Assembly: GCA_944388965.1 (NCBI GenBank)
Contig: CALXKL010000001.1
Location: 62,001 to 126,000 of the forward strand
Direction: 5' to 3'
Length of the DNA stretch: 64,000 nucleotides
DNA from: an uncultured Spirochaetales bacterium
GTDB taxonomy: Bacteria > Spirochaetota > Spirochaetia > Sphaerochaetales > Sphaerochaetaceae
How positions within the stretch are numbered: the stretch's first letter is position 1; every line of letters starts with the position of its first letter. Below, piece after piece: positions 1 through 64,000 of the stretch. The notes beneath the pieces are model-generated. The model searched no databases. It had not been told where the DNA came from and worked only from the letters and a program-made list of their open reading frames with translations. The position numbers were made by a program, and so were the translations under genes.

Positions 1-817
1 GGATGTTCTCCTCGTTGACGATGATCGATATCGTGAGCACTCCCTTGTATGACAGGCTCTCGACCTTCATCGCGTAGATCGTGGGCTCGATCACCATCTC
101 GCGTGTGGCCTCTATTATCTCGTCGGACAACGTGATGGGGCACACCGACCCCATTCCTCCGGTGGGGATGCCGTCCTCTTCGCTGGTGTACATGTAATCG
201 GATGTCAGAGGCAGGGCGAAGTAGCCGTTGTTGTCGAGAAGTATCGTCGCCGTTAGATGCAGGCCCTTGATGTGCTCCTCCAGGAGGACGGGGCCGCGCT
301 CGAACAGCTTGTCGGCGAAGGCCAGGAGCGCTTCGCTGTCGCATGAGTCGAGCATGATCCTGCTCGGGGCGAGGGTGTTGGACTTGAGCACGAAATGCTC
401 TCCCGTGTGGCGGGAGAGGAACTTCTCCAGCGCCTGCCTGTTCTCGAACAGGTTGCGTCTGGGTGTGGGGATGTTGTGCCTGTCGGTGAATGCACGGGCG
501 AAGTTCCTGTCAGCCTCGAGCTTCAGGGCTCTCTTCGGAGCTCCGAACGTGGCGATGCCCCTTTCGTTGAGGTAGTCTATCACGCCGGTGAAGAGCGGAG
601 CCTCGGTGCCTATGAAGACGAAGTCGATCGCGTTCTCGAGGCAGGCCTCATACACCTCGACTGGATCAGCGGGGTCGATCGAGCCCAGATTCGTCGCGAA
701 CCGTCCAGTCGCGACATTGCCGGGGGCTATGAAGAGATCGCCCAGGAAATTGCTCTGGTTGAACCACCATGCAATCGCATGGTCCTTAGCTCCGGAACCG
801 AGAATCAGCACCCGCAT
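1..817 (-). CDS. purD: Phosphoribosylamine--glycine ligase (partial, C-terminus outside window)
   Basis: Purine biosynthesis: ATP-dependent joining of phosphoribosylamine and glycine. The frame reads from the ATG at 817 to the window edge without a stop, 272 codons. The N-terminus MRVLILGSGAKDHAIAW matches the PurD N-domain signature (GSGGREHAIAW type), and an ATP-grasp stretch around FVLKSNTLAPSR and the GIPTGGMGSVCP segment follow. GAGGAGGAAA lies just upstream of the ATG as Shine-Dalgarno. The C-terminal domain is missing only because the window ends. Family assignment is firm from the motif order; the stop codon cannot be seen. Confidence 0.9.
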   Translation of the reverse strand, partial: MRVLILGSGAKDHAIAWWFNQSNFLGDLFIAPGNVATGRFATNLGSIDPADPVEVYEACLENAIDFVFIGTEAPLFTGVIDYLNERGIATFGAPKRALKLEADRNFARAFTDRHNIPTPRRNLFENRQALEKFLSRHTGEHFVLKSNTLAPSRIMLDSCDSEALLAFADKLFERGPVLLEEHIKGLHLTATILLDNNGYFALPLTSDYMYTSEEDGIPTGGMGSVCPITLSDEIIEATREMVIEPTIYAMKVESLSYKGVLTISIIVNEENI

Positions 818-885
818 GGATTTCCTCCTCGTGTCATGATAGGCGTCCTTGAAGACCCTTGTATCACATTCTAAGACCGGAGAGG

Positions 886-1884
886 TCAAAACTCAAATGT
901 ATTTTCGACTTGTGGCACCGCCCCTTCGTCGTCCAGCATGTCCAGGGCCCTTTCGTAGTCCTCCCGCGATCTGGCGACATTGATCATGGCCTTCGCCTGG
1001 CCGGCTCCTCTCAGCCCCTTGACGTAATGGACGGCATGCTTCCTCATGTCGCGCATGGCCACGTCATCGCCGAAGGCCTGCACCATATAGTCGAGGTGCC
1101 TGAGCATGGTGGTCTTCCTCTCCTTTAGAGACACCTGCCAGCCCCGTCCTTCCTGGAGCCTTGCCGCCTGGGTGAATATGAACGGGTTGCCCATCGCCCC
1201 GCGGGCGATCATCACGCCGTCGCATCCTGTCCTGTCCATCACGTCGACGGCATCCTGTGCACTGAAGATGTCGCCGGATGCGAATATCTTCACGTCCGTA
1301 CCCCTCATGTGCTCCTTCAGCCTGGCTATGTGGCTCCAGTCCGCCTTTCCGCTGTAGCCCTGGCTCCTGGTGCGGGCATGCAGCGTCAGCATCCATGCGC
1401 CGGCATCGGCAGCGGCTGATGCCACCTCCATGTAGTTGAGCGAGGACGAGTCCCATCCGAGACGGAACTTGACGCTGACGGGGCAGGGGGTGTTGCGTAC
1501 GAGATGGTCGACTATCCTGTGGATTTCGTCCGGTCTCCTCATAAGGGCGCTTCCGGCCCCGGTCTTCACCACTTTCGCCACAGGGCAGCCGCAGTTTATG
1601 TCTATCATGTCCGGCGCATATTCCATCAGTCTGTCCACACAGCGCATGAACGGATCCAGCGACGGGCCGAACAGCTGGGCGACTAGGGGCTTCTCCTCGT
1701 CGTATCGTGCGAGGAGGGCCTCCGTGTTCCGGCTGTCGCGTGCAAGGCCCTCCGCGCTGATCATCTCGGTGATTGCGCCGCCGGAGCCCCATTCGTGCGC
1801 GATGTGGCGGAAGGGTGCATCCGTAAAGCCTGCAAGGGGGGCCAGGATGAAAGGCGACGAGAAGAGCGGAGCGTTTGGAATCAT
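886..1884 (-). CDS. dus: tRNA-dihydrouridine synthase
   Basis: FMN-dependent reduction of uridine in the tRNA D-loop. The 332-residue protein starts PLFSSPFILAPLAGFTD (FMN barrel strand 1), carries the catalytic Cys in INCGCP (about residue 100), the VKFRLGW segment with the conserved Lys, LTLHARTRSQGYSG, and the phosphate-binding ASGDIFS and GVMIARGAMGNP. All Dus hallmarks are present. Which Dus subfamily (A, B or C) it belongs to is not decided. The ATG has no Shine-Dalgarno; a -10-like TAGAAG lies 6 bp before it, so the mRNA may be leaderless. It is divergent from the ricT-like gene. Confidence 0.93.
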   Translation of the reverse strand: MIPNAPLFSSPFILAPLAGFTDAPFRHIAHEWGSGGAITEMISAEGLARDSRNTEALLARYDEEKPLVAQLFGPSLDPFMRCVDRLMEYAPDMIDINCGCPVAKVVKTGAGSALMRRPDEIHRIVDHLVRNTPCPVSVKFRLGWDSSSLNYMEVASAAADAGAWMLTLHARTRSQGYSGKADWSHIARLKEHMRGTDVKIFASGDIFSAQDAVDVMDRTGCDGVMIARGAMGNPFIFTQAARLQEGRGWQVSLKERKTTMLRHLDYMVQAFGDDVAMRDMRKHAVHYVKGLRGAGQAKAMINVARSREDYERALDMLDDEGAVPQVENTFEF

Positions 1885-1890
1885 AGGCGC

Positions 1891-1919
1891 CTTCTAGCAG
1901 AAAACGCCTTGTATGTAAA
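1891..1919 (-). promoter_or_regulatory. Promoter of dus, leaderless-type
   Basis: On the minus strand TTTACA (1919-1914), a 17-bp spacer and TAGAAG (1896-1891), then only six bases before the dus ATG. The expected start site would fall on or next to the ATG. Confidence 0.55.
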
Positions 1920-1922
1920 GCC

Positions 1923-1951
1923 TTGCAAGCAAGATGCGCTTGTGCTAAGGT
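1923..1951 (+). promoter_or_regulatory. Promoter of ricT-like gene, leaderless-type
   Basis: TTGCAA (1923-1928), 17-bp spacer, TAAGGT (1946-1951), then eight bases to the ATG at 1960. It overlaps the divergent dus promoter. No Shine-Dalgarno lies between the -10 box and the ATG. Confidence 0.5.
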
Positions 1952-1959
1952 TTTCGCAC

Positions 1960-3006
1960 ATGGGCAAGAAGAAAGAGTACAGAGGGGATGAATACGCGTA
2001 CGTATATGTCGTGAAGAACCCTTCTTACAACGATATATCGCTGGTGGCATGGGACAGTGTGCTGTATGCCGGCACACCTGTCGTCTACGACACCAGATTC
2101 GGCCTCGACCTGGGCTTCATCGTGGCGCCGGCTCCACAGCCGGACGACCGCTACCAGGGCGGGGATGCCGAGGTGCGCGGCGCCTGTCTTCATTTCGGCG
2201 ACATGGACGAGGAAGAGGAGCAGGGCGTCGAGGACGACCCGTCGAAGCCCGAAGTGCACCAGTGCGAATACTGCATGGGCTGCCAGATCTCCAGGGAGCC
2301 GCGCAAGATCCGCGTCACCGGGAACGTGACCTGGCTCGACCATCTCGCCACCCCGTCGGAGATGGCCCGCTACAGCGAGAACAGCGCCAAGGAGGAGAGC
2401 GCCCTGGTCGTGTGCAGGGAGAAGATAGCCAAGCACAGGCTTAACATGAAGCTCATCACCACCCATTTCCTTCTGGGCGAGAGCAAGGTCGTCTTCTTCT
2501 TCACCGCCGACGAGCGTGTCGACTTCCGCGACCTGGTGAAGGACCTCGTGTCGGTCTTCAAGATGCGCATCGAGCTGCGTCAGGTGGGTGTCAGGGACGA
2601 GAGCCGGCTGATCGGCGGCCTGTCGGTCTGCGGTCGCGACTACTGCTGCCATTCCATCACGGACAAGATGCAGCCGGTGTCCATCAAGATGGCCAAGGAG
2701 CAGAACCTGTCCCTCAACTCGATGAAGATATCGGGGCCGTGCGGAAGGCTGCTGTGCTGCCTGTCATATGAATACGACTACTATGTGGAGGAGAAGTCCC
2801 GCATGCCCAGCGAAGGCTCGCGCATAAGGATCGACCATGAGCTGTGGAAGGTCAGCGAGGTCAACATCCTCTCCAGACAGGTCGTCCTGACCGCCAGCGA
2901 GAACCGCACCCTGTATGTCCCGTTCGACGAGTTCTACCTCGATCCGGATGAGGGGCACTGGTGCATCGACGAGGACTATCTGGAGGAGCTTTTCAGTTCG
3001 GAATGA
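1960..3006 (+). CDS. PSP1 domain protein, RicT/YaaT-like
   Basis: 348 residues from the ATG at 1960; the frame is open further upstream but a promoter-like -10 box at 1946-1951 argues for this start. The PSP1 C-terminal domain is recognised by CGRDYCCHS (about residues 224-232) followed by the GPCGRLLCCLSYE block, both typical of YaaT/RicT. An extra CEYCMGCQ cluster (C102, C105, C108) is visible. In Bacillus subtilis RicT works with RicA and RicF in an Fe-S complex that affects RNA processing; no ricA or ricF is visible here, so the role is inferred by family only. Confidence 0.85.
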   Translation: MGKKKEYRGDEYAYVYVVKNPSYNDISLVAWDSVLYAGTPVVYDTRFGLDLGFIVAPAPQPDDRYQGGDAEVRGACLHFGDMDEEEEQGVEDDPSKPEVHQCEYCMGCQISREPRKIRVTGNVTWLDHLATPSEMARYSENSAKEESALVVCREKIAKHRLNMKLITTHFLLGESKVVFFFTADERVDFRDLVKDLVSVFKMRIELRQVGVRDESRLIGGLSVCGRDYCCHSITDKMQPVSIKMAKEQNLSLNSMKISGPCGRLLCCLSYEYDYYVEEKSRMPSEGSRIRIDHELWKVSEVNILSRQVVLTASENRTLYVPFDEFYLDPDEGHWCIDEDYLEELFSSE

Positions 3007-3034
3007 AGCCTCTTGAGATTCGTAAGTCCCTGTA

Positions 3035-3063
3035 TTGACCGAACTTATGCTTTATGGTAGTTT
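3035..3063 (+). promoter_or_regulatory. Candidate promoter of rpsT
   Basis: TTGACC (3035-3040), 17-bp spacer, TAGTTT (3058-3063). This would give a leader of about 70 nt before the S20 start. Confidence 0.45.
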
Positions 3064-3072
3064 AGGTAGTCG

Positions 3073-3088
3073 CCGGTCTGGGGACCGG
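3073..3088 (+). promoter_or_regulatory. Hairpin in the rpsT leader
   Basis: CCGGTC (3073-3078) and GACCGG (3083-3088) form a perfect 6-bp stem with a four-base loop, in the probable 5' UTR of rpsT. S20 represses its own translation in E. coli, so a structured leader could be regulatory, but this is inference. Confidence 0.4.
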
Positions 3089-3138
3089 TTGAAATCAACC
3101 CTTATCGCAATTGTAGATAGTATAGACGGAGGAATAGC

Positions 3139-3399
3139 GTGTCTAACAAGTCAGCTGAGAAAAGAGAGCGCCAGAACGCAAAGCGCAGAATGCACAACCG
3201 CATGGCAAAGAGCACTGTGCGCACGGCGATCAAGAAGTTCAATGCAGCGGTCGCTGCCGGTGACAAGGCCAAGGCCCAGGAGGCCATGGCACTCGGTTTC
3301 AAGCTTCTCGATACGGCCGCAGGAAACGGCGTTCTTCACAGGAACACCGCAAGCAGGAAGAAGTCCCGCATGTACAAGGCGTTCGCCAAGCTTGCCTGA
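3139..3399 (+). CDS. rpsT: 30S ribosomal protein S20
   Basis: 86 residues, the usual S20 length, very basic, with the family N-terminus SNKSAEKRERQNAKRRMHN and the C-terminal GVLHRNTASRKKSRM segment. It binds 16S rRNA in the small subunit. The start codon is GTG at 3139 behind a strong GGAGGAA (3128-3134); a weak start codon fits the known translational control of S20 elsewhere. HU follows 25 bp downstream and is probably co-transcribed. Confidence 0.97.
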   Translation: MSNKSAEKRERQNAKRRMHNRMAKSTVRTAIKKFNAAVAAGDKAKAQEAMALGFKLLDTAAGNGVLHRNTASRKKSRMYKAFAKLA

Positions 3400-3424
3400 G
3401 TCTGTCGATTAACTGGAGCACGAT

Positions 3425-3739
3425 ATGGAAGAAAAACTTACAAAGGCACTGGTGATAGAGAGCCTTCACAACAAGCTCGGTTTCTCCCGTAACGATATCC
3501 ACGAGATCATCGACGAGCTCCTTGACGAGATCAAGGATGCGCTCAAGGCGGACAGGAGTGTAGAGCTCAGAGGCTTCGGAACGTTCGAGGTCAAGACGAG
3601 GAAGGGACGCGAGAGCGCCCGCAATCCCAAGACCGGTGTGGTCTGCCCTGTCGCGACGCACGGCGTGGCCGTGTTCCGCCCGGGCAAGGAGCTGAAGGAC
3701 GCCGTCTGGGGCATCAAGACCGCCGATTCGCTCAAGTGA
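3425..3739 (+). CDS. HU/IHF family DNA-binding protein
   Basis: 104 residues with the HU/IHF fold order: N-terminal helices (TKALVIESLHNKLGFSRNDIHEIIDELL), the strand VELRGFGTFEVKTRKGR, the beta-arm tip RNPKTG, and the strand AVFRPGKELKDAV. The C-terminal tail is about ten residues longer than a typical HU. It is a nucleoid or architectural protein; HU and IHF cannot be separated here. Its stop overlaps the lnt start (GTGA). Confidence 0.9.
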   Translation: MEEKLTKALVIESLHNKLGFSRNDIHEIIDELLDEIKDALKADRSVELRGFGTFEVKTRKGRESARNPKTGVVCPVATHGVAVFRPGKELKDAVWGIKTADSLK

Positions 3740-5439
3740 AGTGCATGGAACGTTCTCGGACTCGATTTAGAGACTGGTATGACAGAAGGGGCCTCAGGAC
3801 ATATTGTTCTGAGGTCCTTGCCTTGATTGCGGCCGCGTTCATCCTTTCCCTGGCCTTCCCGGGCTTCGTCACGCCCACGGGCTGGGGCTGGATCGCCTTC
3901 TTCGCCCTCATACCGGTGTTCGCCGTCATAAGGAACACCAGCTGGAAGGCCGTGTGGGCCTATGGCTTCCTGTTCGGGGTGGCCTTCTACTGCTTCTTCA
4001 ACTACTGGCTGCCCGGCTTCCACCCTGGAGCGATATACATAGTCACCATAATCAAGGGCGGGGAGATGGTGTTGCTGTTCCTGGCCCTCAAGCTGGCCGC
4101 TAGCGCCTTCGGCCGGCATGCCTATGTCGTCCAGGCCCTGATCTGGGCCGCCTATGCCTATCTTGCCCAGAGCTGGTTCGCCGGCTATCCCTACGGCACC
4201 ATATGCTATGCGCTGTACGACTATCTTCCCCTGATACAGATCGCCGACATCACCGGAATCTGGGGCATCATCATAATGATGGTCCTGCCCCAGGCCTGGG
4301 CGGGATGGTATGTCGCCGGTCTCCTGAGAGGGGAGGATGCGGACTTCCTGCACTATCTCAGGAGGTCGGTGGTGTTCGTGGCCGTCTACGTCCTCCTCTT
4401 CGCACTCTGGCTCGGCTATGGCTTGTGGCAGCTTTCCGTCCAGAGCGACAGGCAGCCGGACAGGATCTGGCGTGTCGCGACTGTTCAGCACAACCACGAC
4501 TCCTGGGAGGGCGGCTACCAGACGTACCTGAAGAACTTCAACAACCTGCGCCGTCTGTCGCTCGAGGCGCTCAGGGAGGACCCCGACATCGTCGTATGGT
4601 CGGAGACCGCCTTCGTGCCATCGGTCGACTGGCATATGAACTACTCGTATGAAGGCGTCGGCAACACGATCGGCAACGAGGAGACGGCAGAGCTGGTCAG
4701 GCGCTTCGTCGCCTTCGCCGAGGAGCTGGGCAGACCGCTTGTGACCGGAAACCCGCGTGGGGTGCTTGCAGACGAGTCGAAGCCTCCAATAGACCCGGTC
4801 ACAGGGGAGCTCAACAGAATCGACTACAACACCGTGATCCTCTTCGACGACGGTACGATCAAGGAGAGCTACGCCAAGCAGCATCTCGTACCCTTCACCG
4901 AGCACTTCCCGTATCAGAAGCAGCTGCCCTGGCTGTATGACATACTCGTCTCCCTTGACTACAACTGGTGGCTGCAGGGCGATGAGCCTGTCGTCTTCGA
5001 ATCCGGCGGTGTGCACTTCTCGACCCCGATCTGCTACGAGGACACGTTCGGCGACATCAACGCCGAGTTCGTGCACGAGGGTGCCGACGTCATCGTCAAC
5101 ATGACCAACGACAGGTGGTCCGGCTGTGCCGAGGCCGCGTTCCAGCATGCCTGCATCGCCGCCTTCCGCTCGGTCGAGACGCGCAAGACCATGGTCCGTA
5201 GCACGAACAGCGGCTATACGTGCATGATCCTTCCCACGGGCGAGATCGTCGATCCGGTCGACCAGTTCCGAATGACATGGCACATCTACGACGTGCCGGT
5301 GTACGAGACGCATGACGGGTCGCACTTCACGTTCTATGTGGAACATACCGACCTGTTCGCGCATGTCTCCATCGCGCTGTCGGCTCTTGCCCTGGCAGCG
5401 GGTCTGGCGATCGTCATCATCAGGAAGGTCAGGCGATGA
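3736..5439 (+). CDS. lnt: Apolipoprotein N-acyltransferase
   Basis: Inner-membrane enzyme adding the third acyl chain to lipoproteins. 567 residues from a GTG at 3736 that overlaps the HU stop; an ATG three codons later (3745) is the alternative. About 200 residues of hydrophobic segments precede a nitrilase domain with the catalytic triad visible: Glu290 (VVWSETAF), Lys381 (YAKQHLVPF) and Cys433 (PICYEDTFGD). MTNDRWSG and the RSTNSG block follow, then a final C-terminal membrane helix. Translationally coupled to HU upstream and cinA downstream (ATGA). Confidence 0.94.
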   Translation: MKCMERSRTRFRDWYDRRGLRTYCSEVLALIAAAFILSLAFPGFVTPTGWGWIAFFALIPVFAVIRNTSWKAVWAYGFLFGVAFYCFFNYWLPGFHPGAIYIVTIIKGGEMVLLFLALKLAASAFGRHAYVVQALIWAAYAYLAQSWFAGYPYGTICYALYDYLPLIQIADITGIWGIIIMMVLPQAWAGWYVAGLLRGEDADFLHYLRRSVVFVAVYVLLFALWLGYGLWQLSVQSDRQPDRIWRVATVQHNHDSWEGGYQTYLKNFNNLRRLSLEALREDPDIVVWSETAFVPSVDWHMNYSYEGVGNTIGNEETAELVRRFVAFAEELGRPLVTGNPRGVLADESKPPIDPVTGELNRIDYNTVILFDDGTIKESYAKQHLVPFTEHFPYQKQLPWLYDILVSLDYNWWLQGDEPVVFESGGVHFSTPICYEDTFGDINAEFVHEGADVIVNMTNDRWSGCAEAAFQHACIAAFRSVETRKTMVRSTNSGYTCMILPTGEIVDPVDQFRMTWHIYDVPVYETHDGSHFTFYVEHTDLFAHVSIALSALALAAGLAIVIIRKVRR

Positions 5440-6683
5440 TAGGATCCGCTGCACTGATCGTCATAGGAAGCGAGCTGACGCGTGGAATCATCCAGGACCG
5501 CCATGGACAGCTCGTCTCCCGTGCCATGAGCGGGCTTGGCATACACATGTCGCAGATCGTCGAGGTGCCCGATGACGGATCGATCGCATCCATACTCTCC
5601 GCGATAGTCCGCAAGAACGATCTGGTGGTCATCACCGGTGGGCTGGGGCCTACCAGCGACGACATGACCAGACAGTGCATCGCCGCTGTCGCATCGTCTC
5701 CTCTGGAGCGCAACGAAGAGAGCTGGAACGCCCTTCATGAGCGCATCGGCGAGAAGATCCACGGGGCGAACGAGAAGCAGACCATGATCCCCCGCTCCTT
5801 CTGCCGCATCGCGAATGCCAACGGCACGGCCGACGGCTTCTACGGCTACACCCCATCCGGCTGTCTCATCGTCGCCCTGCCCGGGCCTCCCAGGGAGATG
5901 CAGCCGATGTTCGAATCCGTCGTGGTCCCGCTCGTCTCGCGCCTTTCCGGACACGGCGAGGTCGCCAGAAGGGAGTACACGTCGTTCATCACCGCCGAGG
6001 CGAAGCTCGAGGAGCTCACACAGCAGGTGGCCCCGGACCTGACCTGGGCGACCAGGTTCCAGGACTACTGCATCTCCCTCTATCTGTCAGGTGGAGACGA
6101 AAAGGAGAAGGACAGGGCCGTTTCCGAGCTGAGAAGGGCCTGTGGAAGCCATCTCATTGCGGATGGAGACACCAGCGCTCTGGACATCCTGCTGGAGAGT
6201 GTGCGAGGACATGGCCTTACGCTGTCGTGTGCCGAGAGCTGCACGGGAGGGCTTGCATCCGGCATGCTCACGTCGCCTGCAGGCGCATCGGAGTACTTCC
6301 TCGGATCCGTGGTCAGCTATTCGAACGGAGTCAAGCAGTCCGTCCTCGGCGTGGACTCGTCGATCATAGCCGAGCACGGAGCCGTAAGCAGACAGTGTGC
6401 GCAGGCGATGGCCGATGGCGTCATGGCCCTCACGGGATCGCAGTGTGCATTCTCGATCACCGGCGTGGCGGGTCCGGGCGAGAGCGAGAGGAAGAAGGTC
6501 GGCACCGTATGCTTCGCCTTCGCGATGAAGGGCCGCAGGACACGAAGTCTCGTCCTGCATTTCTCCTCGTGGGGCAGGGAGAGCGTCAGACGCAAGAGCG
6601 TGACGAGCGCCATGCTGCTCATGGCCTCGTTCATCGAAGGCGAGGATGTGGAGCAGGTCGCCTCCACCTGGGCCTTCATCTGA
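5436..6683 (+). CDS. cinA: CinA-like protein (MoCF domain plus nicotinamide-nucleotide amidase domain)
   Basis: 415 residues. The N-terminal MoCF-like domain has VIGSELTRGIIQDRH and VVITGGLGPTSDDMTR; the C-terminal CinA amidohydrolase domain has LSCAESCTGGLASGML, the GSVVSYSNGVKQSVLGV segment and ITGVAGPG. The C-terminal domain deamidates NMN in pyridine nucleotide recycling in characterised members; the N-terminal domain can be an ADP-ribose pyrophosphatase. The start ATG overlaps the lnt stop. Full length and motifs are intact. Confidence 0.92.
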   Translation: MIGSAALIVIGSELTRGIIQDRHGQLVSRAMSGLGIHMSQIVEVPDDGSIASILSAIVRKNDLVVITGGLGPTSDDMTRQCIAAVASSPLERNEESWNALHERIGEKIHGANEKQTMIPRSFCRIANANGTADGFYGYTPSGCLIVALPGPPREMQPMFESVVVPLVSRLSGHGEVARREYTSFITAEAKLEELTQQVAPDLTWATRFQDYCISLYLSGGDEKEKDRAVSELRRACGSHLIADGDTSALDILLESVRGHGLTLSCAESCTGGLASGMLTSPAGASEYFLGSVVSYSNGVKQSVLGVDSSIIAEHGAVSRQCAQAMADGVMALTGSQCAFSITGVAGPGESERKKVGTVCFAFAMKGRRTRSLVLHFSSWGRESVRRKSVTSAMLLMASFIEGEDVEQVASTWAFI

Positions 6684-6686
6684 ATC

Positions 6687-6715
6687 TTGCAAAAAACGTG
6701 CAAACAGGTTATTTT
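6687..6715 (+). promoter_or_regulatory. Candidate promoter of rho
   Basis: TTGCAA (6687-6692), 17-bp spacer, TATTTT (6710-6715), just after the cinA stop. It would give a leader of about 136 nt before the rho ATG at 6858. Confidence 0.45.
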
Positions 6716-6724
6716 CTAGCCATG

Positions 6725-6743
6725 GGACGTCACCTCGACGTCC
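6725..6743 (+). promoter_or_regulatory. Hairpin at the 5' end of the rho leader
   Basis: GGACGTC (6725-6731) and GACGTCC (6737-6743) form a perfect 7-bp stem with a 5-base loop, starting about three bases after the predicted start site. Rho commonly attenuates its own leader, so a structured leader is plausible here; the function is inferred. Confidence 0.4.
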
Positions 6744-6857
6744 TGTGTATGAAACCATCCAGACATCTTTATGCACAGATGGGATCCTTGTGAAAGGGAT
6801 TCGTGTGCAGGGAAATAGAAATCGTACATCTGAACGGATTTGGAGTTTAACCGGATA

Positions 6858-8690
6858 ATGGCATCAGAAGAAATGCTCGAGAACGAGGGGCAGACGGAGC
6901 AGCCGGCTCAGGAAGGAGCCAGGAAGGTCCGCCTTGTCCGCAGAAGCAGAAACGTCAAGGTGAAGGTGCGCACGAATGATGCGGCCGAAGCCGGTGAAGA
7001 AGAGGACAAGAGCATCGCCGCTGTACAGAAGCCGCGCAGAGGACGCAGGCCCAAGGCGGCTGTGCAGGAGAGCGCTCCTGTCGAGGAGAGTGCACCCACA
7101 CCCGCCGAGGCGGGGGAGCCGGAAGTCCCCGCCCAGGAGAGTACGCCCGACCAGCCGGTCGGACAGGCCCTGGAGACGGCGGAAGGCGAAGACCGGAGTG
7201 CCGCCACGGCGCAGGAGACAAGGGAGCCGCGCCAGGACAGGAAGGGCAGATACGCATCTTCCTCCGCCGGTGGCGGAAAGTACCAGAAGAGAGGACGCAA
7301 GGGAGGCGAGAAGCAGAGCGAGCCGGCGATCGCCGACGTCAACCTGGACGAGAATCCGGATGCTCCCAGGCTGTTCATCTCGGACCTGACCGTCCTGCCG
7401 CTCGACACTCTCAGGCACATGGCCAGGGAGAAGGGCATGGCGGAGGAGGTGATCCTCGACTGCCGCAAGCAGGACCTGATCCGCGAGATGGCCAAGATGC
7501 ATGCCGCCTCCGGAGGCGCCCTGATGACGGAAGGCGTCCTGGAGGTCATCTCGGACGGCTATGGTCTGATCCGCTACGCCATAAACAGCTACATCGGAGG
7601 AACGGAGGACGTCTACGTCTCCCACAGCATGATCAAGGCCTGCGGCCTGAGGACCGGAGACACCGTGTTCGGACAGGTCAGGAGCCCGCGTGACAACGAG
7701 CGCTTCATCGCGATGACCAGGGTGATCACGGTCAACGGACTGAGCCCGCAGGAGGCGAAGCTCCGTGTCCCGTTCGACTCCCTCACCCCGCTGTTTCCCG
7801 ACGAGAAGCTCCACCTGGAGTATCCCGCCGACCCATCGAAGCCGGAGGACATGGACCTCTCGACAAGGGTCGTGGACCTGTTCTGCCCCATCGGAAAGGG
7901 CCAGCGCTCGCTGATCGTCGCCCCTCCAAGGACGGGCAAGACCGTCCTGATGCAGAAGATCGCCAACGCCATAACGACGAACCACCCCGAGGTCAAGCTG
8001 ATCGTCCTTCTGGTCGACGAGAGGCCCGAGGAGGTCACCGACATGAGGCGAAACGTCAAGGCCGAGGTCGTCGCCAGCACCTTCGACGAGCAGGCGACGA
8101 GGCATGTCCAGGTCGCCGAGATGGTCATAGAGAAGGCCAAGAGGCTGGTGGAGCTCCATCAGGACGTCGTCATCCTCCTGGATTCCATCACCCGCCTTGC
8201 ACGTGCCTACAACCAGACCGTGCCCGCATCCGGAAAGATCCTCTCCGGCGGTGTCGACTCGAATGCGCTGCACAAGCCCAAGAGGTTCTTCGGCGCGGCC
8301 AGGAACATCGAGAACGGCGGGTCGCTTACAATCATCTCCACAGCGCTGATAGAGACGGGAAGCCGCATGGACGAGGTCATCTTCGAGGAGTTCAAGGGAA
8401 CCGGAAACAACGAGATCGTCCTCGACAGGCGCATGGCGGACAGCCGCAAGTTCCCGGCCATCAACATCAAGAAGTCGGGAACGCGTCGTGACGACCTGCT
8501 CCTGACGAAGGACGAGATCGCCAGACTGTGGCTTCTGCGCAACGCCGTGGCCAACATGGACGACAACGACATGTCCGTGTTCTTGATTGACAAGATGAGG
8601 AAAACCCACAATAATAAGGAGTTCCTGAGCTCCATGAGCATGAGTTCGGTCTCGGGCTCCTCGTTCACGGCAGGCTCATCGTTCAAATGA
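6858..8690 (+). CDS. rho: Transcription termination factor Rho
   Basis: Hexameric RNA-dependent ATPase that ends transcription. 610 residues from the ATG at 6858, with TGGAG at 6841-6845 upstream. The core is canonical: the RNA-binding domain around [12 protein letters not shown], Walker A APPRTGKT with Lys361, [13 protein letters not shown], Walker [14 protein letters not shown], and the secondary RNA-binding Q/R loops through [20 protein letters not shown]. About 165 residues of low-complexity acidic and basic sequence (Ala, Pro, Glu, Arg, Lys-rich) precede the Rho N-domain; E. coli Rho has 419 residues. Such insertions are known in some phyla and may add RNA contacts. Confidence 0.96.
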
Positions 8691-8744
8691 CATCGTTCCA
8701 GCTGTGAAAGCAGCCGGCATAGGATACGCAAGGAGAGAATTGAA

Positions 8745-8948
8745 ATGAAGAAGGACATCCATCCGGACTATCAGCTGCAGGAGATCAGGTGCTCCTGCGG
8801 AAACGTGATCAGGACAAAGAGTACGGCGAAGAACCTCCAGGTCGAAATCTGCTCGGCCTGCCATCCGTTCTTCACCGGAACGCAGAAGCTCGTCGACTCC
8901 ACAGGACGCGTCGAGCGCTTCAACAAGAGATACGGCAAGAAGGACTGA
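8745..8948 (+). CDS. rpmE: 50S ribosomal protein L31, zinc-binding form
   Basis: 67 residues beginning MKKDIHPDY, with CSCG and [10 protein letters not shown] giving the Cys pattern of the zinc-containing (C+) L31 type. It binds the large subunit near the central protuberance. The upstream GGAGAG gives a good ribosome-binding site. It sits 54 bp after rho and ends in a strong terminator. Confidence 0.96.
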
Positions 8949-8963
8949 ACGTCCTGTTTCCAG

Positions 8964-8992
8964 ACAGCGGGGAGTCTCTCTCCGCTGTTTTT
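8964..8992 (+). terminator. Intrinsic terminator after rpmE
   Basis: ACAGCGGGGAG (8964-8974) pairs with CTCTCCGCTGT (8978-8988, with a GU pair), followed by TTTTTG. Stem, loop and U-run are all good. Confidence 0.85.
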
Positions 8993-9018
8993 GTCTTCAT
9001 CTGTCCCTGCACATTTCG

Positions 9019-9046
9019 TTTGCGCATGCCGCTTGAGGCATAGTAT
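9019..9046 (+). promoter_or_regulatory. Candidate promoter of the galK-like to dprA-like operon
   Basis: TTTGCG (9019-9024), 16-bp spacer, TAGTAT (9041-9046), placed between the rpmE terminator and the next gene. The -35 is weak. Confidence 0.35.
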
Positions 9047-9072
9047 CATTGTCTTCGATGAAGGGGAGATGA

Positions 9073-10260
9073 ATGGAGAAGATAGCCGCATTCCATGAGC
9101 TGAACTACAAGAAGAAGGTCCAGGTGCTCACCCAAGTCCCTGGAGTCGTCACCATCATGGGTGCCTTCTCCGATTTCTGCAACGGCTTCTGCATCGCCGG
9201 CACCGGCGCCCTTGGTCTCCGTGTCGCCCTTTCGGACCGTGACGACAACACGGTCAGGGTCTACGATGCCACGAAAGGGGACAAGAAGCATTTCACACTC
9301 TCATCCCTCAAGTATCGCAAGGAGGACCGCTGGGCGAACTACGTCAAGGGCGTCTTCGCGATGCTGGTGGACGAAGGCGTGCGATTCCCCCACGGCTACG
9401 ACATAACACTCAAGGGTGCGCTCCTGTACTGCGACCGGATCACCGTGTCCGAATCGGTGATAATGGGCATGCTGATGGCGCTCGACGGGTCGCTCGCCCT
9501 GGGCTACACCCGCAAGGACTTCATACGCATCGCATACAGGGTGGCGACCGAATACTGCGGCATATCGGTAAGGCTGCGCGACCTGATAACGGTATCCTAT
9601 GCCCAGCCGGGCAAGGTGTTCCACTTCGACCTGCAGAGCTCCTCATATGAGCTGATGGACTATCCCTTCATGAACAGCGAGGATCCGAGAGGCGGCGGGC
9701 TGTATGCCATAATAGTGGATCCCTCGCTCCCTCCGCAGATCCTCAGGGACGAGATCGAGGAGAAGAGGGCCGATGCCCATGAATGCTGCAGGGAGCTGCG
9801 CAAGCACCTGCCTGAGGACTACACCCTGCGCACATACCCCGTGAACGACCTGAAAAGCCATATCATCAGGGATCTGGACGAACATGTGCGGCACACCTGC
9901 GAATACGTGATCTCGGAGACACGGTATGTCGAGAGGGCCCGGCAGGCCATTCTGGACGCGGACGGCAGGATGTTCGCCCGCTGTCTGTCGAACATCTACA
10001 TCGGCATGAGGGACGTGTTCGACGTCACCTGTCCGGAGGTCGACTGGCTGATCAGGAGGGCGGGCGAGGTGGACGGCGTCTACGGTGCCTGCTATGTCAG
10101 CAACGGCGACTCGGGCTCGATCTTCATGGTGCTGGACAGGAAGGGCGAACAGGACTTCGTCAGGTGCATGGACGACTACAAGAGGATCTTCGACTTCCGC
10201 GCCAAGACCAGACCGTTCATGCCCGGCGGCCCGGCGCATGTGGTCAGGGAAGTCGAATGA
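9073..10260 (+). CDS. Galactokinase-like GHMP protein with degraded active site
   Basis: 395 residues, galactokinase length. The N-terminus PGVVTIMGAFSDFCNGF aligns with the GalK signature PGRVNLIGEHTDYNDGF, but the Arg (Val25), Glu (Ala31) and His (Phe32) are replaced while Asp34 is kept. The glycine/serine-rich ATP loop (GAGLSSSAS type) is replaced by a YCDRITVSESV stretch at about 119-129, and the catalytic Asp of the GIMDQ motif aligns with RLRD (Arg169/Asp170). The C-terminal GVYGACYVSNGDSG region still resembles GHMP motif 3. It is probably not a galactokinase; a binding or regulatory role is a guess. It heads the surE-iscS-nifU operon. Confidence 0.7.
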   Translation: MEKIAAFHELNYKKKVQVLTQVPGVVTIMGAFSDFCNGFCIAGTGALGLRVALSDRDDNTVRVYDATKGDKKHFTLSSLKYRKEDRWANYVKGVFAMLVDEGVRFPHGYDITLKGALLYCDRITVSESVIMGMLMALDGSLALGYTRKDFIRIAYRVATEYCGISVRLRDLITVSYAQPGKVFHFDLQSSSYELMDYPFMNSEDPRGGGLYAIIVDPSLPPQILRDEIEEKRADAHECCRELRKHLPEDYTLRTYPVNDLKSHIIRDLDEHVRHTCEYVISETRYVERARQAILDADGRMFARCLSNIYIGMRDVFDVTCPEVDWLIRRAGEVDGVYGACYVSNGDSGSIFMVLDRKGEQDFVRCMDDYKRIFDFRAKTRPFMPGGPAHVVREVE

Positions 10261-10261
10261 A

Positions 10262-11014
10262 ATGACGATACTTCTTGTGAACGACGACGGGTACACCCGT
10301 GATGGAATAAGGGCCCTCGACAGGGCATTCACCCGGGCCGGACATGAGGTCTGGGTCGTCAGTCCGTCCTCCAACCGGTCGGCACAGAGCCATGCAATGT
10401 GCCTGAGCGGTCCGATACGCATGACGCGCTACGGCACCGGCCGCTACCACTGCAGCGGCTCTCCGACCGACTGCATACTCTATTCGATCAAGGGCGGCAT
10501 GTTTCCGCATCTTCCGGATCTCGTCGTCTCCGGAATAAACCACGGCTACAACTGCTCGTCCGACATCCTGTACTCCGGCACCTGCTCGGCCGCCTCCGAG
10601 GCCGTGCTGCAGGGCGTGAAGGCGATCGCGGTATCGGCCGGGCCCGACGCCGATGGACGTTACGAGTTCGACCGGGTCGCCTCCTTCGTATGCGACAATC
10701 TGGACGCCCTGGTCAGCCTGCTTGACGACGAGTGCTTCCTCAATCTCAACTTCCCTCCCCATTTCAAGGAGAAGGTCGAAGCGGCCTCGCTGGGACGTCT
10801 GTATTACGGTGACGTGCCGCAGCGCAGCGACGAGGGGGAGGACGGCTTCACCTTGCAGCTCGTCGAGGGGGAGACGAAGCGCACCCTTGCATCGGCTGGA
10901 GATAGGACCGACATCGAGGTCTGCGACGACGGATTCATCGCGCTGTCCGTGGTGAAGGTGAACCCTGCCGTGGACGAGGCCGCCCATGAGCGTGCCAGGA
11001 AGCTTTTCGGGTGA
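10262..11014 (+). CDS. surE: 5'/3'-nucleotidase SurE
   Basis: Metal-dependent nucleoside monophosphate phosphatase. 250 residues from the ATG at 10262, one base after the previous stop. MTILLVNDDGY holds the metal-binding Asp pair (Asp8, Asp9), PSSNRSAQSH holds the conserved Ser, and DLVVSGINHGYN the Asn-containing loop, followed by YSGTCSAASEA. Length is normal. It lies inside a tightly packed operon, with a GTGA overlap to the next gene. Confidence 0.93.
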   Translation: MTILLVNDDGYTRDGIRALDRAFTRAGHEVWVVSPSSNRSAQSHAMCLSGPIRMTRYGTGRYHCSGSPTDCILYSIKGGMFPHLPDLVVSGINHGYNCSSDILYSGTCSAASEAVLQGVKAIAVSAGPDADGRYEFDRVASFVCDNLDALVSLLDDECFLNLNFPPHFKEKVEAASLGRLYYGDVPQRSDEGEDGFTLQLVEGETKRTLASAGDRTDIEVCDDGFIALSVVKVNPAVDEAAHERARKLFG

Positions 11015-11319
11015 GATGGTGGGAGGACATCTGTACTGGTTGCGGCCTTTGCTGCCATGACAAGGTGCGCATCGACAGGAGGACATACCTGCTCGAGCTG
11101 GACAGCCCGTGCGCCTTCCTGGACGACGACGGGAGATGCTCCGTCTACGAGGAGAGGTTCGCCAAGTGCCCATCATGCAGGAAGATGACGCTCTTCAGGG
11201 CCGTCTTCGCCACCTGGCTTCCTCCCCAGTGCGCATATGTCCAGTGGGCACGGCGCCATCACATACGTCTTTCCCCGCGCCATGAATGGATTCTGTCTAT
11301 TGACCAAAAGGGTCGGTGA
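11011..11319 (+). CDS. YkgJ-type Cys-cluster protein (zinc/iron-chelating domain)
   Basis: 102 residues from a GTG at 11011 overlapping the surE stop. CTGCGLCCHD near the N-terminus, CAFLDDDGRCSVYEER in the middle and CPSCR later form the YkgJ/YcgN CxxCxxCC pattern, a small domain thought to bind zinc or an Fe-S cluster. Its molecular function is not known. The position immediately before iscS and nifU fits a link with metal or cluster handling, but that is inference. Confidence 0.8.
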   Translation: MRWWEDICTGCGLCCHDKVRIDRRTYLLELDSPCAFLDDDGRCSVYEERFAKCPSCRKMTLFRAVFATWLPPQCAYVQWARRHHIRLSPRHEWILSIDQKGR

Positions 11320-11344
11320 ATGTACGTTCAAATCGGTGGAAGAC

Positions 11345-12508
11345 ATGTATAGAACAGTATATATGGACAACAACGCGACCACGCCGATGGCCGATGAGGT
11401 CAAGGCCGTCATGGAGGACAACCTGTCGCTCTACGGCAACGCCTCGTCGATGCACGCGCTCGGTCGCAATGCATATTCTGGCATCGACTGGGCCCGCAGG
11501 ATGTGTGCGGACCTGATCGCTTGTCAAGAGGATGAGATATACTTCACCAGCGGGGCCAGCGAGTCCAACAACACCGTCTTCAATATCGCACGCGACCTGA
11601 TCGACGGCGGCAGCGGGCGCAATCGCATCGTGACCACCACGATAGAGCATCCGTCCATAATCGAGCTGGTCAAGTACCTGAGAGGAAAGGGGTACAGAAT
11701 CGACGAGGCCCCGGTGGATGCATCCGGCATGGTGAAGCTTGACGACATGAAGGCCCTGATGGGTCCCGATGTGCTGCTCGTGAGCGTCATGACAGGCAAC
11801 AACGAGACGGGCACCATCCAGCCGGTGAAGGAGATTTCGGCCATGGCGCACGAGTGCGGAGCCCTGATGCACTCGGATGCCACGCAGGCGATCGGCAAGA
11901 TACCGGTATCGGTCGCGGACCTCGACCTGGACTACCTGTCCATGTCGGCCCACAAGTTCTATGGCCCCAAGGGCGTCGGCGCCCTGTATGCACGCAAGGG
12001 GGCGCCCATGCTTGCGTTCGTGCACGGAGGCCATCAGGAGAAGGGCTACAGGGCAGGTACATACAACAACCTGGGCATCATAGGAATGGGCGAGGCCGCC
12101 CGGCTCGCCGCCAGGGATCTGGCAAAGGAGAGAGACCATCTGTGGTCGCTTCGCGAGCGTCTGAGAAGGGGGATCGTCGACAACATCCCCGATGTCGTGG
12201 TCAACGGCTGCCAGGAGCACTGCCTGCCCGGTACGCTGAACGTGTCCTTTCCCTGTGCGGAGGGGGAGTCGATCCTCCTGTATCTGGACATGGAGGGCAT
12301 AGAGGTGTCCACGGGGAGCGCCTGCGCCACCGGCAGTCTGGAGCCGAGCTACGTGCTGCTTGCCGGGGGGCTGGACGTGGAGCTTGCACACGGCTCGATA
12401 CGCTTCTCCCTCGGACGCTACAACACCGAGGCCGACGTCGACTACGTGATAGAGAAGCTGGCGCCGATCATCGCAAGGGTGAGGGCGCTGTCTACAAGGA
12501 AGGTCTGA
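11345..12508 (+). CDS. Cysteine desulfurase, NifS/IscS family
   Basis: PLP enzyme that supplies sulfur for Fe-S clusters. 387 residues from the ATG at 11345 with GGTGGA upstream. It opens with VYMDNNATTP, carries the PLP-binding Lys204 in SAHKFYGPKGVG and the catalytic Cys327 in STGSACATGS. HPSIIELVKYL and the THSDATQ-like MHSDATQAIG segment are also present. The nifU-like scaffold gene follows after four bases, so the pair makes an ISC/NIF-type assembly unit. Confidence 0.95.
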   Translation: MYRTVYMDNNATTPMADEVKAVMEDNLSLYGNASSMHALGRNAYSGIDWARRMCADLIACQEDEIYFTSGASESNNTVFNIARDLIDGGSGRNRIVTTTIEHPSIIELVKYLRGKGYRIDEAPVDASGMVKLDDMKALMGPDVLLVSVMTGNNETGTIQPVKEISAMAHECGALMHSDATQAIGKIPVSVADLDLDYLSMSAHKFYGPKGVGALYARKGAPMLAFVHGGHQEKGYRAGTYNNLGIIGMGEAARLAARDLAKERDHLWSLRERLRRGIVDNIPDVVVNGCQEHCLPGTLNVSFPCAEGESILLYLDMEGIEVSTGSACATGSLEPSYVLLAGGLDVELAHGSIRFSLGRYNTEADVDYVIEKLAPIIARVRALSTRKV

Positions 12509-12512
12509 AGAC

Positions 12513-13127
12513 ATGGAGAACAGGAGTTTCATGGCCCAGTGGGTCTATACGGATACCGTCAAGGACCACTTCATGAATCCCAGGAACATCTGGGACGAGA
12601 AGGAGGACTTCAAGGCGGATGGAGTGGGCGAGGTGGGTTCGCTCGCCTGCGGCGACCAGATGCGTGTCGGCATAAGGGTGGAGGACGGCAGGATCGCCGA
12701 CCTCAGATGGCTTACATACGGCTGTGCCAGCGCGATCGCCTCGACGTCGATGATGAGCGAGATGGCCAAGGGCATGACGCTCGAGGAGGCCTATCATCTG
12801 ACGCCCCAGATGATCACCGAGGCCCTCGGAGGGCTTCCCGAGCACAAGTTCCACTGTTCGGTCCTCGGCGACAAGGCGCTCAGGGCCGCGATAGACGACT
12901 ATCTGGAGCGCAACCACCTGGACAACCCGTACAGGAAGGGGACGGCAAGGATCATCTGCGAGTGCAAGGGCGTCAGCGATGTCCAGATCGAGGAGCTGGT
13001 CAAGAGCGGCAAGGCGCTCACGTTCGACGAGCTCAGCGCCCAGACCGGATGCTCCACGGCCTGCGGAAAGTGCCGCGGCAGGATAATCGAGGCCCTGGAA
13101 GAGTACAGACACATATACGGGAAGTGA
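12513..13127 (+). CDS. NifU-like Fe-S scaffold (IscU domain plus BFD-like [2Fe-2S] domain)
   Basis: 204 residues. The N-terminal IscU domain has the three scaffold cysteines C46 (GSLACGDQM), C71 (YGCASA) and C115 (KFHCSVLG). A C-terminal BFD-like domain has C149, C151, C180 and C184 (CECKG, TGCSTACGKC). The Nfu domain of full NifU is absent, a short form known in other bacteria. It works with the desulfurase upstream. The stop overlaps the next start (TGATG). Confidence 0.92.
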   Translation: MENRSFMAQWVYTDTVKDHFMNPRNIWDEKEDFKADGVGEVGSLACGDQMRVGIRVEDGRIADLRWLTYGCASAIASTSMMSEMAKGMTLEEAYHLTPQMITEALGGLPEHKFHCSVLGDKALRAAIDDYLERNHLDNPYRKGTARIICECKGVSDVQIEELVKSGKALTFDELSAQTGCSTACGKCRGRIIEALEEYRHIYGK

Positions 13128-13450
13128 TGGTCAGCGTACTGAAGGACGAGGTCAAGGACGCGCTGTTCCGCAAGGCGTCCAAATGCACCAGGCGCAATGC
13201 CATAGTCAGGGCGACCAGGCCCAGGTCCTGGTCCGCCTCCAGAATCCGCGCCCTGCGCAGAGGCCTCTACCTTGCCCAGTCGGTCTTCGCCGACGTCCTG
13301 GGCGTCTCCACAGCGACGGTCGTCGCCTGGGAGAACGGCGCCAACACCCCGTCCCCGATGGCCTGCCGTCTGATGGAGCTGATAGAGGCCTATCCCGATG
13401 TGCTGCTAGAGGCGGGTGTCGTGGAGGTGAATGCGGGGGGCGATGAATGA
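13127..13450 (+). CDS. Small helix-turn-helix protein, YiaG/HigA-like
   Basis: 107 residues from the ATG at 13127, overlapping the nifU stop. An XRE-like HTH lies at about residues 48-80 (LAQSVFADVLGVSTATVVAWENG), followed by an acidic tail. The N-terminal half is basic. The HTH type is that of YiaG or HigA antitoxins. No toxin partner is adjacent; the neighbours are nifU and a reductase, both overlapping it, so it may regulate this operon. Function not established. Confidence 0.7.
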   Translation: MVSVLKDEVKDALFRKASKCTRRNAIVRATRPRSWSASRIRALRRGLYLAQSVFADVLGVSTATVVAWENGANTPSPMACRLMELIEAYPDVLLEAGVVEVNAGGDE

Positions 13451-14349
13451 AGGTGCGTCTGCTGGGGCTTGGAGCCGTAGGTGCCCCGATCGCCGTGAGG
13501 CTTGCCGGCGTATGCGACTTCGCCATACTGCTGTCTCCAGACCGTGTGGCCCGCTACTGGAAGGACGGGTGCACCGTCAACGGGCATAGGTATGACTTTC
13601 CTGTCACGGACCAGGATGAGGATGATGTCGACCTCATCATCGTCGCATGCAAGAACAACGACCTTGCAGCGGCCCTGGACGAGATCGCCCCTCATGTAGG
13701 TGCAGACACGACCATCATGAGCCTTCTCAATGGAATCGAAAGCGAGAACGTCCTCGCCTCGCGCTTTGGACAGGACAGGCTCGTGTGGTCGTACATCACG
13801 AACCTGTCCAGCGTGCGGGACGGGCGCACGATAGACTGCTTCTCCCCAAAAGGCGGTCTGATACGATTCAACGAACGCGAGGGTGTGCGCACTGCACGCA
13901 TCGACACCATCGCGCATCTGTTCGACGAGGCCGGCATCTGGTACGAGGTCTCCGACGACATAATCCACGACATGTGGTGGAAGTTCGCCTTCAACATAGC
14001 CGTCAACTCGCTGTCTGCGGTGATGGGACTGGACTATGCCCGGATGAACCGTGGCGGGGCTTTCCACCGTCTGCTCAGGATGGTCTGGCGGGAGGTGCGC
14101 CAGGTGGCAGCCGCAGAAGGTGTCGTCCTTGGTGAGCGGGATGAGGAGATGTGCCTGCGCGTCCTGTCCAACATGGACGGACCCGGCAGGACCAGCATGC
14201 TGCAGGACGTGGATGCGGGCAGGGTGACGGAGAACCGCTTCTTCGCCGGCAGCATCGGCGCCATTGCGCGTCGGCATGGCATCGCGACTCCGCTTTGCGA
14301 TTTCCTCTATACCCAGGTCGAGACCGTCGAGGAGGCCCACCGTGAATGA
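13447..14349 (+). CDS. Ketopantoate reductase family protein (PanE/ApbA-like)
   Basis: 300 residues. The N-terminal MKVRLLGLGAVGAPIAVRL is the NADP-binding GxGxxG fold; the C-terminal domain contains MWWKFAFNIAVNSLSAV, the usual ApbA_C helix with the catalytic Lys. Real PanE makes pantoate for CoA synthesis; many paralogues act on other substrates, so the substrate is left open. Start overlaps the HTH gene stop (ATGA) and its 3' end overlaps the next gene. Confidence 0.82.
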   Translation: MKVRLLGLGAVGAPIAVRLAGVCDFAILLSPDRVARYWKDGCTVNGHRYDFPVTDQDEDDVDLIIVACKNNDLAAALDEIAPHVGADTTIMSLLNGIESENVLASRFGQDRLVWSYITNLSSVRDGRTIDCFSPKGGLIRFNEREGVRTARIDTIAHLFDEAGIWYEVSDDIIHDMWWKFAFNIAVNSLSAVMGLDYARMNRGGAFHRLLRMVWREVRQVAAAEGVVLGERDEEMCLRVLSNMDGPGRTSMLQDVDAGRVTENRFFAGSIGAIARRHGIATPLCDFLYTQVETVEEAHRE

Positions 14350-15253
14350 GGCGATGCTGTACGAGACCATCCGTTCTCTTGCCTCCATGGACGACGACAG
14401 GGCCTGGCAGGCCTATTGTGCGATTTCGTCCCAATGCGACGTGTCTGCTCCGTTTGCGCACATCGTCCTGGATGTGGCGCGCATCCTCTCCATACAGCCT
14501 CATGTGCTCAACGACGCCCATGCCGTCATACGCCACAGCTTCGAGGCGTATCCGTTCGACTACGCCGTCATCAAGGAGGGTGATGAGCGCTTCCCGTCTT
14601 CGGCCGACGGTATCCATTTCCTTTATGCCTACGGCGACATGACGCTCCTGGACCAGGAGCCCGTGACCGTGCTGGGCATGAGGGGGCCGAGCGACGAGGC
14701 GCGCTCTGCGGCCGTCTCCGTGCTCAGGGAGCTGATGGACATGGGCCGGCCTGTGATGAGCACGCTCGATACCGGGCTGGATGCGTATTCGATGCTCTAC
14801 GCCCTCAACCAGAGGATGAAGCAGATCGTCGTCCTTGCCAGTCCGCTGCACCAGTGCATGCCGGAAGGTCAGAAGGATCTCATGGAGGGCATCGCCAATT
14901 CAGGCTCCTCTGTGCTCATCACCCCGTTCCCGCCATCATCAAGGGCGCAGAAGTGGTTCACGGTCCCGCGCAACGGCCTGCTGGTCGCCATGACGGACTT
15001 CCTGGTCATCCTGGAGGAGAGGGACGGAGGCCCGTTGTGGAAGCTCGCCTCGGGCGTGATGGATGCAGGCGGCAGGGTCATGGTCACGGCTACGTGCCTA
15101 GAGAACCCTGCCAACACCTACGCCGCCCGCTTCAGCCGGGAGCGCGGGGTGCTTGCATACCGCAGAAGAGGGGATATGAGAAGACATCTGCAGACCTCAC
15201 CCCCAAGGACCAGGCGGCATGCCGGCGACGATGGACAGCTTGAACTCTTCTAG
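14342..15253 (+). CDS. DprA-like DNA-processing protein, divergent
   Basis: 303 residues from a GTG at 14342 (ATG at 14354 is an alternative). The Rossmann-like core follows the DprA order: TVLGMRGPSDEARSA, VMSTLDTGLDAYS, VVLASPLHQCMPEGQ, SGSSVLITPFPPSSRAQKWFTVPRNGLLVAMTDFLVILEE. The last motif corresponds to FPxRNRIIAgLs plus VvEa in DprA. The usual GSR and ASGLARGID motifs are weak or absent, so RecA-loading activity is uncertain. It ends the operon. Confidence 0.65.
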   Translation: MNEAMLYETIRSLASMDDDRAWQAYCAISSQCDVSAPFAHIVLDVARILSIQPHVLNDAHAVIRHSFEAYPFDYAVIKEGDERFPSSADGIHFLYAYGDMTLLDQEPVTVLGMRGPSDEARSAAVSVLRELMDMGRPVMSTLDTGLDAYSMLYALNQRMKQIVVLASPLHQCMPEGQKDLMEGIANSGSSVLITPFPPSSRAQKWFTVPRNGLLVAMTDFLVILEERDGGPLWKLASGVMDAGGRVMVTATCLENPANTYAARFSRERGVLAYRRRGDMRRHLQTSPPRTRRHAGDDGQLELF

Positions 15254-15269
15254 CCTAAGACAATATACT
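15240..15269 (+). promoter_or_regulatory. Promoter of alaS
   Basis: TTGAAC (15240-15245), 18-bp spacer, TATACT (15264-15269). The start site would be near 15276, giving a leader of about 29 nt with AGGAG at 15287-15291. Confidence 0.55.
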
Positions 15270-15304
15270 CATAAGGTCATTTTTCCAGGAGCATCTAGAA
15301 ACAT

Positions 15305-17098
15305 ATGAAGGCATTGACTGCAAACGAACTGAGGAGACTCTATATCGACTTCTTCGTGTCCAAGGGACACAGGCAGATCTCGGGGGCGTCCCTGATTCCC
15401 GAGAACGATCCGACCGTGCTGTTCACGACGGCGGGGATGCACCCCCTGGTGCCATACATCCTGGGAGCGGAGCATCCGGCCGGCAACCGCCTCGTCGACT
15501 ATCAGAAGTGCATCCGCACCGGCGACATCGACAGCGTGGGCGATCCGCATCATCTCACGTTCTTCGAGATGCTCGGCAACTGGTCGCTGGGTGCCTACTT
15601 CAAGAAGGAGGCGATCGAGTACAGCTATGAATTCCTGACGAAGCACCTCGGCATCGATCCCGAAAGGCTTTCCGTCACCGTCTTCGCCGGAGACGAGAAC
15701 GCTCCCCGTGACGAGGAGGCGGCCGCTGTATGGAAGAGCCTTGGCATCAGCGAGGACAGGATCTTCTACATGCCCAAGGAGGACAACTGGTGGGGACCCG
15801 CCGGTGAGACCGGTCCCTGCGGACCGGACTCGGAGATGTTCATCGACACCGGACGTCCCGCCTGCGGACCCGACTGTCATCCCGGCTGCTCCTGCGGCAA
15901 GTACTTCGAGATCTGGAACGACGTCTTCATGGGCTACAGGAAGGACGAGAAGGGCGCCTACAACGAGATGGACAGGAAGTGCATCGACACCGGAATGGGC
16001 ATCGAGAGGACCATCGCCATCCTCCAGGGCAAGAAGAGCGTCTACGAGACAGAGGTCTTCACGCCGATCATCGCGAAGGTCGAGGAACTGACGGGCAGGA
16101 AGTATGGTGCAGACGAAGAGGACGACATGTCCATCAGGATCATAAGCGACCATATCCGCACGAGCGTCTTCATACTCGGCGACCAGAGGGGCGTCGCTCC
16201 GTCCAACGTCGGGCAGGGCTACATCCTTCGCCGTCTGATCCGCCGCGCGGTACGTCATGGCAGGAAGCTCGGCATCGACCACGCATTCCTTTCGGATGTC
16301 GCCTCCGTCGTGCTCTCCCTCTACCAGGATGCCTATCCGGAGCTCAAGGAGCATGAGAGCTTCATCTTCGAGGAGCTGAAGAAGGAGGAGGCCAAGTTCT
16401 CCGACACCTTGGTCAAGGGCGAGAAGGAGTTCGAGAAGATGCTGCCCAATCTCATGAAGGGCACCAGCAGGACGATCTCCGGACGCCTGGCGTTCAAGCT
16501 GTACGACACATACGGCTTCCCGATCGAGCTTACCGAGGAGCTGGCGAAGGAGCATGGCTTCAGCGTCGATGTGAAGGGCTTCGAGGAGGCCTTCCAGAAA
16601 CATCAGGAGATAAGCCGTGCAGGTGCCGAGCAGCAGTTCAAGGGCGGTCTTGCCGACCACAGCGAGGCGACCACCGCGCTTCATACCGCGACGCACCTTC
16701 TGCACAAGGCCCTCTCCGTGGTCCTGGGCGGCTATGTCAAGCAGCTGGGAAGCAACATCACCGCAGAGCGTCTGCGCTTCGACTTCAACTGCCCCAGGCC
16801 GATGACCAAGGAGGAGATCCGCCAGGTCGAGGACCTGGTCAACGAGCAGATCCAGAAGGACCTTCCCGTCACGATCGACGTGATGAGCGTCGACGAGGCC
16901 AAGGCTCTCGGCGCCGCCGCCCAGTTCGACGCCAAGTACGGCGAGAAGGTCAAGGTCTACTCCATCGGCGACTTCTCCAAGGAGGTCTGCGGGGGACCCC
17001 ATGTCGAGCACACCGGAACCATGGGACATTTCCGCATCGTGAAGGAGCAGTCCTCCAGCGCCGGTGTTAGACGCATCAAGGCGGTCCTGGAGAAATAG
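15305..17098 (+). CDS. alaS: Alanyl-tRNA synthetase, short form
   Basis: 597 residues against about 875 in E. coli. The class II catalytic core (LRRLYIDFFVSKGHRQISGASLIP, TAGMHPLVPYILG, FFEMLGNWSLGAYFKKEAI) and the editing domain with the zinc-type residues H460, H464, C562 and H566 (HTATH, EVCGGPHVEH) are complete. The C-terminal C-Ala/DHHA1 domain is absent. A similar short AlaS is known from Borrelia, so this is a spirochaetal trait and not a truncation here: the stop is followed by a hairpin. Confidence 0.95.
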   Translation: MKALTANELRRLYIDFFVSKGHRQISGASLIPENDPTVLFTTAGMHPLVPYILGAEHPAGNRLVDYQKCIRTGDIDSVGDPHHLTFFEMLGNWSLGAYFKKEAIEYSYEFLTKHLGIDPERLSVTVFAGDENAPRDEEAAAVWKSLGISEDRIFYMPKEDNWWGPAGETGPCGPDSEMFIDTGRPACGPDCHPGCSCGKYFEIWNDVFMGYRKDEKGAYNEMDRKCIDTGMGIERTIAILQGKKSVYETEVFTPIIAKVEELTGRKYGADEEDDMSIRIISDHIRTSVFILGDQRGVAPSNVGQGYILRRLIRRAVRHGRKLGIDHAFLSDVASVVLSLYQDAYPELKEHESFIFEELKKEEAKFSDTLVKGEKEFEKMLPNLMKGTSRTISGRLAFKLYDTYGFPIELTEELAKEHGFSVDVKGFEEAFQKHQEISRAGAEQQFKGGLADHSEATTALHTATHLLHKALSVVLGGYVKQLGSNITAERLRFDFNCPRPMTKEEIRQVEDLVNEQIQKDLPVTIDVMSVDEAKALGAAAQFDAKYGEKVKVYSIGDFSKEVCGGPHVEHTGTMGHFRIVKEQSSSAGVRRIKAVLEK

Positions 17099-17123
17099 CA
17101 GGACACACACGAATGATTGTCTA

Positions 17124-17153
17124 CAGGGGCGCATCCGGACAGGGTGCGCCCCT
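17124..17153 (+). terminator. Strong hairpin after alaS
   Basis: CAGGGGCGCA (17124-17133) pairs perfectly with TGCGCCCCTG (17144-17153). The bases after it are pyrimidine-rich but not a U-run, so it is either a weak intrinsic terminator or a 3'-stabilising stem. Confidence 0.55.
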
Positions 17154-17216
17154 GCCGTATCTTCTCTCCTATGCACGTTTGTAGCCGTAATCGAGGATTA
17201 TCTGGTATGCAGGGGC

Positions 17217-17921
17217 ATGGAGAGAATGAAGACGATACTGAAGAGCGGGGTGCGCAGCATCAACCTCGTCGCCCCTGATCCCCGCTGCAGCGAGGGTTTC
17301 AGGAAGGAGCTTGCCGCAAGCGGGATCAGAGGACTGGTCATAGAGCAGTCACCACGAAGACGTGACGAGAAGTCATGGTGCGATCTCGTGGTGTTCAGCC
17401 GCCGGGACCGCGACCTGATCGTGTCCCACATGCTCCTGTCCAGGGTGATCATGACCACAGGTCTTGCCGGGGATGTCGCAAGGGCGGTCTATGGCGAGAT
17501 GTGCGCAGCCGCGCCGGACCCGATTGCCCTGAAGCCTCTGATGAGGCGCCACAGGATAGGAACGTTCTACCGTACACGCGAGATAGTCGCCGCCTTCGCC
17601 TCATGCGGCCTGTTCCTGCCGCTTGACGGGGATGATGGCAGAGTGCGCCTCATCCCGTATTTCTATGACGGGAGTGACGAGAGGGTGCTGGCAGCCCGCC
17701 ATCTCATGGAGCTGGGCTATTCGACGAGGCTGGAGGGGGACGTGTTCAAGGCGACGCTAGGTACATCGTCCCTGACCGTCGGCTTCGACATCGACAGCAT
17801 CAACCTCCGCCACAGGACTGGCGACAAGGTGATGATCCATCCTTCAAGCCCCGTGATCAACTTCTCACGCATACGCACATACACTCTGGACTCGTTCCTT
17901 TCGGCCAGAAGGCTGGTTTGA
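17217..17921 (+). CDS. Hypothetical protein, no family recognised
   Basis: 234 residues from the ATG at 17217 (another ATG at 17226). It is soluble, with no signal peptide or membrane segment, and rich in Arg, Asp and Leu. A conserved-looking middle (LMRRHRIGTFYRTREIVAAF) could be a DNA- or RNA-contacting helix pair. Codon use resembles its neighbours, so it is probably a real gene. No clear ribosome-binding site precedes the start. It stands alone between alaS and the hsp20 pair. Confidence 0.55.
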   Translation: MERMKTILKSGVRSINLVAPDPRCSEGFRKELAASGIRGLVIEQSPRRRDEKSWCDLVVFSRRDRDLIVSHMLLSRVIMTTGLAGDVARAVYGEMCAAAPDPIALKPLMRRHRIGTFYRTREIVAAFASCGLFLPLDGDDGRVRLIPYFYDGSDERVLAARHLMELGYSTRLEGDVFKATLGTSSLTVGFDIDSINLRHRTGDKVMIHPSSPVINFSRIRTYTLDSFLSARRLV

Positions 17922-18084
17922 CCCGTACCGGCATCTCCATTCCGGCAAAGGTGGTTCATGACGACCCTGAATTCCGGCGTATCGGGCAGTGGTGTATCAC
18001 AATGACCCGATTGGAGTCCATGTAGGTGCGCCGGAACACGAGGCTTTGGATGCAAGTCCTTGTCCTGCAATGACTTGTCCCGTC

Positions 18085-18100
18085 TGGCACGCTCAATGCA
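18085..18100 (+). promoter_or_regulatory. Sigma-54-type -24/-12 promoter upstream of hsp20
   Basis: TGGCACG-N4-ATGCA matches the sigma-54 consensus TGGCACG-N4-TTGCA at 11 of 12 fixed positions, with GG (18086-18087) and GC (18098-18099) at the required spacing. The start site would be near 18111, about 30 nt before the first hsp20 ATG. No rpoN or enhancer-binding protein gene is in this window. Confidence 0.5.
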
Positions 18101-18143
18101 GATATGATGGCACAGATACTTGAGAACAATCAGGAGGCCGGAT

Positions 18144-18554
18144 ATGGCAAAGGATATTGCAGGATACACGGACAGACAGATGATGAAGGACTTCGACAGG
18201 ATGCTCGACTCCTTCTTCGGACATGCGGACAGGATGCCCAGCGTGGACATCAGGCAGGACAGGGATTCCTACGTGGTGAGGGCCCGGGTGGCGGGGTACA
18301 GGCCGGACGAGCTCAATGCGTACGTCGAGGACCACGTGCTGCACATCGTGGGACGCAGGGCCGATGAGGAGAAGGGAAACAGGAAGTACATCACCCGCGA
18401 ACGCAGATGCGAGAGCTTCGAGAGGAGCTTCACGCTGCCCGAGGACGCCGACGAGCAGAGGCTGGAGGCGAGCTGCAGGAAGGGTGTGCTGGAGCTGGTG
18501 GTCCCGAAGAAGGCGAAGGCCGAGCCCAGAAGGATAGAGGTGAAGGTCAACTGA
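18144..18554 (+). CDS. Small heat-shock protein, Hsp20 family
   Basis: ATP-independent holdase. 136 residues from the ATG at 18144 with AGGAGG (18132-18137). The alpha-crystallin domain runs from about residue 32 to the end: PSVDIRQDRDSYVVRARVAGY, VLHIVGRR, RSFTLPEDAD, and the closing GVLELVVPKKA. The N-terminal arm is short. A second hsp20 follows 28 bp downstream. A sigma-54-like promoter lies before it; no CIRCE element is visible. Confidence 0.93.
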   Translation: MAKDIAGYTDRQMMKDFDRMLDSFFGHADRMPSVDIRQDRDSYVVRARVAGYRPDELNAYVEDHVLHIVGRRADEEKGNRKYITRERRCESFERSFTLPEDADEQRLEASCRKGVLELVVPKKAKAEPRRIEVKVN

Positions 18555-18582
18555 GACCTGTGATGATAGGAGGATAGGCAAG

Positions 18583-19005
18583 ATGAGATACTATTACACG
18601 AGCGACCCGTTCAACGGGCTCTTCGACGATCTTTTCGGAAGCTGGAGCGACAGCGGTAGGAGGTTTCCTCCTGTGGACCTGTACGAGACGGACAAGGCGT
18701 ACGTGATCGAGATGGAGGTGGCCGGATACGGCGAGGACGAGGTGAGGCTGCATGTGGACAGGCACGTCCTTGAGATCTCGAGCGAGGGGGTGAAGGAGGC
18801 CGAGGACAGGAGCTATCTGACCCACGAGATCCACACGCCGGCGTTCAGGAGGAGCTTCAGCCTGCCGGAGAACGTCGACGAGGGGGCGATAGAGGCGTCG
18901 TACGACAACGGAATGCTGGTCGTCACGATTCCCAAGAAGGCCGAGGCGCAGGCGAGGAGGATAGAGGTGAGGATCGCCTCTCCAGCCGAAGGCGAAAAGG
19001 CCTGA
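18583..19005 (+). CDS. Small heat-shock protein, Hsp20 family (second copy)
   Basis: 140 residues, with its own AGGAGG (18570-18575). The alpha-crystallin domain includes PPVDLYETDKAYVIEMEVAGY, VLEISSEGV, RSFSLPENVDEG and GMLVVTIPKKAEAQ. It shares the same layout with the upstream copy but is clearly diverged, so the pair is an old duplication likely forming mixed oligomers. Followed by an 11-bp stem terminator. Confidence 0.93.
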   Translation: MRYYYTSDPFNGLFDDLFGSWSDSGRRFPPVDLYETDKAYVIEMEVAGYGEDEVRLHVDRHVLEISSEGVKEAEDRSYLTHEIHTPAFRRSFSLPENVDEGAIEASYDNGMLVVTIPKKAEAQARRIEVRIASPAEGEKA

Positions 19006-19082
19006 TGAAGGAAGACATATGAGGAGATCCGTCCGGGAGGGGCTGCCCACACACGGCCATCCGGATGGATTGATGGATGCGG

Positions 19083-19124
19083 GATGCCGCCGGGGAACCT
19101 GGGAGAGAGGAATCCGGCGGCATC
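19083..19124 (+). terminator. Terminator after the hsp20 pair
   Basis: GATGCCGCCGG (19083-19093) pairs perfectly with CCGGCGGCATC (19114-19124), followed by TTCGTGTCTTC. Confidence 0.65.
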
Positions 19125-19252
19125 TTCGTGTCTTCAGGGGCTGAAGAGTAAACGCGCGTGGTTTATCGAATGGAATCTGGTAAGCTGGAATGCGGGTGTA
19201 CGGACATGACAAGAAGACTGAATATTCGGTCCTCGTCTAGAGGCAATCATGC

Positions 19253-19284
19253 CTTCTGTCCTTCGGGTAATCGGAGGACAGAAG
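19253..19284 (-). terminator. Hairpin downstream of the XRE regulator gene
   Basis: CTTCTGTCCT (19253-19262) pairs perfectly with AGGACAGAAG (19275-19284). It lies about 30 bp past the minus-strand regulator stop. The U-run is poor, so termination is likely but not certain. Confidence 0.5.
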
Positions 19285-19314
19285 ATTCCCTCCCGGTGAG
19301 GGGAAGTACCCGGC

Positions 19315-19614
19315 TCACATTTCAAAACCTTTGTCGACGAGCTTGTGGATCAGTTTTTTCAGCTCTTCTTTCGAATCGAGTGCGGAGGATGCATATTCCT
19401 CCTGATTGTCGTGAAACAGCTGCTGTACCGGAACATCCAGTGCCAGGGATATCTTCTCGATGGTGGTGAGGGTGGGGTTCCTGCGACCTGACTCGATGTC
19501 GCCGATCATTCCCGGAGACAGGTCGGCAAGTTCTGCAAGCATCACCTGGGTAAGGCCTTTCTGCTTCCTTATCGCCTTGAGGTTCTCGATGAATATCTCG
19601 CTTGCAAGTCGCAT
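19315..19614 (-). CDS. XRE family transcriptional regulator
   Basis: 99 residues. The HTH spans about residues 10-65: NLKAIRKQKGLTQVMLAELADLSPGMIGDIESGRRNPTLTTIEK is split over the usual five helices, with the C-terminal tail EELKKLIHKLVDKGF probably for dimerisation. It is divergent from the Big2 lipoprotein, and a 22-bp near-palindrome sits between them. A perfect TATAAT lies seven bases before the ATG with no Shine-Dalgarno, which suggests leaderless translation. Probably an autoregulator and repressor of the lipoprotein. Confidence 0.88.
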   Translation of the reverse strand: MRLASEIFIENLKAIRKQKGLTQVMLAELADLSPGMIGDIESGRRNPTLTTIEKISLALDVPVQQLFHDNQEEYASSALDSKEELKKLIHKLVDKGFEM

Positions 19615-19620
19615 AGGAGA

Positions 19621-19626
19621 ATTATA
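19621..19626 (-). promoter_or_regulatory. -10 box of the XRE gene, leaderless-type
   Basis: A perfect TATAAT on the minus strand, seven bases before the ATG at 19614, so +1 would fall on the A of the ATG. The -35 is not clear (AGTAAA at 17 bp). Confidence 0.5.
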
Positions 19627-19649
19627 GGAAAAGTCGCCATGTCTTTTAC

Positions 19650-19678
19650 TTCACTATAGCGAGTGTACACGCTATAAT
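19650..19678 (+). promoter_or_regulatory. Promoter of the Big2 lipoprotein
   Basis: TTCACT (19650-19655), exact 17-bp spacer, TATAAT (19673-19678). The spacer is occupied by a near-perfect palindrome (19655-19676), the expected place for repressor binding. Confidence 0.6.
19655..19676. promoter_or_regulatory. Palindromic operator candidate between XRE and lipoprotein genes
   Basis: TATAGCG (19655-19661) and CGCTATA (19670-19676) are perfect inverted arms; the eight central bases are nearly symmetric too. The site overlaps the -35 to -10 region of the lipoprotein promoter and is upstream of the regulator's own -10. Confidence 0.55.
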
Positions 19679-19696
19679 TGCCATCGCAGGATTTTT

Positions 19697-19750
19697 CTCG
19701 GAGTGTTTTGACTTCCGCTGCAGACAACAGCGGAGCCTTCCTGCTCCGAG
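19697..19750 (+). promoter_or_regulatory. Nested two-stem structure in the lipoprotein leader
   Basis: An outer stem CTCGGAG (19697-19703) with CTCCGAG (19744-19750) encloses an inner stem TCCGCTG (19714-19720) with CAGCGGA (19728-19734). It ends 12 bases before the ribosome-binding site of the lipoprotein gene, so it may affect mRNA stability or translation. Confidence 0.5.
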
Positions 19751-19775
19751 GTGGGCTGTGAAGAGGAGAGATGAG

Positions 19776-21773
19776 ATGATTTCAAGATCGGTCAGGAGGA
19801 TTGCCGTCGTCATCGGGCTTTCATTGATGCTGTTCGCCATGACGGCCTGCGAAGAGAAGATCGAACAGCCGCCACAGGGTACACCCGAGCCGCCTCAGGA
19901 GACCGTGGTCGAGAATAGATACCCTGATTGGGCGATCGGGAACTTCAAGGGATCCGTTGGCATCGACATGCCGGTCCTGATGGAGCTGTTCCTCACATCG
20001 GATGGAAAGACGGTGAGGATATTCTCGTTCATGGCTGGAGTCTTCGTCGGGGAGTCTGGCGTAATCGATATATCGAGTGCAGAACTCAGGCTTGAGAACG
20101 ATTCCGTCCTGACGATCGTCTCGACGGATCAGGGGACTGGAGTAGTCGGCAATATGGTTCTGACCAGAATCGAGGGCGGATTGCATGTGATGTTCTCATC
20201 GCCTGAAGAGAGCCTCGAGGTTTCAGGAGATCTCCTTGCGACGGACGAGCCTGCGCCGAACCCCGTCCAGCGAATCGAGATAGACGGTAAAGATGGAGAA
20301 AACGCAATTTATGTGGATGTGGGTGAAGAGCGTACTCTGACATACACCATATACCCGGAGGATGCGGATCCGGCCGAGTTCATCTGGGAATCAAGCTATC
20401 CTGACGAGATTGACATCGACAAGACGACCGGTCAGCTTGATGTGCAGGGCGATATACTTGATTCGGTTTTGATCACAGTCAAAGGAACCGGAATACTCGC
20501 CAATATAGAGGACTCATGCACTGTCTACATCTGCAAACCGATCGAGAGCATCGAGCTCACATGCACAGGTGAGAACAGAAGTCTTCATATAGGTCAGACG
20601 CTTGCGTTCTTCTCCTCTGCCTCTCCTTCCGGTTCCTTTAGCGCCTACTACGAATGGAATTCATCCGATAGCGCGGTCGTCACCATAGACGAAAGCGGAA
20701 ACGCAGAAGCTGTGGGAGAGGGGAAGGCCACGATAACGGTCACTGCCAGAGGAGTCACATCTGATGGGCTTGAAATCGAGGTCATCGGCATAGATTCGGT
20801 CACGCTATCGGAGTCTCAGCATGAAATGCAGCTGGGCGAGACATTCCAGCTGGATGCGACGGTCGATCCCGATTACGGATACGACAAGAGCAGAATCACA
20901 TGGACGAGCGACAATCCGGATGTCGCCAAGGTGGAGAACGGCCTTGTGACAGCTTTGGCGGAGGGAACGGCGAACATCACCGCAACAGCGGATGGTGTGG
21001 AATCCCAGGCCTGCAGGATCACGGTGCTTGATCCATATGTCCAGCTTCCTGTCGATTCATTCCATGCGCCTGAGTGGATCGTGGGCGAGTATGTCTCGGA
21101 TTTGCCTAGGCAGTATGAGATCCAGGGGGTCCGGGAGCCGGTGGAAATGACACAATACCTTTCGGTCACCGACAATGGTCTGCAGAATCTGGTCGACTGT
21201 GGTGATGCTCTCTATGACCACCTGGCTTACGGAAAGTCCGGCTTCACGATCACGAAGCAGGAGGCGAATACCACAAAATGGAACATACACTATGAGTGGG
21301 AACGTTCTAACATGAAGACAATCAAGGGAGAGATCCGGATGAGTCTGTCCAATGACGTTGTGACAATGGATATCGAAGACAACGTCGGCTTTGAAGAGTC
21401 GTTCGAGTTCATGGAGAAAGCGGTCCCCGAAAAGCCGATCCTGAGCGAGAGTGACCTCTATGTCATAAACTGGTGCAGTTATCTTTCTACCGTCGTTGAA
21501 GAACGGCCATTGCCGGAAGGTGTGAGCGAAACATCGCCAGATGTATATACGTTATCGGGATACGAGATGCGGGTTTCTCCTGATGATGTGTTCACCGTGG
21601 ACGGGACGGTATGCACCAACATGATGAATTCGTATTATGACGTGGTCATAGACGGACATGACGTCGAATGGCATGCAGGCTCCATCGATATCATTCCGGA
21701 TAATCCGGTGCAGCTGTTTTCCTACGTGTATGATGGAATGAATCTGCAGCTTCCCGTGTTGTGGACGAGTTGA
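19776..21773 (+). CDS. Lipoprotein with bacterial Ig-like (Big2) repeats
   Basis: 665 residues from the ATG at 19776, behind GAGGAG at 19763-19768. A signal peptide with hydrophobic VVIGLSLMLFAMTAC ends in a relaxed spirochaetal lipobox (Cys after TA), followed by a Pro-rich linker. About three Big2-like domains lie in the middle, seen by repeated SDNPDVAKVENGLVTALAEG-type strands (also DSAVVTIDESGNAEAVGEG and PVQRIEIDG). The C-terminal third is unassigned. It is probably surface-exposed or periplasmic. Regulated, by inference, by the divergent XRE protein. Confidence 0.82.
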   Translation: MISRSVRRIAVVIGLSLMLFAMTACEEKIEQPPQGTPEPPQETVVENRYPDWAIGNFKGSVGIDMPVLMELFLTSDGKTVRIFSFMAGVFVGESGVIDISSAELRLENDSVLTIVSTDQGTGVVGNMVLTRIEGGLHVMFSSPEESLEVSGDLLATDEPAPNPVQRIEIDGKDGENAIYVDVGEERTLTYTIYPEDADPAEFIWESSYPDEIDIDKTTGQLDVQGDILDSVLITVKGTGILANIEDSCTVYICKPIESIELTCTGENRSLHIGQTLAFFSSASPSGSFSAYYEWNSSDSAVVTIDESGNAEAVGEGKATITVTARGVTSDGLEIEVIGIDSVTLSESQHEMQLGETFQLDATVDPDYGYDKSRITWTSDNPDVAKVENGLVTALAEGTANITATADGVESQACRITVLDPYVQLPVDSFHAPEWIVGEYVSDLPRQYEIQGVREPVEMTQYLSVTDNGLQNLVDCGDALYDHLAYGKSGFTITKQEANTTKWNIHYEWERSNMKTIKGEIRMSLSNDVVTMDIEDNVGFEESFEFMEKAVPEKPILSESDLYVINWCSYLSTVVEERPLPEGVSETSPDVYTLSGYEMRVSPDDVFTVDGTVCTNMMNSYYDVVIDGHDVEWHAGSIDIIPDNPVQLFSYVYDGMNLQLPVLWTS

Positions 21774-21805
21774 GGACAGCACTGCCCCATCAACCTGATG
21801 ATATC

Positions 21806-21832
21806 CGCCACCGGTCCCATATGCCGGTGGCG
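21806..21832. terminator. Bidirectional hairpin between lipoprotein and GH2-like gene
   Basis: CGCCACCGG (21806-21814) pairs perfectly with CCGGTGGCG (21824-21832), in the short gap between two convergent genes. Confidence 0.6.
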
Positions 21833-21903
21833 ATGTGCTTTCAGCGCCCTGTTGCGTCAGATCTTGAAGAGTCCGTCATGCACTTGATGTGAAAGCCTAC
21901 GCA

Positions 21904-24327
21904 TCACCTCGTCGGCATGCTCGCCCAGTAAAGGTCGTATGTCTTCAGGGCCTTTCTGAAGTCATCCAGCAAGATATCGTCGTCACAGATGAACGTGACG
22001 GTCTTCTGTGCCGTCGGCCTGATCGAGAACAGGTTCTCGCTGAACGTGCCTCTGAGGTCTCCTGCATCGAGATAAACCTGGAATGCAGGATAGGTGCAGC
22101 TGACGGTACAGGTGAAGTTCCGTCCCGTCTTCACGACATCCACCTTGAGCTGTGGATCGACGAAGCGGCATCTCTTGGGCTCCTCCAGGAGCACCAGGTC
22201 CTCGCGGTAGATGTCCGGAGTGGAGAGCTTGACGTAGGCGAACGCCTCTGCAGGATTCCTTATGAACGACGAGTATTCCGTACGGCAGATGTCGGTCAGC
22301 GAGCGTGGAGGAAGCACCTTCCTGAACACCTGCATCTTCAGCTTGTCGCCATGGAAGGAGGAGAACTTCAGCGAGACCTTGACCTCCTGCTCCCCGCTGC
22401 TGTCGTTCAGGGCCATGACCGTCACGTAGCCATCCTTCCTGAGGCAGACGGTGGTTATCGGGGCAAAGATGTTCCTCATCTGGTACATCAGCATCTTCCA
22501 CTTGCCGCTGTGCTCGATGGCACTCTCGTCGGCTGCCGGGTAGCTTGATGTCAGCGCCTTGATGAACAGCCCCATGCATCTGGACCCATGGCTCCTGTAG
22601 CGGTCCACCATCGACGATATGGTCTCCGCCTGCACCAGCTGGGACAGGTAGATCATCTTCTCCAGACTGTCCGGGAAGCGGTAGTGCACGAGTATCGAGG
22701 AGACTATCAGGGAGAAGGCCCCATGCATGCTCTGATGCTTCATCATGCTGTCGGTCGCGATGTTCAGCTCCCCGTCCTCGCAGTACCGCCTGACCGTCGT
22801 GAGCGATGGGATGGAGGGGAACGAGAACGACGATACGAACCTGGGTACGTCGTCACCATCCCTTTCAAGCGTCTCCAGAGTGGAGTTGTCCTGACTGTAT
22901 GAAAGACCGTATGAGACGGACTCATGCGTCCTCACCGTCGTCACGGTCTCCTCTATGCCGGAGTGCGGCACATAGACGAGCGAGGGGGCAAGCCTGCGCA
23001 TCGCATTCTCTACGACTCCGTTGTTCAGCCGGTCGTATTCGACCATCCCTCTGGAATCCAGGTCGGGAAGTGCAGGCGAGCCACCGCCACACATCAGCAC
23101 GATGGACGGATGGCTCTTGAGACGGAGTATCTGGTATTCGAGCTCCTGTTCGACCTCTGTCCTGAACTCCTGCGTCTGCGGATACCTGGCCTCGTCGAAC
23201 ATGAAGTCCTGCCAGACCATGAGACCGAGCCTGTCGCAGCTGTCGTAGAACACCTCGCTCTCGTAGGCGCTGGAGCAGTGGACACGCACGGCGTTGAATC
23301 CGACCTGGAGAGCGCTCTGCAGCGCCCTTATGCATCTGGTCGGGCTGATCGTAGAGGCCAGCAGGTCCAGTCCCGTCCATACGACCCCCTTCACGAAGAC
23401 GGGACAGTCGTTCACGTACAGCGTGAACCGGCGCCCATGCTCATCGGGGGAATTGTCCAGATGTACCGTCCTGAAGGCTATCATGCGCTTGTCGCTATGC
23501 GATGCGAACGAGATGTCCATGGGATACAGGTGCTGGCCGCCGAGACCTGCGGGGTACCAGCGTGCCACATCCTCTTCGGGAATCGTGAACGTGAACGAGT
23601 AGTATCCGTTGCCAGGTGTCACGTGCGTGACCGTGCACTCGCTTCTGAGCGCTATGCTTACGTTGAAGTCGACGTCGCATTCCCTGAACACGTCGGCGGT
23701 GATCTCCACCTTCATGATCCAGTTGTGGTCCACAAGGCGCGGGATGCAGTTCCAGCTCTTCACGATGAGCGTGTCATCGACCACCAGCCTGACCGGTTCG
23801 TATATTCCGACAGGAGTTATGGAGTAGGGGCCGAAGTGTCGTGCACACTTGCGTACCAGGGCCTGGCGCGGCAGGGATGGCGAGAGGTCCTGCCTCCTGT
23901 CGAGCTCCTTCTCGAGCGGGTCGAAGACGATCTGGATGGTGTTCTCGCCATCCTCAAGGGCCGGGGTGACGTCGAACATGTAGCGGGCGAAGGCGTTCGA
24001 CATGCGCCCAATCGACCTTCCGTTCACCATGACGGTGGCGAACGTGTCCACCGACGAAAGCACGAGCGTGCATACGTCGGATGGCCTTCTGCCGACTGTG
24101 AAGGTGTTCGACACGGACCATCTGCAGCAGGATATGAAACGGCTCGAGAGCGCGTTCTCGCCCTTGCAGGGATCGGCTATGAAGCCGCCTGCCTGGAGGG
24201 CGCTGTGAATGTCGAACGGCAATGTGACCTCCACCTGTCTTCCGCACAATGACGGGCAGTGGAGTCTGAGGATATCTTCATCCAGGCACCTGAGAGTCCA
24301 GGAGCCTTCAAGCACTATTGTCTCCAT
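21904..24327 (-). CDS. Glycoside hydrolase family 2 (beta-mannosidase-like) protein lacking both catalytic glutamates
   Basis: 807 residues with the beta-mannosidase order: N-terminal sugar-binding domain, immunoglobulin-like domain, then a TIM barrel with PVFVKGVVWTG, the SEVFYDSCDRLGLMVWQDFMF block and RLKSHPSIVLMCGGG. In active enzymes the acid/base is the Glu of SGNNE and the nucleophile is the Glu of SEFG. Here these positions are Ser417 (CGGGSP) and Ser500 (FVSSFSFPS), and the RVWGGG motif reads RVHCSS. The reading frame is intact, so it is probably a pseudoenzyme retained for binding, not a broken gene. No signal peptide is seen. Confidence 0.78.
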   Translation of the reverse strand: METIVLEGSWTLRCLDEDILRLHCPSLCGRQVEVTLPFDIHSALQAGGFIADPCKGENALSSRFISCCRWSVSNTFTVGRRPSDVCTLVLSSVDTFATVMVNGRSIGRMSNAFARYMFDVTPALEDGENTIQIVFDPLEKELDRRQDLSPSLPRQALVRKCARHFGPYSITPVGIYEPVRLVVDDTLIVKSWNCIPRLVDHNWIMKVEITADVFRECDVDFNVSIALRSECTVTHVTPGNGYYSFTFTIPEEDVARWYPAGLGGQHLYPMDISFASHSDKRMIAFRTVHLDNSPDEHGRRFTLYVNDCPVFVKGVVWTGLDLLASTISPTRCIRALQSALQVGFNAVRVHCSSAYESEVFYDSCDRLGLMVWQDFMFDEARYPQTQEFRTEVEQELEYQILRLKSHPSIVLMCGGGSPALPDLDSRGMVEYDRLNNGVVENAMRRLAPSLVYVPHSGIEETVTTVRTHESVSYGLSYSQDNSTLETLERDGDDVPRFVSSFSFPSIPSLTTVRRYCEDGELNIATDSMMKHQSMHGAFSLIVSSILVHYRFPDSLEKMIYLSQLVQAETISSMVDRYRSHGSRCMGLFIKALTSSYPAADESAIEHSGKWKMLMYQMRNIFAPITTVCLRKDGYVTVMALNDSSGEQEVKVSLKFSSFHGDKLKMQVFRKVLPPRSLTDICRTEYSSFIRNPAEAFAYVKLSTPDIYREDLVLLEEPKRCRFVDPQLKVDVVKTGRNFTCTVSCTYPAFQVYLDAGDLRGTFSENLFSIRPTAQKTVTFICDDDILLDDFRKALKTYDLYWASMPTR

Positions 24328-24334
24328 GACATGA

Positions 24335-24364
24335 AGTATAACAGGGGAAGACAGTTAGGAACAA
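24335..24364 (-). promoter_or_regulatory. Promoter of the GH2-like gene, leaderless-type
   Basis: Minus strand TTGTTC (24364-24359), 18-bp spacer, TATACT (24340-24335), then seven bases to the ATG. No Shine-Dalgarno is present. Confidence 0.5.
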
Positions 24365-24402
24365 AGAAAAATCGGCCTGGAAGTCTGACCATATCCCGCA
24401 AC

Positions 24403-24471
24403 CTTGACTGCCATTTGTCGTGAAGATAACATCAAGACGTAAAGAGGCTCCGCCGATGAACGGTAGCCTCA
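24403..24471 (+). repeat. Antitoxin-type direct repeat, copy A (orphan)
   Basis: 69 bp that match copy B (24623-24691) at 63 positions. It contains its own promoter, TTGACT (24404-24409), 17-bp spacer, TAACAT (24427-24432), and the downstream GAGGC...GCCTC hairpin. Similarity to copy B fades after this; a short ATAAGCCG match remains. No toxin-like small gene is found opposite it, so it looks like an antitoxin RNA gene that lost, or never had, its toxin. The rest of 24472-24622 holds no gene I can support. Confidence 0.65.
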
Positions 24472-24622
24472 GATCATCAGATCGACATAAGCCGCCTATG
24501 GACCGGGTATACAAAACGATACGAACCCAGATAATAGCAGCAAGACATCAGGTCTATCAAAGAACCGGCAAGAGGACACCATCCTCTACAGGGAGGAGAT
24601 GAATTGCCGTATCAATCGTGTT

Positions 24623-24691
24623 CTTGACTGCCATTTGCCGTGAAGATAAGATTAAGATGTAAAGAGGCACTGCCGATGAACGGTAGCCTCA
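24623..24691 (+). repeat. Antitoxin-type direct repeat, copy B (paired with toxin)
   Basis: Second copy of the 69-bp repeat with six differences from copy A. It holds the promoter and 5' hairpin of the antisense RNA described at 24659-24745. Confidence 0.75.
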
Positions 24692-24745
24692 TCCAATTCA
24701 AGCGAATAAGCCGTCTTGGTTGAAGCAGGGCGGCTTATCTTATAA
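24659..24745 (+). ncRNA. Antisense antitoxin RNA of the type I toxin-antitoxin locus
   Basis: Predicted from a strong promoter, TTGACT (24624-24629), 17-bp spacer, TAAGAT (24647-24652), with +1 near 24659. The RNA has a 5' hairpin (GAGGC 24664-24668 with GCCTC 24686-24690) and ends in a terminator stem ATAAGCCG (24706-24713) with CGGCTTAT (24731-24738) and a U-rich tail. Its 3' end overlaps the stop codon and last codons of the small toxin gene on the other strand. This 3'-overlap layout is that of TxpA/RatA and BsrG/SR4 in Bacillus. Not shown experimentally. Confidence 0.65.
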
Positions 24746-24803
24746 CCGAAACAACAAGCGTGATAATCGCGATCACGATCATCAGAGTCTCATAGTCGCT
24801 CAT
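24735..24803 (-). CDS. Small hydrophobic type I toxin, putative holin-like toxin family
   Basis: 22 residues, starting MSDYETLMIVIAII and ending VVSVIR, so an N-terminal polar cap, a single membrane helix and a basic end. The start ATG at 24803 follows an excellent AAGGAGGTG (24819-24811) in the context GGAGGTGATGTCCTATG typical of this toxin family. An antisense RNA gene overlaps its 3' end. Such peptides damage the membrane when not silenced. Too short for usual gene finders; the combination of ribosome-binding site, helix and antisense RNA makes it convincing. Confidence 0.72.
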   Translation of the reverse strand: MSDYETLMIVIAIITLVVSVIR

Positions 24804-24835
24804 AGGACATCACCTCCTTCATCATCTTTCGACAA

Positions 24836-24858
24836 GTCGGGAAGCAACGCCTCCCGAC
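24836..24858 (-). promoter_or_regulatory. Hairpin in toxin mRNA leader
   Basis: GTCGGGA (24836-24842) and TCCCGAC (24852-24858) form a perfect 7-bp stem about 17 nt upstream of the toxin Shine-Dalgarno on the minus strand. Leader structure commonly limits translation of type I toxins; the role here is inferred. Confidence 0.5.
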
Positions 24859-24916
24859 ATCCGTCTACCGAACTCTTCGAGAGGCTACCGTCCACCGTTA
24901 TGGCAGTGCCTGAGGC

Positions 24917-24946
24917 AGTATAGCAGAAGCGTCATGGGAGAGGCAA
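24917..24946 (-). promoter_or_regulatory. Candidate promoter of the type I toxin
   Basis: Minus strand TTGCCT (24946-24941), 18-bp spacer, TATACT (24922-24917). It gives a toxin mRNA leader of about 107 nt. Confidence 0.45.
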
Positions 24947-25001
24947 TGAACGCATTTACCGAGCGTGATGCATGGCTGTGTCCCATTTCCCCTTTTCCTG
25001 T

Positions 25002-25007
25002 TACAAT
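25002..25007 (+). promoter_or_regulatory. -10 box of nadE, leaderless-type
   Basis: TACAAT lies exactly seven bases before the ATG at 25015. The -35 is unclear. Confidence 0.35.
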
Positions 25008-25014
25008 TCCAGGC

Positions 25015-26904
25015 ATGAGAGATGGATACATAAAGGTCGGCTCTGTGAGCCCTCATGTCATAGTCGCAGACACGGTCTCCAATGCCTGCAGGATCGTAGA
25101 ACTTGTCCGACAGGCGGAGGGGAAGGGCGTCAAGGTGCTTGTCTTCCCGGAGCTGAGCCTCACCGGCTATACGCTTGGGGACCTGGTGTTCTCACCTGAT
25201 CTCCTGCAGGGTGCCCTCAGGGCTCTGGAGAAGGTGTGCGAGGAGACACGGGAGCTGGATGCGCTGGCAGTGGTCGGCCTCCCGCTCCAGGACCGCGGCA
25301 AGCTGTACAACACCGCCGCCGTCATCCATCATGGCCGCGTCCTTGCATTCGTGCCGAAGACGAACATCCCCTCCTATGGCGAGTTCTACGAAGGCCGCTG
25401 GTACGAGGGCGCCTTCGATGGCATCAGGACGGTGAGGTTCGCCGACTACGACGTGCCGTTCGGCCGCGACATCATCATCCGCACTCCGCTTCCTTCGTCG
25501 TTCGCCTTGGCCGTGGAGCTGTGCGAGGACCTGTGGGTGCCGCAGAGTCCTTCCGTCTCCCACGCCATGGCCGGGGCCACCGTCATCGCCAACCTCTCTG
25601 CAAGCGACGAGCTGATCGGCAAGGACGACTACAGAAGGGACCTTGTGATGTTGCACAGCGCCCGGCTGATGTGCGGCTACATATATTCCAATGCAGGAGA
25701 AGGCGAGAGCAGCACCGACATGGTGTTCGCCGGTCACAGCATGATCGCCGAGGACGGCACCGTGCTCGCCGAGCAGATGCTTGCAGGGGAACGCATTCTC
25801 GTCAGCGAGATCGACACCTCGTACATCGCCAGCGAGAGGATGAAGCACACGACCTTCACAAGTACAGACGTCGGCTCCCATATGGAAGTATGGACCCGGT
25901 TCGACGAGTGCGAGACATACCTTACGCGTACATACCCCCGCTTCCCGTTCGTGCCGCATGACGAAGGCGAGGTGGCGAAGAGGGCCGAAAGGATAGTCAC
26001 GCTGCAGGCGCTGGGACTGAAGAAGCGTCTTGAGCACACCCGCTCTAAAGGAGCGGTCGTAGGGCTTTCCGGAGGTCTGGATTCGACCCTGGCGCTTCTT
26101 GTGACGGTCAGGGCCTTCGACATGCTGTCGCGCGACAGAAAGGACATTCTCGCCATCACGATGCCCTGCTTCGGCACCACGAAGCGCACCAGGAGCAATG
26201 CGGAGATCCTGGCCACGGCGCTCGGCGTCTCGTTCGAGGAGGTCGACATAACCGCATCCGTGAGAAGCCATTTCAAGGACATCGGGCAGAAGGAGGATGT
26301 GTACGACGTCACCTTCGAGAACGCGCAGGCCAGGGAGCGTACCCAAGTCCTCATGGACAAGGCCAACATGACGGGATCGCTTGTAATCGGTACGGGGGAC
26401 CTGTCCGAGCTTGCGCTTGGCTGGGCGACCTACAACGGCGACCATATGAGCATGTACGCGGTGAACGCCTCCGTTCCCAAGACCCTGGTGAGACATCTGG
26501 TGCACTGGTTCGCTTCGTGCGATGCCTCCTGCCACGACGTGCTTGAGGACATCCTCGACACCCCGGTTTCGCCGGAGCTGCTTCCCGCCAACGCGGACGG
26601 AACCATAGCACAGGTCACCGAGGACCTGGTCGGGCCGTATGAGCTTCACGACTTCTTCCTGTACTACTTCGTGCGTGCGTCGTTCACCAGGGAGAAGATA
26701 ATGAGAATCGCCTACAGGACGTTCGAGGGGGTCTACGACAGGGCTGTGGTCGACAGGTGGCTGGACAACTTCTTCCGGCGCTTCTTCAGCCAGCAGTTCA
26801 AGCGCTCCTGCCTGCCTGACGGTCCCAAGGTCGGCTCCGTGACGCTTTCCCCGCGTTCGGACTGGAGGATGCCCTCCGACGCCTCCTCAGCACTCTGGAG
26901 GTAG
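25015..26904 (+). CDS. nadE: Glutamine-dependent NAD+ synthetase
   Basis: Last step of NAD synthesis. 629 residues from the ATG at 25015; this start fits homologues that begin with a GFIKV-type strand (here MRDGYIKVGSVSP). An upstream in-frame ATG at 24946 with GGGAGAGG would add 23 residues. The nitrilase (glutaminase) domain has Glu46 (FPELSLTG), Lys115 (VPKTNIP) and Cys170 (ELCEDLW); the synthetase domain has the P-loop SGGLDS at 352-357 and GTGDLSELALGWATYNGDH. All catalytic residues are present. Its 3' end overlaps the convergent GNAT gene by 18 bp. Confidence 0.94.
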   Translation: MRDGYIKVGSVSPHVIVADTVSNACRIVELVRQAEGKGVKVLVFPELSLTGYTLGDLVFSPDLLQGALRALEKVCEETRELDALAVVGLPLQDRGKLYNTAAVIHHGRVLAFVPKTNIPSYGEFYEGRWYEGAFDGIRTVRFADYDVPFGRDIIIRTPLPSSFALAVELCEDLWVPQSPSVSHAMAGATVIANLSASDELIGKDDYRRDLVMLHSARLMCGYIYSNAGEGESSTDMVFAGHSMIAEDGTVLAEQMLAGERILVSEIDTSYIASERMKHTTFTSTDVGSHMEVWTRFDECETYLTRTYPRFPFVPHDEGEVAKRAERIVTLQALGLKKRLEHTRSKGAVVGLSGGLDSTLALLVTVRAFDMLSRDRKDILAITMPCFGTTKRTRSNAEILATALGVSFEEVDITASVRSHFKDIGQKEDVYDVTFENAQARERTQVLMDKANMTGSLVIGTGDLSELALGWATYNGDHMSMYAVNASVPKTLVRHLVHWFASCDASCHDVLEDILDTPVSPELLPANADGTIAQVTEDLVGPYELHDFFLYYFVRASFTREKIMRIAYRTFEGVYDRAVVDRWLDNFFRRFFSQQFKRSCLPDGPKVGSVTLSPRSDWRMPSDASSALWR

Positions 26905-27405
26905 CGTCAGGACCATGATGTCGAGATCCAGATGGCTGCCGTCCCTAAGCCTGAATGCGTCGGGAATGGTTCCACATCTTCTGAAACCGTACTTCCGATA
27001 GAGGCCTTCCGCCTTCGTGTTCCCGCTGACGACCTCCAGCTCGATCTGGGCATAGCCCATGTCCCTCGCCTGGGCGATTGCCGTGTCCAGCAGTGCAGAG
27101 CCTATGCCTTTCGACTGCCATTTCCGGGCTATTGAGATGGATAGCGATGCCCTGTGTCCCGTCTTGCAGCCGCCGCCTGCCGCACTTAGGTCGCACAGGC
27201 CGACGATTATGCCGTCCACGAATGCACCGATGAACAGCGACGATGCGTCTTCAAGCCTTCTTCTGATGAATGCACTCTCTTCTTCGGGCGTGAACGTGAA
27301 CTCGTCCGGGTAGCGGGCGAGGAACACGGATTCACCATAGATCCTCTTCATGAGACCGATTGTCGGTATGGCATCATCTGCAACGAGACTCCTGATGATG
27401 AGCAT
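26887..27405 (-). CDS. GNAT family N-acetyltransferase
   Basis: 172 residues. The acetyl-CoA site is ISIARKWQSKGIGSALLDTAI (Q/RxxGxG type), followed by the C-terminal GNTKAEGLYRKYGFRRCG segment typical of GNAT motif B. The N-terminal half (LMKRIYGESVFLARYPDEF) is like RimJ/RimL-type or PhnO-type acetyltransferases. The substrate is unknown. AGGA lies seven bases before the ATG. Convergent with, and overlapping, nadE. Confidence 0.85.
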   Translation of the reverse strand: MLIIRSLVADDAIPTIGLMKRIYGESVFLARYPDEFTFTPEEESAFIRRRLEDASSLFIGAFVDGIIVGLCDLSAAGGGCKTGHRASLSISIARKWQSKGIGSALLDTAIAQARDMGYAQIELEVVSGNTKAEGLYRKYGFRRCGTIPDAFRLRDGSHLDLDIMVLTLPPEC

Positions 27406-27512
27406 GGTGCCGTCCTGAAGTTCAGTGTCCGTTCTTGCGCCTTCATGAAGATGATCATATCACACAGGTACGGCTGTCTCAACATCTGCGAATCTGATAG
27501 ACTGGAGTGGTG

Positions 27513-28277
27513 ATGAAAGTGACATTCCTCGGAACGGGGACGAGCCATGGGATTCCCGTGATCGGCTGCCATTGCGACGTGTGCATGAGCGGCAACCCCA
27601 GAGACAAGAGATACAGGTCCGCCATCATGGTGGAGGAGAACGGATCGAGGATCGTGGTCGACACCGGCTACGAGTTCCGTCTCCAGATGCTCAGGGAGGG
27701 TGTGGACAATGTCGATGCAGTCCTGTACACCCATTCGCATTCGGACCATCTTTCCGGCATAGACGACCTGAGGGTGTTCTCGCAGAAGCGGAACATGACG
27801 ATATATTCCAACCGTCCGACTCTTGAGTACATAGAGAAGCACTACAGCTACGCATTCGACACACATGGCTTTCCCGGAACGCCGCATCTGAGCGCAGTGG
27901 AGCTCGAACCTTTGAAGGAGGTCGAGATAGCAGGCATCAGGGTGATGCCTCTTCCCGTGGAGCATGGGCGTGTGACACATATGCCCATATACGGCTACAG
28001 GTTCGGCTCCTTTGCATACATCACCGACTGCACGTTCATTGCGGACGAGGTGTATGAAGCCCTTCGCGGGGTCGAGACGCTGGCGATCGGTGCCCTTCGC
28101 GGGCGTGTCCATGGGGCCCACTTCTCGTTCGAGGAGGCCCATGAAGCTGGACGCAGGATAGGGGCAAGGCGCATCTATTTCACCCATATCAACCATGAGA
28201 CATGCTATGATGAGATAGATTCGCTCTACGATGATGCATGGTCGGCCTACGACGGGCTGAAGCTGGAGGTCAACTGA
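27513..28277 (+). CDS. MBL-fold metallohydrolase, PhnP-like
   Basis: 254 residues from the ATG at 27513 (two in-frame GTGs lie just upstream). MKVTFLGTGTSHGIPVIGCHCDVC is the typical N-terminus of PhnP and related phosphodiesterases, the metal motif is THSHSDHLSGID, and further ligands are in PVEHG, YITDCTF and THINHE. PhnP hydrolyses cyclic phosphodiesters; no phn genes are near, so a general phosphodiesterase is the safest call. polA starts at the next base after the stop. Confidence 0.85.
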   Translation: MKVTFLGTGTSHGIPVIGCHCDVCMSGNPRDKRYRSAIMVEENGSRIVVDTGYEFRLQMLREGVDNVDAVLYTHSHSDHLSGIDDLRVFSQKRNMTIYSNRPTLEYIEKHYSYAFDTHGFPGTPHLSAVELEPLKEVEIAGIRVMPLPVEHGRVTHMPIYGYRFGSFAYITDCTFIADEVYEALRGVETLAIGALRGRVHGAHFSFEEAHEAGRRIGARRIYFTHINHETCYDEIDSLYDDAWSAYDGLKLEVN

Positions 28278-31178
28278 ATGGCAGGCGACGATCTTTTCAC
28301 TGCGGACGAGCTCGACCAGGAGAAGCTGGCTTCCCAGGTACGCGAGGCAAATGGGAAGACAGATGCGGACAAGGAGCCGGTCAAGGCGGTGCAGGAAGCG
28401 CCGCTGACCGGAAGGAAGCTGTACATCGTCGACGGCTATTCGCTCATATACCGCAGCTATTTCGCGTTTCTCACCCATCCGCTGACGGACGGGCAGGGGA
28501 ACAACATATCGGCGTTCTTCGGCTTCTTCAACACCGTGTTCATGCTGATCCGCGAGTACGAGTTCGACTACTTCGTGATTGCCATGGACAGCAGGGGTCC
28601 CACGTTCAGGCACCGGATGTACCCCGAGTACAAGGCCAACAGGGAGGCCGCTCCGCAGGACCTGCATGCCCAGGTGCCGCTGATCATGGATGCACTCGAG
28701 AAGCTCAACATCCCATATATCGCAAGGGAGGGCTATGAGGCGGACGACCTGATCGCCACGCTTGCATCGAACGCCTCCAGAATTGGCATAGAGACCGTCA
28801 TGGTCACCGGCGACAAGGACCTTCTCCAGCTGGTGGACGACAGGGTGAAGGCCTTGAGGCCCCCGAAGAAGAACCAGCCCAGGTACACGCTGTTCGGCAC
28901 AGACGAGGTCTTCCAGGAGTTCGGCATCCGCCCGTCACAGATCGTCGACTATCTGTCCATCCTTGGCGACTCTTCCGACAACGTGCCCGGCGTCAAGGGC
29001 ATAGGCGAGAAGGGTGCCGTGAAGCTGCTGGAGGAATACGTCTCCCTCGACGGGATCTACAGGCATCTCGATTCTCTATCCAAGGGACTGAAGGCGAAGC
29101 TGGAGGAGGGGCGCGAGAGCGCATACCTGTCGAAGCGGCTGGTCGAGCTGAAGAGCGACGTGTTCACCCTGGAGACCTTCGACCGTCCCGACTTCCTCGT
29201 CAGCACGATCGACTACCAGGGTGCCGTGGACGTGTTCAGACGACATAACTGCATGTCGCTTGCCAAGACGGCGTCCGCCATGGCAACGAAGGAAGGCGGT
29301 GGTACTCATGAAGCGAAGACGGACCAGACGCATCCCGACGACAAAGATGGAGGAGCGATGGCGGACGTCACCAAGGACGAGAGCCTTCTCGGACTTGGGG
29401 ATTACGCGCTGCTGACCGACGTGAAGACAATAGCCGCCTACTTCGAGGAGGCACGCCGCAGCGGAGGCGTCATCGCGTTCGACACCGAGACGACGGGACT
29501 CGATCCCAGGGAGAGCACGCTGGTCGGCTTCTCCTTCTGCTATGCGAGGAAAAAGGCGTTCTACTGTCCGTTGACGGCCCAGGGGAAGGAGTATCTGGAC
29601 AGGGCTGACGTCGTCTCGCTGTTCAACGACTGGTTCTCCTGTGGAAAGCTGCGCATCGTCGGACAGAACCTCAAGTTCGACCTGCAGGTCCTCAGGAGCA
29701 TGGGCGTGGACGGCTTCCAGATCGAGGCCGACACCATGATCTATGCATGGCTGCTGGACTCTTCCGCCCCTTCATACAATCTGGAGGCGCTTGCTCTGCG
29801 CTATCTGGCATACGAGGCGATTCCGTTCGACGACATCGTTCCAAAGGGACAGGACTTCTCGGCCGTCGACGTCGAAACCGCCTGCCGATATTCGGCTGAG
29901 GACAGCGACCTTGCATACAGACTGTACCTGCATCTGGGCGCCGAGCTTGGCAAGCGTGACCTGATGAAGGTCTTCAGTACATATGAAAGGCCTCTGATCC
30001 CGATACTTGCCGACATGGAGGATGCCGGTGTCATGCTCGACGCCGCGTTCATGAAGGAACTGGATGGCAGACTGTCGGCCAGACAGGAGGAGTACGAGGC
30101 CCGCATAAAGGCCGAAGCCGGGCATGAGTTCAATGTGAACTCCACACAGCAGCTTGCCCATGTGCTGTTCGAGGAGCTTGGCCTGCACGCCGGAAAGCGT
30201 ACGCAGCGCGGCTATTCCACCGCGACCGATACGCTGGAGACGCTCAGAGGTGAGCATCCGATCATCGACGACATCCTGGGCTACCGTGCCGTGACCAAGC
30301 TGCTGAGCACTTATGTCGACACTCTTCCCATGATGTGTGACAGGGAAGGGCGCATACACACCTCGTTCCTCCAGACCGGGACCGCGACCGGCAGGCTCTC
30401 CAGCAGGAATCCCAATCTGCAGAACATCCCGATAAGAAGCGAGGACGGCCGCATGATAAGACTGGCCTTCATCGCATCGCCCGGCTGCAGGTTCCTGTCC
30501 GCGGACTATTCGCAGATCGAGCTGGTCGTGCTAGCCCATGTCTCCGGCGACACGGAGCTCAGGAGGGCCTTCATCGAAGGCGGCGATGTCCACAGGTATA
30601 CGGCGAGCCTCATCTTCGACAAGGACGTCGACGAGATAGAGGCCGGAGAGAGGCGGATAGCCAAGACGATCAACTTCGGCATCATGTACGGGATGTCGCC
30701 TTTCAGACTCTCCAACGAGCTGGGCATCTCCCGCGCGGATGCGAAGACGTTCATCGACCGCTACTTCGAGCGCTACGGACAGGTCCGGACCTATGTCGAC
30801 GCGGTCGTGAAGGGAGCGGAGGAGAAGGGCTTCGTCTCCACGCTGGGCGGTCATTTACGCAGCGTGCCTGGAATCAACAGCAGGAACAAGACGGTCAAGG
30901 CGGCCGCGGAGCGTGTGGCGCTGAACACCATAATCCAGGGCTCGGCTGCAGAGCTGATGAAGAAGGCGATGGCGTCAATCGCCAATGCGCTGAAGGAGGG
31001 CGGCTACAGGACCCGCATGCTGCTTCAGGTGCATGACGAGCTCATCTTCGAGGTTCCGGATGACGAGCTGGATGACATACGGCAGCTCGTGAGACGTCTG
31101 ATGGAGGGGGTGGAGACGCTCTCCGTGCCGCTTCGTGTCGGCATAGAGGACTCCGTCCGCTGGGGGGATATGCACTGA
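28278..31178 (+). CDS. polA: DNA polymerase I
   Basis: 966 residues with three domains: 5'-3' exonuclease after a 45-residue acidic extension (LYIVDGYSLIYRSYFAF, GYEADDLIATLA, GDKDLLQLV), 3'-5' proofreading domain with DxE at Asp402/Glu404 (FDTETTGLD) and SAEDSDLAY, and the polymerase with motif A ADYSQIELV (Asp743), the O-helix RRIAKTINFGIMYGM and motif C VHDELIF (Asp920). Proofreading residues look intact. A charged linker rich in Lys, Glu and Asp joins the exonuclease domains. Okazaki fragment processing and repair. Confidence 0.97.
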   Translation: MAGDDLFTADELDQEKLASQVREANGKTDADKEPVKAVQEAPLTGRKLYIVDGYSLIYRSYFAFLTHPLTDGQGNNISAFFGFFNTVFMLIREYEFDYFVIAMDSRGPTFRHRMYPEYKANREAAPQDLHAQVPLIMDALEKLNIPYIAREGYEADDLIATLASNASRIGIETVMVTGDKDLLQLVDDRVKALRPPKKNQPRYTLFGTDEVFQEFGIRPSQIVDYLSILGDSSDNVPGVKGIGEKGAVKLLEEYVSLDGIYRHLDSLSKGLKAKLEEGRESAYLSKRLVELKSDVFTLETFDRPDFLVSTIDYQGAVDVFRRHNCMSLAKTASAMATKEGGGTHEAKTDQTHPDDKDGGAMADVTKDESLLGLGDYALLTDVKTIAAYFEEARRSGGVIAFDTETTGLDPRESTLVGFSFCYARKKAFYCPLTAQGKEYLDRADVVSLFNDWFSCGKLRIVGQNLKFDLQVLRSMGVDGFQIEADTMIYAWLLDSSAPSYNLEALALRYLAYEAIPFDDIVPKGQDFSAVDVETACRYSAEDSDLAYRLYLHLGAELGKRDLMKVFSTYERPLIPILADMEDAGVMLDAAFMKELDGRLSARQEEYEARIKAEAGHEFNVNSTQQLAHVLFEELGLHAGKRTQRGYSTATDTLETLRGEHPIIDDILGYRAVTKLLSTYVDTLPMMCDREGRIHTSFLQTGTATGRLSSRNPNLQNIPIRSEDGRMIRLAFIASPGCRFLSADYSQIELVVLAHVSGDTELRRAFIEGGDVHRYTASLIFDKDVDEIEAGERRIAKTINFGIMYGMSPFRLSNELGISRADAKTFIDRYFERYGQVRTYVDAVVKGAEEKGFVSTLGGHLRSVPGINSRNKTVKAAAERVALNTIIQGSAAELMKKAMASIANALKEGGYRTRMLLQVHDELIFEVPDDELDDIRQLVRRLMEGVETLSVPLRVGIEDSVRWGDMH

Positions 31179-31179
31179 T

Positions 31180-31773
31180 ATGGTCACAGGACTTGTCGGA
31201 AAGAGCTGTGCAGGCAAGGACATCGCGGCGGACTATTTCGCATCGAAGGGGATCGCGGTGGTCGATGTGGATGCGCTGGGGCACGAGGCCCTGGCGGCGA
31301 ATGTCGACAGGATCGTCGAGGCATTCGGCCACGAGGTCCTGGATGGAAACGGTGCCGTGGACAGGAAGAGGCTGGGTGCCATGGTGTTTTCCGACAAGGA
31401 CAGGCTGGAGAGGCTTGATGGCATAAGCCATCCCTGGATGAGGGAGCGCGTGGTCTCCTTCGTCGCCGCGCATCCCGTGTGCATGATAAACTGCGCCCTT
31501 CTGGAGAAGATGGACCTGGTCGGCCTGTGTGACGAGATACTCTTCTTCCATGCCCCGCTTGAGGTCAGGACCAGGAGGGCCATGAAGAGGGACGGCATCA
31601 GCCAGGAGACCTTCCTCATGAGGGACCGCAGCCAGAAGGACATCGGGAGCACCCTCTTCGAATGTGGAAAGAGGGTCGTCACCATTCTCAACGACAGCGA
31701 TCTGGAACATCTTTATCGACAACTGGAATTCTATTATGATACACTGATAGGTAGAGGTTACGTTCATGGGTAA
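31180..31773 (+). CDS. coaE: Dephospho-CoA kinase
   Basis: Final step of CoA synthesis. 197 residues. The P-loop is GLVGKSCAGKD (unusual, against GLTGGIGSGKS in most), followed by VVDVDALGHEAL, the DGISHPWMRE segment and LFFHAPLEVRTRRAMKRDG, which are the CoaE substrate and lid motifs. The start is two bases after the polA stop, and the end overlaps the next gene by eight bases, so the genes are translated together. Confidence 0.88.
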   Translation: MVTGLVGKSCAGKDIAADYFASKGIAVVDVDALGHEALAANVDRIVEAFGHEVLDGNGAVDRKRLGAMVFSDKDRLERLDGISHPWMRERVVSFVAAHPVCMINCALLEKMDLVGLCDEILFFHAPLEVRTRRAMKRDGISQETFLMRDRSQKDIGSTLFECGKRVVTILNDSDLEHLYRQLEFYYDTLIGRGYVHG

Positions 31774-32665
31774 GTCGACTCGTATTGTTTTGTTGAGCGT
31801 CACGGCCGTCCTGGCCATAGCAGTCTTCCTCGTCCTGTGGACGGTACGACCCGGCAGCGACAGCGCGCTGCTCGAGCAGGCACGCTCAAGACAGACCCAG
31901 GGTCTTGTCGATGTGACCGGTGAGGTCGACTACGACGTGATCGCGGACGAGCTCATGGCCGACGAGGACTTCATGAACATGGTCGCCTCCGCAGTGGACG
32001 TCGACCAGGAGGCGGCTGTGGACGACGAGACCGTCCGCAGGATCGCCGACGAGGCCATACAGGCCTATGTCGATGCGAACATGGACGAGCTGTATGCGAT
32101 CGTCGACGGACGCATCCAGGCATATGTGGATGAAAACATGGATGTGCTCGACTCCATGATCGATACCGCGATCCAGGACTACGTCGATGCCAACTACGAC
32201 ACGCTCATGTCCCTCATAGCCCAGCAGGTCGCGCTCGAGAGCGTCGACGAGGCCGCCCTCGCCGATGCGCTTGTCGAGCCTGTCAGCCAGAAGATCCTTG
32301 CCGATGTCCAGGCATACGTGGACACGATCGACGTCGAGGCCATAGTCGCCGGCATAGAGGAGCAGGTCGAGACCTATGTCCAGTCCGTCTTCGCCCAGGC
32401 TAACGCCTACACCGATGAGCAGGTTGCATCCATCAGGGATGCGGTCATGGACAGCGACGAGGTCCGCAGTCTCGTGGACGGCCTGGAGAAGCGCATCCTC
32501 GACGAGGTCGACTCGCGCATAGAGGACAGCGCCATGAGAAGGGTCGTGTCCATCCCCGACTTCGAGGCGAGCCCGGTCGTGACCAGCGAGGACGACTACT
32601 CCTCTGTCAGGGAGGCCGAGAGGCAGGGAGCGATCCAGAGCCTGCTGAACGCGCTTTCGAACTGA
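31766..32665 (+). CDS. Acidic membrane-anchored protein with three 19-residue repeats, unknown function
   Basis: 299 residues. One N-terminal membrane helix (IVLLSVTAVLAIAVFLVLW), then a strongly acidic, mostly helical body. Residues 98-116, 117-135 and 136-154 are three tandem 19-residue repeats of the type IQAYVDANMDELYAIVDGR, and further AYVD units appear about residues 190-230. It overlaps coaE, so it is expressed with polA-coaE. The topology suggests a periplasmic coiled or filamentous rod anchored to the inner membrane. No family recognised. Confidence 0.7.
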   Translation: MGKSTRIVLLSVTAVLAIAVFLVLWTVRPGSDSALLEQARSRQTQGLVDVTGEVDYDVIADELMADEDFMNMVASAVDVDQEAAVDDETVRRIADEAIQAYVDANMDELYAIVDGRIQAYVDENMDVLDSMIDTAIQDYVDANYDTLMSLIAQQVALESVDEAALADALVEPVSQKILADVQAYVDTIDVEAIVAGIEEQVETYVQSVFAQANAYTDEQVASIRDAVMDSDEVRSLVDGLEKRILDEVDSRIEDSAMRRVVSIPDFEASPVVTSEDDYSSVREAERQGAIQSLLNALSN

Positions 32666-32695
32666 TCCTTCAGAAAACCATAAGTGAATGCAAAG

Positions 32696-32717
32696 TGGCC
32701 GTCCGTGAGGGCGGCCA
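32696..32717. terminator. Hairpin between convergent genes
   Basis: TGGCCGTCC (32696-32704) pairs with GGGCGGCCA (32709-32717) with one GU pair and a GTGA loop. It separates the acidic protein gene from the radical SAM gene. Confidence 0.6.
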
Positions 32718-32737
32718 TCGTCATGTCTTGGGAGGTG

Positions 32738-33763
32738 TCAGACCTTCGGGTACCTTCTCTTTCCGCCATCCAGCGTCGAGAAGACGTAGTATCCGTCCTC
32801 TTCGCCGACGAGATGGTCCTTCGTGAGTATGACCTTTCCTCCGCCCTCCGGCAGGTCGATGGTGTACTGGGGCATGGCAAGACCGGACAGGCGCCTTCTC
32901 AGCTCCTGCTCGATCTCGAGGCCCCTGGCAACCGGCACCCTCAGGTGCGCCGTTCCTCCGACCAGGTCGCATTGGAAGAGGTAGTACGGCTTTATCCTGC
33001 TGTACAGGAGCCGTACGCACAGGTCCTCGAGTATGTCGGCATCATCGTTCACGCCCCTGAGAAGGACGCTCTGGTTGAAGGCGGGGATTCCCAGGGCCAG
33101 GAAACGTCCGACCGCCCGGATGCTCTCGTCTGTGAGCTCGCGCGGATGGTTGAACTGCGTCAGCAGGAGGAAGGGCCCTCCATGGTCATGTCTTGCGATG
33201 ATCTCCATCAGTTCGTCGTCGAAGCGGGAGGGACAGCTTGCAACGGCTCTGGTGCACAGACGTATGACCAGGTCCTCTCTGCATGACCTGAGCGTGGAGA
33301 AGAGTCTGTCCAGCTTTGCATTGGAGAGCGTGAACAGATCCCCACCGGTCAGCAACAGCTCGTATATCTCCCGGTGTCCGGCAAGGTACTCTGCGGCCCT
33401 GTCGATCTCCTCGTCGCCTATGGGACCCGTGTCGGTTCCGGTGAAGCGGCGCCTGAAACAATGGCGGCAGTATGAGAAGCAGCGGTCGGTCGTCAGGAGC
33501 GCGGCCCTGTGGCCGTAGCGGTGTATCAGACGTCCGGTGACCGAATGGTCCACCTCCGCAAGAGGGTCCAGGGAGTCGTCGATGTCGCATTCCATGCACT
33601 GGGGCACGAACTGGCGCCTTATCGGGTCGTCCTCCTCGTCCTGCATGAGATCTGCCAGATGGTCGGATATCAGCAGGGGGAGCGAGGAGGGCGAGTCGAA
33701 CCACTTCGCCTCGTCGGCTGTCAGATGTATCCGTTCTTCAAGAGCGCTGCGTGATGAGATCAT
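32738..33763 (-). CDS. KamA/EpmB-family radical SAM protein (lysine 2,3-aminomutase-like)
   Basis: 341 residues from the ATG at 33763. The radical SAM cluster motif is CFSYCRHC, followed by RRRFTG, the LLTGGDLFTL segment, FLLLTQFNHPRELTDE and LLRGVNDDADILEDL, all as in KamA/EpmB. PYYLFQCDLVGGTAHLRVP holds the PLP/lysine region. EpmB modifies elongation factor P with EpmA; no epmA or efp is visible. An ATG at 33817 would add 18 residues, but the promoter TTGACC...TATAAG puts the start site near 33815, favouring 33763. Confidence 0.85.
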   Translation of the reverse strand: MISSRSALEERIHLTADEAKWFDSPSSLPLLISDHLADLMQDEEDDPIRRQFVPQCMECDIDDSLDPLAEVDHSVTGRLIHRYGHRAALLTTDRCFSYCRHCFRRRFTGTDTGPIGDEEIDRAAEYLAGHREIYELLLTGGDLFTLSNAKLDRLFSTLRSCREDLVIRLCTRAVASCPSRFDDELMEIIARHDHGGPFLLLTQFNHPRELTDESIRAVGRFLALGIPAFNQSVLLRGVNDDADILEDLCVRLLYSRIKPYYLFQCDLVGGTAHLRVPVARGLEIEQELRRRLSGLAMPQYTIDLPEGGGKVILTKDHLVGEEDGYYVFSTLDGGKRRYPKV

Positions 33764-33821
33764 TTTCTTCGTCGTATGTCCGGCCGGAAGTGCCGCACCG
33801 TATGCCGCACCCGCCATAGAG

Positions 33822-33851
33822 CTTATAGCGCTTCTTCGTCACTGAGGTCAA
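33822..33851 (-). promoter_or_regulatory. Promoter of the KamA-family gene
   Basis: Minus strand TTGACC (33851-33846), 18-bp spacer, TATAAG (33827-33822). It overlaps the end of the upstream GNAT gene. Confidence 0.5.
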
Positions 33852-34345
33852 TGCGATTCTTCCATCCGCTCGTATGCGATGCGCGGGCTTCCGTCGTCGG
33901 TGTATATGGTTCCGGCTTTCCTGAAGCCGTTCTTCTCCAGCAGATGTCTCATGATCACGTTCTTCTCGTGGGTGTCTATTCGTATGTAGCGGCAGAAGGC
34001 GCATGTGTAGTCGAGCGCGGCGGCAAGGAGGCCCGAGATCGTTCCGTCCTGCGCTATGCGGTGGATCACCGCATATGGTTCGTCGTACATCCACCCGCCG
34101 TTCTCTATTACGTGATACGTGTGGTCGTCCTCCAGTGCCATGTAGAAAGTGCCATGGATGATGCCGTCCTCGCCGAGCACCTTGTAAGTGCAGCCTTTCG
34201 CGATGCACCGCTCTACCAGAATGCGCTGCGGATAGCCGTTCGTCCACTGTCCGTCGTTGCCGCTTTCGCGCATGATTCTCCGGGCCTTGGCGAATATGTC
34301 CATCAGCACATCGACATCATCTGCATTTGCTCTTTCAATTTCCAT
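33848..34345 (-). CDS. GNAT family N-acetyltransferase
   Basis: 165 residues from the ATG at 34345 with GGTG upstream. The segment LDYTCAFCRYIRIDTHEKNVIMRHLLEKNGFRKAG is split over the GNAT acetyl-CoA site and the C-terminal strand. The central MALEDDHTYHVIENGGWM is typical of YopM-free, small-molecule GNATs. The substrate is unknown. The frame continues open upstream on the minus strand, but that part is the shadow of the FGGY-like gene. TATAAG lies nine bases before the ATG. Confidence 0.8.
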   Translation of the reverse strand: MEIERANADDVDVLMDIFAKARRIMRESGNDGQWTNGYPQRILVERCIAKGCTYKVLGEDGIIHGTFYMALEDDHTYHVIENGGWMYDEPYAVIHRIAQDGTISGLLAAALDYTCAFCRYIRIDTHEKNVIMRHLLEKNGFRKAGTIYTDDGSPRIAYERMEESH

Positions 34346-34417
34346 GGACACCATCTTATACTTTATCCTGTGGATGCTGTAGTCATCCCAGGGAAAAAGG
34401 TGTAGCGGAGGTGAATC

Positions 34418-35782
34418 ATGAAATATGTGAACATAGAGCTCGGAAGAAGGGAGGTGCGCGTCAACAGCGCGACCTTGAAGGACGGGCGGCTTGATGTAAG
34501 ATGCTGTGCGCGCTCCAGAATGGATGCCGTATATGTAAATGGGAGCTTCTGCATCGATACGGACGGAATCGTCGCCACGGCGGTGAAGGGTCTTCGCGAG
34601 GCGGGCCAGGTCGATGCCGTGACGCTGACGGGCTTCACCGGAGCCCTGGTCGTCCTGGGTGAGAACGGGCAGATGCTCATGCCGTGCCGTGCGCTCTCCG
34701 ATCCACTGTTCGACAACGTGGAGGGCGCCCCCGATGAAAGACGCCTGTTTGACGAGGGCGGTCTGGTTCCGGATTCCCGTAGCGCCCTGTACCAGCTGCT
34801 GGCCATAAGGAAGGAGGAGGCTCCACTGTTCGAGCGCGCCAGGTGCGTCATGTTCCTGATCGACTACATCAGGTACAGGCTCACCGGCAACAGGGCCTGC
34901 GACTACTCCCTGGCCCAGGCCTCGGGGCTGACCCTGGCCGGCAGAAGGGAATGGAACGCAAAGCTCTTCGAGGATCTCGGGCTCGTGAATCTCTTCCCGG
35001 CCCTCGCTCCTGCCGATACCGTTCTCGGCGCTCTGTCCGACGAGATCGTGAAGGAGGTCGGATACGAAGCCCAGGTCCTCTCCACGCCGGCCAACCCTGT
35101 GGAGCTTGCCGCCTATGTCCTGAAACCGCACATGGCCGTCACCGGCTGGCTCGGTGGAAGGATCGCGCTGTTCAACGAGGGTGCGATCCTCTCCGACGAG
35201 GTGTACGAGGCCAGAGGAAAGAACATCACCCTGGAGGACGGGGGCAACGTTCTCCTGCTTCCCTTCGGCGGCTACGGAATCATCGACAGGCTGAAGAGGC
35301 AGAGCGTGGACGGCACCACGTTCGATACGATCGAGGATGCGGCTCGGGAGAACAAGGTCTTCGAGTACATCGACATAAGGGACGAGCGGCTCATGCATGG
35401 CTCCGTGGTCGATGCGGTGAACGCGATCCTGGACGAGCAGGACAAGGAGAACGTCGACAGGGATGTGGCGATCGGGTTGCTGTACAATTCGATTGCCCGC
35501 TACACCTCGGGTTCTATGAGGCTGCTGGACGAGATCAACGAGGCCTGGTGTCCCGAAGTGTATGTCCTGGGTCAGGCGTCGCGTGACCAGTATCTCAACT
35601 CCCTGATGGCCATGCACGGATCAAGGACGGTTATCGCGAGTGCCGGATTCAACTCGTCGACGTTCGCCTTCCTCTCTCGGATGCTGAAGGGTGGGGAATG
35701 CACTCATGAGGACGTCATGTCCATCGTCAGGAACACCAGCGGCCTGTCCACGTTCAGACGGATGGAAGACCGGCAGTCGTGA
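34418..35782 (+). CDS. FGGY carbohydrate kinase-like protein with degraded active site
   Basis: 454 residues, behind a clear GGAGG. Fold-level likeness to FGGY kinases is seen in LAIRKEEAPLFERARCVMFLIDYIRYRLTG and in SLAQASGLTLAGRREWNAKLFEDLG (rhamnulokinase-like), and CPEVYVLGQASRDQYLNSLMA corresponds to the GGGxxNxxLxQ region. The N-terminal phosphate loop (DxGxxS) reads NIELGRREV, and the catalytic Asp of the THDTASAV motif aligns with Ala225 in STPANPV. It probably does not phosphorylate a sugar. The gtrA gene overlaps its stop. Confidence 0.65.
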   Translation: MKYVNIELGRREVRVNSATLKDGRLDVRCCARSRMDAVYVNGSFCIDTDGIVATAVKGLREAGQVDAVTLTGFTGALVVLGENGQMLMPCRALSDPLFDNVEGAPDERRLFDEGGLVPDSRSALYQLLAIRKEEAPLFERARCVMFLIDYIRYRLTGNRACDYSLAQASGLTLAGRREWNAKLFEDLGLVNLFPALAPADTVLGALSDEIVKEVGYEAQVLSTPANPVELAAYVLKPHMAVTGWLGGRIALFNEGAILSDEVYEARGKNITLEDGGNVLLLPFGGYGIIDRLKRQSVDGTTFDTIEDAARENKVFEYIDIRDERLMHGSVVDAVNAILDEQDKENVDRDVAIGLLYNSIARYTSGSMRLLDEINEAWCPEVYVLGQASRDQYLNSLMAMHGSRTVIASAGFNSSTFAFLSRMLKGGECTHEDVMSIVRNTSGLSTFRRMEDRQS

Positions 35783-36204
35783 ACCTTCTGGCCAAGTACG
35801 GCGATTTCCTGGTCTACTGTGTCTTCGGTGCCATGGCGACCGCCGTCAACATGCTCTCATACGAGCTGCTGTACAGCCTCTGGGGCCTTGCGAATGTCCC
35901 GTCCGTGGCGCTCAGCTGGTTTCTTGCCGTGACCTTCGCCTTCTTCACCAACAGGTACATCGTGTTCCGCAGGAGAGATGGCGAGGTCATGAGGCATTCG
36001 ATTCCATTCGAGCTGGGAAGCTTCTATCTGTGCCGGGCGGCAAGTGGAGTGCTTGATGTGGCAATCATGTTCATCGCCGTGGACGTGATGCTATGGCCTC
36101 ATACGCTGTGGAAGTTCATCTCCAATCTCGTGGTCGGAGTGTGCAACTATCTTGCGGGCAAGTTCTTCATCTTCTCCAAAAGGAGTGTCAGACCCCCGCG
36201 ATGA
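35779..36204 (+). CDS. GtrA-like membrane protein
   Basis: 141 residues, GTG start overlapping the upstream stop. Four membrane helices are visible, with FGAMATAVNMLSYELL in the first and FFTNRYIVFR after the second, the GtrA signature. GtrA proteins move or flip polyprenyl-linked sugars for glycosylation of cell-surface polymers. A sugar-related upstream gene fits, but partners such as a glycosyltransferase are not next to it. Overlaps the convergent gene by 17 bp. Confidence 0.88.
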   Translation: MNLLAKYGDFLVYCVFGAMATAVNMLSYELLYSLWGLANVPSVALSWFLAVTFAFFTNRYIVFRRRDGEVMRHSIPFELGSFYLCRAASGVLDVAIMFIAVDVMLWPHTLWKFISNLVVGVCNYLAGKFFIFSKRSVRPPR

Positions 36205-36757
36205 ATATCATGGTCCCGCATGTCGGGCACTCTATGTACATCCCCTGCGATGAAGCGCCGCTGATGACGTTTATGCTCTCGCCGTCGATCTGCAGTATGG
36301 AGCTCTCGCCGAGCTCCACGAAGTCGTAGCCTCCACGGCGGAGCATGGCCCTCATGATGTTCGTCATCTGGCCCAGATGGTAGATCCTGTCCACCTCCAG
36401 CTCCTCGATCAGGTCCATCGTCACCGGACTGTTCACGATCAGCATGTCAGGCTCGTCGCTTGTCATGTACAACGAGTGCATCAGCTGGTCGATCTCTTCC
36501 TCTCCGGCGTCGAGGAGCACGATGAGCTCGTCATCGTCGTCCCATCTCAGCATGGTGATGCCTGAAGTGTACCGCTCCACCAGCAGGCGACTGTCGAAGA
36601 CCCTCTTGTAGAATACGCTGTCGTCCACGACGAACTCCTCGTCACCTTCGAGCAGCGTATAGGATCCGTCTCCCGGGGACGGGACGACGAGGTCGAAGGC
36701 CAGCAGTGGCAGGGCGACCATGAGCATCATCGCTGTCACAAAGGTCCTGTGTGTCAT
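36188..36757 (-). CDS. Hypothetical secreted protein
   Basis: 189 residues with a signal peptide (FVTAMMLMVALPLLA) cut before FDLVVP, and GGAGGTGAAAG as ribosome-binding site. The mature protein is acidic. A single CPTC pair sits in ECPTCGTMIFIAGV at the C-terminus, which could coordinate metal as a dimer or form a disulfide. No family recognised. Convergent with gtrA. Confidence 0.72.
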   Translation of the reverse strand: MTHRTFVTAMMLMVALPLLAFDLVVPSPGDGSYTLLEGDEEFVVDDSVFYKRVFDSRLLVERYTSGITMLRWDDDDELIVLLDAGEEEIDQLMHSLYMTSDEPDMLIVNSPVTMDLIEELEVDRIYHLGQMTNIMRAMLRRGGYDFVELGESSILQIDGESINVISGASSQGMYIECPTCGTMIFIAGV

Positions 36758-36832
36758 CTTTCACCTCCGCATATGGCGTTTCCCGGATGCTGGAGGAGGC
36801 AGTGTCGGCATCCAGCGTGCCTGTCGGAGTAC

Positions 36833-36847
36833 ATATGACATATGTTA
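36833..36847. promoter_or_regulatory. 15-bp palindrome upstream of trmD
   Basis: ACATATG-A-CATATGT is a perfect odd palindrome in the divergent gap between the secreted protein gene and trmD. Twelve of its bases recur at 40823-40834 in another intergenic region. Possible regulator site. Confidence 0.35.
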
Positions 36848-36965
36848 CCCCCAAGCGGAGGAATTGACCAGAGCCTGCATTCGTGAAGGACCTTCATCGG
36901 GAAAGTCGTTTGACATGACCGGCCGGTGCCTGTATCGCGGTCTGTCAACAAGTCGGTTTTCCTCA

Positions 36966-36971
36966 TACAAT
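36966..36971 (+). promoter_or_regulatory. -10 box of trmD, leaderless-type
   Basis: TACAAT, exactly seven bases before the ATG at 36979, with no Shine-Dalgarno between. The -35 is unclear. Confidence 0.4.
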
Positions 36972-36978
36972 GGTGACC

Positions 36979-38235
36979 ATGAAGGTGACCTTTCTCACGA
37001 TCTTCCCGGAATCGTTCGACAGCTTTCTGGACTACCCCGTCATAAGGAGGGCCGTAGGACGGGGCCTTGTGGATATCGAGGTCGTCGATGTCAGGGATTT
37101 CGCCTCCGGCTGCTTCAGGGCCGTAGACGACTCTCCGTATGGCGGAGGGGCGGGACTCCTTCTGCGCGTCGATACGCTATGCAGTGCATTGGCCTCTGTC
37201 GCCGGCACCTCGTCGAGGACCATTCTGCTTGGACCGAAGGGAAGACCGTTCTGCCAGCGTATGGCGCATGAGCTTGCACGGCAGGAGCACCTGATTCTCG
37301 TCGCCGGCCATTACGAAGGAGTGGACGAGCGCTTCCGCTCCCATATCGATGACGAGATCTCGATAGGCGACTACATACTTACAGGCGGAGAGAGTGCGGC
37401 CATCGTGGTGGCGGAAGCCGTCATCCGCCTCATGGATGGCGCCTTGCGTGATGCCTCCACAAAAGAGGAGAGCTTCGAGTCCGGACTGCTGGAATACCCG
37501 CAGTACACTCATCCGGCGGTCCATGAAGGCAGAGCTGTGCCGGACGTGCTTACGAGTGGTGACAGGAAGCGGATTGCACGTTTCAACGAGATGGAGGCCG
37601 TCCGGGATACGGCCAGGTCGAGACCCGATCTTCTTGCCCATGACAGGGAGTTGAAATTCTTCTTCCTCCACAGGGACGCAGGCGGCGAGGCTGAGGTCAT
37701 CCGCTGGCTGGATGGACGTCTGCCCGTTCCTGCAATAGTCTGGGAGGATGGAGGCTTCCTCCTGCTGGACAGGCTGAAGGGAAGAAGTCTGCGCACCACG
37801 GGACGAAGCCGGAAGCTGAAGACGTGTGCGGCCGTGTTGAGGATGCTCTGGTCGCTCGACGCATCGGACTGTCCGGTAAGGATGGACAACGTCAGCGTCT
37901 TCTCGCGTCTCAGGAAAAAGGAGATGTCATACGACCTCTGGTGTAGACTGCGGACGCTGGAGACGGTGGAACCGGAAGAGGACCTGGTGTTCTCTCATGG
38001 TTCTCTCACGCTGGACAGCATCATCGTGAACGGCAACGGTATTGTCGGTATGGTCGGCCTCCAGAAGGCTGGAGTCGCGGACCGCTACAGGGATCTTGCA
38101 TCGATTCTCTCATCCCTGGAAGAGGAGGGGGTCGAGGGGAGTGAGCTGATAGGGCTGCTTGGAATCGATGTAGACGAAGACAGGCTGGACTTCTTCAGAC
38201 AGCTGGGCAGACTGGACAGTGGTGCATCCGGCTGA
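36979..38235 (+). CDS. trmD: tRNA (guanine-N1)-methyltransferase TrmD fused to an APH(3')-like pseudokinase domain
   Basis: 418 residues; TrmD is usually about 240. Residues 1 to about 225 are a complete TrmD: MKVTFLTIFPE, DDSPYGGGAGLLLR, LLGPKGRPFCQ, LVAGHYEGVDERF, the trefoil-knot EISIGDYILTGGE and VPDVLTSGDRKRI. Residues about 228-418 match aminoglycoside 3'-phosphotransferase: IRWLDGRLPVPAIV, MLWSLDASDCPV, VFSHGSLTLDS and GVADRYRDLA. The kinase residues are gone: HGD reads HGS342, the metal Asn is Ser347, the DxG Asp is Gly360, and the N-lobe Lys aligns with His. TrmD makes m1G37 in tRNA to prevent frameshifting; the added domain's role is unknown. Confidence 0.88.
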   Translation: MKVTFLTIFPESFDSFLDYPVIRRAVGRGLVDIEVVDVRDFASGCFRAVDDSPYGGGAGLLLRVDTLCSALASVAGTSSRTILLGPKGRPFCQRMAHELARQEHLILVAGHYEGVDERFRSHIDDEISIGDYILTGGESAAIVVAEAVIRLMDGALRDASTKEESFESGLLEYPQYTHPAVHEGRAVPDVLTSGDRKRIARFNEMEAVRDTARSRPDLLAHDRELKFFFLHRDAGGEAEVIRWLDGRLPVPAIVWEDGGFLLLDRLKGRSLRTTGRSRKLKTCAAVLRMLWSLDASDCPVRMDNVSVFSRLRKKEMSYDLWCRLRTLETVEPEEDLVFSHGSLTLDSIIVNGNGIVGMVGLQKAGVADRYRDLASILSSLEEEGVEGSELIGLLGIDVDEDRLDFFRQLGRLDSGASG

Positions 38236-38348
38236 ACCTGTCCTGTACTCCTGATGTTTTCCTGAAGTCGTCGTTTTTTTTGAAAACGCGGTATCTGATC
38301 CTGCTACGCGGAAGTCAGCCTTACGCTCCAGTCAGGGGGTCTTGCATA

Positions 38349-38570
38349 TCAGACAAACGACACTACTCGATATTCGGCCAGAAACGCTGCCGGGGTAATG
38401 CATCGAGGACGCTCCATATCCAAAGCAAGGAAATCCTTATCACCTGTGGCTGCTACGTATGTGTGAGGTATTCGACTGGTGAAGAACGAATCATTGCAGT
38501 ATCCCTCTTCTTTGTATTCATTCCATTGCTCCTTTTCCAGGCAAAGTCCAACGAAAGCAGCGTGATGACA
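38349..38570 (-). pseudogene. PIN-domain toxin remnant (C-terminal part)
   Basis: On the minus strand the 73-codon open stretch ending at the TGA 38351-38349 contains ATGDKDFLALDMERPRCITP and AAFLAEY, which matches the C-terminal motif of PIN toxin-antitoxin toxins (TGDxDLLxL ... ITPxxFL). Upstream the similarity stops and an in-frame TGA (38573-38571) closes the frame; the N-terminal catalytic half is not recognisable. No antitoxin gene is seen beside it. Probably a decayed toxin. Confidence 0.45.
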
Positions 38571-38741
38571 TCAGCAGCCACAAAACCATTCTCTTTGGCA
38601 CCGGCTTTTCATTCTTCCTCCCAAAACTCGAGTCAAGCCTATCGGGTATGAATCAGAAGGGAATGCTCAAAATCACTCTGGTCATGCCACCCCAATGCAC
38701 TGATTCGAGATTGTCGATCATGATTCACGTCGAAGACTTGA

Positions 38742-38769
38742 TTGACGGTCCGTCTGTCTTGGCTATACT
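38742..38769 (+). promoter_or_regulatory. Promoter of the second antitoxin RNA
   Basis: TTGACG (38742-38747), 16-bp spacer, TATACT (38764-38769). A strong match in a gene-free region, directed at the antisense RNA. Confidence 0.6.
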
Positions 38770-38775
38770 ATGGTC

Positions 38776-38872
38776 ATGGAAAAGGTCGCCAGCAAGACGG
38801 TGGCCTCATGATTTACGAAGAGATCTCCGCTTTACCGTTTGGCTTTTTTGGGACGGCGGAGATTCTTTATAT
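38776..38872 (+). ncRNA. Antisense antitoxin RNA of the second type I-like locus
   Basis: Predicted RNA from +1 near 38776. A 5' hairpin (GGTCGCC 38784-38790 with GGTGGCC 38799-38805) is followed by a terminator stem ATCTCCGC (38823-38830) with GCGGAGAT (38856-38863) and a U-rich TCTTTATAT tail. The terminator overlaps the 3' end of the small toxin gene opposite. Layout and the loop-side motif CGGT(A/G)GCCTCAT agree with the locus at 24.7 kb. Confidence 0.55.
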
Positions 38873-38954
38873 CCTTGATCAGGCCGACGACCTCTCTCGA
38901 GACCTTCAGGAGCACCAGAGCAAGCTCTAATACTACTTTCACCCAATCTTTCAC
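38832..38954 (-). CDS. Small hydrophobic protein, putative type I toxin
   Basis: 40 residues from a GTG at 38954. The first half is hydrophobic and helical (VKVVLELALVLLKVSREV), the end is basic (NLRRPKKAKR). This is the profile of small membrane toxins. A homopolymer of nine G directly abuts the start and stands where the ribosome-binding site should be. The antisense RNA opposite overlaps its last codons. It shares no obvious sequence with the 22-residue toxin at 24.7 kb. Reality of translation is not proven. Confidence 0.5.
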   Translation of the reverse strand: MKDWVKVVLELALVLLKVSREVVGLIKDIKNLRRPKKAKR

Positions 38955-38962
38955 CCCCCCCC
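38954..38962. repeat. C9/G9 homopolymer at the toxin start
   Basis: Nine C on the plus strand, read as G9 in the toxin mRNA and running into the G of the GTG start. Tracts like this slip during replication and can make expression phase-variable. Confidence 0.75.
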
Positions 38963-39261
38963 GCGGTGGTTTGGAAGATTGCTCTCCCTCCACAGAATCA
39001 GAGGCCACCGTCTCTTGTCTGCTGACGACTTTTGCACTCTACATGATGTTTCATTCTGATACCGCTCTCTAGCCTTATTTCCCACTGTCATCAGAAGGAT
39101 GATGTGACCATGTAAGGCGCGTTGCCAGAGTCTGTAATTCAGCGGCTCAATAGATACCTGAAGAATCTGGTTTTTCAATCTCAGCTCTGGTTTGGTTTAG
39201 CACAGGAAACGACTAGATAAAAATGTTTTTTATGATATATTTGTCAATGGAGGTATGGCGG
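38955..39261. other. Intergenic stretch between the type I-like toxin and higB
   Basis: Holds the toxin leader. On the minus strand, 39032-39001 contains GACGGTGGCCTC preceded by GTCGTCAGCAGAC, closely resembling the 5' hairpin of the antisense RNA on the other strand. A weak TAGAGT (39041-39036) could be a -10. No other gene is supported. Confidence 0.4.
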
Positions 39262-39612
39262 ATGTTCTCTCTGGAATTCTACGAGACAAAACAAGGAAAA
39301 TCTCCTGCAGAGGATTTCATCAGAGCAATGTCTGCAAAAGCAAAGGCCAAATTCTTCCAGATTGCAAATCTTCTGAAGGAACACGGCCCTGAAGTGAGGA
39401 TGCCATATTCCAGGTTCCTGGAAGATGGGATATTCGAAGTCAGAGTGATTGTCTGAAACGACTCTTCACTTGTGCTGTATTTCTTCATGGAAGGACAAAG
39501 GGTGATTTTCACAAACGGCTTTGTGAAGAAGACTCAGAAAACTCCAAGAAGGGAAATAGAGACAGCAATCAGATACAGAGCTGATTATCTCAAAAAGGAG
39601 AAGACGACATGA
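39262..39612 (+). pseudogene. higB: HigB/RelE-family toxin interrupted by an in-frame TGA
   Basis: Starts MFSLEFYETKQGKSPAEDFI behind GGAGG (39249-39253). Reading through the TGA at 39454-39456 (codon 65) gives FEVRVIV-stop-NDSSLVLYFFMEGQRVIF and GFVKKTQKTPRREIETA, an otherwise complete Gp49/HigB-type mRNA interferase of about 116 residues that ends in an ATGA overlap with the antitoxin. One base change explains the defect. The toxin should be inactive unless the stop is suppressed. Confidence 0.75.
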
Positions 39613-39881
39613 GCAGATATGACGAATTTTTCAATGAGATGATGAAGGATCCGGAAGTGAAAAGGGAATTTGATGCCCTTGAGCCGGAGTTCCAGCTCAT
39701 CAGAGAAATGATCAAGGCCAGACGTGAAGCTGGCCTGACACAGAAAGAGCTTGCTGAAAGGACGGGTCTTCAGCAGTCGAACATCAGCCGCATTGAGAAT
39801 GGAAACGGAAATCCCTCACTTGAGACATTGAACAAGATCGCACAAGGTCTGGGAAAGAAACTGGTCATCTCTTTCGCATGA
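39609..39881 (+). CDS. higA: HigA-type antitoxin, XRE family
   Basis: 90 residues. The C-terminal HTH is AGLTQKELAERTGLQQSNISRIE plus NGNPSLETLNKIAQGLG; the N-terminal MSRYDEFFNEMMKDPEVKREF is typical of HigA antitoxins paired with Gp49-like HigB. The start overlaps the toxin stop. In intact systems it neutralises HigB and represses the operon. Its partner carries a nonsense codon. Confidence 0.85.
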   Translation: MSRYDEFFNEMMKDPEVKREFDALEPEFQLIREMIKARREAGLTQKELAERTGLQQSNISRIENGNGNPSLETLNKIAQGLGKKLVISFA

Positions 39882-40009
39882 CACTGCCTGTCTTCGTGAC
39901 GAGGACGCCACCCATGGAGAGCAGATGGTCGCGGATCTAAGAAGAAGATATCTGTGATGAAGGGCTGTAAACACAATTCACCTGTGATACGCCCAAATTA
40001 TGAGAAAAA

Positions 40010-40036
40010 CCATTGCAACTTATTCCGTTGCAATGG
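40010..40036 (-). terminator. Terminator of tRNA-Val
   Basis: CCATTGCAAC (40010-40019) pairs perfectly with GTTGCAATGG (40027-40036); on the minus strand it is followed by TTTTTCTC. In the plus direction TTTTC follows too, so it may act both ways. Confidence 0.8.
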
Positions 40037-40046
40037 TTTTCTGGAG

Positions 40047-40118
40047 TGGGCGGTATAGGGTTTGAACCTATGACTTCCACCACGTCAAGGTGGCACTCTC
40101 CCGCTGAGTTAACCGCCC
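40047..40118 (-). tRNA. tRNA-Val (GAC)
   Basis: 72 nt. Acceptor stem GGGCGGT pairs with ACCGCCC, the anticodon arm CCACC-TTGACGT-GGTGG gives anticodon GAC, and the T-arm contains GGTTCAAACCC. The 3' CCA is not encoded. Cloverleaf arms all pair. Confidence 0.95.
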
Positions 40119-40131
40119 AGCGACTTTCTGC

Positions 40132-40160
40132 ACATTACAGCAATTGGGGATTTGTGTAAA
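40132..40160 (-). promoter_or_regulatory. Promoter of tRNA-Val
   Basis: Minus strand TTTACA (40160-40155), 17-bp spacer, TAATGT (40137-40132), with +1 about seven bases before the mature tRNA end. Confidence 0.65.
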
Positions 40161-40242
40161 GAGGGTTGGAATCTTTTTTTTCATCATGTCGTTTTCCACG
40201 ACAACTTCTCTTGCGGATTCAGCCGGAATGTGATGAAAAAAG

Positions 40243-40267
40243 ATCCTCACCCGGGGGGGGTGAGGAT
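40243..40267 (-). terminator. Terminator after the small secreted protein gene
   Basis: ATCCTCACCC (40243-40252) and GGGTGAGGAT (40258-40267) pair perfectly around a G5 loop; on the minus strand CTTTTTT follows. The G8 run inside the hairpin may vary in length. Confidence 0.8.
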
Positions 40268-40291
40268 AACCGGGAATACAAATCGCGGCTG

Positions 40292-40576
40292 TCACTCAGC
40301 CGTGAAGCACAACTTCATTCCGTCGGATGCCAGAGCATAGTCGAAATCCGGGGAATCGGTAACCAGTCTTCCATTCCTGTCATATGCCGCAAACGTCACT
40401 TCATCGGAGTTCACGCCTACGCTTATCCTTTCATCCGCGATCGAGACGGTCGTCCTCGCTGGTACACTCGCCGTCAGATGCAGTGTGACCACCTCGGTCT
40501 TCGCAAGAAGGGAGAAAGCGGAGGTGACAAGGATGATGATCAGTATTGCGGTTTTCTTGAGATTTCCCATCTTCAT
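40292..40576 (-). CDS. Small secreted protein, unknown function
   Basis: 94 residues from the ATG at 40576 (or 40570), behind GGAGG. A signal peptide (KKTAILIIILVTSAFSLLA) is followed by about 70 residues rich in Val, Thr and Ser, predicted beta-strand. No family recognised. It reads toward the tRNA-Val terminator region and has its own terminator. The iterated 12-bp motif lies directly upstream of it, between it and the ABC transporter. Confidence 0.65.
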   Translation of the reverse strand: MKMGNLKKTAILIIILVTSAFSLLAKTEVVTLHLTASVPARTTVSIADERISVGVNSDEVTFAAYDRNGRLVTDSPDFDYALASDGMKLCFTAE

Positions 40577-41152
40577 ACACCTCCTGCTCGTTGAATGTAG
40601 CTGAAAAATATCCAGACTTGTTACATTTGTCAACATAAGTCTTTGTAATATAAGGAAATAACATAAGACGAACATATAACATATCCAAATATGGACTTGT
40701 GACATGACAAGGCATTACGAATTCGCGACAAGTCATGGAATTCAGGCAGAATGTTGAAGGTTGAATTGCGTTTACGCTTTATTTGCAAGGAATTGTTCGT
40801 TTTTCACTTGTGACATATGGTTACATATGACATAGGTCATAATACGGCTTTTTCATCCTTTATCAATCCCTGTGATAAATTGACAATTCGACTTGTTACG
40901 TTCGTTTTCGGGTATCTTCGTACGGAAAATGTCATAAGCATGTCATGCAGCATTGCAACCATGTCACAAGTTCTGGTGGAAGTGTCGGCCTTGTGCCTTC
41001 CCCTATAGGCATTGAACGTCCACTTCCTTCTGCCTTGAGGCCCCGATTTGTGGATTTCTCATTTTTCCATGTAGTTTTTTCCCGTTCGCCGATTAAAGTG
41101 CACACAAAAGCTGACCTTTCATGCTAGAATGCCAATTACGAGAGGTGAGCTA
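40577..41152. other. AT-rich intergenic region with six copies of a GACTTGTKACAT motif
   Basis: No gene. The motif occurs at 40615-40626, 40694-40705, 40805-40816 and 40890-40900 (last base differs) in the plus direction, and inverted at 40961-40972 (ATGTCACAAGTT) and partly at 40726-40734 (CGACAAGTC). The region is much richer in A and T than the genes around it. ACATATGACATA (40823-40834) repeats part of the palindrome before trmD. The arrangement suggests a regulator-binding array for one or both flanking genes. Confidence 0.6.
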
Positions 41153-42685
41153 TTGGAAAGAAGCAATGCCATTGAAATGCTGGGCATCACCAAGAGCTTC
41201 GGCCAGGTGCTGGCGAACGACCACATAGACTTCTCCGTCCGATGGGGCGAGATCCTGGCTCTTCTTGGAGAGAACGGAAGCGGCAAGACGACGCTGATGA
41301 ACATGCTCAGCGGAATCTACCAGCCCGACGAAGGCCGCATACTCGAGGACGGTCAGGAGATATACATCCGCTCTCCGAAGGATGCCTACGAGCATGGCAT
41401 CGGAATGATCCATCAGCACTACAAGCTCATAGAGGTCTTCACCGCCGCACAGAACATGATTCTCGGTCTGGACGACGTGAAGATGGACATGCGTCAGGTC
41501 GATGCCCGTGTCAGGGAGATCTGCGAGCGCTACGGATTCGAAATCGATCCATCCATGAAGGTGTACGACATGTCCGTGTCCCAGAAGCAGACGGTGGAGA
41601 TCGTCAAGGTCCTCTTCCGCGGTGCGAACATACTGGTGCTGGACGAGCCGACTGCGGTTCTGACCCCACAGGAGACGGTCAAGCTCTTCAAGGTCCTGAG
41701 GAACATGAAGGAGGATGGCAAGGCCATCGTCATCATCACCCACAAGCTCAACGAGGTCATGGAGGTCAGCGACCGCGTCTCCGTATTGAGGAAGGGGCAG
41801 TACATCGGAACCGTCGAGACGAGCAGGACGAATCCGCAGGCCCTGACGGACATGATGGTCGGCCATGCCGTGAGCCTCAACATCGACAGGCCCAGGTACG
41901 ACAATCCGCAGACCCGGCTCGTCGTCGAGGGGCTGACCTGCGTCGACGAAGAGGGCATCACAAGACTGGAGGACGTGTCGTTCACCGCCAACACCGGAGA
42001 GATCCTCGGTGTTGCCGGCATCTCCGGCTCGGGACAGAAGGAGCTGCTGGAGGCCATGACGGGGCTGTATCCGGTCAAGGCCGGTAGCGTGCGCTTCCTG
42101 AACGACAAGGGAGAGGAGGTCGAGCTGATCGGCAAGACCCCGATGCAGATACGCAGGACCGGCGTGGGGATGGCCTTCGTACCCGAGGACAGACTGGGCA
42201 TGGGCCTTGTCGGATCGATGGGCATGACCGGCAACATGATGCTGCGCTCCTGGCGCAACGGAAGAGGCGCACTCCTCAAGAGGAAGGATCCGCAGGCGCT
42301 TGCCGACAGGATTCTAGAGGAGCTGGAGGTCGTCACGCCCGGAACGGAATACCCGGTGCGACGTCTTTCCGGAGGAAATGTCCAGAAGGTGCTCGTCGGA
42401 CGCGAGATCGCCATACAGCCTTCGGTCCTGCTGACCGCATACGCCGTGAGGGGCCTGGACATAAACACCTCCTATACCATCTACAGGCTTCTTACCGAGC
42501 AGAAGATGAAAGGTGTCGCGGTCGTCTATGTCGGAGAGGATCTCGACGTGCTTCTCGAACTTGCAGACCGCATCCTAGTCCTGTGTGGCGGTCGTGTAAG
42601 CGGAATCGTGGATGCCAGGACGACCACCAAGGAGGAGATCGGGCTCATGATGACCCATCTCGGAGGCAAGGAGGTGAACGGATGA
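41153..42685 (+). CDS. ABC transporter ATP-binding protein, nucleoside/BMP type (two NBDs)
   Basis: 510 residues from a TTG at 41153 with AGAGGTGAG upstream; an ATG at 41129 overlaps a TAGAAT -10-like box and is less likely. Two ATPase domains: the first has Walker A GENGSGKTT (39-47), SVSQKQTVEI and LVLDEPTAVLTP; the second has a degenerate GISGSGQKE loop, LSGGNVQKVLVGREI and AYAVRGLD instead of a normal Walker B. A degenerate second site is usual in this importer group. It forms an operon with two permeases and a BMP-type binding protein. Confidence 0.9.
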   Translation: MERSNAIEMLGITKSFGQVLANDHIDFSVRWGEILALLGENGSGKTTLMNMLSGIYQPDEGRILEDGQEIYIRSPKDAYEHGIGMIHQHYKLIEVFTAAQNMILGLDDVKMDMRQVDARVREICERYGFEIDPSMKVYDMSVSQKQTVEIVKVLFRGANILVLDEPTAVLTPQETVKLFKVLRNMKEDGKAIVIITHKLNEVMEVSDRVSVLRKGQYIGTVETSRTNPQALTDMMVGHAVSLNIDRPRYDNPQTRLVVEGLTCVDEEGITRLEDVSFTANTGEILGVAGISGSGQKELLEAMTGLYPVKAGSVRFLNDKGEEVELIGKTPMQIRRTGVGMAFVPEDRLGMGLVGSMGMTGNMMLRSWRNGRGALLKRKDPQALADRILEELEVVTPGTEYPVRRLSGGNVQKVLVGREIAIQPSVLLTAYAVRGLDINTSYTIYRLLTEQKMKGVAVVYVGEDLDVLLELADRILVLCGGRVSGIVDARTTTKEEIGLMMTHLGGKEVNG

Positions 42686-43776
42686 GCAATGTGACCAGAA
42701 CTCCTTTCGTCCGCCTCGCCAAGCGGACGGACATAGACCCCAGGAGGGCATGGATCATCCGCGTGGCGTCGATCGTCATCGCGCTGGTCCTGGGCTGCAT
42801 ACCGATGCTCGTCACGGGCACAAACCCCGTGGAGGCGTACTCTGTGATCGTGCAGGGGTCGCTTCTCCGGCCCGTGTATTTCAGACAAACGGTCAAGATA
42901 GCCATACCGCTTCTAGCCTGCGCCCTGGCCATCGCGCCATGTTTCAAGATGCGCTTCTGGAACATCGGCGCAGAAGGGCAGATCACCATCGGCGCGATGT
43001 GTGCCACATACTTCGCCCTGTACTGGGCTGACAGAGTCCCCCATGTCATGCTTCTTTTGATCATGTTCCTGGCCGGAGTGGTCGGAGGCGGACTGTGGGC
43101 GCTCATCCCGGCGTTCTTCAAGGCGAAGTGGAACACGAACGAGACTCTGTTCACTCTGATGATGAACTACATCGCCATAGGCATCGTCGCCTGGCTCCAG
43201 GGTGGACCATGGGAAGGACGGCAGGGAAGCCAGATCATTCCGAAGTTCGCCGATGCGGCCAGGCTGCCGAATGTCCTCGGCGTCCATATCGGGTGGATCT
43301 TCAGTCTCGTCCTGGTCGTCCTCATGTACTTCTATATGAACAAGACGAAGCAGGGCTATGAGATCGCCGTGATCGGTGACAGCACCAACACGGCCCGCTA
43401 TGCCGGAATGAATGTCGGCTACATAATGATGCGTACCATGGCCATATCCGGAGCCATCAGCGGCTTCGTCGGCTTCATGATCGTCGCGGGAGCGAACTAC
43501 ACCCTCTACAGCGGGGTGGCCGACGGCGTCGGCTTCACCGCCATAAGCGTCGCCTGGCTCAGCCAGCTCAATCCATTCGCGATGATCGTCATCTCGATGC
43601 TGCTGGCGGTTCTGGACAAGGGGTCGACGACACTCCAGTCCCGTCTCGGCGTTCCCGCATCCGTTTCGGACATCATCACCGGAATCCTGCTGTTCACGAT
43701 GCTGAGCTGCGAATTCTTCATCAACTACCGTCTCATCTTCCGCGGACGTGCACAGGACAAGGAGGACGGGAAATGA
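42682..43776 (+). CDS. ABC transporter permease, nucleoside/BMP type
   Basis: 364 residues from the ATG at 42682, overlapping the previous stop (ATGA). About eight to ten membrane helices; family landmarks are FKMRFWNIGAEGQITIGAM and TNETLFTLMMNYIAIGIV. It pairs with the next gene as the two-subunit channel. Likely substrate purine nucleosides, from the binding protein family and the purine genes downstream. Confidence 0.9.
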   Translation: MSNVTRTPFVRLAKRTDIDPRRAWIIRVASIVIALVLGCIPMLVTGTNPVEAYSVIVQGSLLRPVYFRQTVKIAIPLLACALAIAPCFKMRFWNIGAEGQITIGAMCATYFALYWADRVPHVMLLLIMFLAGVVGGGLWALIPAFFKAKWNTNETLFTLMMNYIAIGIVAWLQGGPWEGRQGSQIIPKFADAARLPNVLGVHIGWIFSLVLVVLMYFYMNKTKQGYEIAVIGDSTNTARYAGMNVGYIMMRTMAISGAISGFVGFMIVAGANYTLYSGVADGVGFTAISVAWLSQLNPFAMIVISMLLAVLDKGSTTLQSRLGVPASVSDIITGILLFTMLSCEFFINYRLIFRGRAQDKEDGK

Positions 43777-44756
43777 ATCTTCTGGTAACCCTCATCACTG
43801 CAGGAGTCACATTCGGAACCGTGCTCATGTACGGCACGCTCGGGGAGATACTCACCGAGAAGTCCGGAAACCTCAACCTCGGCGTCGAGGGCATCATGTA
43901 CATGGGAGGCGCGTTCGGCCTTGCCGGAGCCTTCTACTACGAGAAGGCCGTCGGAGCCGCCGCAAGCGGACCTGTGGCGATCGTCCTGGCTCTGCTGGCT
44001 GCGTTCGTCGCGGGATGTGCGGCCAGTGCGATATACAGCTTCCTGACCATAACGCTGCGCACCAACCAGAACGTCACGGGCCTCGCGCTTTCGATCTTCG
44101 GAACGGGCGTGGGCCAGTTCGTCGGCGAGTTCATGCGCCTTAGCGAAGGTGGCTACGTCGCGCTGAGCAACCATCTCAAGGACTCCTTCGCCGCTGCGAT
44201 AATGCCGGACTTCCTGCAGGGCATTCCGGTCATAGGCCCAATACTCTTCAGCCATACGGTCTTCTTCTACATGGCCGTCGTCCTGGCGGTGCTGATGCAT
44301 CTGTATTTCACCAGGACCCGCTCGGGCCTCTATCTCAGGGCGGTCGGCGAGAGCCCGGCAACGAGCGATGCCGCGGGAATCAACACGACGCGCTACAAGT
44401 ATCTTGCCACGATCATAGGCGGAGGCATCTCGGCGATCGGCGGCATGGTCTACATAGTCACGACGGCCGGATGCGTATGGAACCACGAAGGCCTGTCCGG
44501 AGTCGGCTGGCTCGCGGTCGCCCTTGTCATCTTCTGCATCTGGAGGCCGTTGAACGCCATCTGGGGCAGCGTGATCTTCGGTGCGATGATGATCATGTAT
44601 CTGCGCGTGTCGCTTCCGTTCATGCCTCAGCAGCTGTACAAGATACTTCCGTATGTGGTCACGGTCATCGTCCTGATCTTCACCAGCATGCGCAACAGCC
44701 GCGACAAGCAGCCTCCTGCATCGCTGGGAGTGAACTATTTTCGCGAAGAGCGGTGA
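43773..44756 (+). CDS. ABC transporter permease, nucleoside/BMP type (second subunit)
   Basis: 327 residues, ATGA overlap with the first permease. Helices with TVLMYGTLGEILTEKSGNLNLGVEGIMYMGG, the signature of this permease family, and LRAVGESPATSDAAGIN in the coupling loop. Ends 97 bp before the binding-protein gene. Confidence 0.9.
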   Translation: MNLLVTLITAGVTFGTVLMYGTLGEILTEKSGNLNLGVEGIMYMGGAFGLAGAFYYEKAVGAAASGPVAIVLALLAAFVAGCAASAIYSFLTITLRTNQNVTGLALSIFGTGVGQFVGEFMRLSEGGYVALSNHLKDSFAAAIMPDFLQGIPVIGPILFSHTVFFYMAVVLAVLMHLYFTRTRSGLYLRAVGESPATSDAAGINTTRYKYLATIIGGGISAIGGMVYIVTTAGCVWNHEGLSGVGWLAVALVIFCIWRPLNAIWGSVIFGAMMIMYLRVSLPFMPQQLYKILPYVVTVIVLIFTSMRNSRDKQPPASLGVNYFREER

Positions 44757-44853
44757 AAAGGTCTGTGGAGCAGGTGTCACGAGGAGGACATCTGTTGTAG
44801 AATAGGATAGGGCTTCCCGGGTGGGAGGCGACATGAGAAAAAGGAGAAGAGAC

Positions 44854-46068
44854 ATGAAAAGACTATCCTTAGTCCTTATCGTGCTGGCCATGGTCAGTGC
44901 GATGGTGTTCGCGGGCGGCTCCAGCGAGAGCGCTGCCGCGACGGGCGATTCCAACACGGTGAAGGTGGGACTCATCTGCATCGGCGACGAGAACGACCAG
45001 GGATACACCTACAACTTCATCCGTGGCCGTGACGAGGCGACGGAGAACCTTGCCGCGGAGGGGATCAACGTAGAGTGGGTGACCATCTACAACATCGGTG
45101 AGGACTCGAGCTGTGTCGATGCCAACATCGAGGCCGCCGAGCAGGGATGCCAGATCATCATCAACAACAGCTATGGATTCGAACCATACATGCTCGAGGT
45201 CGTCGACGACTATCCCGAGATCACGTTCATCAGCTGCACCAGCTACATGAGCTGGAACGATGGCAGGGACAACACCCACAACGCGTTCGCCAACATCTAT
45301 GAAGGCCGCTACATCGCAGGTGTCGTCGCCGGAATGAAGCTCCAGCAGATGATCGACGAAGGACAGATCACTCCCGAGCAGGCCGTCATCGGCTATGTCG
45401 GAGCATTCCCCTTCGCAGAGGTCGTCTCCGGCTACACCAGCTACTTCCTCGGTGCAAGGAGCGTATGCCCCTCCGTCACGATGAAGGTCATGTACGTCAG
45501 CTCCTGGTCCGATGCGACCGCAGAGTCCGATGCAGCCCTCGCCCTGATCGACCAGGGATGTGTGCTCATCAGCCAGCACTCAGACAACACGACTCCGGCA
45601 ACCGCCGCACAGAGCCGTGGCGTCTTCCATACCGGCTACAACAACGACATGACGGGCATCGCCCCCGATGCATCCCTCATCGGCACGAGAATCGACTGGG
45701 GCATCTACTTCACCGAGGCCATCAGGGCCTATGTCAACGGCGAGGAGATTCCTCAGGACTGGTGCAAGGGAATGGGTGAGGGCGCAGTCGTCATGACTCC
45801 GCTCAACGAGGCGATCGCCGCTCCTGGAACCGCCGAGAAGATCGCCGAGGTCGAGGCCGCGATTGCAGACGGAAGCCTCGAGGTGTTCGACACCTCCACG
45901 TTCACCGTCGGTGGTCAGACGGTCACCACCGCAATGGCTCTCGATACCGATGGCGACTTCACGCCGGACAGCGTCGAGGCTGTGCATGACGGCGCATTCC
46001 ACGAGTCCGAGGCTCAGAGCGCACCGTACTTCACGCTCAGAATCGACGGAATCGTCGAGCTCAACTGA
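44854..46068 (+). CDS. BMP-family substrate-binding protein of the nucleoside ABC importer
   Basis: 404 residues from the ATG at 44854 with AGGAGA; an ATG at 44833 is an alternative. Signal peptide MKRLSLVLIVLAMVSAMVFA, cleaved before GGSSES, without a lipobox Cys, as in many binding proteins of these spirochaetes. The mature part has VGLICIGDENDQGYTYNFIRG and the VISQHSDNTTPAT-like LISQHSDNTTPATAA segment of the PnrA/BMP family (purine nucleoside binding in Treponema). It should load the preceding permease-ATPase complex. Confidence 0.9.
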   Translation: MKRLSLVLIVLAMVSAMVFAGGSSESAAATGDSNTVKVGLICIGDENDQGYTYNFIRGRDEATENLAAEGINVEWVTIYNIGEDSSCVDANIEAAEQGCQIIINNSYGFEPYMLEVVDDYPEITFISCTSYMSWNDGRDNTHNAFANIYEGRYIAGVVAGMKLQQMIDEGQITPEQAVIGYVGAFPFAEVVSGYTSYFLGARSVCPSVTMKVMYVSSWSDATAESDAALALIDQGCVLISQHSDNTTPATAAQSRGVFHTGYNNDMTGIAPDASLIGTRIDWGIYFTEAIRAYVNGEEIPQDWCKGMGEGAVVMTPLNEAIAAPGTAEKIAEVEAAIADGSLEVFDTSTFTVGGQTVTTAMALDTDGDFTPDSVEAVHDGAFHESEAQSAPYFTLRIDGIVELN

Positions 46069-46090
46069 TCCGTTACCGGGTTTGCGATGC

Positions 46091-46116
46091 GAGGGCAGGT
46101 CGAGAGGCCTGCCCTC
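46091..46116 (+). terminator. Terminator after the BMP-type operon
   Basis: GAGGGCAGG (46091-46099) pairs perfectly with CCTGCCCTC (46108-46116). Following bases are only moderately U-rich. Confidence 0.6.
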
Positions 46117-46146
46117 CGTCGTGTTATACGAGACGGAAGGCTTCCT

Positions 46147-46174
46147 TTGCCTTTTCGCCGTTTCGATGTATCCT
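46147..46174 (+). promoter_or_regulatory. Promoter of recX, leaderless-type
   Basis: TTGCCT (46147-46152), 16-bp spacer, TATCCT (46169-46174), then seven bases to the ATG. No Shine-Dalgarno. Confidence 0.45.
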
Positions 46175-46181
46175 CTCTGTC

Positions 46182-46595
46182 ATGACTGCATACGACAAGG
46201 CGCTCTATCTGCTTGGAATGAGGGAGCACGGAAGAAGGGAGCTGGAGCTCAAGCTCATAGGCAAGGGCTATGACGGCGACGAGGTGTCGCAGACCCTGGA
46301 CCGGCTCGAGGACGAGGGCTATCTGTCAGACGAGCGCTTCTGCGAGTCGTATATCCGCTCCCGCCTAAGAAGGACGCCAGAGGGGCGCTCGGTCATGGTG
46401 CATCGGCTGATGGCCAAGGGCATCACGTCCGCCCAGGCATCATCCGCCGTCGCAACCTACTACGACGAGCATGAGGACGAAATTGACGGAATCTTCCGCT
46501 CGTATGCCGCGAGGCTATACGAGCAGAAGGGTGAGATGAAGGCCAGGGCCACTCTCATGCGCAAGGGAATAAGGCTTACGGATCGATCCCGGTGA
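46182..46595 (+). CDS. recX: Regulatory protein RecX
   Basis: 137 residues with the RecX three-helix repeats: LYLLGMREHGRRELELKL, GYLSDERFCESYIRSRL and a shorter third unit. RecX modulates RecA filaments. recA is not in this window. The last 20 bp overlap the convergent adenine deaminase gene. Length is normal for the family. Confidence 0.88.
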   Translation: MTAYDKALYLLGMREHGRRELELKLIGKGYDGDEVSQTLDRLEDEGYLSDERFCESYIRSRLRRTPEGRSVMVHRLMAKGITSAQASSAVATYYDEHEDEIDGIFRSYAARLYEQKGEMKARATLMRKGIRLTDRSR

Positions 46596-48309
46596 AGGCG
46601 AATGCGCTGACGTCGAACAGCCCCGTGTCCGTTATCTTCAGGGCGGGGATGACCGGAAGCGCCATGAACGACAGTGTCATGAACGGGTCTATGTCCCTGT
46701 TCACGCCGAGCCTGTCATAGGCGATTTCATGCATCTGCTTGAGCACGTCGTACACGCTCATTGCATCGTCGTCCGTCATCAGACCGGATATCTCCAGCCG
46801 ATGGGTCATCAGCACCTTGCCATCCTGCACGATCGTTATGCCGCCACCGGTGGATACTAGTTCATCGACCGCCGCAGCCATGTCCTCGTCGCTGGTGCCG
46901 ACCACGATGATGTTGTGCGAGTCGTGTGATATCGAGGTGGCGACTGCGCCGTTCCTCATGCCATAGCCTGCAATCAGGCCGACTCCGACGTTCCCTGTGC
47001 CCTTGTGGCGTTCCACGGAGGCTATCTTCAGGACATCCAGATCCTCGTCGCGTACGAAAAGACCGTCTTCGTCGCGCTTCACATCCATCACCAGGTTGTC
47101 GGTGACGACGGAACCGGGGTTGATGCCTATGACACGGGCCCTGTCGCTTCTGAGGGGAAGCGCGAGGCGCGAGATGCTGAAATCCTTCACGTCCATCATG
47201 CCGGACACCCCGACAGGCTCCACATGACGGGCCTTCTCGAGAATCGCGCCGTGTGATGCAACGAGCCTTCCCTCGACGTAGACCTCGTCGGCCCTTATGG
47301 ACGACAGGTCGTCTGCAAGGAAGAAGTCCGCTCTCAGACCAGGTGCGACGGCCCCGCGGTCCTTGAGACCGTAGCATGTGGCGGCGTTGATTGTCGCCGC
47401 GGCGATGGCCCTCTCCGGCCTCATGCCCGCTCCGATGGCAAGGTTTACCGCGTTCTGGATGTGGCCCTTGTCTATGATGCTCTCCGGCTGGCAGTCGTCC
47501 GTGCAGAACATCACACGGTTCATGTTGTCCTCGTCGACGCCCGGCAGCAGGGCCAGCACGTTGCGACATGCGGTGCCTTCCCTGAGTGCGACGTACATGC
47601 CGCGTCTGACCCTGTCGACGAGCTCCTGAGGCGTGGCGCACTCGTGGTCGCTAATGATCCTGCAGGCGGAGTAGGCGTCCAGGTCCCTGTCCTTCACGTC
47701 AGGTGCGTGGCCGTCGATGAGCTTGCCTGTGGAATAGGCGCACTCAAGCTTGTCCAGCACGAACGGAAGCCCCGCGGCGATTCCCGGGTAGTTCATCATC
47801 TCGCCCAGACCGAGGATGCGCGGCTCGTCGATCATCTTGGCGATCGAGTCGGCAAGCAGCACCGCCCCTGCGTTCTCGCTGTCTGTCGCCGGCACGCAGG
47901 AGGGGAACATGAGATAGACGGAAAGCGGCAGGTCGGCCGATGCGTCGAGCATGTACCTCATGGCGTCGAGTCCTGCCACGTTGCATATCTCATGGGGATC
48001 CGCGACGACCGTGGTGGTGCCCTTGGGCACGATCAGGTCGCTGAACGCGGCCGGGGATACGTGTGACGATTCGATATGGCAGTGGGCGTCGATGAATCCG
48101 GGGATCAGGAAGCGTCCTTGTGCGTCGATCGTCCGCTTGGCCTTCACGTCGGCGCTGAATGAGGCGAAATGTCCGTCCACCACCGATACGGCCGCCGGGA
48201 AGGTGCACTTGTTGAACACGTCCACCACCTGGCAGTTCGTGATGAGAAGGTCGGCTTCCCTGCGTCCTTCGCATACGTCTATGAGCGTTTTTGCAAGCTT
48301 CTTGTTCAT
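46576..48309 (-). CDS. ade: Adenine deaminase
   Basis: Converts adenine to hypoxanthine. 577 residues from the ATG at 48309 with GGAGGTAGAG upstream. An amidohydrolase with IDAHCHIESSHVSP (metal site), VADPHEICNVAG, GLGEMMNYPG and the DGHAPDVKD and ISDHECATPQE motifs of Ade, plus VMFCTDDCQPESI. Fits with the purine permease divergently encoded next door and the nucleoside importer upstream: a purine salvage group. Confidence 0.94.
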   Translation of the reverse strand: MNKKLAKTLIDVCEGRREADLLITNCQVVDVFNKCTFPAAVSVVDGHFASFSADVKAKRTIDAQGRFLIPGFIDAHCHIESSHVSPAAFSDLIVPKGTTTVVADPHEICNVAGLDAMRYMLDASADLPLSVYLMFPSCVPATDSENAGAVLLADSIAKMIDEPRILGLGEMMNYPGIAAGLPFVLDKLECAYSTGKLIDGHAPDVKDRDLDAYSACRIISDHECATPQELVDRVRRGMYVALREGTACRNVLALLPGVDEDNMNRVMFCTDDCQPESIIDKGHIQNAVNLAIGAGMRPERAIAAATINAATCYGLKDRGAVAPGLRADFFLADDLSSIRADEVYVEGRLVASHGAILEKARHVEPVGVSGMMDVKDFSISRLALPLRSDRARVIGINPGSVVTDNLVMDVKRDEDGLFVRDEDLDVLKIASVERHKGTGNVGVGLIAGYGMRNGAVATSISHDSHNIIVVGTSDEDMAAAVDELVSTGGGITIVQDGKVLMTHRLEISGLMTDDDAMSVYDVLKQMHEIAYDRLGVNRDIDPFMTLSFMALPVIPALKITDTGLFDVSAFAFTGIDP

Positions 48310-48469
48310 ATGCTCTACCTCCACAGGACATGATAGCACGGTTTGCATGGCGGCTGGGCATGAAAGATGTGCCGGCGGACATCGGGGAAGGGGCCCGGGT
48401 GCCATGTTGCATGGGTTCGCTGTATGGACAGGATAGTCGCCTGTAGACAGGAGTGCAGTCGAAATTCCT

Positions 48470-48498
48470 TGCGGCATGCCAATTTGTCACCTATACTG
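48470..48498 (+). promoter_or_regulatory. Promoter of the NCS2 permease
   Basis: TTGCGG (48470-48475), 17-bp spacer, TATACT (48493-48498). Leader of about 66 nt. Confidence 0.6.
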
Positions 48499-48521
48499 TG
48501 ATTGTTGCGACACGTTGCAAT

Positions 48522-48538
48522 GCGGATGTCATCCGCAC
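48522..48538 (+). promoter_or_regulatory. Hairpin in the permease leader
   Basis: TGCGGAT (48522-48528) and ATCCGCA (48532-48538) pair perfectly around a 3-base loop, 18 bases before the GGGAGGGG ribosome-binding site. The leader lacks the conserved purine-riboswitch core. Confidence 0.45.
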
Positions 48539-48570
48539 CTGACACACCATCACCTAGGGAGGGGAAGCCT

Positions 48571-49935
48571 ATGAAGGATTTCTTCAAACTACAGGAGGCG
48601 GGAACGAACGTAAGACGTGAGATAGTCGCAGGCCTTACGACGTTCTTCACCATGGCCTACATCATATTCGTCAACCCGAATATGCTCAGCGAGACCGGCA
48701 TGAGCTGGGAAGGAGTGTTCGTTGCAACCTGTCTTGCAGCTGCGGTGGGAACGCTGATCATGGCGCTTTTCGCCAACGTTCCATACGCAGTGGCTCCTGG
48801 AATGGGACTCAACGCCCTGTTCGCATACACGGTATGTCTGGCCGGAGGCTTCACATGGAAGCAGGCCCTCGCGATGGTCTTCATCTGCGGCCTCATAAAC
48901 ATCGTGATCACGGTCACCAAGCTCAGGAAGTCGATAGTCAAGTCGATACCCGAGAGTCTGCAGAACGCCATCGGTGGCGGTATCGGACTGTTCATCGCAT
49001 ACCTCGGCTTCAACAATGCGGCGCTCATCTCCTTCACCGGAGCATACCCGAGCGTCACCCCGGGCATGCAGCCTCTGAACACACCGTCCCTGGTCCTCGC
49101 AGTGATCGGACTGATGATCATCGTCATCCTGATGGTCATGCAGGTCAAGGGCGCGATCCTGATCGGTATCGTGGCCACCACGATCATCGGAATCCCGATG
49201 GGCGTCACCCAGATTCCGGCATCCATCTTCTCCGATTCCGGAACATGGACCGGATTCCGCGAAGTCGCGTTCGCGTTCTTCGGAGGCGACGGATTCGTCT
49301 CCCTGTTCTCCGACCCCGCCAAAATCCCGTTCGTCATCGTGACGATCTTCTCGATGTGTCTGTCCGACACCTTCGACTCGATCGGAACGTTCATCGGAAC
49401 CGGACGCAAGAGCGGAATCTTCGATGCCGAGGATGAGAAGGCCCTCGAGGGAAGCGGATTCAAGAGCCGCCTTGACAAGGCCCTCGTCGCCGACAGCTTC
49501 GCGACCAGCATCGGCGCACTGTTCGGAACCAGCAACGCGACGACGTACGTCGAGAGCTCGGCCGGCATCGCGGCAGGTGGACGTACCGGTCTCACCAGCC
49601 TCGTGACCGCCATCATGTTCCTGATCTGTCTGCCGTTCGCAGGTCTGATCGGCATGGTCCCCGGCGCCGCCACGAGCCCTGCCCTGATCGTCGTCGGTAT
49701 CCTGATGGTCGAGCCGTTCGCCAAGATCAAGTGGTCCGATTTCAGCGAGGCGGTCCCCGCGTTCTTCACGGTTGCCGTCATGAGCTTCACCTACGGCATC
49801 ACGAACGGTATCGCGGCCGGCTTCATCATGTACTGCATCACGCTTATCTGCACGAAGAGGGCGAAGGACATCCACCCGATCATCGCCGGTGCATCCATCC
49901 TCTTCATCGTGGATATCATCCTCAAGGCCATCTGA
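48571..49935 (+). CDS. NCS2 family purine permease (AzgA/PbuG-like)
   Basis: 454 residues behind GGGAGGGG. The N-terminus FKLQEAGTNVRREIVAGLTTFFTMAYIIFVNP is diagnostic for the AzgA/PbuG branch of NCS2 (adenine, guanine, hypoxanthine uptake). SMCLSDTFDSIGTFIGTG and GTSNATTYVESSAGIAAGGRTGLT are the two substrate-site motifs. Divergent from the adenine deaminase gene, matching its expected substrate. Confidence 0.93.
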   Translation: MKDFFKLQEAGTNVRREIVAGLTTFFTMAYIIFVNPNMLSETGMSWEGVFVATCLAAAVGTLIMALFANVPYAVAPGMGLNALFAYTVCLAGGFTWKQALAMVFICGLINIVITVTKLRKSIVKSIPESLQNAIGGGIGLFIAYLGFNNAALISFTGAYPSVTPGMQPLNTPSLVLAVIGLMIIVILMVMQVKGAILIGIVATTIIGIPMGVTQIPASIFSDSGTWTGFREVAFAFFGGDGFVSLFSDPAKIPFVIVTIFSMCLSDTFDSIGTFIGTGRKSGIFDAEDEKALEGSGFKSRLDKALVADSFATSIGALFGTSNATTYVESSAGIAAGGRTGLTSLVTAIMFLICLPFAGLIGMVPGAATSPALIVVGILMVEPFAKIKWSDFSEAVPAFFTVAVMSFTYGITNGIAAGFIMYCITLICTKRAKDIHPIIAGASILFIVDIILKAI

Positions 49936-49962
49936 CGGAAACGACAGGTCTTGTATCCAGAC

Positions 49963-49990
49963 GAATGCCTCTGCCTGTGCAGGGGCATTC
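49963..49990 (+). terminator. Terminator after the NCS2 permease
   Basis: GAATGCC (49963-49969) pairs with GGCATTC (49984-49990), with an inner CTGC/GCAG extension. Confidence 0.65.
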
Positions 49991-50001
49991 CGTCGTCAAT
50001 A

Positions 50002-50030
50002 TTGCCTCCTTCACGCTCTTTGGTTATCAT
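50002..50030 (+). promoter_or_regulatory. Promoter of the AOR-like gene, leaderless-type
   Basis: TTGCCT (50002-50007), 17-bp spacer, TATCAT (50025-50030), then eight bases to the ATG. Confidence 0.5.
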
Positions 50031-50038
50031 TGCCTGAC

Positions 50039-51592
50039 ATGGAAGGCAGGATTCTGCGTATATCGCTGGATGACGAGACGATAAGCCAGGAGCACGTCGA
50101 GGATGCGTGCGTGGTGAGTCTCTACGAAGAGGTGGACGAACACACCTTCGTCATCGTCTTCCCCGGTTCTGCCGGAACCATCGCCCTCTACATGAACCGT
50201 CAAAGCGGCCGTTTCTCAAGAGATGCCTCCCAGTCGACCCTGGCAGTGAAGATGAATGCGCTTGGAATCGTGGCCGTCGTGGTCAGCGGGAGCGCCCACA
50301 GGCTGTCATATCTGTATGCAAGCGACGACGACATCTCGATCTATCATTGCGAGAACATCCGCTTCTCGTCTCCACACCGCTTCTTCCATCTGCTTGCTTC
50401 CGATCCGTCGGACGGCTGCATGTCCATAGGAGAGGCAGGGGAGAAGGGCGGTGCGCTTGGCGCCTGTCTGCTGGACTCCTCGCTGTGCATCGGACGCGGC
50501 GGACTTGCCGCCATGATGGGCTCGATGAACTTCAAGGGTATCATCGCCCATACGGCCTCCTCCGTCCGCCCGGACGTCTCATCCTCCTGGCCCCATAGCC
50601 GTACGGCCAAGTCGTTCAGCCTGTATGGCTCGGCCTCTCTAGTGGATTGCGGGATGAGGAACGGCTGGCTGCCCACCAGGTACTTTAGCGGCCTCTACGA
50701 TCCGCGCTGCGTATATCTTGACGGCCGCATGGCGTGCAGGACATACAATGTCGACCATGTCAGCTGCCCGATGTGCACAATCGCGTGCCGCCTTGAGGAG
50801 AACGGTGAAGCCCTCGCCGACTGGGCCGAGGCGATGGCGCTTGGAAGCAACATGGGCATCTTCTCCCTCGAGAAGGTCAATCCGCTGAGACGGGCCTGCC
50901 TCTCGAGGGGCCTGGATCCTGTCGACACCGGAGAGGTGCTGTCATACCTGAAGACACTTGAACACGTGCCATATACGCTTGTGGACGTCAGGAACGCCGA
51001 TGTCGGTGAACTGGAACGCGTGATTTCACTGATCGCATCGCGCAAGGGGAATGGAGAGGCGCTGTCGGCCGGTCTTTGTGCACTGGATGGAGCCTTGTCC
51101 GTGGAGGGCAGGAGCTGCATCTACGACTTCAGAGGCTGTCATGGGCAGGCCCTGTTCAGTTCACTTGGAGAGAACACCCCATGCCATGTCGATCTGGTCA
51201 AGGGGCTCCATCGTATTCTTGATGACGAGACGATCGGACGCGTCGTGGCGTATCTGAGGCTGTTCACCCATGCCATGGAGAACAGCGGTCTGCCGCCGTT
51301 CTTCATGCTGCCGATGCATTTCGACCAGGTGCCGTTCACAGTCATGCGCCTGCCGATGGTCATGAGGCGCATCATGTCCTCATTCGCCAGGAAGTGTCCA
51401 GCCCCGCTGGCCTCGGGACTGGAGTCCGTGGATGCCTTCGACCGCCTGCACGGCCCGGCGGAGAAGATCCCCGACAGGTTCATGCTTCCCGCCTCGGTCG
51501 GCTATACGGATGAATTGAACATGGTCAGGCTCTTCATGGGCTACCAGGACGAAATGCAGTACATCAGGCGCAAGGTCGCATCCGGCAGGTGA
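50039..51592 (+). CDS. Divergent aldehyde ferredoxin oxidoreductase-like protein
   Basis: 517 residues from the ATG at 50039; AOR enzymes have about 600. Family marks: EGRILRISLDD at the start, CIGRGGLAAMMGSMNFKGI (GRGGxGAVMGSKNLKAI in AOR), the Fe-S ligands CPMCTIAC, and DWAEAMALGSNMGIF for the pterin. The N-terminal domain lacks the GGRG and GPLTG pterin-phosphate motifs and is about 90 residues shorter. A fourth Cys ligand may be in ARKCPAPL. It may not bind tungsten-pterin normally; substrate unknown. No ferredoxin or moa/tup genes are near. Confidence 0.72.
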   Translation: MEGRILRISLDDETISQEHVEDACVVSLYEEVDEHTFVIVFPGSAGTIALYMNRQSGRFSRDASQSTLAVKMNALGIVAVVVSGSAHRLSYLYASDDDISIYHCENIRFSSPHRFFHLLASDPSDGCMSIGEAGEKGGALGACLLDSSLCIGRGGLAAMMGSMNFKGIIAHTASSVRPDVSSSWPHSRTAKSFSLYGSASLVDCGMRNGWLPTRYFSGLYDPRCVYLDGRMACRTYNVDHVSCPMCTIACRLEENGEALADWAEAMALGSNMGIFSLEKVNPLRRACLSRGLDPVDTGEVLSYLKTLEHVPYTLVDVRNADVGELERVISLIASRKGNGEALSAGLCALDGALSVEGRSCIYDFRGCHGQALFSSLGENTPCHVDLVKGLHRILDDETIGRVVAYLRLFTHAMENSGLPPFFMLPMHFDQVPFTVMRLPMVMRRIMSSFARKCPAPLASGLESVDAFDRLHGPAEKIPDRFMLPASVGYTDELNMVRLFMGYQDEMQYIRRKVASGR

Positions 51593-51595
51593 GGG

Positions 51596-52129
51596 CTATC
51601 TCGACAGCGACAGCACGACCTTGTCGCCTTTGAGCTTCCTGACTTCGATCGAGCTTTCGCTTATCACGGCATATGTCGCCTTGTACCCGCTTCTGGGTCG
51701 GGTAGGTGATCCGGGGTTCAGGTGGATCACGCCATTGCAGTCCCTGTCCAGCTGCGGAACATGGGTGTGTCCCTGGATGAGTATGTCGCCATCTGCAAGA
51801 GGGAACGGGAATCCGGATGGATCGACGATGTTGTGGCCGTGCGTCATGGCCACATGATGTCCGTCCGGACAAGCCAGATATGCCTGCTCCCTCGGAATCG
51901 CCAGGCCGGAATCCTTGAAGTCCCACATCCAGTCGCAGTTGCCCTTGACCGCGACGTAGGGGCAGGGTGCGTTGTGGAGGATGAGGGACATCGAAGGGCT
52001 CTTGGGACACAGATCGCCTGCGATCAGGATCCTGGAAGCGTTCAGCGAAGCCGCCCTGTCCACGATTTCCTGAAGGACGGCACCGTCTCCGTGGATGTCC
52101 GATGTGACGATGTATGTGTATCTCTCCAT
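51596..52129 (-). CDS. YfcE/MJ0936-type metallophosphoesterase
   Basis: 177 residues. All dinuclear metal motifs are present: TSDIHGD, LIAGDLCP, VKGNCDW, AMTHGHN and IQGHTHVPQ. Such enzymes are 3',5'-cyclic or bis-pNPP phosphodiesterases; the natural substrate is not known. TAGACT lies six bases before the ATG, with no Shine-Dalgarno. Convergent with the AOR-like gene, three bases apart. Confidence 0.88.
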   Translation of the reverse strand: MERYTYIVTSDIHGDGAVLQEIVDRAASLNASRILIAGDLCPKSPSMSLILHNAPCPYVAVKGNCDWMWDFKDSGLAIPREQAYLACPDGHHVAMTHGHNIVDPSGFPFPLADGDILIQGHTHVPQLDRDCNGVIHLNPGSPTRPRSGYKATYAVISESSIEVRKLKGDKVVLSLSR

Positions 52130-52179
52130 GGGGAAAGTCTAGCAGAAAAGCGACTGTGGCGCATCCATTGTCCCATGGA

Positions 52180-52208
52180 TTTACATTTATCTCTTTTGTT
52201 GCTATATT
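52180..52208 (+). promoter_or_regulatory. Promoter of tRNA-Arg
   Basis: TTTACA (52180-52185), 17-bp spacer, TATATT (52203-52208); +1 would be near 52215. Confidence 0.7.
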
Positions 52209-52228
52209 CAGCAAGTACCACGACGGAA

Positions 52229-52302
52229 GGTCCCATAGCTCAGCTGGATAGAGCACTTCCCTCCTAAGGAAGGGGTCGCGCGTTCGAATCGCGCTGGGGC
52301 CA
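52229..52302 (+). tRNA. tRNA-Arg (CCT)
   Basis: 74 nt. Acceptor GGTCCCA pairs with TGGGGCC; anticodon arm CTTCC-CTCCTAA-GGAAG gives anticodon CCT; T-arm GCGCG-TTCGAAT-CGCGC is perfect. 3' CCA is not encoded. No terminator separates it from the NusG-like gene 26 bp on. Confidence 0.96.
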
Positions 52303-52328
52303 TACCTGTTTCTCCCGGAAAAGATCCC

Positions 52329-52934
52329 ATGAACTATTATGTACTCGCCTGTGAGACGGGCCGCGAAGAGAAGAACATAAGGTTGCTTGAACGCACCGTG
52401 GCAGGACTCGTCCCCTCTGCATACGTGAAAGGCTACAACCCGGTGCGCGAGAGCCGCGAGTTCAGCGCGAAGTCGTGGTCGATGCATCTGCGGCCTCTGA
52501 TTCCGGGATATGTGATCGTGGCAAGCGACCAGGAGCTGTGGCGCTTTGCCAAGGAGATCCAGCACATGTCGGACACCTGCTACGGCTTTCTGAAGAACAT
52601 GGATGGTTCGCTCGAGCTGCAGGGGGCCGATCTCGCCTTCGCCCGCTGGGTCGAGGAGAACGACGGATATTTCACGCCCTCCAGGGTCCGCATCGACGAG
52701 AACGCTCTCCTGCCGCAGGACAAGGTCATCATAGTCTCGGGACCGCTCAGGAATCTGGAAGGCACGATAACCTCGGTCTACAAGGGCGTGAGGGTGTCCG
52801 TCGAGGTGAGGTTCATGAACGAACTGCGTCGGCTGACGCTTCCCATAGAGGTCGTCGAGCGCATACCCGCCGTCGATGAGAAGAAGGACAGTGGACGCTT
52901 CGTCGTCCGCACTCTTGAGGGGAAGGGGGAGTGA
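52329..52934 (+). CDS. NusG-like antitermination factor (LoaP-type paralogue)
   Basis: 201 residues. The N-terminal NGN domain begins NYYVLACETGREEKNIRLLER and has the RPLIPGYVIVAS strand; a KOW motif follows at DKVIIVSGPLRNLEGTITSVYKG. It differs from housekeeping NusG (no WYVVHTYSGYE), and resembles specialised paralogues such as LoaP. These act on particular operons. It follows tRNA-Arg and precedes a phosphatase gene by one base. Its target is not evident. Confidence 0.8.
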   Translation: MNYYVLACETGREEKNIRLLERTVAGLVPSAYVKGYNPVRESREFSAKSWSMHLRPLIPGYVIVASDQELWRFAKEIQHMSDTCYGFLKNMDGSLELQGADLAFARWVEENDGYFTPSRVRIDENALLPQDKVIIVSGPLRNLEGTITSVYKGVRVSVEVRFMNELRRLTLPIEVVERIPAVDEKKDSGRFVVRTLEGKGE

Positions 52935-52935
52935 G

Positions 52936-53568
52936 ATGGAGTTCACTCTGGTGCTCGTGAGACATGGCGAGAGCGAGGCGAACGTGAAGCACATGCTCTC
53001 GGGCTGTATGGACGTCCCCCTGACGGAGCGTGGAAGAAGAGAGCTCGAGGATCTCAGGGAGAATGTGGACTACCCTGTGTGCGACAGGTACTACTGCTCT
53101 CCGCTCCAGCGATGCCGGGACACCTTCCACATACTCTTTCCGGACAGGACGCCCATCGTGCGCGACTGCTTCAGGGAGATAGACTTCCGCTCGCTCGAGG
53201 GCTGGATTCTCAGCACGAAGGATGAGATCGACGCATACTTCGCCAGCTGGGTCGCCGACGAGCCGTATCTTGACGAGGAGACCTTCGGCGATGTGGCATC
53301 CCGTGCGAAGTCCGCCATCCTGGAGGCCGTCAGGGAATGCCTTGCAGACGGACTGTCCAGCGCCACCATCGTCATGCACTCGGGAATAATGCGCACTGCG
53401 CTGATAGCCCTCTTCTGCCAGCCGAAGGAGGACTTCCTGACAATGAGCGTGCCCAACGGACTGGGCTATGTCGTCACGTTCGACGACGACAGACCCGTGT
53501 CGTACAAGGTGCTGCTTCGCAGGGACGGATCCTCCTGCAAGGGTGCAGGTATCGGCTGCCAGATGTAG
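52936..53568 (+). CDS. Histidine phosphatase family protein
   Basis: 210 residues from the ATG at 52936. VLVRHGESEANVKHMLSG carries the catalytic His and Arg, PLTERGRRELEDL and CSPLQRCRDT follow, and the second His is in IVMHSGIMRTAL. This is the phosphoglycerate-mutase-like branch 1 fold; the substrate is unknown (CobC or sugar phosphatase-like are possibilities). Co-transcribed with the NusG paralogue. Confidence 0.9.
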   Translation: MEFTLVLVRHGESEANVKHMLSGCMDVPLTERGRRELEDLRENVDYPVCDRYYCSPLQRCRDTFHILFPDRTPIVRDCFREIDFRSLEGWILSTKDEIDAYFASWVADEPYLDEETFGDVASRAKSAILEAVRECLADGLSSATIVMHSGIMRTALIALFCQPKEDFLTMSVPNGLGYVVTFDDDRPVSYKVLLRRDGSSCKGAGIGCQM

Positions 53569-53580
53569 AACCCTGTCTGC

Positions 53581-53596
53581 CCGCATTGCAATGCGG
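53581..53596. promoter_or_regulatory. Perfect 16-bp palindrome
   Basis: CCGCATTGCAATGCGG is fully self-complementary, 13 bp after the phosphatase stop and before the MFS gene. It may be a terminator stem without loop or a regulator site. Confidence 0.35.
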
Positions 53597-53644
53597 CATC
53601 GGCTTTGGGTATCCTGTCTCCTGTATTCATAGGAGAGACAAGCC

Positions 53645-54943
53645 GTGGCGGAGAGAAAGAGCCTGAAGGGCTATTATCTGACGACGTTCCTCATAGGACT
53701 GGGATTCTTCACGATGGGTCTGATGGATCCCCTTTACGACACATACATCCCCATCTTCCTGGCGAAGTACATCGACAGCAGCAGTCTGATCGGCATGATC
53801 ATGACGTTTGACAACATCCTGGCCATCTTCCTCATCCCGATCACCTCGGCCCTGAGCGACAGGCTGGACACCCCGATCGGCCGCAGGATGCCATTCGTAG
53901 TCATCCTGCTTCCGATAGCCGCCCTGCTCTTCGGCCTGATTCCATTCGCGGCTCTCTCGTCGTTGTGGCTGCTGGTCGCCCTCGTCTTCCTTTTCAACCT
54001 GTCCAAGCAGTCGGTCCGCGGCCCCGTGGTCGCGCTCATGCCCGACATGGTTCCAGGCGACCTTCGTTCGGAGGCCAACGGAGTCATAAACACCATGGGA
54101 GGCATCGCCACGATACTCGGCACCGTCGCCCTTGCACGGCTGATGGACGTGTACATCTCCATCCCGGGACATGAGGAGCCCGTGAACGACATACTTGCCT
54201 TCCCGGTGGCGTCCGTGTTCGTCGTCCTGGCCGTCGTCCTGCTGTTCATCTTCGTCAAGGAACGCAACTCCCAGGTGCCACGCGAGAGCGGCAAGGAGGA
54301 GAAGGAGCCCATACTCAGGAGCCTGAAGGTCGTCCTCGGGGAGAAGAACAAGAGCGCGCTCTTCATCCTGATCTCGCTGCTGTGCTGGTTCATCGCCTAC
54401 CAGGGCGTGCTTCCTTTCGTCGGCCTGTACAGCGTCGAGGTGCTTGGCACCAGCAGCGGAACGGCATCCCTTGCCGCGGGCATGGTCGGCATCGCATACG
54501 CCATCTTCGCGATCCCATCTGGAAAGATCGCACACCGGTTCGGACGCAGGAGGACGATCCGCGTCTGTCTGGCCTGCCTGGTCGCCGTGACCGTGCTCGT
54601 GTTCATACACAGCTACCTGACGGCATCCTGGAACGGCACAGCGAGACTGCTGACGTTCTGGGCGCTGCTGTTCCTCTTCGGCGTCTTCTGGGTGTCGGTC
54701 GTCACCAACTCGTTCCCGATGCTCTGGCAGATGTCGGACTACAGTACAGTGGGCATCTACACCGGCCTGTACTACTTCTTCAGCCAGGCGGCCAGCATCA
54801 TCGCTCCCCCGGTCTCCGGTGGCTGCATCGACCTGTTCGGCTACCCCTCGCTCTTCCTCTTCACGGCCTTCTTCATGGCAGTGGCGTTCTTCACGATGAG
54901 GAAGGTCGACAGGGGAGAGCCCGACGATCTGGAAAAGGCCTGA
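53645..54943 (+). CDS. MFS transporter, SLC45/sucrose-like
   Basis: 432 residues from a GTG at 53645 with GGAGAG upstream. Twelve membrane helices; SDRLDTPIGRRMPFVVI in the first cytoplasmic loop is the D-x5-GRRxP signature of SLC45/GPH-type sugar carriers, and HRFGRRRTIR is its repeat in the second half. Substrate probably a disaccharide; not certain. The stop overlaps the next start (TGATG). Confidence 0.85.
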   Translation: MAERKSLKGYYLTTFLIGLGFFTMGLMDPLYDTYIPIFLAKYIDSSSLIGMIMTFDNILAIFLIPITSALSDRLDTPIGRRMPFVVILLPIAALLFGLIPFAALSSLWLLVALVFLFNLSKQSVRGPVVALMPDMVPGDLRSEANGVINTMGGIATILGTVALARLMDVYISIPGHEEPVNDILAFPVASVFVVLAVVLLFIFVKERNSQVPRESGKEEKEPILRSLKVVLGEKNKSALFILISLLCWFIAYQGVLPFVGLYSVEVLGTSSGTASLAAGMVGIAYAIFAIPSGKIAHRFGRRRTIRVCLACLVAVTVLVFIHSYLTASWNGTARLLTFWALLFLFGVFWVSVVTNSFPMLWQMSDYSTVGIYTGLYYFFSQAASIIAPPVSGGCIDLFGYPSLFLFTAFFMAVAFFTMRKVDRGEPDDLEKA

Positions 54944-55818
54944 TGGATGGAGAAAGGCGGGCAGGACATCTGTTTGCCGCGTTCTCGGTGCTGCTGTGGT
55001 CCACGACCTTCGTCAGCACCAAGATCCTGCAGACGACGTTCTCTTCGCTCGAGATACTCTTCATCCGTTTCTGCATCGGCTACCTGGTGCTCACCATGAT
55101 GCACCCCAGGCCGGCACGCTTCGCTGGAGCAAGGAAGGAGTTCGACTTCGCCCTGGCCGGCCTGCTTGGAATAATGCTGTACTATCTGTGCGAGAACATC
55201 GCACTGGAGCATACGGGTGCGGCCAACGTGTCCGTGCTCGTATCGACGGCACCCTTCTTCATCACGCTGGTGTACAAGATCTTCAGGTGGAACGAGACAA
55301 GGATCACACGACGCTTCCTCATCGGCTTCGCGGTGACGTTCTCCGGCCTGGTGCTGACCTGCCGGCCGGCCGATGGAGGCTTTTCGATCAATCCTCTGGG
55401 AGACGGGATCGCATTGGCCGCCGCAATGGTGTGGGCCTTCTATTCGTTCGTAATCGACCGTGTGAACGCAGGCGGCGGGAACATAATCGCGAACACGAGA
55501 CGGACCTTCCTGTACGGCATCCTCTTCATGATTCCGCTCATGGCCTTCGACGGCTTCAGCGTCACGCTCGACGAGGTCATGCGGCCTGTGAACCTGTTCA
55601 ACCTGGTTTTTCTCGGTGTAGGGACCTCCGCATTGTGCTTCGCCTCATGGTCGGGTGCGATGAAGAGGCTTGGACCGCTCGTGTCAGGCTGCTACATCTA
55701 CATCATTCCCGCCGTGACGACGTTCTTCAGCTTCATCATCCTGGGCGAGGCGATCACGCCTGCATCCCTTGCCGGCACCGCACTTGTCATCCTGGGGCTC
55801 TTCGTGTCGAACCGCTGA
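54943..55818 (+). CDS. EamA/DMT family transporter
   Basis: 291 residues from the ATG at 54943. Ten hydrophobic helices arranged as two EamA repeats: LFAAFSVLLWSTTFVSTKIL and LAAAMVWAFYSFVIDRV start the halves, and each ends with the PxxA/GEAITPASLAGTALVILG segment. Exporter of metabolites or drugs; substrate unknown. Translationally coupled to the MFS gene. Confidence 0.87.
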   Translation: MDGERRAGHLFAAFSVLLWSTTFVSTKILQTTFSSLEILFIRFCIGYLVLTMMHPRPARFAGARKEFDFALAGLLGIMLYYLCENIALEHTGAANVSVLVSTAPFFITLVYKIFRWNETRITRRFLIGFAVTFSGLVLTCRPADGGFSINPLGDGIALAAAMVWAFYSFVIDRVNAGGGNIIANTRRTFLYGILFMIPLMAFDGFSVTLDEVMRPVNLFNLVFLGVGTSALCFASWSGAMKRLGPLVSGCYIYIIPAVTTFFSFIILGEAITPASLAGTALVILGLFVSNR

Positions 55819-55873
55819 ACGATGCGGCCCTGTTCTTCACAGGGCTTTTACGGATGGACATGGGCTTGCGAGA

Positions 55874-55903
55874 TTGCCGAGCAATGACCAAAAGCGCTAG
55901 ACT
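55874..55903 (+). promoter_or_regulatory. Promoter of the outer-membrane barrel gene, leaderless-type
   Basis: TTGCCG (about 55874-55879), 18-bp spacer, TAGACT (55898-55903), then exactly seven bases to the ATG. Confidence 0.45.
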
Positions 55904-55910
55904 TCCTGCC

Positions 55911-57074
55911 ATGAAGAGAAGACTGATTGCGTCACTTGCCGTGGCGCTCATTGCCATTTGCACGATATCGGCAGCTCCTGTCGAATTCGTATTCGGAGGT
56001 CTCGACCAGCACGCCGAGGTGCTGGGCGGCTTCCTGCCATCGTTCCTAAAGGCCGGTGCCGGATACAACGGCTTCAGCCTGATCGACGGGAACACCACCC
56101 AGATCAACCTGCTTGTCGGTGGCGGCTACAGTCAGAGGAAGGTCTGGCAGACGCCATATGAAGGGGTGGTGCAGGATTTCGACCCGATCGTGTACGACAC
56201 GATACGCGCCGAGTGGGAGGTCGGCATCTCCCAGGGCCTTCTGCAGTCCACCGTCCCCGGAAAGGACCTTCTGACGTTCTCTGCAGGCTACATCGGCCGC
56301 TACGAGAGGAACATCGACTCGTTCCGCGAGGGCAAGGTGCGCGACAACAACGGAGAGTACGTGATCCGGAGCCTGGACGGCTATCTCGGATTCGGCGACT
56401 ACGATGGTGCGATCTATCCCGACCTCAGAGGCGACAGACAGCACTTGGGCACGCTGTTCAGCTTCGACGTGATGCTGGACATGATGGACGACCAGGGGAT
56501 GTACAGCAACGGGCTTCTTGCCAACGCGAGTGCCGAATGGGCACCTCTGGTGCTCAACAGCGCACTGGACGGCGTGGCGGACTACTACTCGCTGACGTTC
56601 AACGTCGTCGGGGCATACACGCCATACAGCTTCGTCGAGGACGGCCAGCACTGGTTCAGCCTGACCCTGGTCGACCGCTTCAACGTCAACTGGACCGACG
56701 GCGAGGAGGTCCCGGTGTACGCCCAGGGGCCTGTGTCGCTCGGCCGCAAGGTGCGTGGCTACAACACCTGGACATACAACACGCAGTTCACCGTCGTGAA
56801 CAACTTCGACATCAGGCTTGCCGGACCCGACTGGCACAGCATCTTCCCACGTGTGAACCTGTTCTTCGATATCGGCTACGGATGCGGTGACTACTTCAAC
56901 ACGGACATCGCCGGAGACAACTTCCTGATGAGCGCCGGTGCACAGCTCACGGTGAGCTTCTTCGACTTCATCGACCTGGGCTACCAGATCGCGTATCTGT
57001 TCGACGGCTACAAGTTCTCCGAAGGGCCCGAGACCCGCGTGACGGGTTCCTTCACGTTCTTCCTGGACTTCTGA
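55911..57074 (+). CDS. Putative outer-membrane beta-barrel protein
   Basis: 387 residues with signal peptide MKRRLIASLAVALIAICTISA. The mature sequence is rich in Gly, Tyr, Phe and Asp with alternating hydrophobic strands (GAGYNGFSLIDGNTT, LLTFSAGYIGRYER, LFFDIGYGCGDYF), and ends in FTFFLDF, the C-terminal Phe signal for outer-membrane insertion. No named family. Leaderless-type promoter. Confidence 0.72.
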   Translation: MKRRLIASLAVALIAICTISAAPVEFVFGGLDQHAEVLGGFLPSFLKAGAGYNGFSLIDGNTTQINLLVGGGYSQRKVWQTPYEGVVQDFDPIVYDTIRAEWEVGISQGLLQSTVPGKDLLTFSAGYIGRYERNIDSFREGKVRDNNGEYVIRSLDGYLGFGDYDGAIYPDLRGDRQHLGTLFSFDVMLDMMDDQGMYSNGLLANASAEWAPLVLNSALDGVADYYSLTFNVVGAYTPYSFVEDGQHWFSLTLVDRFNVNWTDGEEVPVYAQGPVSLGRKVRGYNTWTYNTQFTVVNNFDIRLAGPDWHSIFPRVNLFFDIGYGCGDYFNTDIAGDNFLMSAGAQLTVSFFDFIDLGYQIAYLFDGYKFSEGPETRVTGSFTFFLDF

Positions 57075-57104
57075 GCTGGAGAGGCATTTGCCTGAACCGG
57101 GTCG

Positions 57105-57128
57105 GGACCCTGTCGCTTGGCAGGGTCC
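57105..57128. terminator. Hairpin between convergent genes
   Basis: GGACCCTG (57105-57112) pairs perfectly with CAGGGTCC (57121-57128), between the barrel gene and the minus-strand acyltransferase-like gene. Confidence 0.65.
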
Positions 57129-57130
57129 TG

Positions 57131-57634
57131 CTATCTCCGCCTGAAGAGCGCCGGTCTTACTGCATGGCCCGTCTCCTCCTCGGGGATCACGAGACGGCTG
57201 GAGTGCATCTTCAGCACGCGCTCGAGGCGGGGTCTGTTGTAGCGCTGGATCAGGATGCAGGGGATGTTGATCGCCAGATAGAAGACCGGGATGAGGGCGG
57301 AGTATGGCTGCCTGTGGTACAGCAACAGCAGCAGAGTGACGGATATGCACAGCACATGTGCCACCTCCGCCCTGACGGTCTCCAGTATGAACATGGAGAT
57401 GTAGGCGGCATCGTCCCCCTTCATGTCCTTCTTGTCGAAGGGGCCGACACTTGGTACGTAGTCCTTCCACGCCTTGATGTGCAGGACCTTTTCATAGAAG
57501 CGTGTCTCGCGCCGGGAAGGGACCATGTGCAGGCGCAGTGACGAGAGGGTCCTGTATGAAAGCCTGTTGACCACATAGGACACCGCGATGTGTGCAAGTG
57601 CGATCGAGAACAGGAGCACGTAGTCGTCTTTCAT
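57131..57634 (-). CDS. CrtO-like small membrane acyltransferase family protein
   Basis: 167 residues with about three membrane helices and the motif RRETRFYEKVLHIKAWKDYVPSVG, which matches the glycosyl-4,4'-diaponeurosporenoate acyltransferase family. No carotenoid genes are near, so the real substrate is unknown. It starts one base after the rlpA-like stop, so the two are co-transcribed. Confidence 0.65.
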   Translation of the reverse strand: MKDDYVLLFSIALAHIAVSYVVNRLSYRTLSSLRLHMVPSRRETRFYEKVLHIKAWKDYVPSVGPFDKKDMKGDDAAYISMFILETVRAEVAHVLCISVTLLLLLYHRQPYSALIPVFYLAINIPCILIQRYNRPRLERVLKMHSSRLVIPEEETGHAVRPALFRRR

Positions 57635-57635
57635 T

Positions 57636-58253
57636 TCAGTACGGGCTTCTCGTCCCTTTGACCAGAGGCTCGCCTATGCCGATCGAGGACAGGGTCTCCA
57701 GCGTGTCCTGGAGAAGGTACGCCTGGACGTTGGCGACGCTGATGCGCACCATGGTGCCGTTGACGATCTCGACTGTCGGTTTCAATCCGGCCTTGCGTAT
57801 GTTGTCGTATACGGTGTAGGCGTTTGAGATGTTCGTATAGGAGCCGACCTGCAACGTGTACCATCCCGTCTGCGATCCGTCCACGTATTCGCTCTCGGGG
57901 ACATCCGGGGTGCTGATCACCTCCAAGGTGACAGGTGCGATGCCCTGGTCGTAGAAGCCCAGCTGTCTGGCGCCTTCCGGAGTCAGGTCTATGATCCTGT
58001 TCTCGACGTACGGGCCCCGGTCGTTGATGCGCACTTCTATCGACTGCCCGTTCTCGTCGTTTGTCACGCGGACCATGGAGCCGAAGGTCAGGCTCTTGTG
58101 GGCGGCGGTGAGCTTCGTGTTGTCGAAGATCTCGCCGTTGGCGGTCAGGGCATCGGGCCTGTCCGAGGTGTACCAGCTGGCGATGCCGGTCTCGGCGGCC
58201 GCCAGCGAAAGGGAAATGCAGATCAGCAGTGCAGTCAGGATCGGTCTCTTCAT
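57636..58253 (-). CDS. RlpA-like septal protein with SPOR domain
   Basis: 205 residues with signal peptide KRPILTALLICISLSLAAA. The RlpA double-psi barrel is ETGIASWYTSDRPDALTANGE, TAAHKSLTFGSMVRVTN and RINDRGPYVENRIIDLT; the C-terminal SPOR domain starts GWYTLQVGSYTNISNA. In Pseudomonas RlpA is a lytic transglycosylase at denuded septal glycan; the catalytic Glu and Asp-type residues are plausible here but not checked by alignment. TATTAT lies ten bases before the ATG. Confidence 0.88.
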   Translation of the reverse strand: MKRPILTALLICISLSLAAAETGIASWYTSDRPDALTANGEIFDNTKLTAAHKSLTFGSMVRVTNDENGQSIEVRINDRGPYVENRIIDLTPEGARQLGFYDQGIAPVTLEVISTPDVPESEYVDGSQTGWYTLQVGSYTNISNAYTVYDNIRKAGLKPTVEIVNGTMVRISVANVQAYLLQDTLETLSSIGIGEPLVKGTRSPY

Positions 58254-58336
58254 GACTCCAATGATAATATCTGGAGGTGACATTGGATAGATGCACTTGC
58301 CTGCATCTGTACGGTTCCGCCACCTGGACTGACTTG

Positions 58337-58365
58337 TTGATGAAGTCATTCTCTTTTGACATAAT
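58337..58365 (+). promoter_or_regulatory. Promoter of lysS
   Basis: TTGATG (58337-58342), 17-bp spacer, CATAAT (58360-58365), eight bases before the ATG. Confidence 0.45.
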
Positions 58366-58373
58366 CGGGAAGC

Positions 58374-59951
58374 ATGAGCGAGAATCAGCAGACACATTGG
58401 GCGGACATATACGCCGACAGGATAATAAGGGAGAAGGGCGACAAGGATGTCTACACCTGCGCAAGCGGCATCACGCCCTCCGGCACGGTTCATATCGGAA
58501 ACTTCCGCGAGATCATCTCGGTGGAGCTGGTGGTGAGGGCCCTCAGGGCCAAGGGGAGGAATGTCCGCTTCATCTACAGCTGGGACGACTACGACGTCTT
58601 CAGGAAGGTCCCGAAGAACATGCCCGAGCCCGAACTGCTTGAGACGTACCTTCGAAAGCCCATAACGCTGGTTCCTGACACCACGGGCCAGGCCGACAGC
58701 TATGCCAGGAAGAACGAGCTGGATGTCGAGCGCATCCTGCCTGTCGTCGGCGTGAACCCGGAGTACCTCTATCAGGCCGAACGCTATCGCAGCGGCATGT
58801 ATGCCGAGGGCATGAGGAGGGCACTGGAGAAGAGGGACGAGATCCGCGCGATCCTGAACGAGTTCCGCACGCAGCCGCTTGGAGACGACTGGTGGCCCAT
58901 CTCCATCTTCTCGTCGTTCACCGACAAGGATACGACGACTGTGCTCTCCTGGGACGGCGAATACGGCGTGACGTACCGCGACGACTCCACCGGCCAGGAG
59001 GAGACCATAGACCTCAGGACGACTCCCTATGCGAAGCTTCCTTGGAGGATCGACTGGCCGATGAGATGGGCCAGGGAGGGCGTCGACTTCGAGCCCGCCG
59101 GCAAGGACCATCACAGTGAAGGCGGTTCGTTCGACACGTCAAGGAAGGTCGTCACTCTGTTCGGTGGACAGGCTCCAGTGTCCTTCCAGTACGACTTCAT
59201 CTCCATCAAGGGGCGCGGAGGCAAGATATCGTCCTCGTCCGGCGAGGTGATATCCCTTTATGACGTGCTTGAGGTCTACACTCCGGAAATCTGCCGCTAC
59301 CTTTTCGTCTCGACCCGTCCGAACACCGAGTTCGCCATCTCGTTCGACCTGGACGTGCTGAAGATCTACGAGGACTACGACAACTGCGAGCGCATCTACT
59401 TCGGACTGCTGAACGTCAACGACAAGAGGCGCGAGAAGGAGAAGAGGATATACGAGCTGTCGCAGGTGAGCGACGAGATTCCCACCGAACCCGGCTACCA
59501 GATTCCTTTCCGTCATCTGTGCAATCTGCTGCAGATCCATGGCGGCGACATCGATGCGGTCATCGGCTCGCTCGAAGGCGTCACCGAAAGCCAGAAGAAG
59601 AGGCTCGAGGTGCGCTGCCGCTGCGCCTGGAACTGGATCACCACCTTCGCTCCGGAGGACTTCCGCTTCTCGCTTGCCGACTCCGACAGCCCGCTGGTCG
59701 AGGTCACCGACAGCCAGAGGGCGGCTTTGAAGGACCTGGCAGGCTACGTCGAGAAGTATCTGGAGGACACTCCTGAGAAGGCCTTCTCCGACTACATCTA
59801 CAAGGCCTGTGCGGATAACGGCGTCGAGAACGCCGAATTCTTCACCACGGTCTACAAGGTGCTGATCGGCAAGGAGCGCGGTCCAAAGCTTGCAGGATTC
59901 CTCAAGGCCTGTCCGAAGGATAGGGTGGTGGAGATACTCTCCAGGTATTGA
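58374..59951 (+). CDS. lysS: Lysyl-tRNA synthetase, class I
   Basis: 525 residues. Class I core: TPSGTVHIGNFREI (HIGN at 40-43) and the KMSKS-type KGRGGKISSSSGEVI. Class I LysRS is found in archaea, alphaproteobacteria and spirochaetes rather than the class II enzyme of most bacteria, so it supports the taxonomic call. C-terminal anticodon-binding helices are complete. Confidence 0.95.
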   Translation: MSENQQTHWADIYADRIIREKGDKDVYTCASGITPSGTVHIGNFREIISVELVVRALRAKGRNVRFIYSWDDYDVFRKVPKNMPEPELLETYLRKPITLVPDTTGQADSYARKNELDVERILPVVGVNPEYLYQAERYRSGMYAEGMRRALEKRDEIRAILNEFRTQPLGDDWWPISIFSSFTDKDTTTVLSWDGEYGVTYRDDSTGQEETIDLRTTPYAKLPWRIDWPMRWAREGVDFEPAGKDHHSEGGSFDTSRKVVTLFGGQAPVSFQYDFISIKGRGGKISSSSGEVISLYDVLEVYTPEICRYLFVSTRPNTEFAISFDLDVLKIYEDYDNCERIYFGLLNVNDKRREKEKRIYELSQVSDEIPTEPGYQIPFRHLCNLLQIHGGDIDAVIGSLEGVTESQKKRLEVRCRCAWNWITTFAPEDFRFSLADSDSPLVEVTDSQRAALKDLAGYVEKYLEDTPEKAFSDYIYKACADNGVENAEFFTTVYKVLIGKERGPKLAGFLKACPKDRVVEILSRY

Positions 59952-59989
59952 TTTCTGCACTATCGGTTGATTTGTCACCCGGCGTTTTG

Positions 59990-60017
59990 TTGCACCATGG
60001 CCGTGCTCTGGTATAAT
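59990..60017 (+). promoter_or_regulatory. Promoter of the LacI regulator
   Basis: TTGCAC (59990-59995), 16-bp spacer, perfect TATAAT (60012-60017), ten bases before the ATG at 60028. Confidence 0.6.
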
Positions 60018-60027
60018 CGAGTATGTC

Positions 60028-61062
60028 ATGGGTGAAGTAAGGACGATAAGGGATGTTGCCCGCATCGCGGGCGTATCTGTCGCATCCGTCTCGAGGACGA
60101 TCAACGACAGCGGATATGTCTCACCTTCGACCAGGGAGAAAATAGAGAAGGTCATCCGGGAATACGACTTCCATCCGAACATGTCGGCACGTGACCTGAA
60201 GACGCGCTCCTCATCTCTGATAGCCTTCGTCATATCGGATGAAATCAACGAGTACTATTACAACCTCATAGAGGTGATCAACCGCCGGATCAAATCCGAC
60301 GGCTATTCCATGATCGTCTGCAATTCCTTCAACGATCCGTTGATCGAGAAGCGTAATCTTGCCATGCTGTCCAACGGAGCGGTCTCCTGCATCATCCTCA
60401 ACAGATGTCTGGGCAACGAGGCCTTCATAACGAGGCTCAGCCACAGAATCCCCATCATCCTGCTCCACAGGCGCATACGCGACGAGGAGTTCAAAGGCGA
60501 CTACGTCGATGCCGACTTCCCCCAGGCCGCATATGTATACACGAAGATGCTCCTTTGCAAGGGCCACCGGCGCATCGCGTTCGTATCCGGAAACCTGGAG
60601 CTCGGGTCGTTCGCCGACAGGTTCACCGCCTTCAGGAAGGCCATGCAGGAAGAGGGTGTGGATGGCGGGGAGTACGAGGACTGCATACGTACCGGGACGG
60701 CCACCATCCAGATGGGAGGCGAGGCGATGGAGTCGCTGATGAGCCAGCCGAAGCCTCCTTCAGCCGCCCTTATCTGCCACAATCTCATATGCATCGGTGC
60801 CCTGAGGTGGCTCAAGCGAAACAGGATCGAGATACCGGACAGGCTGTCCATCGCCGCTCCATGCAATCTGAATCTGAATGACCTGTACTACGTCTCCATC
60901 TCCTCGGCGCTTCCCGACCTCGAGGAGCTTGGCGGGCGCATTGCGCAGTATGCCATCTCCCGCATAAGGGATGAAGCCGGGCAGATCCCCTGTCGTAGTT
61001 CCGTCCTTCATGTGAACCTGCTTTTCGGGGACAGCATACGCGAAGCTGGACAGTTTACATGA
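60028..61062 (+). CDS. LacI family transcriptional regulator
   Basis: 344 residues. The N-terminal HTH TIRDVARIAGVSVASVSRTIN is followed by the hinge SPSTREKIEKVIREYDFHPN and a periplasmic-binding-protein-like core (LIAFVISDEIN, RIAFVSGNLELGSF). It is 100 bp upstream of the MFS-binding protein-permease cluster, and CG-centred palindromes lie in that gap, so it probably senses a sugar and represses the cluster. Confidence 0.92.
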   Translation: MGEVRTIRDVARIAGVSVASVSRTINDSGYVSPSTREKIEKVIREYDFHPNMSARDLKTRSSSLIAFVISDEINEYYYNLIEVINRRIKSDGYSMIVCNSFNDPLIEKRNLAMLSNGAVSCIILNRCLGNEAFITRLSHRIPIILLHRRIRDEEFKGDYVDADFPQAAYVYTKMLLCKGHRRIAFVSGNLELGSFADRFTAFRKAMQEEGVDGGEYEDCIRTGTATIQMGGEAMESLMSQPKPPSAALICHNLICIGALRWLKRNRIEIPDRLSIAAPCNLNLNDLYYVSISSALPDLEELGGRIAQYAISRIRDEAGQIPCRSSVLHVNLLFGDSIREAGQFT

Positions 61063-61110
61063 CTTCAGTGCTTGCGTGAATGTCTACTACTTAATTTTTC
61101 AATTAAAAGT

Positions 61111-61120
61111 AAACCGATTT
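61111..61120. promoter_or_regulatory. LacI-type operator candidate 1
   Basis: AAACCGATTT, a CG-centred near-palindrome typical of LacI family sites, 17 bp upstream of the promoter -35. Confidence 0.5.
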
Positions 61121-61127
61121 ATTTTTC

Positions 61128-61155
61128 TTGACAGCCATGAAAACCGGTTTATACT
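61128..61155 (+). promoter_or_regulatory. Promoter of the MFS/sugar importer operon
   Basis: TTGACA (61128-61133, perfect), 16-bp spacer, TATACT (61150-61155). Confidence 0.65.
61141..61150. promoter_or_regulatory. LacI-type operator candidate 2
   Basis: AAACCGGTTT, a perfect palindrome located in the spacer of the promoter, 30 bp centre-to-centre from candidate 1. Confidence 0.55.
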
Positions 61156-61164
61156 CTTAAATAT

Positions 61165-62433
61165 ATGGAAACGTTTACACATCGCGGACGGAACCCTTAT
61201 CTATATCTTCTTCCGGTAAGCTTCCTCAGCACAGGGATAAGCGCTTTCCTCACGTTTCCACGCAGCATGAGACTGTTCGACATCGGAGTGGGTGTCGCGA
61301 TATACGGAGTACTGCTTTCGCTCTCGAGTCTCGTGTCCCTTGTCATGAACGCGTTCATCGGAAGACTGGTGGACCGGTATGGCTGCCTATCAGCCGTCCT
61401 GAAGGCGCTGCTGGCGGTTTCGATCGTCAGCCATTTCTTCTACATCTTCTCGGACGACATGGTCCTGCTGTCCATCCTGCTGGTCCTGGAGACGGCTGCG
61501 AGCAAGGTCTTCGTCGTGTTCATCTCCCAGGTGATATCGGGAATCGCTCCTGCCAGTTACGGGAGAGGCCTTGGCTATTACAAGCTTGCAGGATCCGTCG
61601 CATGGGCCATCTGTGCATCCGTCTCAGGCTATGTGACCAGCTATTTCGGCTTCAGCTCCCTCATGACGGTCGTGTTCGTCATGGCAGTTGCGAAGATGGT
61701 GCTGCTGACAAGGCTGCTTCTCATCTACGACAGTCGTACAAAGGACACTAGGACAAGGCACACATGCGATGTTCCGGTAAGAGACATACTCAGCGCATCG
61801 ATGGTCAATGCCCTGGTCCTGTACATGATAATGCAGCTGCAGTCGAACGGAGGGTTCTCATACCTGCAGATATATCTGTCGACGGTCCTCGGTCTGGACG
61901 AGATCGAGTCCGGCCATATCCTCGCCGCATCCGGGATATTCGAGATTCTCATAGCCGCGCTAGTAGGACGCATATGCGATGTCGGCCGCAACGGCATGAA
62001 GACGATGGTGGTGGTCGGGTCCGTCCTGTCGGCGATTCGCTGGCTCGTTCTTGGAAACGTTTACATAGGGTTCGCAGGGCTTCTTTTCACACAGTTCCTG
62101 CACGGAGTGATGATCTGCACGATAAACATCGCGTTCATCGACTATTTCCGCGCCCTGACCAGAGATGAGGGATTCGGTACCGCGATAGGTCTGGCCGGAG
62201 CGCTGAGCAGTCTGTGCACAATGGCCGGTTCCTGGCTGTTCGGCCTTGTCGGGGACGGATTCGGGTTGTCCAGCGCGTACAGGTGGCTTGGCCTGCTCGG
62301 TCTGCTCTCTGTCGCCGCATTCCTCGTCGTGGACGTCATCGTCCGCCCGGCACCATCCCGATGCCGCATGACTCATGCATTTGCTTTTGAAAGTGCAAAT
62401 ACAAGGAAATTCGAAAAGGAGGATTCGAAATGA
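61165..62433 (+). CDS. MFS transporter
   Basis: 422 residues, about twelve helices; starts at the ATG 61165, nine bases after the -10. DRYGCLSAVLKALLAVS and DVGRNGMKTMVVVGSVL are the two A-type cytoplasmic loops (GRLVDRYG). Substrate unknown, but the neighbours suggest a sugar or glycoside. The ATG lies just in front of a TGGAAACGTTTACA palindrome that recurs inside the gene. The stop overlaps the binding-protein start (ATGA). Confidence 0.85.
   Translation: METFTHRGRNPYLYLLPVSFLSTGISAFLTFPRSMRLFDIGVGVAIYGVLLSLSSLVSLVMNAFIGRLVDRYGCLSAVLKALLAVSIVSHFFYIFSDDMVLLSILLVLETAASKVFVVFISQVISGIAPASYGRGLGYYKLAGSVAWAICASVSGYVTSYFGFSSLMTVVFVMAVAKMVLLTRLLLIYDSRTKDTRTRHTCDVPVRDILSASMVNALVLYMIMQLQSNGGFSYLQIYLSTVLGLDEIESGHILAASGIFEILIAALVGRICDVGRNGMKTMVVVGSVLSAIRWLVLGNVYIGFAGLLFTQFLHGVMICTINIAFIDYFRALTRDEGFGTAIGLAGALSSLCTMAGSWLFGLVGDGFGLSSAYRWLGLLGLLSVAAFLVVDVIVRPAPSRCRMTHAFAFESANTRKFEKEDSK
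61166..61179. promoter_or_regulatory. cre/LacI-like palindrome at the MFS start codon
   Basis: TGGAAACGTTTACA fits the catabolite-responsive-element pattern TGNAANCGNTNNCA. It overlaps the start codon. An identical 14-mer is at 62052-62065. Confidence 0.5.
62052..62065. promoter_or_regulatory. Identical cre/LacI-like palindrome inside the MFS gene
   Basis: TGGAAACGTTTACA again, 886 bp downstream of the first copy, within codons for LGNVYIG. May be a second operator or a coincidence of codon use. Confidence 0.35.
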
Positions 62434-63731
62434 AGAAAGTTCTTCTCACTTCTCTCGTGATGCTTCTCTCGCTGTGCCTGTTCGCCGGCGGCAGTGGAGA
62501 GAGCACGTCTTCCGGCGGATCTGCCGAGAATCCCGTCACGATCACGTTCATGCACGACTGGCCTGAATACCAGCAGCAGTTCGAGCAGATCGTAGCCGAC
62601 TTCGAGGCGGCCAACCCGGATATCAAGGTCGAGACCACCGTCATCACATGGGACATCCTCACCAGGACGCTCCAGACATCCTTCGCCTCCGGCGATGCAT
62701 ACGATGTCGCGGCATGCTGGCTCGACAGGGTGGGTGGATTCAACGCCCTCGGCGCCTGCTACGACCTCACGGATGCGATGATGGAGAACGATGGCGAATG
62801 GGCAGACGAGTTCGTCGGTCCTTCGCTTGAGCTGGGAACCGTCAACGGCCATATCTATGGCGTACCGTTCCGCTCGACCTGTACGATCCTCGTCTACAAC
62901 AAGACGATGATGGACGAGCACGGCTGGCAGGTTCCGACCACGCTCGAGGAGTTCGAGGCCCTCATGGAAGAGATCGTCAGCACGACCGACGGAATCACGC
63001 CGCTGATCACACCGGGCAATCCCCAGGCCTTCCAGATCGCATCCCTGACGAAGACGCTTGCGGAGCATGAGCTGTACAAGTCCGGCAAGCTTCTCGACGA
63101 GGAGTACCTCAGCGGAAGGATGAGCGATGTCGGCGACGAGTACGCGAAGGCCGCTGCAAAGCTCAGACAGTGGGCTCAGAAGGGCTACATCGGTGCCGAT
63201 TCCATGGCTCTTACCGGAACCGAGGCCACTGCCCAGTTCTTCACAGGCAAGGGCGTGTTCTTCTTCGCAAACAACAATGAGCTGTCCGCACTCCAGACGA
63301 ACGCTGCGGATGCAGGCATCGAGATCGCCTTCATGCCGTTCCCCGCACCGGAAGGAGTCCCCACACTGCTGTACAACTACGGTGTAGACGGATGGATGGT
63401 GTACTCCGGAACGAAGCATCCCGAAGAGGCGATCAGATTCCTGAAGTATCTCTCCAGCTACGATGTCCAGCAGAAGTTCGGAAACGAGACGCTGTCGGTC
63501 ATGGGCAACAGGAACTGCACATACGACAACGAGTATCTCAACCAGTTCGTCGAGATCTTCACATCCGGTGAATCGCACAGAATCAAGTTCGACTACAACC
63601 AGGGCAACCTCATCACCGACGAGGCCCTTGCGATCGGAGACTTCTTCGTCAATCCTGCAGCGACCCCGGAGGATCTTGGTCAGGCGATCGTGACACTCAA
63701 GGAGAACTGCATCAACGAGAATGCGGTCTGA
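62430..63731 (+). CDS. Extracellular sugar-binding protein of an ABC importer
   Basis: 433 residues behind AGGAGG. Signal peptide MKKVLLTSLVMLLSLCLFA is cut before GGSGES, without a lipobox Cys. The mature protein is a solute-binding family 1 type: TITFMHDWPEYQQQFEQIVADFE, YGVPFRSTCTILVYNKTMMDEHGW and GKGVFFFANNNELSAL. The permease follows at 63791, and the LacI regulator lies upstream. Sugar not identifiable. Confidence 0.92.
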   Translation: MKKVLLTSLVMLLSLCLFAGGSGESTSSGGSAENPVTITFMHDWPEYQQQFEQIVADFEAANPDIKVETTVITWDILTRTLQTSFASGDAYDVAACWLDRVGGFNALGACYDLTDAMMENDGEWADEFVGPSLELGTVNGHIYGVPFRSTCTILVYNKTMMDEHGWQVPTTLEEFEALMEEIVSTTDGITPLITPGNPQAFQIASLTKTLAEHELYKSGKLLDEEYLSGRMSDVGDEYAKAAAKLRQWAQKGYIGADSMALTGTEATAQFFTGKGVFFFANNNELSALQTNAADAGIEIAFMPFPAPEGVPTLLYNYGVDGWMVYSGTKHPEEAIRFLKYLSSYDVQQKFGNETLSVMGNRNCTYDNEYLNQFVEIFTSGESHRIKFDYNQGNLITDEALAIGDFFVNPAATPEDLGQAIVTLKENCINENAV

Positions 63732-63740
63732 TTCCACTTG

Positions 63741-63770
63741 CGTCCGGCTGCCGGAGGCGGCGGCCGGACG
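63741..63770 (+). promoter_or_regulatory. Intercistronic hairpin between binding protein and permease
   Basis: CGTCCGGC (63741-63748) pairs perfectly with GCCGGACG (63763-63770), 13 bases before the GGAGG-type site of the permease. Such stems raise binding-protein mRNA relative to permease mRNA. Confidence 0.5.
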
Positions 63771-63790
63771 ATCTTGAAAGGAGGTACATC

Positions 63791-64000
63791 ATGGCAGGTA
63801 GCATAACCAAGGTGGAACGCAACAGAAAGCTGTGGGGATACGTGTTTCTGATACCATCCCTGTTCTTTCTTGTCATGTTCATCCTGTATCCGCTGGTGAA
63901 CAGCATATTCATGAGCTTCACCAACTGGACAGGCTTCAACAACGATTCCTATTCATTCGTCGGCGCGAAGAACTATGTGGATCTGTTCACGAAGAACCCG
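63791..64000 (+). CDS. Sugar ABC transporter permease, MalF type (partial, C-terminus outside window)
   Basis: 70 codons are visible from the ATG at 63791, after AAAGGAGG. The first membrane helix is GYVFLIPSLFFLVMFILYPLV followed by SFTNWTGFN and FVGAKNYVDLF, the standard N-terminus of MalF/UgpA-type permeases. The rest, and probably a MalG-type partner, lie beyond the window. Confidence 0.88.
   Translation, partial: MAGSITKVERNRKLWGYVFLIPSLFFLVMFILYPLVNSIFMSFTNWTGFNNDSYSFVGAKNYVDLFTKNP

Follow-up and report, generated by a model that had tools for sequence, protein, structure and literature searches.

Two small heat-shock genes lie downstream from a sigma-54-type promoter

We analyzed a 64,000-nt stretch of DNA (the window) from an uncultured Spirochaetales bacterium, a gut spirochaete of the Sphaerochaetaceae (GCA_944388965.1, contig CALXKL010000001.1, positions 62,001-126,000 of the forward strand). 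The source genome (G000) is 2.1 Mb in 17 contigs and is 97% complete. The window contains two hsp20 genes (Table 1), the second of which starts 28 bp past the first, and we presume that they form one operon. The segment duplicated on contig C4 is a second hsp20 operon with the same promoter and activator site 2 (12/14 in that copy). The two copies here are near-identical, and other species of the genus likewise have two close hsp20 copies, a pattern that suggests repeated duplication or gene conversion. An open reading frame for a small helix-turn-helix regulator, Cro/CI-like by eye, is downstream of the operon (19315-19614, minus strand).

Table 1. Features of the hsp20 locus and candidate regulatory genes elsewhere in the genome
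Feature	Location	Strand	Details
Candidate activator site 1, 9/14, weak alone	17952..17968	+	41 bp before site 2
Candidate activator site 2, TGTATCACAATGACCCG, 11/14	17993..18009	+	93 bp before the -24 GG
Sigma-54 -24/-12 promoter, TGGCACG-CTCA-ATGCA, TGGCACGCTCAATGCA	18085..18100	+	unique in window; family conservation
Predicted transcription start (+1)	about 18111	+	by convention, predicted from sequence
Shine-Dalgarno AGGAGG, first hsp20 gene	18132..18137	+	from sequence
hsp20 gene 1, 136 aa, alpha-crystallin domain	18144..18554	+	Pfam PF00011, E 5.9e-23
hsp20 gene 2, 140 aa	18583..19005	+	Pfam PF00011, E 2.7e-22
Segment duplicated on contig C4 of the same genome	17962..19144	+	97%, 1151/1183 identical
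AtoC/Rrp2-like regulator, kinase-linked	contig C13 (L055:2750-4102)		receiver, AAA+, HTH domains
Histidine kinase adjoining the C13 regulator	L055:1501-2772
NtrC-like regulator with its own kinase	contig C1
PspF-like activator	contig C4
Degenerate activator	contig C6		DAYSGA replaces GAFTGA

The sigma-54 promoter consensus is TGGCACG-N4-TTGCW. The near-consensus 16-mer upstream from hsp20 differs from it at a single position, an A for the T in TTGC, and matches 11 of the 12 scored positions, with GG (18086-18087) and GC (18098-18099) spaced by exactly 10 nt. The first-pass annotation had described TGGCACG-N4-ATGCA with exact -24/-12 geometry here; we confirmed it and found that it is the sole such match in the window. 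The pattern TGGCACGNNNNWTGCA had a single match in the 64 kb, counting both strands, compared to an expectation of 0.02, and 1 of 100 shuffled windows had a match. Placing +1 by convention 12 nt past the -12 C, transcription would start at 18111 and the predicted leader to the hsp20 ATG would be 33 nt. Immediately 5' of the -24 box (18051-18082) there is a near-repeat, TGCAAGTCCTTGTCC / TGCAATGACTTGTCC, and a similar inverted repeat is found in the close species G014.

It is possible, and in our judgment improbable, that the operon is under dual control, with a sigma-70-type or other promoter, basal or heat-induced, acting in addition to sigma-54. The excerpted text of PMC4370416 cites sigma-32 and sigma-54 transcription for Escherichia coli ibpAB and ibpB, and many relatives have A-T-rich tracts 5' of the -24 box. 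Against dual control, there was no sigma-70-type match between 17850 and 19250, in a scan that organism-specific promoters would escape, and no CIRCE element (the HrcA/CIRCE type of control) in the window with up to three mismatches allowed. At the same tolerance, none was found in the C13 stretch (L055), which holds groES.

The promoter upstream from hsp20 is conserved across the family

The bare promoter pattern was not clearly more frequent in the source genome than its reversed control (11 versus 16 matches in one scan and 29 versus 19 in another), and the case for the promoter therefore rests on its position and conservation. Most of the TGGCAY-N6-TGCW sites in this genome are within open reading frames and have no palindrome of the kind described below. 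We found hsp20 in 11 of 16 genomes of the genus and 67 of 81 of the family, and scored an upstream region as passing if it had GG-N10-GC with at least 10 of the 12 consensus positions.

Of the 85 regions upstream from hsp20 that we scored in the family, 82 had a near-consensus site, in contrast to 0 of 85 on the antisense strand. By taxon, the site was present in 68 of 69 species and 20 of 20 genera; of these counts, that by genus is the more cautious, since the scored regions are related to one another and include near-identical duplicates. The 85 regions include L321 and L322, which were added because the first copies from genus g5 failed; they exclude second genes of operons (e.g., L039) and three further regions that were also scanned (L323-L325). 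The three failing regions are copies in G019 and G038 with GT for GC at -12, both of which have second hsp20 copies with a passing site, and a region in G047 that is cut by a contig end. In G011 and G012, which are without hsp20, the palindrome is within ~110 bases of contig ends; the absence of hsp20 there fits assembly collapse of a duplicated operon. Outside the family, 27 of 50 hsp20 upstream regions passed (antisense, 0 of 50), representing 12 of 25 families, in a phylum sample made up of the best 30 loci plus 20 that we picked by hand from a longer list of matches.

Other genes served as a control. Among 167 regions upstream from open reading frames in 27 stretches there were 11 sites, two before hsp20 and nine before a gene for a sigma-70-family factor, and none before any other gene. 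That the promoter match is due to chance or is a fossil, and that hsp20 is transcribed in some other way, is extremely improbable: the promoter, predicted from sequence, has one mismatch at -12, but the sites were confined to hsp20 and the sigma factor gene in this control, the 82 of 85 versus 0 of 85 comparison is decisive, and the upstream palindromes are conserved. We rejected a chance match based on the expectation of 0.02, the open reading frame control, and the family conservation.

Based on these results, we have high confidence that the sequence at 18085-18100 is a real sigma-54 promoter, as judged from its sequence and conservation. The first-pass proposal of such a promoter ahead of small heat-shock genes is supported. 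Its description of sigma-54 control as unusual holds against textbook expectation; it does not hold within the family, where this is the rule, and E. coli ibpB is a precedent in the excerpt of PMC4370416. Switching hsp20 with sigma-54 appears to be an unusual and apparently ancient arrangement in this family.

Paired palindromes are upstream from the promoter

The palindrome TGTGTCA-N3-TGACACA recurs 5' of the hsp20 promoters of the family and is weaker in the window. The best palindrome matched at least 12 of 14 positions in 54 of 78 upstream regions, versus 5 of 3900 shuffles, a comparison that is flattering because the consensus was drawn from the same sequences. The fixed spacing of the palindromes (23 of 34 pairs are separated by 40-42 bp) and their presence upstream from the sigma factor gene are independent of that bias. 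The first-pass annotation had proposed a search for activator sites in 18000-18080; candidates exist, and they are slightly farther upstream (17952-17968 and 17993-18009). Both are degenerate (9 and 11 of 14), and about 40% of shuffles reached a best site of at least 9/14. Their separation of 41 bp fits that seen in the family. Among 29 TGGCAY-N6-TGCW sites in this genome, a palindrome of at least 11/14 was found only at hsp20 (two copies) and the sigma factor gene. In G021, the hsp20 promoter was present and no palindrome of 11 or more was found.

The genome encodes RpoN and several candidate activators

The first-pass annotation had proposed looking in the genome for rpoN and an enhancer-binding protein gene, and both are present. 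There was one match to rpoN (C8:30773-31249, PF04552, E 4.9e-55), the product of which has a readable ARRTV-KYR motif that we take to be the RpoN box. The search for sigma-54 activator genes gave four strong matches (Table 1) and one weak match that reads as a ClpB-like ATPase. Three of the four strong activators (C13, C1, and PspF-like) have the GAFTGA motif. The C13 regulator and its kinase were most similar to NCBIfam AtoC and AtoS, both with scores under the cut-off. Among 31 activator sequences compared, C13-type regulators were found in most genomes examined, with 57-93% identity to the copy in the source genome. Sigma-54 promoters also precede two pspA-like genes (C4:21412-21427 and C17:71508-71523), one of which adjoins pspF.

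A gene for a sigma-70-family factor shares the promoter and palindromes

Searching 28 genomes with the palindrome as a pattern led us to a gene for a short sigma-70-family factor, which in the source genome is 293 aa with regions 1.2 to 4. In 13 genomes, a sigma-54 promoter precedes this gene and is in most cases accompanied by two palindromes spaced by 40-41 bp. We took 14 stretches surrounding the C13-type activator, and 11 of them contained the gene with its sigma-54 promoter; it was not found with a promoter of at least 10/12 in the stretches from G080, G004, and G033, and in that from G080 the gene is present but lacks a promoter that passes. The factor in the source genome (on C13) scored 180 bits against RpoH (cut-off 323) and 269.5 bits against the NCBIfam RpoS model (cut-off 378.7). 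No RpoH-type factor was identified in this comparison, which among the sigma genes of the source genome covered the C13 factor.

Pairs of palindromes are also found at the head of the cluster that runs from murG to the activator gene in G010, G012, G013, and G014, and in weaker form in G000. No sigma-54 promoter was seen at the head of this cluster, and the position of the palindromes suggests autoregulation. We considered groES as a sigma-54 target and rejected it, as the palindromes close to the activator precede the sigma factor gene or stand at the murG head, and do not precede groES.

We propose that RNA polymerase with sigma-54 would transcribe the hsp20-hsp20 operon from 18085-18100, and that an AAA+ enhancer-binding response regulator, on tandem palindromes ~90 and ~130 bp upstream, would switch the operon on. 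Because the palindromes and the sigma-54 promoter are common to hsp20 and the sigma factor gene, the two would belong to one stress circuit that acts through RpoN. The likeliest activator would be the Rrp2/AtoC-like C13 regulator with its own histidine kinase; based on the shared palindrome, the linkage of the sigma factor gene to this activator, and its ubiquity, we infer that the C13 regulator binds the palindromes. The signal would presumably be protein or envelope stress. From the sequence comparisons, we consider it very probable that hsp20 is transcribed with sigma-54 from 18085-18100 under control of a palindrome-bound response regulator, most likely of the C13 type, in a circuit shared with the sigma factor, and have moderate confidence that the hsp20 promoter is part of a conserved circuit. 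In G026, an 88%-complete genome, there is hsp20 with the promoter and the palindrome, yet no activator was found.

A different activator working at a real promoter, either the C1-type NtrC-like regulator with its kinase or PspF, seems unlikely. The genome encodes both, each with a GAFTGA motif, and PspF adjoins a pspA that itself has a sigma-54 promoter. However, the hsp20 palindrome is absent at pspA (no more than 9/14), the C13 type is the activator linked to the sigma factor gene that shares this palindrome, and the promoters of candidate small RNAs (below) have a different palindrome, TTTCACACTGTGAAA, which suits a second activator.

Relationship to known sigma-54 systems

Sigma-54 control of small heat-shock genes is of a known kind; its family-wide use together with a shared enhancer and a linked sigma factor is a new form of it. 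The hsp20 promoter resembles that of E. coli ibpB, a small heat-shock gene for which a sigma-54 promoter is cited in the excerpt of PMC4370416. There, sigma-54 supplements sigma-32, whereas here the site is family-wide and accompanied by conserved tandem palindromes. The PspF-pspA system, which is present in this genome too, also has a sigma-54 stress promoter, but its activator is of a class without a receiver domain and it lacks the TGTGTCA palindrome.

In a 2025 comparison, IbpA/COG0071 is among the sigma-54-linked chaperones and grpE of Bacteroides thetaiotaomicron is named among chaperone genes predicted or demonstrated to depend on sigma-54; the enrichment is in Planctomycetota and Bacteroidota, and spirochaete hsp20 is not named in the excerpted text (PMC12316311). 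There is no hsp20 target in the excerpt of a Desulfovibrio sigma-54 regulome (PMC4641369), and an Hsp20 gene appears in a table on Geobacter IHF mutants in the excerpt of PMC7962754. According to the part of PMC12655853 consulted, Leptospira interrogans has no RpoH. We recognized no report of sigma-54 control of spirochaete hsp20 in open-licence full text.

There is also a likeness to the Rrp2-RpoN-RpoS pathway of Borrelia, another spirochaete, in which, according to the excerpt of PMC11109971, no gene other than rpoS has been identified as having a sigma-54 promoter. Shared features are an activator of the response-regulator class, RpoN, and a sigma-70-family gene preceded by a sigma-54 promoter, as judged from gene features against the published description (PMC11109971, in excerpt). 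In our genome, the activator gene beside the histidine kinase gene encodes receiver, AAA+, and HTH domains, and a sigma-70-family gene is under a sigma-54 promoter. In contrast to Borrelia, hsp20 is also a candidate target and there are conserved tandem palindromes. A paper by Blevins (2009) reportedly terms the Borrelia activation enhancer-independent in its title.

We tentatively suggest, as a joint reading that is somewhat less likely to be right than wrong, that an ancient spirochaete circuit of a kinase, an Rrp2-like activator, and RpoN runs hsp20 and the sigma factor via tandem enhancers, that Borrelia RpoN-RpoS is a remnant minus the enhancers and hsp20, and that RpoN also drives the anti-Shine-Dalgarno small RNAs. 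Spirochaetes would gain a defined sigma-54 route to control of small heat-shock genes, the conserved enhancer and short candidate regulon of which are testable in cultured, harmless members of the family, and the comparison could explain the oddity of the well-studied Borrelia pathway.

Candidate small RNAs with sigma-54 promoters

Two candidate small RNAs are arranged in tandem at C17:78330-78570 in G000, and both have their own sigma-54 promoter and terminator. A search of Rfam with this contig end gave nothing over the gathering score and two microRNA matches below it. What we presume to be the 5' part of the candidates, CAGAGCAACAGTTTTTT...CCTCCTT (anti-Shine-Dalgarno), is nearly invariant, and a palindrome that differs from that of hsp20, TTTCACACTGTGAAA, recurs 5' of their promoters. 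The small RNAs of the family appear from sequence to be sigma-54-dependent; the small-RNA pattern, a few matches to which look like chance, was found in 80 of 91 genomes of the family and 18 of 22 genera, compared to one match for the reversed control.

Follow-up and report, generated by a model that had tools for sequence, protein, structure and literature searches.

A beta-mannosidase homologue conserved without its catalytic glutamates points to a pseudoenzyme in gut spirochaetes

Klotho (GH1-like) and the chitinase-like lectins (GH18) are pseudo-glycosidases, in which a glycosidase fold has been kept for non-catalytic binding. These proteins belong to other GH families and are mostly eukaryotic, whereas the protein described here is a bacterial member of GH2. 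It shares a five-domain fold with the GH2 beta-mannosidases BtMan2A (2je8), Xanthomonas exo-beta-mannanase (6byg, 6byi) and mouse MANBA (6ddt) (Z 41–45, 775–795 residues), and has the PF22666 N-terminal and PF17753 C-terminal domains in common with them. Unlike these enzymes, however, it lacks the catalytic glutamates and most of the substrate-contacting motifs, and its relatives lack much of the barrel. The GH2 case also differs from Klotho and the chitinase-like lectins in that intact and pseudo copies occupy one locus and the catalytic domain has been removed progressively. No report of a pseudo-beta-mannosidase appeared in the titles and abstracts searched, a set that mostly does not cover subscription papers.

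The window, a 64,000-nt stretch of a contig from an uncultured Spirochaetales bacterium (Sphaerochaetaceae), contains an uninterrupted 807-codon ORF that runs from its ATG at 24327 down to 21904 on the minus strand; the plus strand of this interval is interrupted by stops. The intact, full-length frame described in the initial annotation is thus present, on the minus strand. The source genome (a 2.1-Mb assembly) has three further GH2 loci. The encoded protein begins METIVLEGSW, with no evident signal peptide at this N-terminus, and consists of a galactose-binding-like domain (23830–24237, residues 31–166; PF22666, E = 2.2e-25), a first Ig-like domain, IgA (23473–23772, residues 186–285), a remodelled (beta/alpha)8 barrel (22468–23430, residues 300–620), and two C-terminal Ig-like domains, IgB (22183–22467, residues 621–715) and IgC (21928–22182, residues 716–800; PF17753 Ig_mannosidase, E = 3.2e-16), all on the minus strand. 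The N-terminal and C-terminal GH2 domains exceed the Pfam cut-off; the GH2_C barrel model (PF02836) has no match in the protein. AlphaFold2 nevertheless predicts the complete five-domain beta-mannosidase fold with confidence (pLDDT 90.4, pTM 0.92). The best PDB matches of this model by VIA are beta-mannosidases (Z 45.4 for 5n6u and 45.0 for 6ddt), with Z about 45 to the Dictyoglomus, mouse and Xanthomonas enzymes, so the superposition that had been proposed as a check recovers the GH2 fold.

In phmmer alignments, which pair the protein with solved beta-mannosidases along most of its length, Ser417 (23077–23079) stands opposite the acid/base Glu, which is E477 in the Xanthomonas enzyme and was mutated in 6byi, and Ser500 (22828–22830) opposite the nucleophile Glu (E575, mutated in 6byg). 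GNNE has become GGGS, and SEFGYQSFPS has become SSFSFPSIPS. This agrees with the initial annotation, which had named both serines, and no substitute Glu aligns with either active-site position in the window protein. Both glutamates are present in 77/77 outgroup enzymes checked, so the double loss is not a matter of chance. The protein therefore has the fold of an active GH2 enzyme and neither of its catalytic glutamates. The claim that the surrounding barrel motifs are conserved holds in part: CDRLGLMVWQDFMF is retained, whereas WGGGxYE, GDMHxW and WQLNDxWP, the motifs that contact the sugar, are absent. All nine non-catalytic members of the genus have replacements at 90 columns where seven intact relatives do not vary, including WGGG, GDMH, WQLND and SEFGYQ residues. 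Some of the new residues are themselves invariant (S352, S353, E459, G474-L475-S476, F503-P504 and D600-E601), and 120 columns are invariant in these nine proteins and not in the intact set. The pattern is one of consistent replacement rather than random decay.

Both glutamates are absent in 9 of the 16 species genomes of the genus, the window's included, which answers whether orthologues share the two substitutions; the eight other proteins are 51–84% identical to the window protein. Three genomes encode intact GNNE/SEFG proteins (about 45% identical) and four have no gene. Intact and pseudo copies lie at the same site, divergent from nadE (NAD synthetase; 24934–26904, plus strand), and homologues of MBL, polA, coaE and kamA follow beyond nadE on most contigs that reach that far. 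The window gene was probably inherited vertically at this fixed chromosomal site. In G004, G005 and G007, nadE is present and the gene is absent, with no remnant at the nadE locus by tblastn, and in G005 nothing is left between hsp20 and nadE; the gene is therefore dispensable.

A family-wide search (139 genomes), together with inspection of sister-genus loci, showed that the conserved pseudo-beta-mannosidase is more widespread than the initial annotation implied. In the sister genus, about 40 species carry non-catalytic, mostly barrel-deleted homologues, many of which, though not all, adjoin nadE. One member (G066) has an intact copy at the nadE locus, and another (G096) has a full-length protein of 801 aa without the catalytic glutamates; the others measure 727, 685, 633–662, 605–610, 565–592, 485–505, about 445 and 348 aa. 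Residues 381–490 are missing in part or whole, with segment 421–490 gone from most of the proteins, while IgB and IgC are never lost. The 485-aa member still has a confident predicted fold (pLDDT 92.8, pTM 0.90), and 480 residues of its model align with mouse beta-mannosidase. Some sister-genus genomes (G079:C11, L166; G082:C44, L164) encode, in addition to the non-catalytic protein, an intact beta-mannosidase from a different subfamily. In a class-wide search (394 genomes), C-terminal-domain matches at E ≤ 1e-48 occurred only in the host's family, with weaker ones elsewhere.

Of the roughly 50 species, nearly all have an open frame. Few pairs are unsaturated; from those with dS < 1 we obtained dN/dS of 0.143 for the full-length pair G000–G002, 0.10–0.12 among the full-length G001, G010 and G012, and 0.051 and 0.049 for two close shrunken pairs. 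The values for nadE in the same pairs are 0.05–0.11, so these proteins stay under purifying selection at a level near that of nadE. The distribution of constraint, however, differs between the two classes. In intact enzymes, the barrel/IgBC distance ratio is 0.47, and is below 1 in 153/153 pairs; in three pseudo clades it is 1.20, 1.31 and 0.96, where pairs inside one clade are not independent and the last value (the 12-clade) is close to parity. Measured by these distances, relative constraint has moved from the barrel in intact enzymes to the C-terminal Ig domains in pseudo proteins. Across the 48 non-catalytic proteins, the selected part is these two domains, and the C-terminal block is nearly invariant. 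With homology to an active family, absence of the catalytic residues and purifying selection on the frame, the protein has the attributes of a pseudoenzyme, in which the GH2 active site has been dismantled and the protein retained. The suggestion of selection on a non-catalytic role is accordingly supported, both by losses common to orthologues and by dN/dS of 0.05–0.14.

We scanned for residues kept in the pseudo proteins and their nearest intact enzymes, and not elsewhere. The scan yielded exactly five columns: K654, K662, Y698 and K700 in IgB, and R770, which lies in IgC with the FSEN..SIRPTAQK block. That is 5 of 182 testable columns in IgB/IgC against 0 of 424 elsewhere, a contrast that is post hoc because the columns were found by scanning. 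The five residues occur in 48/48 pseudo proteins and in 8–9 of 9 related intact enzymes, but in 0/10 intact enzymes of other families and at most 2/18 outgroup sequences. In sequences not used to define the signature, 16 of 18 further intact relatives carry all five and the remaining two carry four, and 77 outgroup beta-mannosidases carry at most one. Two highly diverged sister-genus members (G065 and G099), found solely via an IgBC profile, have a partial signature that reads RKTRF. R708 is present in 48/48 pseudo proteins and is variable in intact ones. Because intact relatives already carry the five residues, these predate the loss of catalysis, which leads to the reading that the ancestor was bifunctional, combining catalysis with an IgB/IgC binding surface that the five residues would mark. 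Since the residues are basic and aromatic, the partner may be anionic or a protein, in the cytoplasm. They may instead have a structural role or form part of an oligomer interface.

We lean towards a beta-mannosidase whose ancestor was bifunctional: catalysis was lost, and a putative binding function was kept in the C-terminal tail. Conservation suggests a non-catalytic function for the window protein, and favours the C-terminal Ig-like domains over the barrel as its site. We hold more tentatively the broader proposal that spirochaete beta-mannosidases had both functions from the outset, with a conserved basic and aromatic surface on the C-terminal Ig domains for a cellular partner; catalysis would then have been lost independently at one locus in several gut lineages, and the barrel would be shrinking while the moonlighting function is kept. 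The sugar binding suggested in the initial annotation, read as a lectin-like or sugar-sensing role of the former active-site pocket, would fit the retained fold, some retained barrel residues and the genus-specific invariant residues of the pocket region (S352, S353, E459, G474-L475-S476, D600-E601). This is unlikely, however: the protein has lost WGGG, GDMH and WQLND, which contact the substrate, selected sister-genus homologues lack residues 421–490 and much of the pocket, with the catalytic half of the barrel largely deleted, and the barrel diverges at least as much as the Ig domains, opposite to the pattern among intact enzymes. The same invariant columns might instead reflect a neo-enzyme, in which full-length proteins of the genus perform other chemistry in their remodelled pocket with the new E459, D600 and E601, each present in 9/9. 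Yet these three residues are not kept in the sister-genus proteins, most of which are without segment 421–490, and many invariant columns are expected among nine proteins that are only moderately diverged, which makes new chemistry very unlikely. Stepwise shrinkage in the sister genus, an in-frame TGA in the G087 homologue, the 348-aa remnant in G093 and the clean absence in G005 are what a functionless, decaying relic would leave, but such a relic is hard to credit given dN/dS comparable to that of nadE, the open frames and the near-invariant C-terminal block.

How often catalysis was lost depends on which part of the protein is compared. In the flanking-gene tree, the nine pseudo species of the genus group together (support 93) beside the three intact ones (100), and in trees of IgA, IgBC and flanking genes the pseudo group of the genus and G096 fall beside intact relatives. 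A single clade of all pseudo proteins was rejected on IgBC (p-AU = 0.0004), as was a union of the genus pseudo proteins with G096 on IgA (p = 0.0025) and IgBC (p = 0.0003). The barrel and N2 trees instead group pseudo with pseudo (99 and 91), and Pro504, beside the lost nucleophile, is found in 32/33 pseudo and 0/37 intact proteins. IgA of the window protein is 67–71% identical to that of intact genus copies and 20–29% to that of other genera, while N2, barrel and IgB reach only 34–48% against the intact genus copies; IgA (23473–23772) is mosaic in the genus, possibly through recombination. The barrel and N2 groupings, Pro504 and the mosaic IgA could all follow from a single ancestral loss, after which recombination would have restored the N-terminal domain and barrel to the intact nadE-side copies. 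We regard such a history as rather doubtful, since pseudo proteins group with intact relatives in the trees of IgBC, IgA and flanking genes, and monophyly of the genus is not rejected by barrel or N2 (p = 0.31 and 0.21), so that long branches can explain the pseudo–pseudo grouping. Repeated loss of catalysis with long-branch convergence is the favoured history, and catalysis was probably lost at least twice.

The surroundings of the gene differ between intact and pseudo copies. The intact gene of G066 adjoins GH20, sugar-binding protein and permease genes, and the three intact genus members adjoin phosphomannomutase and an ABC transporter. In contrast, most pseudo copies examined adjoin housekeeping or unrelated genes; a few are near a PfkB sugar kinase and LacI regulator, a branched-chain amino-acid ABC transporter or a TRAP transporter. 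The mannan-pathway families GH130 and GH26 occur in none of the genus genomes listed, intact or pseudo, and their co-occurrence is uninformative. As intact copies tend to lie near glycan-use genes and pseudo copies mostly do not, loss of catalysis may be tied to glycan use given up, which would have left only the putative binding or scaffold function. If genes of this kind were annotated as beta-mannosidases, the use of mannan or N-glycans would be overestimated from the genomes of gut spirochaetes. The same-locus series, from active enzyme through full-length pseudoenzyme to barrel-less remnant in about 50 species, allows the part that a glycosidase scaffold plays apart from catalysis to be mapped comparatively and tested directly. 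If the bifunctional reading is true, it is also a natural series that separates catalytic from moonlighting functions.

The region between nadE and the pseudoenzyme gene is about 600 bp here, compared with about 30–110 bp in most genus orthologues. It contains a 22-codon ORF, MSDYETLMIVIAIITLVVSVIR (24735–24803, minus strand), behind an AAGGAGG ribosome-binding-like site, and 69-nt direct repeats at 24403–24471 and 24623–24691. MSDYETLMIVIAIITLVVSVIR has a weak likeness to Hol-Tox holin-like toxins (PF16935, E = 0.55, below cut-off), and a type I toxin-antitoxin insertion is possible on this basis. On the other side, the convergent downstream neighbour (19758–21773, plus strand) encodes a 671-aa protein with Big_2 Ig-like domains, which is absent by tblastn from the corresponding site of the genus orthologue loci. 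Several orthologue contigs end at tandem genes that we take to be small-heat-shock (Hsp20-like) genes (18120–19005, plus strand, in the window), probably because the repeat interferes with assembly. Elsewhere in the window, 15305–17098 (plus strand) encodes an alanyl-tRNA synthetase of 597 aa, below the usual bacterial length; a short form of this enzyme is typical of spirochaetes.

What the first reader, a model, noticed from the sequence alone, without database searches (positions are those of the whole stretch)
36979..38235. TrmD fused to a catalytically dead APH(3')-like kinase domain
The essential m1G37 methyltransferase carries about 190 extra C-terminal residues that follow the APH(3') motif order (WLDGRLPVP, LDASDCPV, HGS, GVADRYRDLA). 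The kinase Asp, metal Asn, DxG Asp and N-lobe Lys are all replaced (Ser342, Ser347, Gly360, His). An aminoglycoside- or nucleotide-binding fold tied to a tRNA enzyme could bind tRNA, sense a small molecule, or scaffold something. I know of no described TrmD-APH fusion.
Basis: partly seen in the sequence, partly recalled or inferred. Interest (0 to 1): 0.9.

Follow-up and report, generated by a model that had tools for sequence, protein, structure and literature searches.

The report
Second TrmD fused to dead kinase
Some gut spirochaetes carry a spare, horizontally acquired copy of the tRNA-methylating enzyme TrmD joined to a former antibiotic-inactivating kinase; relatives keep the kinase motifs intact, while in this genome the kinase is dead but is still preserved by selection, so it has probably been given a new structural job.

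Summary
The fusion is real. Window 36979-38235 encodes 418 aa: TrmD (1-219) followed by an APH(3')-type aminoglycoside kinase domain (about 226-413) that has lost the catalytic Asp, the nucleotide-loop strands and the aminoglycoside pocket. The same architecture occurs in 18 of 139 genomes of its family (gut Sphaerochaetaceae and kin), so it is not a sequencing error.

Two things change the reading. First, this is not the essential TrmD: a canonical trmD sits in the ffh-rpsP-rimM-trmD-rplS operon of the same genome. The fused copy is a paralogue ("TrmD2") that groups with TrmDs of gut Bacillota, probably acquired laterally. Second, there is a decay series. In one genus (g8) the fused kinase keeps all catalytic motifs, and one member passes the curated NCBIfam cut-offs for both TrmD and APH(3'). 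In two other genera, including this one, the catalytic Asp is gone in 11 of 11, yet the domain is under purifying selection and predicted to fold well.

Methyltransfer residues are kept. The D-stem-contacting His201 is lost in all 18 fusions and kept in 92 of 96 other TrmDs. Best reading: an accessory tRNA m1G37 methyltransferase whose kinase module was repurposed as a structural or recognition domain. No published description was found.

The parts
36979..38235 (+). Whole gene: TrmD2-APH fusion protein, 418 aa plus stop
   Evidence: homologous fusions
36979..37635 (+). TrmD2 part, residues 1-219: knotted SPOUT domain, interdomain linker and C-terminal domain. Kept: Asp50, Gly59, Arg150 (Hi Arg154), Glu164 (Hi Asp169), Ser165, Phe166 (Hi Phe171)
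   Evidence: TIGR00088 2.8e-73; residue table; roles from PMC5372744
37558..37569 (+). Residues 194-197 (G-D-R-K), D-stem-binding loop; the second His of Ser-Gly-His-His (His201) is Arg196 here
   Evidence: contact described in PMC5372744
37636..38232 (+). APH(3')-like pseudokinase module, residues 220-418 (fold match about 210-413); lacks N-lobe strands 1-2, aminoglycoside-binding loop and C-terminal substrate residues
   Evidence: PF01636 and NF033068, PDB sequence match, fold match Z 22
37996..38019 (+). Former catalytic loop HGSLTLDS (residues 340-347): Asp190 position is Ser342, Asn195 position is Ser347
38056..38058 (+). Gly360 at the metal-binding Asp208 position

Best explanation
The gene encodes an accessory tRNA (guanine37-N1)-methyltransferase isoenzyme, TrmD2, that the family acquired from a gut Bacillota-type lineage and keeps beside its housekeeping TrmD. 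In one ancestor the 3' end of trmD2 was joined to an APH(3') gene, deleting the last TrmD helix and about the first 20 residues of the kinase. The kinase stayed intact in genus g8 and was then stripped of catalysis in the lineage of this window. Mechanism proposed: the SPOUT domains dimerise, bind SAM and methylate G37 of G36-G37 tRNAs; the pseudokinase does no chemistry but packs on the C-terminal domain, replaces the lost helix and substitutes for the lost D-stem contact (His201), thereby positioning or selecting the tRNA. Shown: fusion, paralogy, conservation of methyltransfer residues, kinase death, purifying selection, fold. Inferred: that it is active on tRNA G37, and the structural or recognition role of the module.
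For: Paralogue plus canonical operon copy in the same genome; 18 fusions in three genera and about 13 unfused TrmD2 in 139 genomes, and no genome at least 90% complete lacking the second, canonical copy was seen. TrmD tree: TrmD2 of Sphaerochaetaceae joins TrmDs of Bacillota, away from canonical spirochaete TrmDs (26-row clade, SH-aLRT 97). APH tree: all 17 fused APH domains form one clade against 14 stand-alone ones (99/99), so a single fusion. Methyltransfer residues kept, His201 lost in 17/17 plus truncated G159, His in 92/96 others. Purifying selection on both halves: APH half pN 0.04-0.07 against pS 0.18-0.25, Fisher p 1e-6 to 5e-9. APH part predicted with high confidence. In three species a methylthioadenosine/SAH nucleosidase gene lies 41-50 bp upstream on the same strand, as expected beside a SAM-using enzyme.
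Against: No activity data. The loss of His201 is essentially one evolutionary event in the fused clade, and a few unfused TrmDs also lack it, so the link to the module is a correlation. The module is acidic or neutral in most members, not the charge expected of an RNA-binding domain. Relative placement of the two domains in the model is uncertain (pTM 0.57). Support for the fused TrmD halves as one clade is modest (80/52).
Confidence: 0.5

Rival explanations
1. Protein-interaction or regulatory module: the pseudokinase docks another protein (ribosome, canonical TrmD, a synthetase) or senses a ligand and switches TrmD2 on or off.
For: Dead kinase domains often act as scaffolds (general knowledge). 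New positions became invariant in the dead clade (Tyr318, Trp321, Asn351-Gly352-Asn353-Gly354, Gln362), not explained by the old kinase chemistry.
Against: Both old ligand sites are degraded, so a kept aminoglycoside or ATP sensor is unlikely. No partner gene is conserved next to the fusion across the three genera.
Confidence: 0.25
2. Bifunctional resistance protein, at least ancestrally: TrmD2 and APH(3') were both selected under antibiotic pressure, the g8 forms still inactivate aminoglycosides, and the window's copy is a descendant that lost that half.
For: G156 keeps HGD-N, DxG, Lys and passes the curated APH(3') cut-off (216.8 against 205 bits), with the complete kinase fold (Z 26.5, 246 of 260 residues). 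TrmD2 is sporadic and laterally spread.
Against: Four g8 members lack the aminoglycoside-binding insert and the C-terminus although catalytic motifs stay. No natural TrmD-targeting antibiotic is known to me. In the window's clade the kinase is dead.
Confidence: 0.25
3. Substrate shift: TrmD2-APH no longer modifies tRNA G37 but another RNA or a small molecule, using the altered C-terminal domain.
For: D-stem loop and Trp-Arg helix signature are changed in the dead clade (SGDR..FN), Arg52 and Arg183 positions differ too.
Against: G36- and G37-recognising residues (Asp50, Gly59, Arg154 and Asp169 equivalents) and Phe171 remain; Ser at 52 and His at 183 are common in unfused Bacillota TrmDs as well.
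Confidence: 0.15
4. Neutral remnant: a decaying read-through tail without a role.
For: Catalysis and substrate pockets were lost stepwise.
Against: Frame open in all 11 species of the dead clade, purifying selection with p about 1e-6 or less, high predicted fold confidence, invariant positions of its own.
Confidence: 0.05
5. Sequencing or assembly error that joins two genes.
For: The genome is a multi-contig assembly.
Against: Same junction in 18 genomes of three genera from independent assemblies.
Confidence: 0.01

Closest known systems
TrmD, tRNA (guanine37-N1)-methyltransferase (PF01746, TIGR00088)
   Same: Full SPOUT and C-terminal domain, methyltransfer residues, curated model passed
   Different: A second, laterally acquired copy; His201 of the D-stem loop replaced; last helix deleted; C-terminal APH module added
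APH(3') aminoglycoside O-phosphotransferases, type IIIa (PDB 1j7i, 1j7l)
   Same: Sequence (3e-14) and fold (Z 22) of the C-lobe and part of the N-lobe
   Different: Window copy lacks catalytic Asp, Lys strand, P-loop strands, aminoglycoside loop and C-terminal substrate residues; below the family cut-off. The g8 relatives keep the catalytic motifs
TrmD-Tm1570 natural fusion (Calditerrivibrio nitroreducens, PDB 8b1n; PMC11187310)
   Same: TrmD with a C-terminal extra domain; there the TrmD half carries the tRNA activity
   Different: Partner is a second SPOUT methyltransferase, not a kinase fold; not a paralogue-decay series
AAC(6')-Ie-APH(2'')-Ia, a bifunctional aminoglycoside-modifying enzyme (from general knowledge)
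   Same: Natural fusion of an enzyme to an aminoglycoside kinase
   Different: There both halves modify the drug; here the partner is a tRNA enzyme and the kinase is dead

Membership tests
TrmD (tRNA m1G37 methyltransferase) | Score above curated TIGR00088 / NF000648 cut-off | tested here: met
   246 against 195 bits and 259.5 against 220 bits
TrmD (tRNA m1G37 methyltransferase) | Catalytic and G36/G37-binding residues: Asp50, Gly59, Arg154, Asp/Glu169, Ser170, Phe171 | tested here: met
   Glu at 169 also in canonical spirochaete TrmDs
TrmD (tRNA m1G37 methyltransferase) | Ser-Gly-His/Asp-His D-stem contact loop (His201) | tested here: not met
   SGDR here; non-His in all 18 fusions
TrmD (tRNA m1G37 methyltransferase) | Housekeeping copy in the rpsP-rimM-trmD-rplS operon | tested here: not met
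   That copy is at G000:C15:19468-20130
TrmD (tRNA m1G37 methyltransferase) | m1G37 activity | not testable with these tools
   needs biochemistry
APH(3') aminoglycoside phosphotransferase | Homology and fold | tested here: met
   PF01636 above cut-off; Z 22 to 1j7l
APH(3') aminoglycoside phosphotransferase | Curated NCBIfam APH_3p cut-off (205 bits) | tested here: not met
   94 bits; the g8 relative G156 passes with 216.8
APH(3') aminoglycoside phosphotransferase | Brenner motif HxDxxxxN and DxG (Asp190, Asn195, Asp208), Lys44 | tested here: not met
   Ser342, Ser347, Gly360; Lys strand not kept; roles in PMC3691515
APH(3') aminoglycoside phosphotransferase | Aminoglycoside-binding loop (Glu157, Glu160) and C-terminal Glu262/Phe264 | tested here: not met
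   Loop deleted and C-terminus changed in the alignment

The most novel reading that the evidence does not exclude
A natural class of bifunctional proteins exists in gut spirochaetes: a laterally spread second tRNA m1G37 methyltransferase fused to an active aminoglycoside kinase in one genus and, in others, to a pseudokinase that has taken over tRNA D-arm recognition from the TrmD C-terminal domain, giving a directly readable series from resistance enzyme to RNA-enzyme subdomain.
Probability: 0.25. Interest if true: 0.8.

Novelty: new variant of a known kind. Interest (0 to 1): 0.6.

Why it matters
If the reading holds, it is a living record of a resistance kinase being turned into a non-catalytic part of a translation enzyme, with both start and end points still present in sister genera. 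It also shows that TrmD, treated as a single-copy essential drug target, has an accessory second copy that moves between gut phyla; a second copy with altered residues could matter for TrmD inhibitors (the latter is inference).

Tried and rejected
A whole-protein scan of genome contigs with a single sequence found nothing; an alignment query did. Viral contigs, phages and plasmids gave no TrmD-APH fusion, only ordinary TrmD. Treponemataceae APH(3') genes are stand-alone or joined to a P-loop-kinase-like domain, not to TrmD. 248 genomes of the Oscillospiraceae relative's family gave TrmD2 in two and no fusion. Neighbour genes show no conserved partner across genera. Net charge did not support an RNA-binding module. 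Papers on TrmD-APH fusions or TrmD paralogues: none found; the library lacks most subscription journals.

Full report
Observation. The ORF at 36979-38235 (+) is open over 418 codons and carries TrmD followed by an APH-like domain. TrmD passes its curated cut-offs. The second half matches Pfam APH above the cut-off and APH(3')-IIIa structures by sequence at 3e-14, but stays far below the curated APH(3') cut-off. The catalytic Asp190, metal Asn195 and Asp208 positions hold Ser342, Ser347 and Gly360; the first N-lobe strands and the aminoglycoside-binding loop are deleted (roles in PMC3691515). AlphaFold2 predicts the module with pLDDT about 85-97, and it superposes on APH(3')-IIIa with Z 22, 2.8 A, 203 residues.

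It is not the essential copy. The same genome has a second trmD at G000:C15:19468-20130 inside ffh-rpsP-KH-rimM-trmD-rplS. Among 139 genomes of the family, fused copies occur in 18 (6 in g1, 5 in g16, 7 in g8; two of the g8 ones are cut by contig ends) and unfused second copies in about 13 (g1, g16, g9, g19); I saw no genome of at least 90% completeness in which the paralogue replaced the canonical gene. Named assemblies with the fusion are uncultured gut Spirochaetales/Sphaerochaetaceae, including Candidatus Aphodenecus pullistercoris.

Origin. In a tree of 84 TrmDs the paralogues of Sphaerochaetaceae form a clade with second copies of Solobacterium, an Oscillospiraceae bacterium and Pseudoramibacter porci (97), next to Erysipelotrichaceae TrmDs and far from canonical spirochaete TrmDs. 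Those Bacillota also hold a further trmD. This fits lateral spread of an accessory TrmD among gut bacteria (inference). All 17 fused APH domains form one clade against 14 stand-alone APH(3') of the same family and of Treponemataceae-like relatives (99/99); the fused TrmD halves also come out together, with modest support (80/52). One fusion event is the simplest reading.

Decay series. G022 and G156 (g8) keep the complete kinase: HGD, Asn, DxG and Lys; G156 scores 216.8 against the APH(3') cut-off of 205 and 264 against the TrmD cut-off of 195, and its model covers 246 of 260 residues of APH(3')-IIIa. G151, G157, G158 and G160 keep the catalytic motifs but lack the insert that binds the drug and the C-terminus. 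In g1 and g16 the catalytic Asp is replaced in 11 of 11 (Ser, Ala, Lys, Asn or Arg) and the first N-lobe strands are gone. Which state is older is inferred from the intact stand-alone outgroup.

Selection. For close pairs of the dead clade the APH half has pN 0.04-0.07 against pS 0.18-0.25 (Fisher p 1e-6 to 5e-9), the TrmD half 0.03-0.05 against 0.18-0.24; omega by NG86/YN00 is 0.14-0.40 for the APH half. The dead domain is therefore maintained, though less tightly than TrmD.

Mechanism. Residues for G36/G37 recognition and methyltransfer are present (PMC5372744). The D-stem loop Ser-Gly-His/Asp-His has lost its second His in all fusions (17 of 17, plus G159, which that script counted as unfused because its contig ends early), against 92 of 96 unfused TrmDs with His. 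The module starts exactly where the last TrmD helix used to be, and the fold alignment begins inside the preceding TrmD helix (model 210). I therefore favour a structural or tRNA-positioning role, at about 50%. A protein-docking role and an ancestral resistance role are the main rivals. Against an RNA-binding role stands the acidic or neutral charge of most modules. A SAH/methylthioadenosine nucleosidase gene 41-50 bp upstream in three species fits a working SAM enzyme.

Novelty. TrmD-Tm1570 is the one described TrmD fusion I found (PMC11187310). No TrmD-kinase fusion was found in the paper library. I rate it a new variant of a known kind: known domains, new architecture and an unusual evolutionary series; function untested.

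Noticed in passing
L113:5503-6711 (Pseudoramibacter porci RF-744-FAT-4): A TrmD2-clade paralogue with about 170 extra C-terminal residues, probably a winged-helix domain (MarR 0.02, SgrR_N 0.017; weak), in a genome that also has another trmD.
   Followed up: partly
L143:5494-6819 (Clostridia bacterium RGIG7033): TrmD with about 210 extra C-terminal residues without any Pfam match; this is the only trmD found in that genome, and its D-stem loop also lacks His201 (Gly-Asn-Gln).
   Followed up: partly
L097:3845-6929 and L101 (Solobacterium): Two trmD genes about 1 kb apart: canonical, then a DUF4299-like gene, a TrmD2 gene and a 2-phosphosulfolactate phosphatase-like gene with 4-base overlaps, suggesting one operon.
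   Followed up: partly
L074:7275-14633 (G006): Unfused TrmD2 is followed 33 bases on by DUF3375, a small protein, an SMC-like ATPase and a fourth gene, an arrangement like a Wadjet defence system (by order and size only, not tested).
   Followed up: no
L016-L020, L022 (unfused Sphaerochaetaceae TrmD2): Phe171, reported essential in TrmD, is His in all six tabulated unfused copies but Phe in the fused ones, so the unfused copies may be the less ordinary enzymes.
   Followed up: partly
L161, L162, L163 (f24, probably Treponemataceae): APH(3') fused behind a P-loop kinase-like domain in one 438-455 codon frame, another APH(3') fusion.
   Followed up: no
window 39223-39456 and 39609-39881: A HigB/RelE-like and an HTH protein in tandem, looking like a toxin-antitoxin pair about 1 kb downstream of the fusion; judged by eye only.
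   Followed up: no
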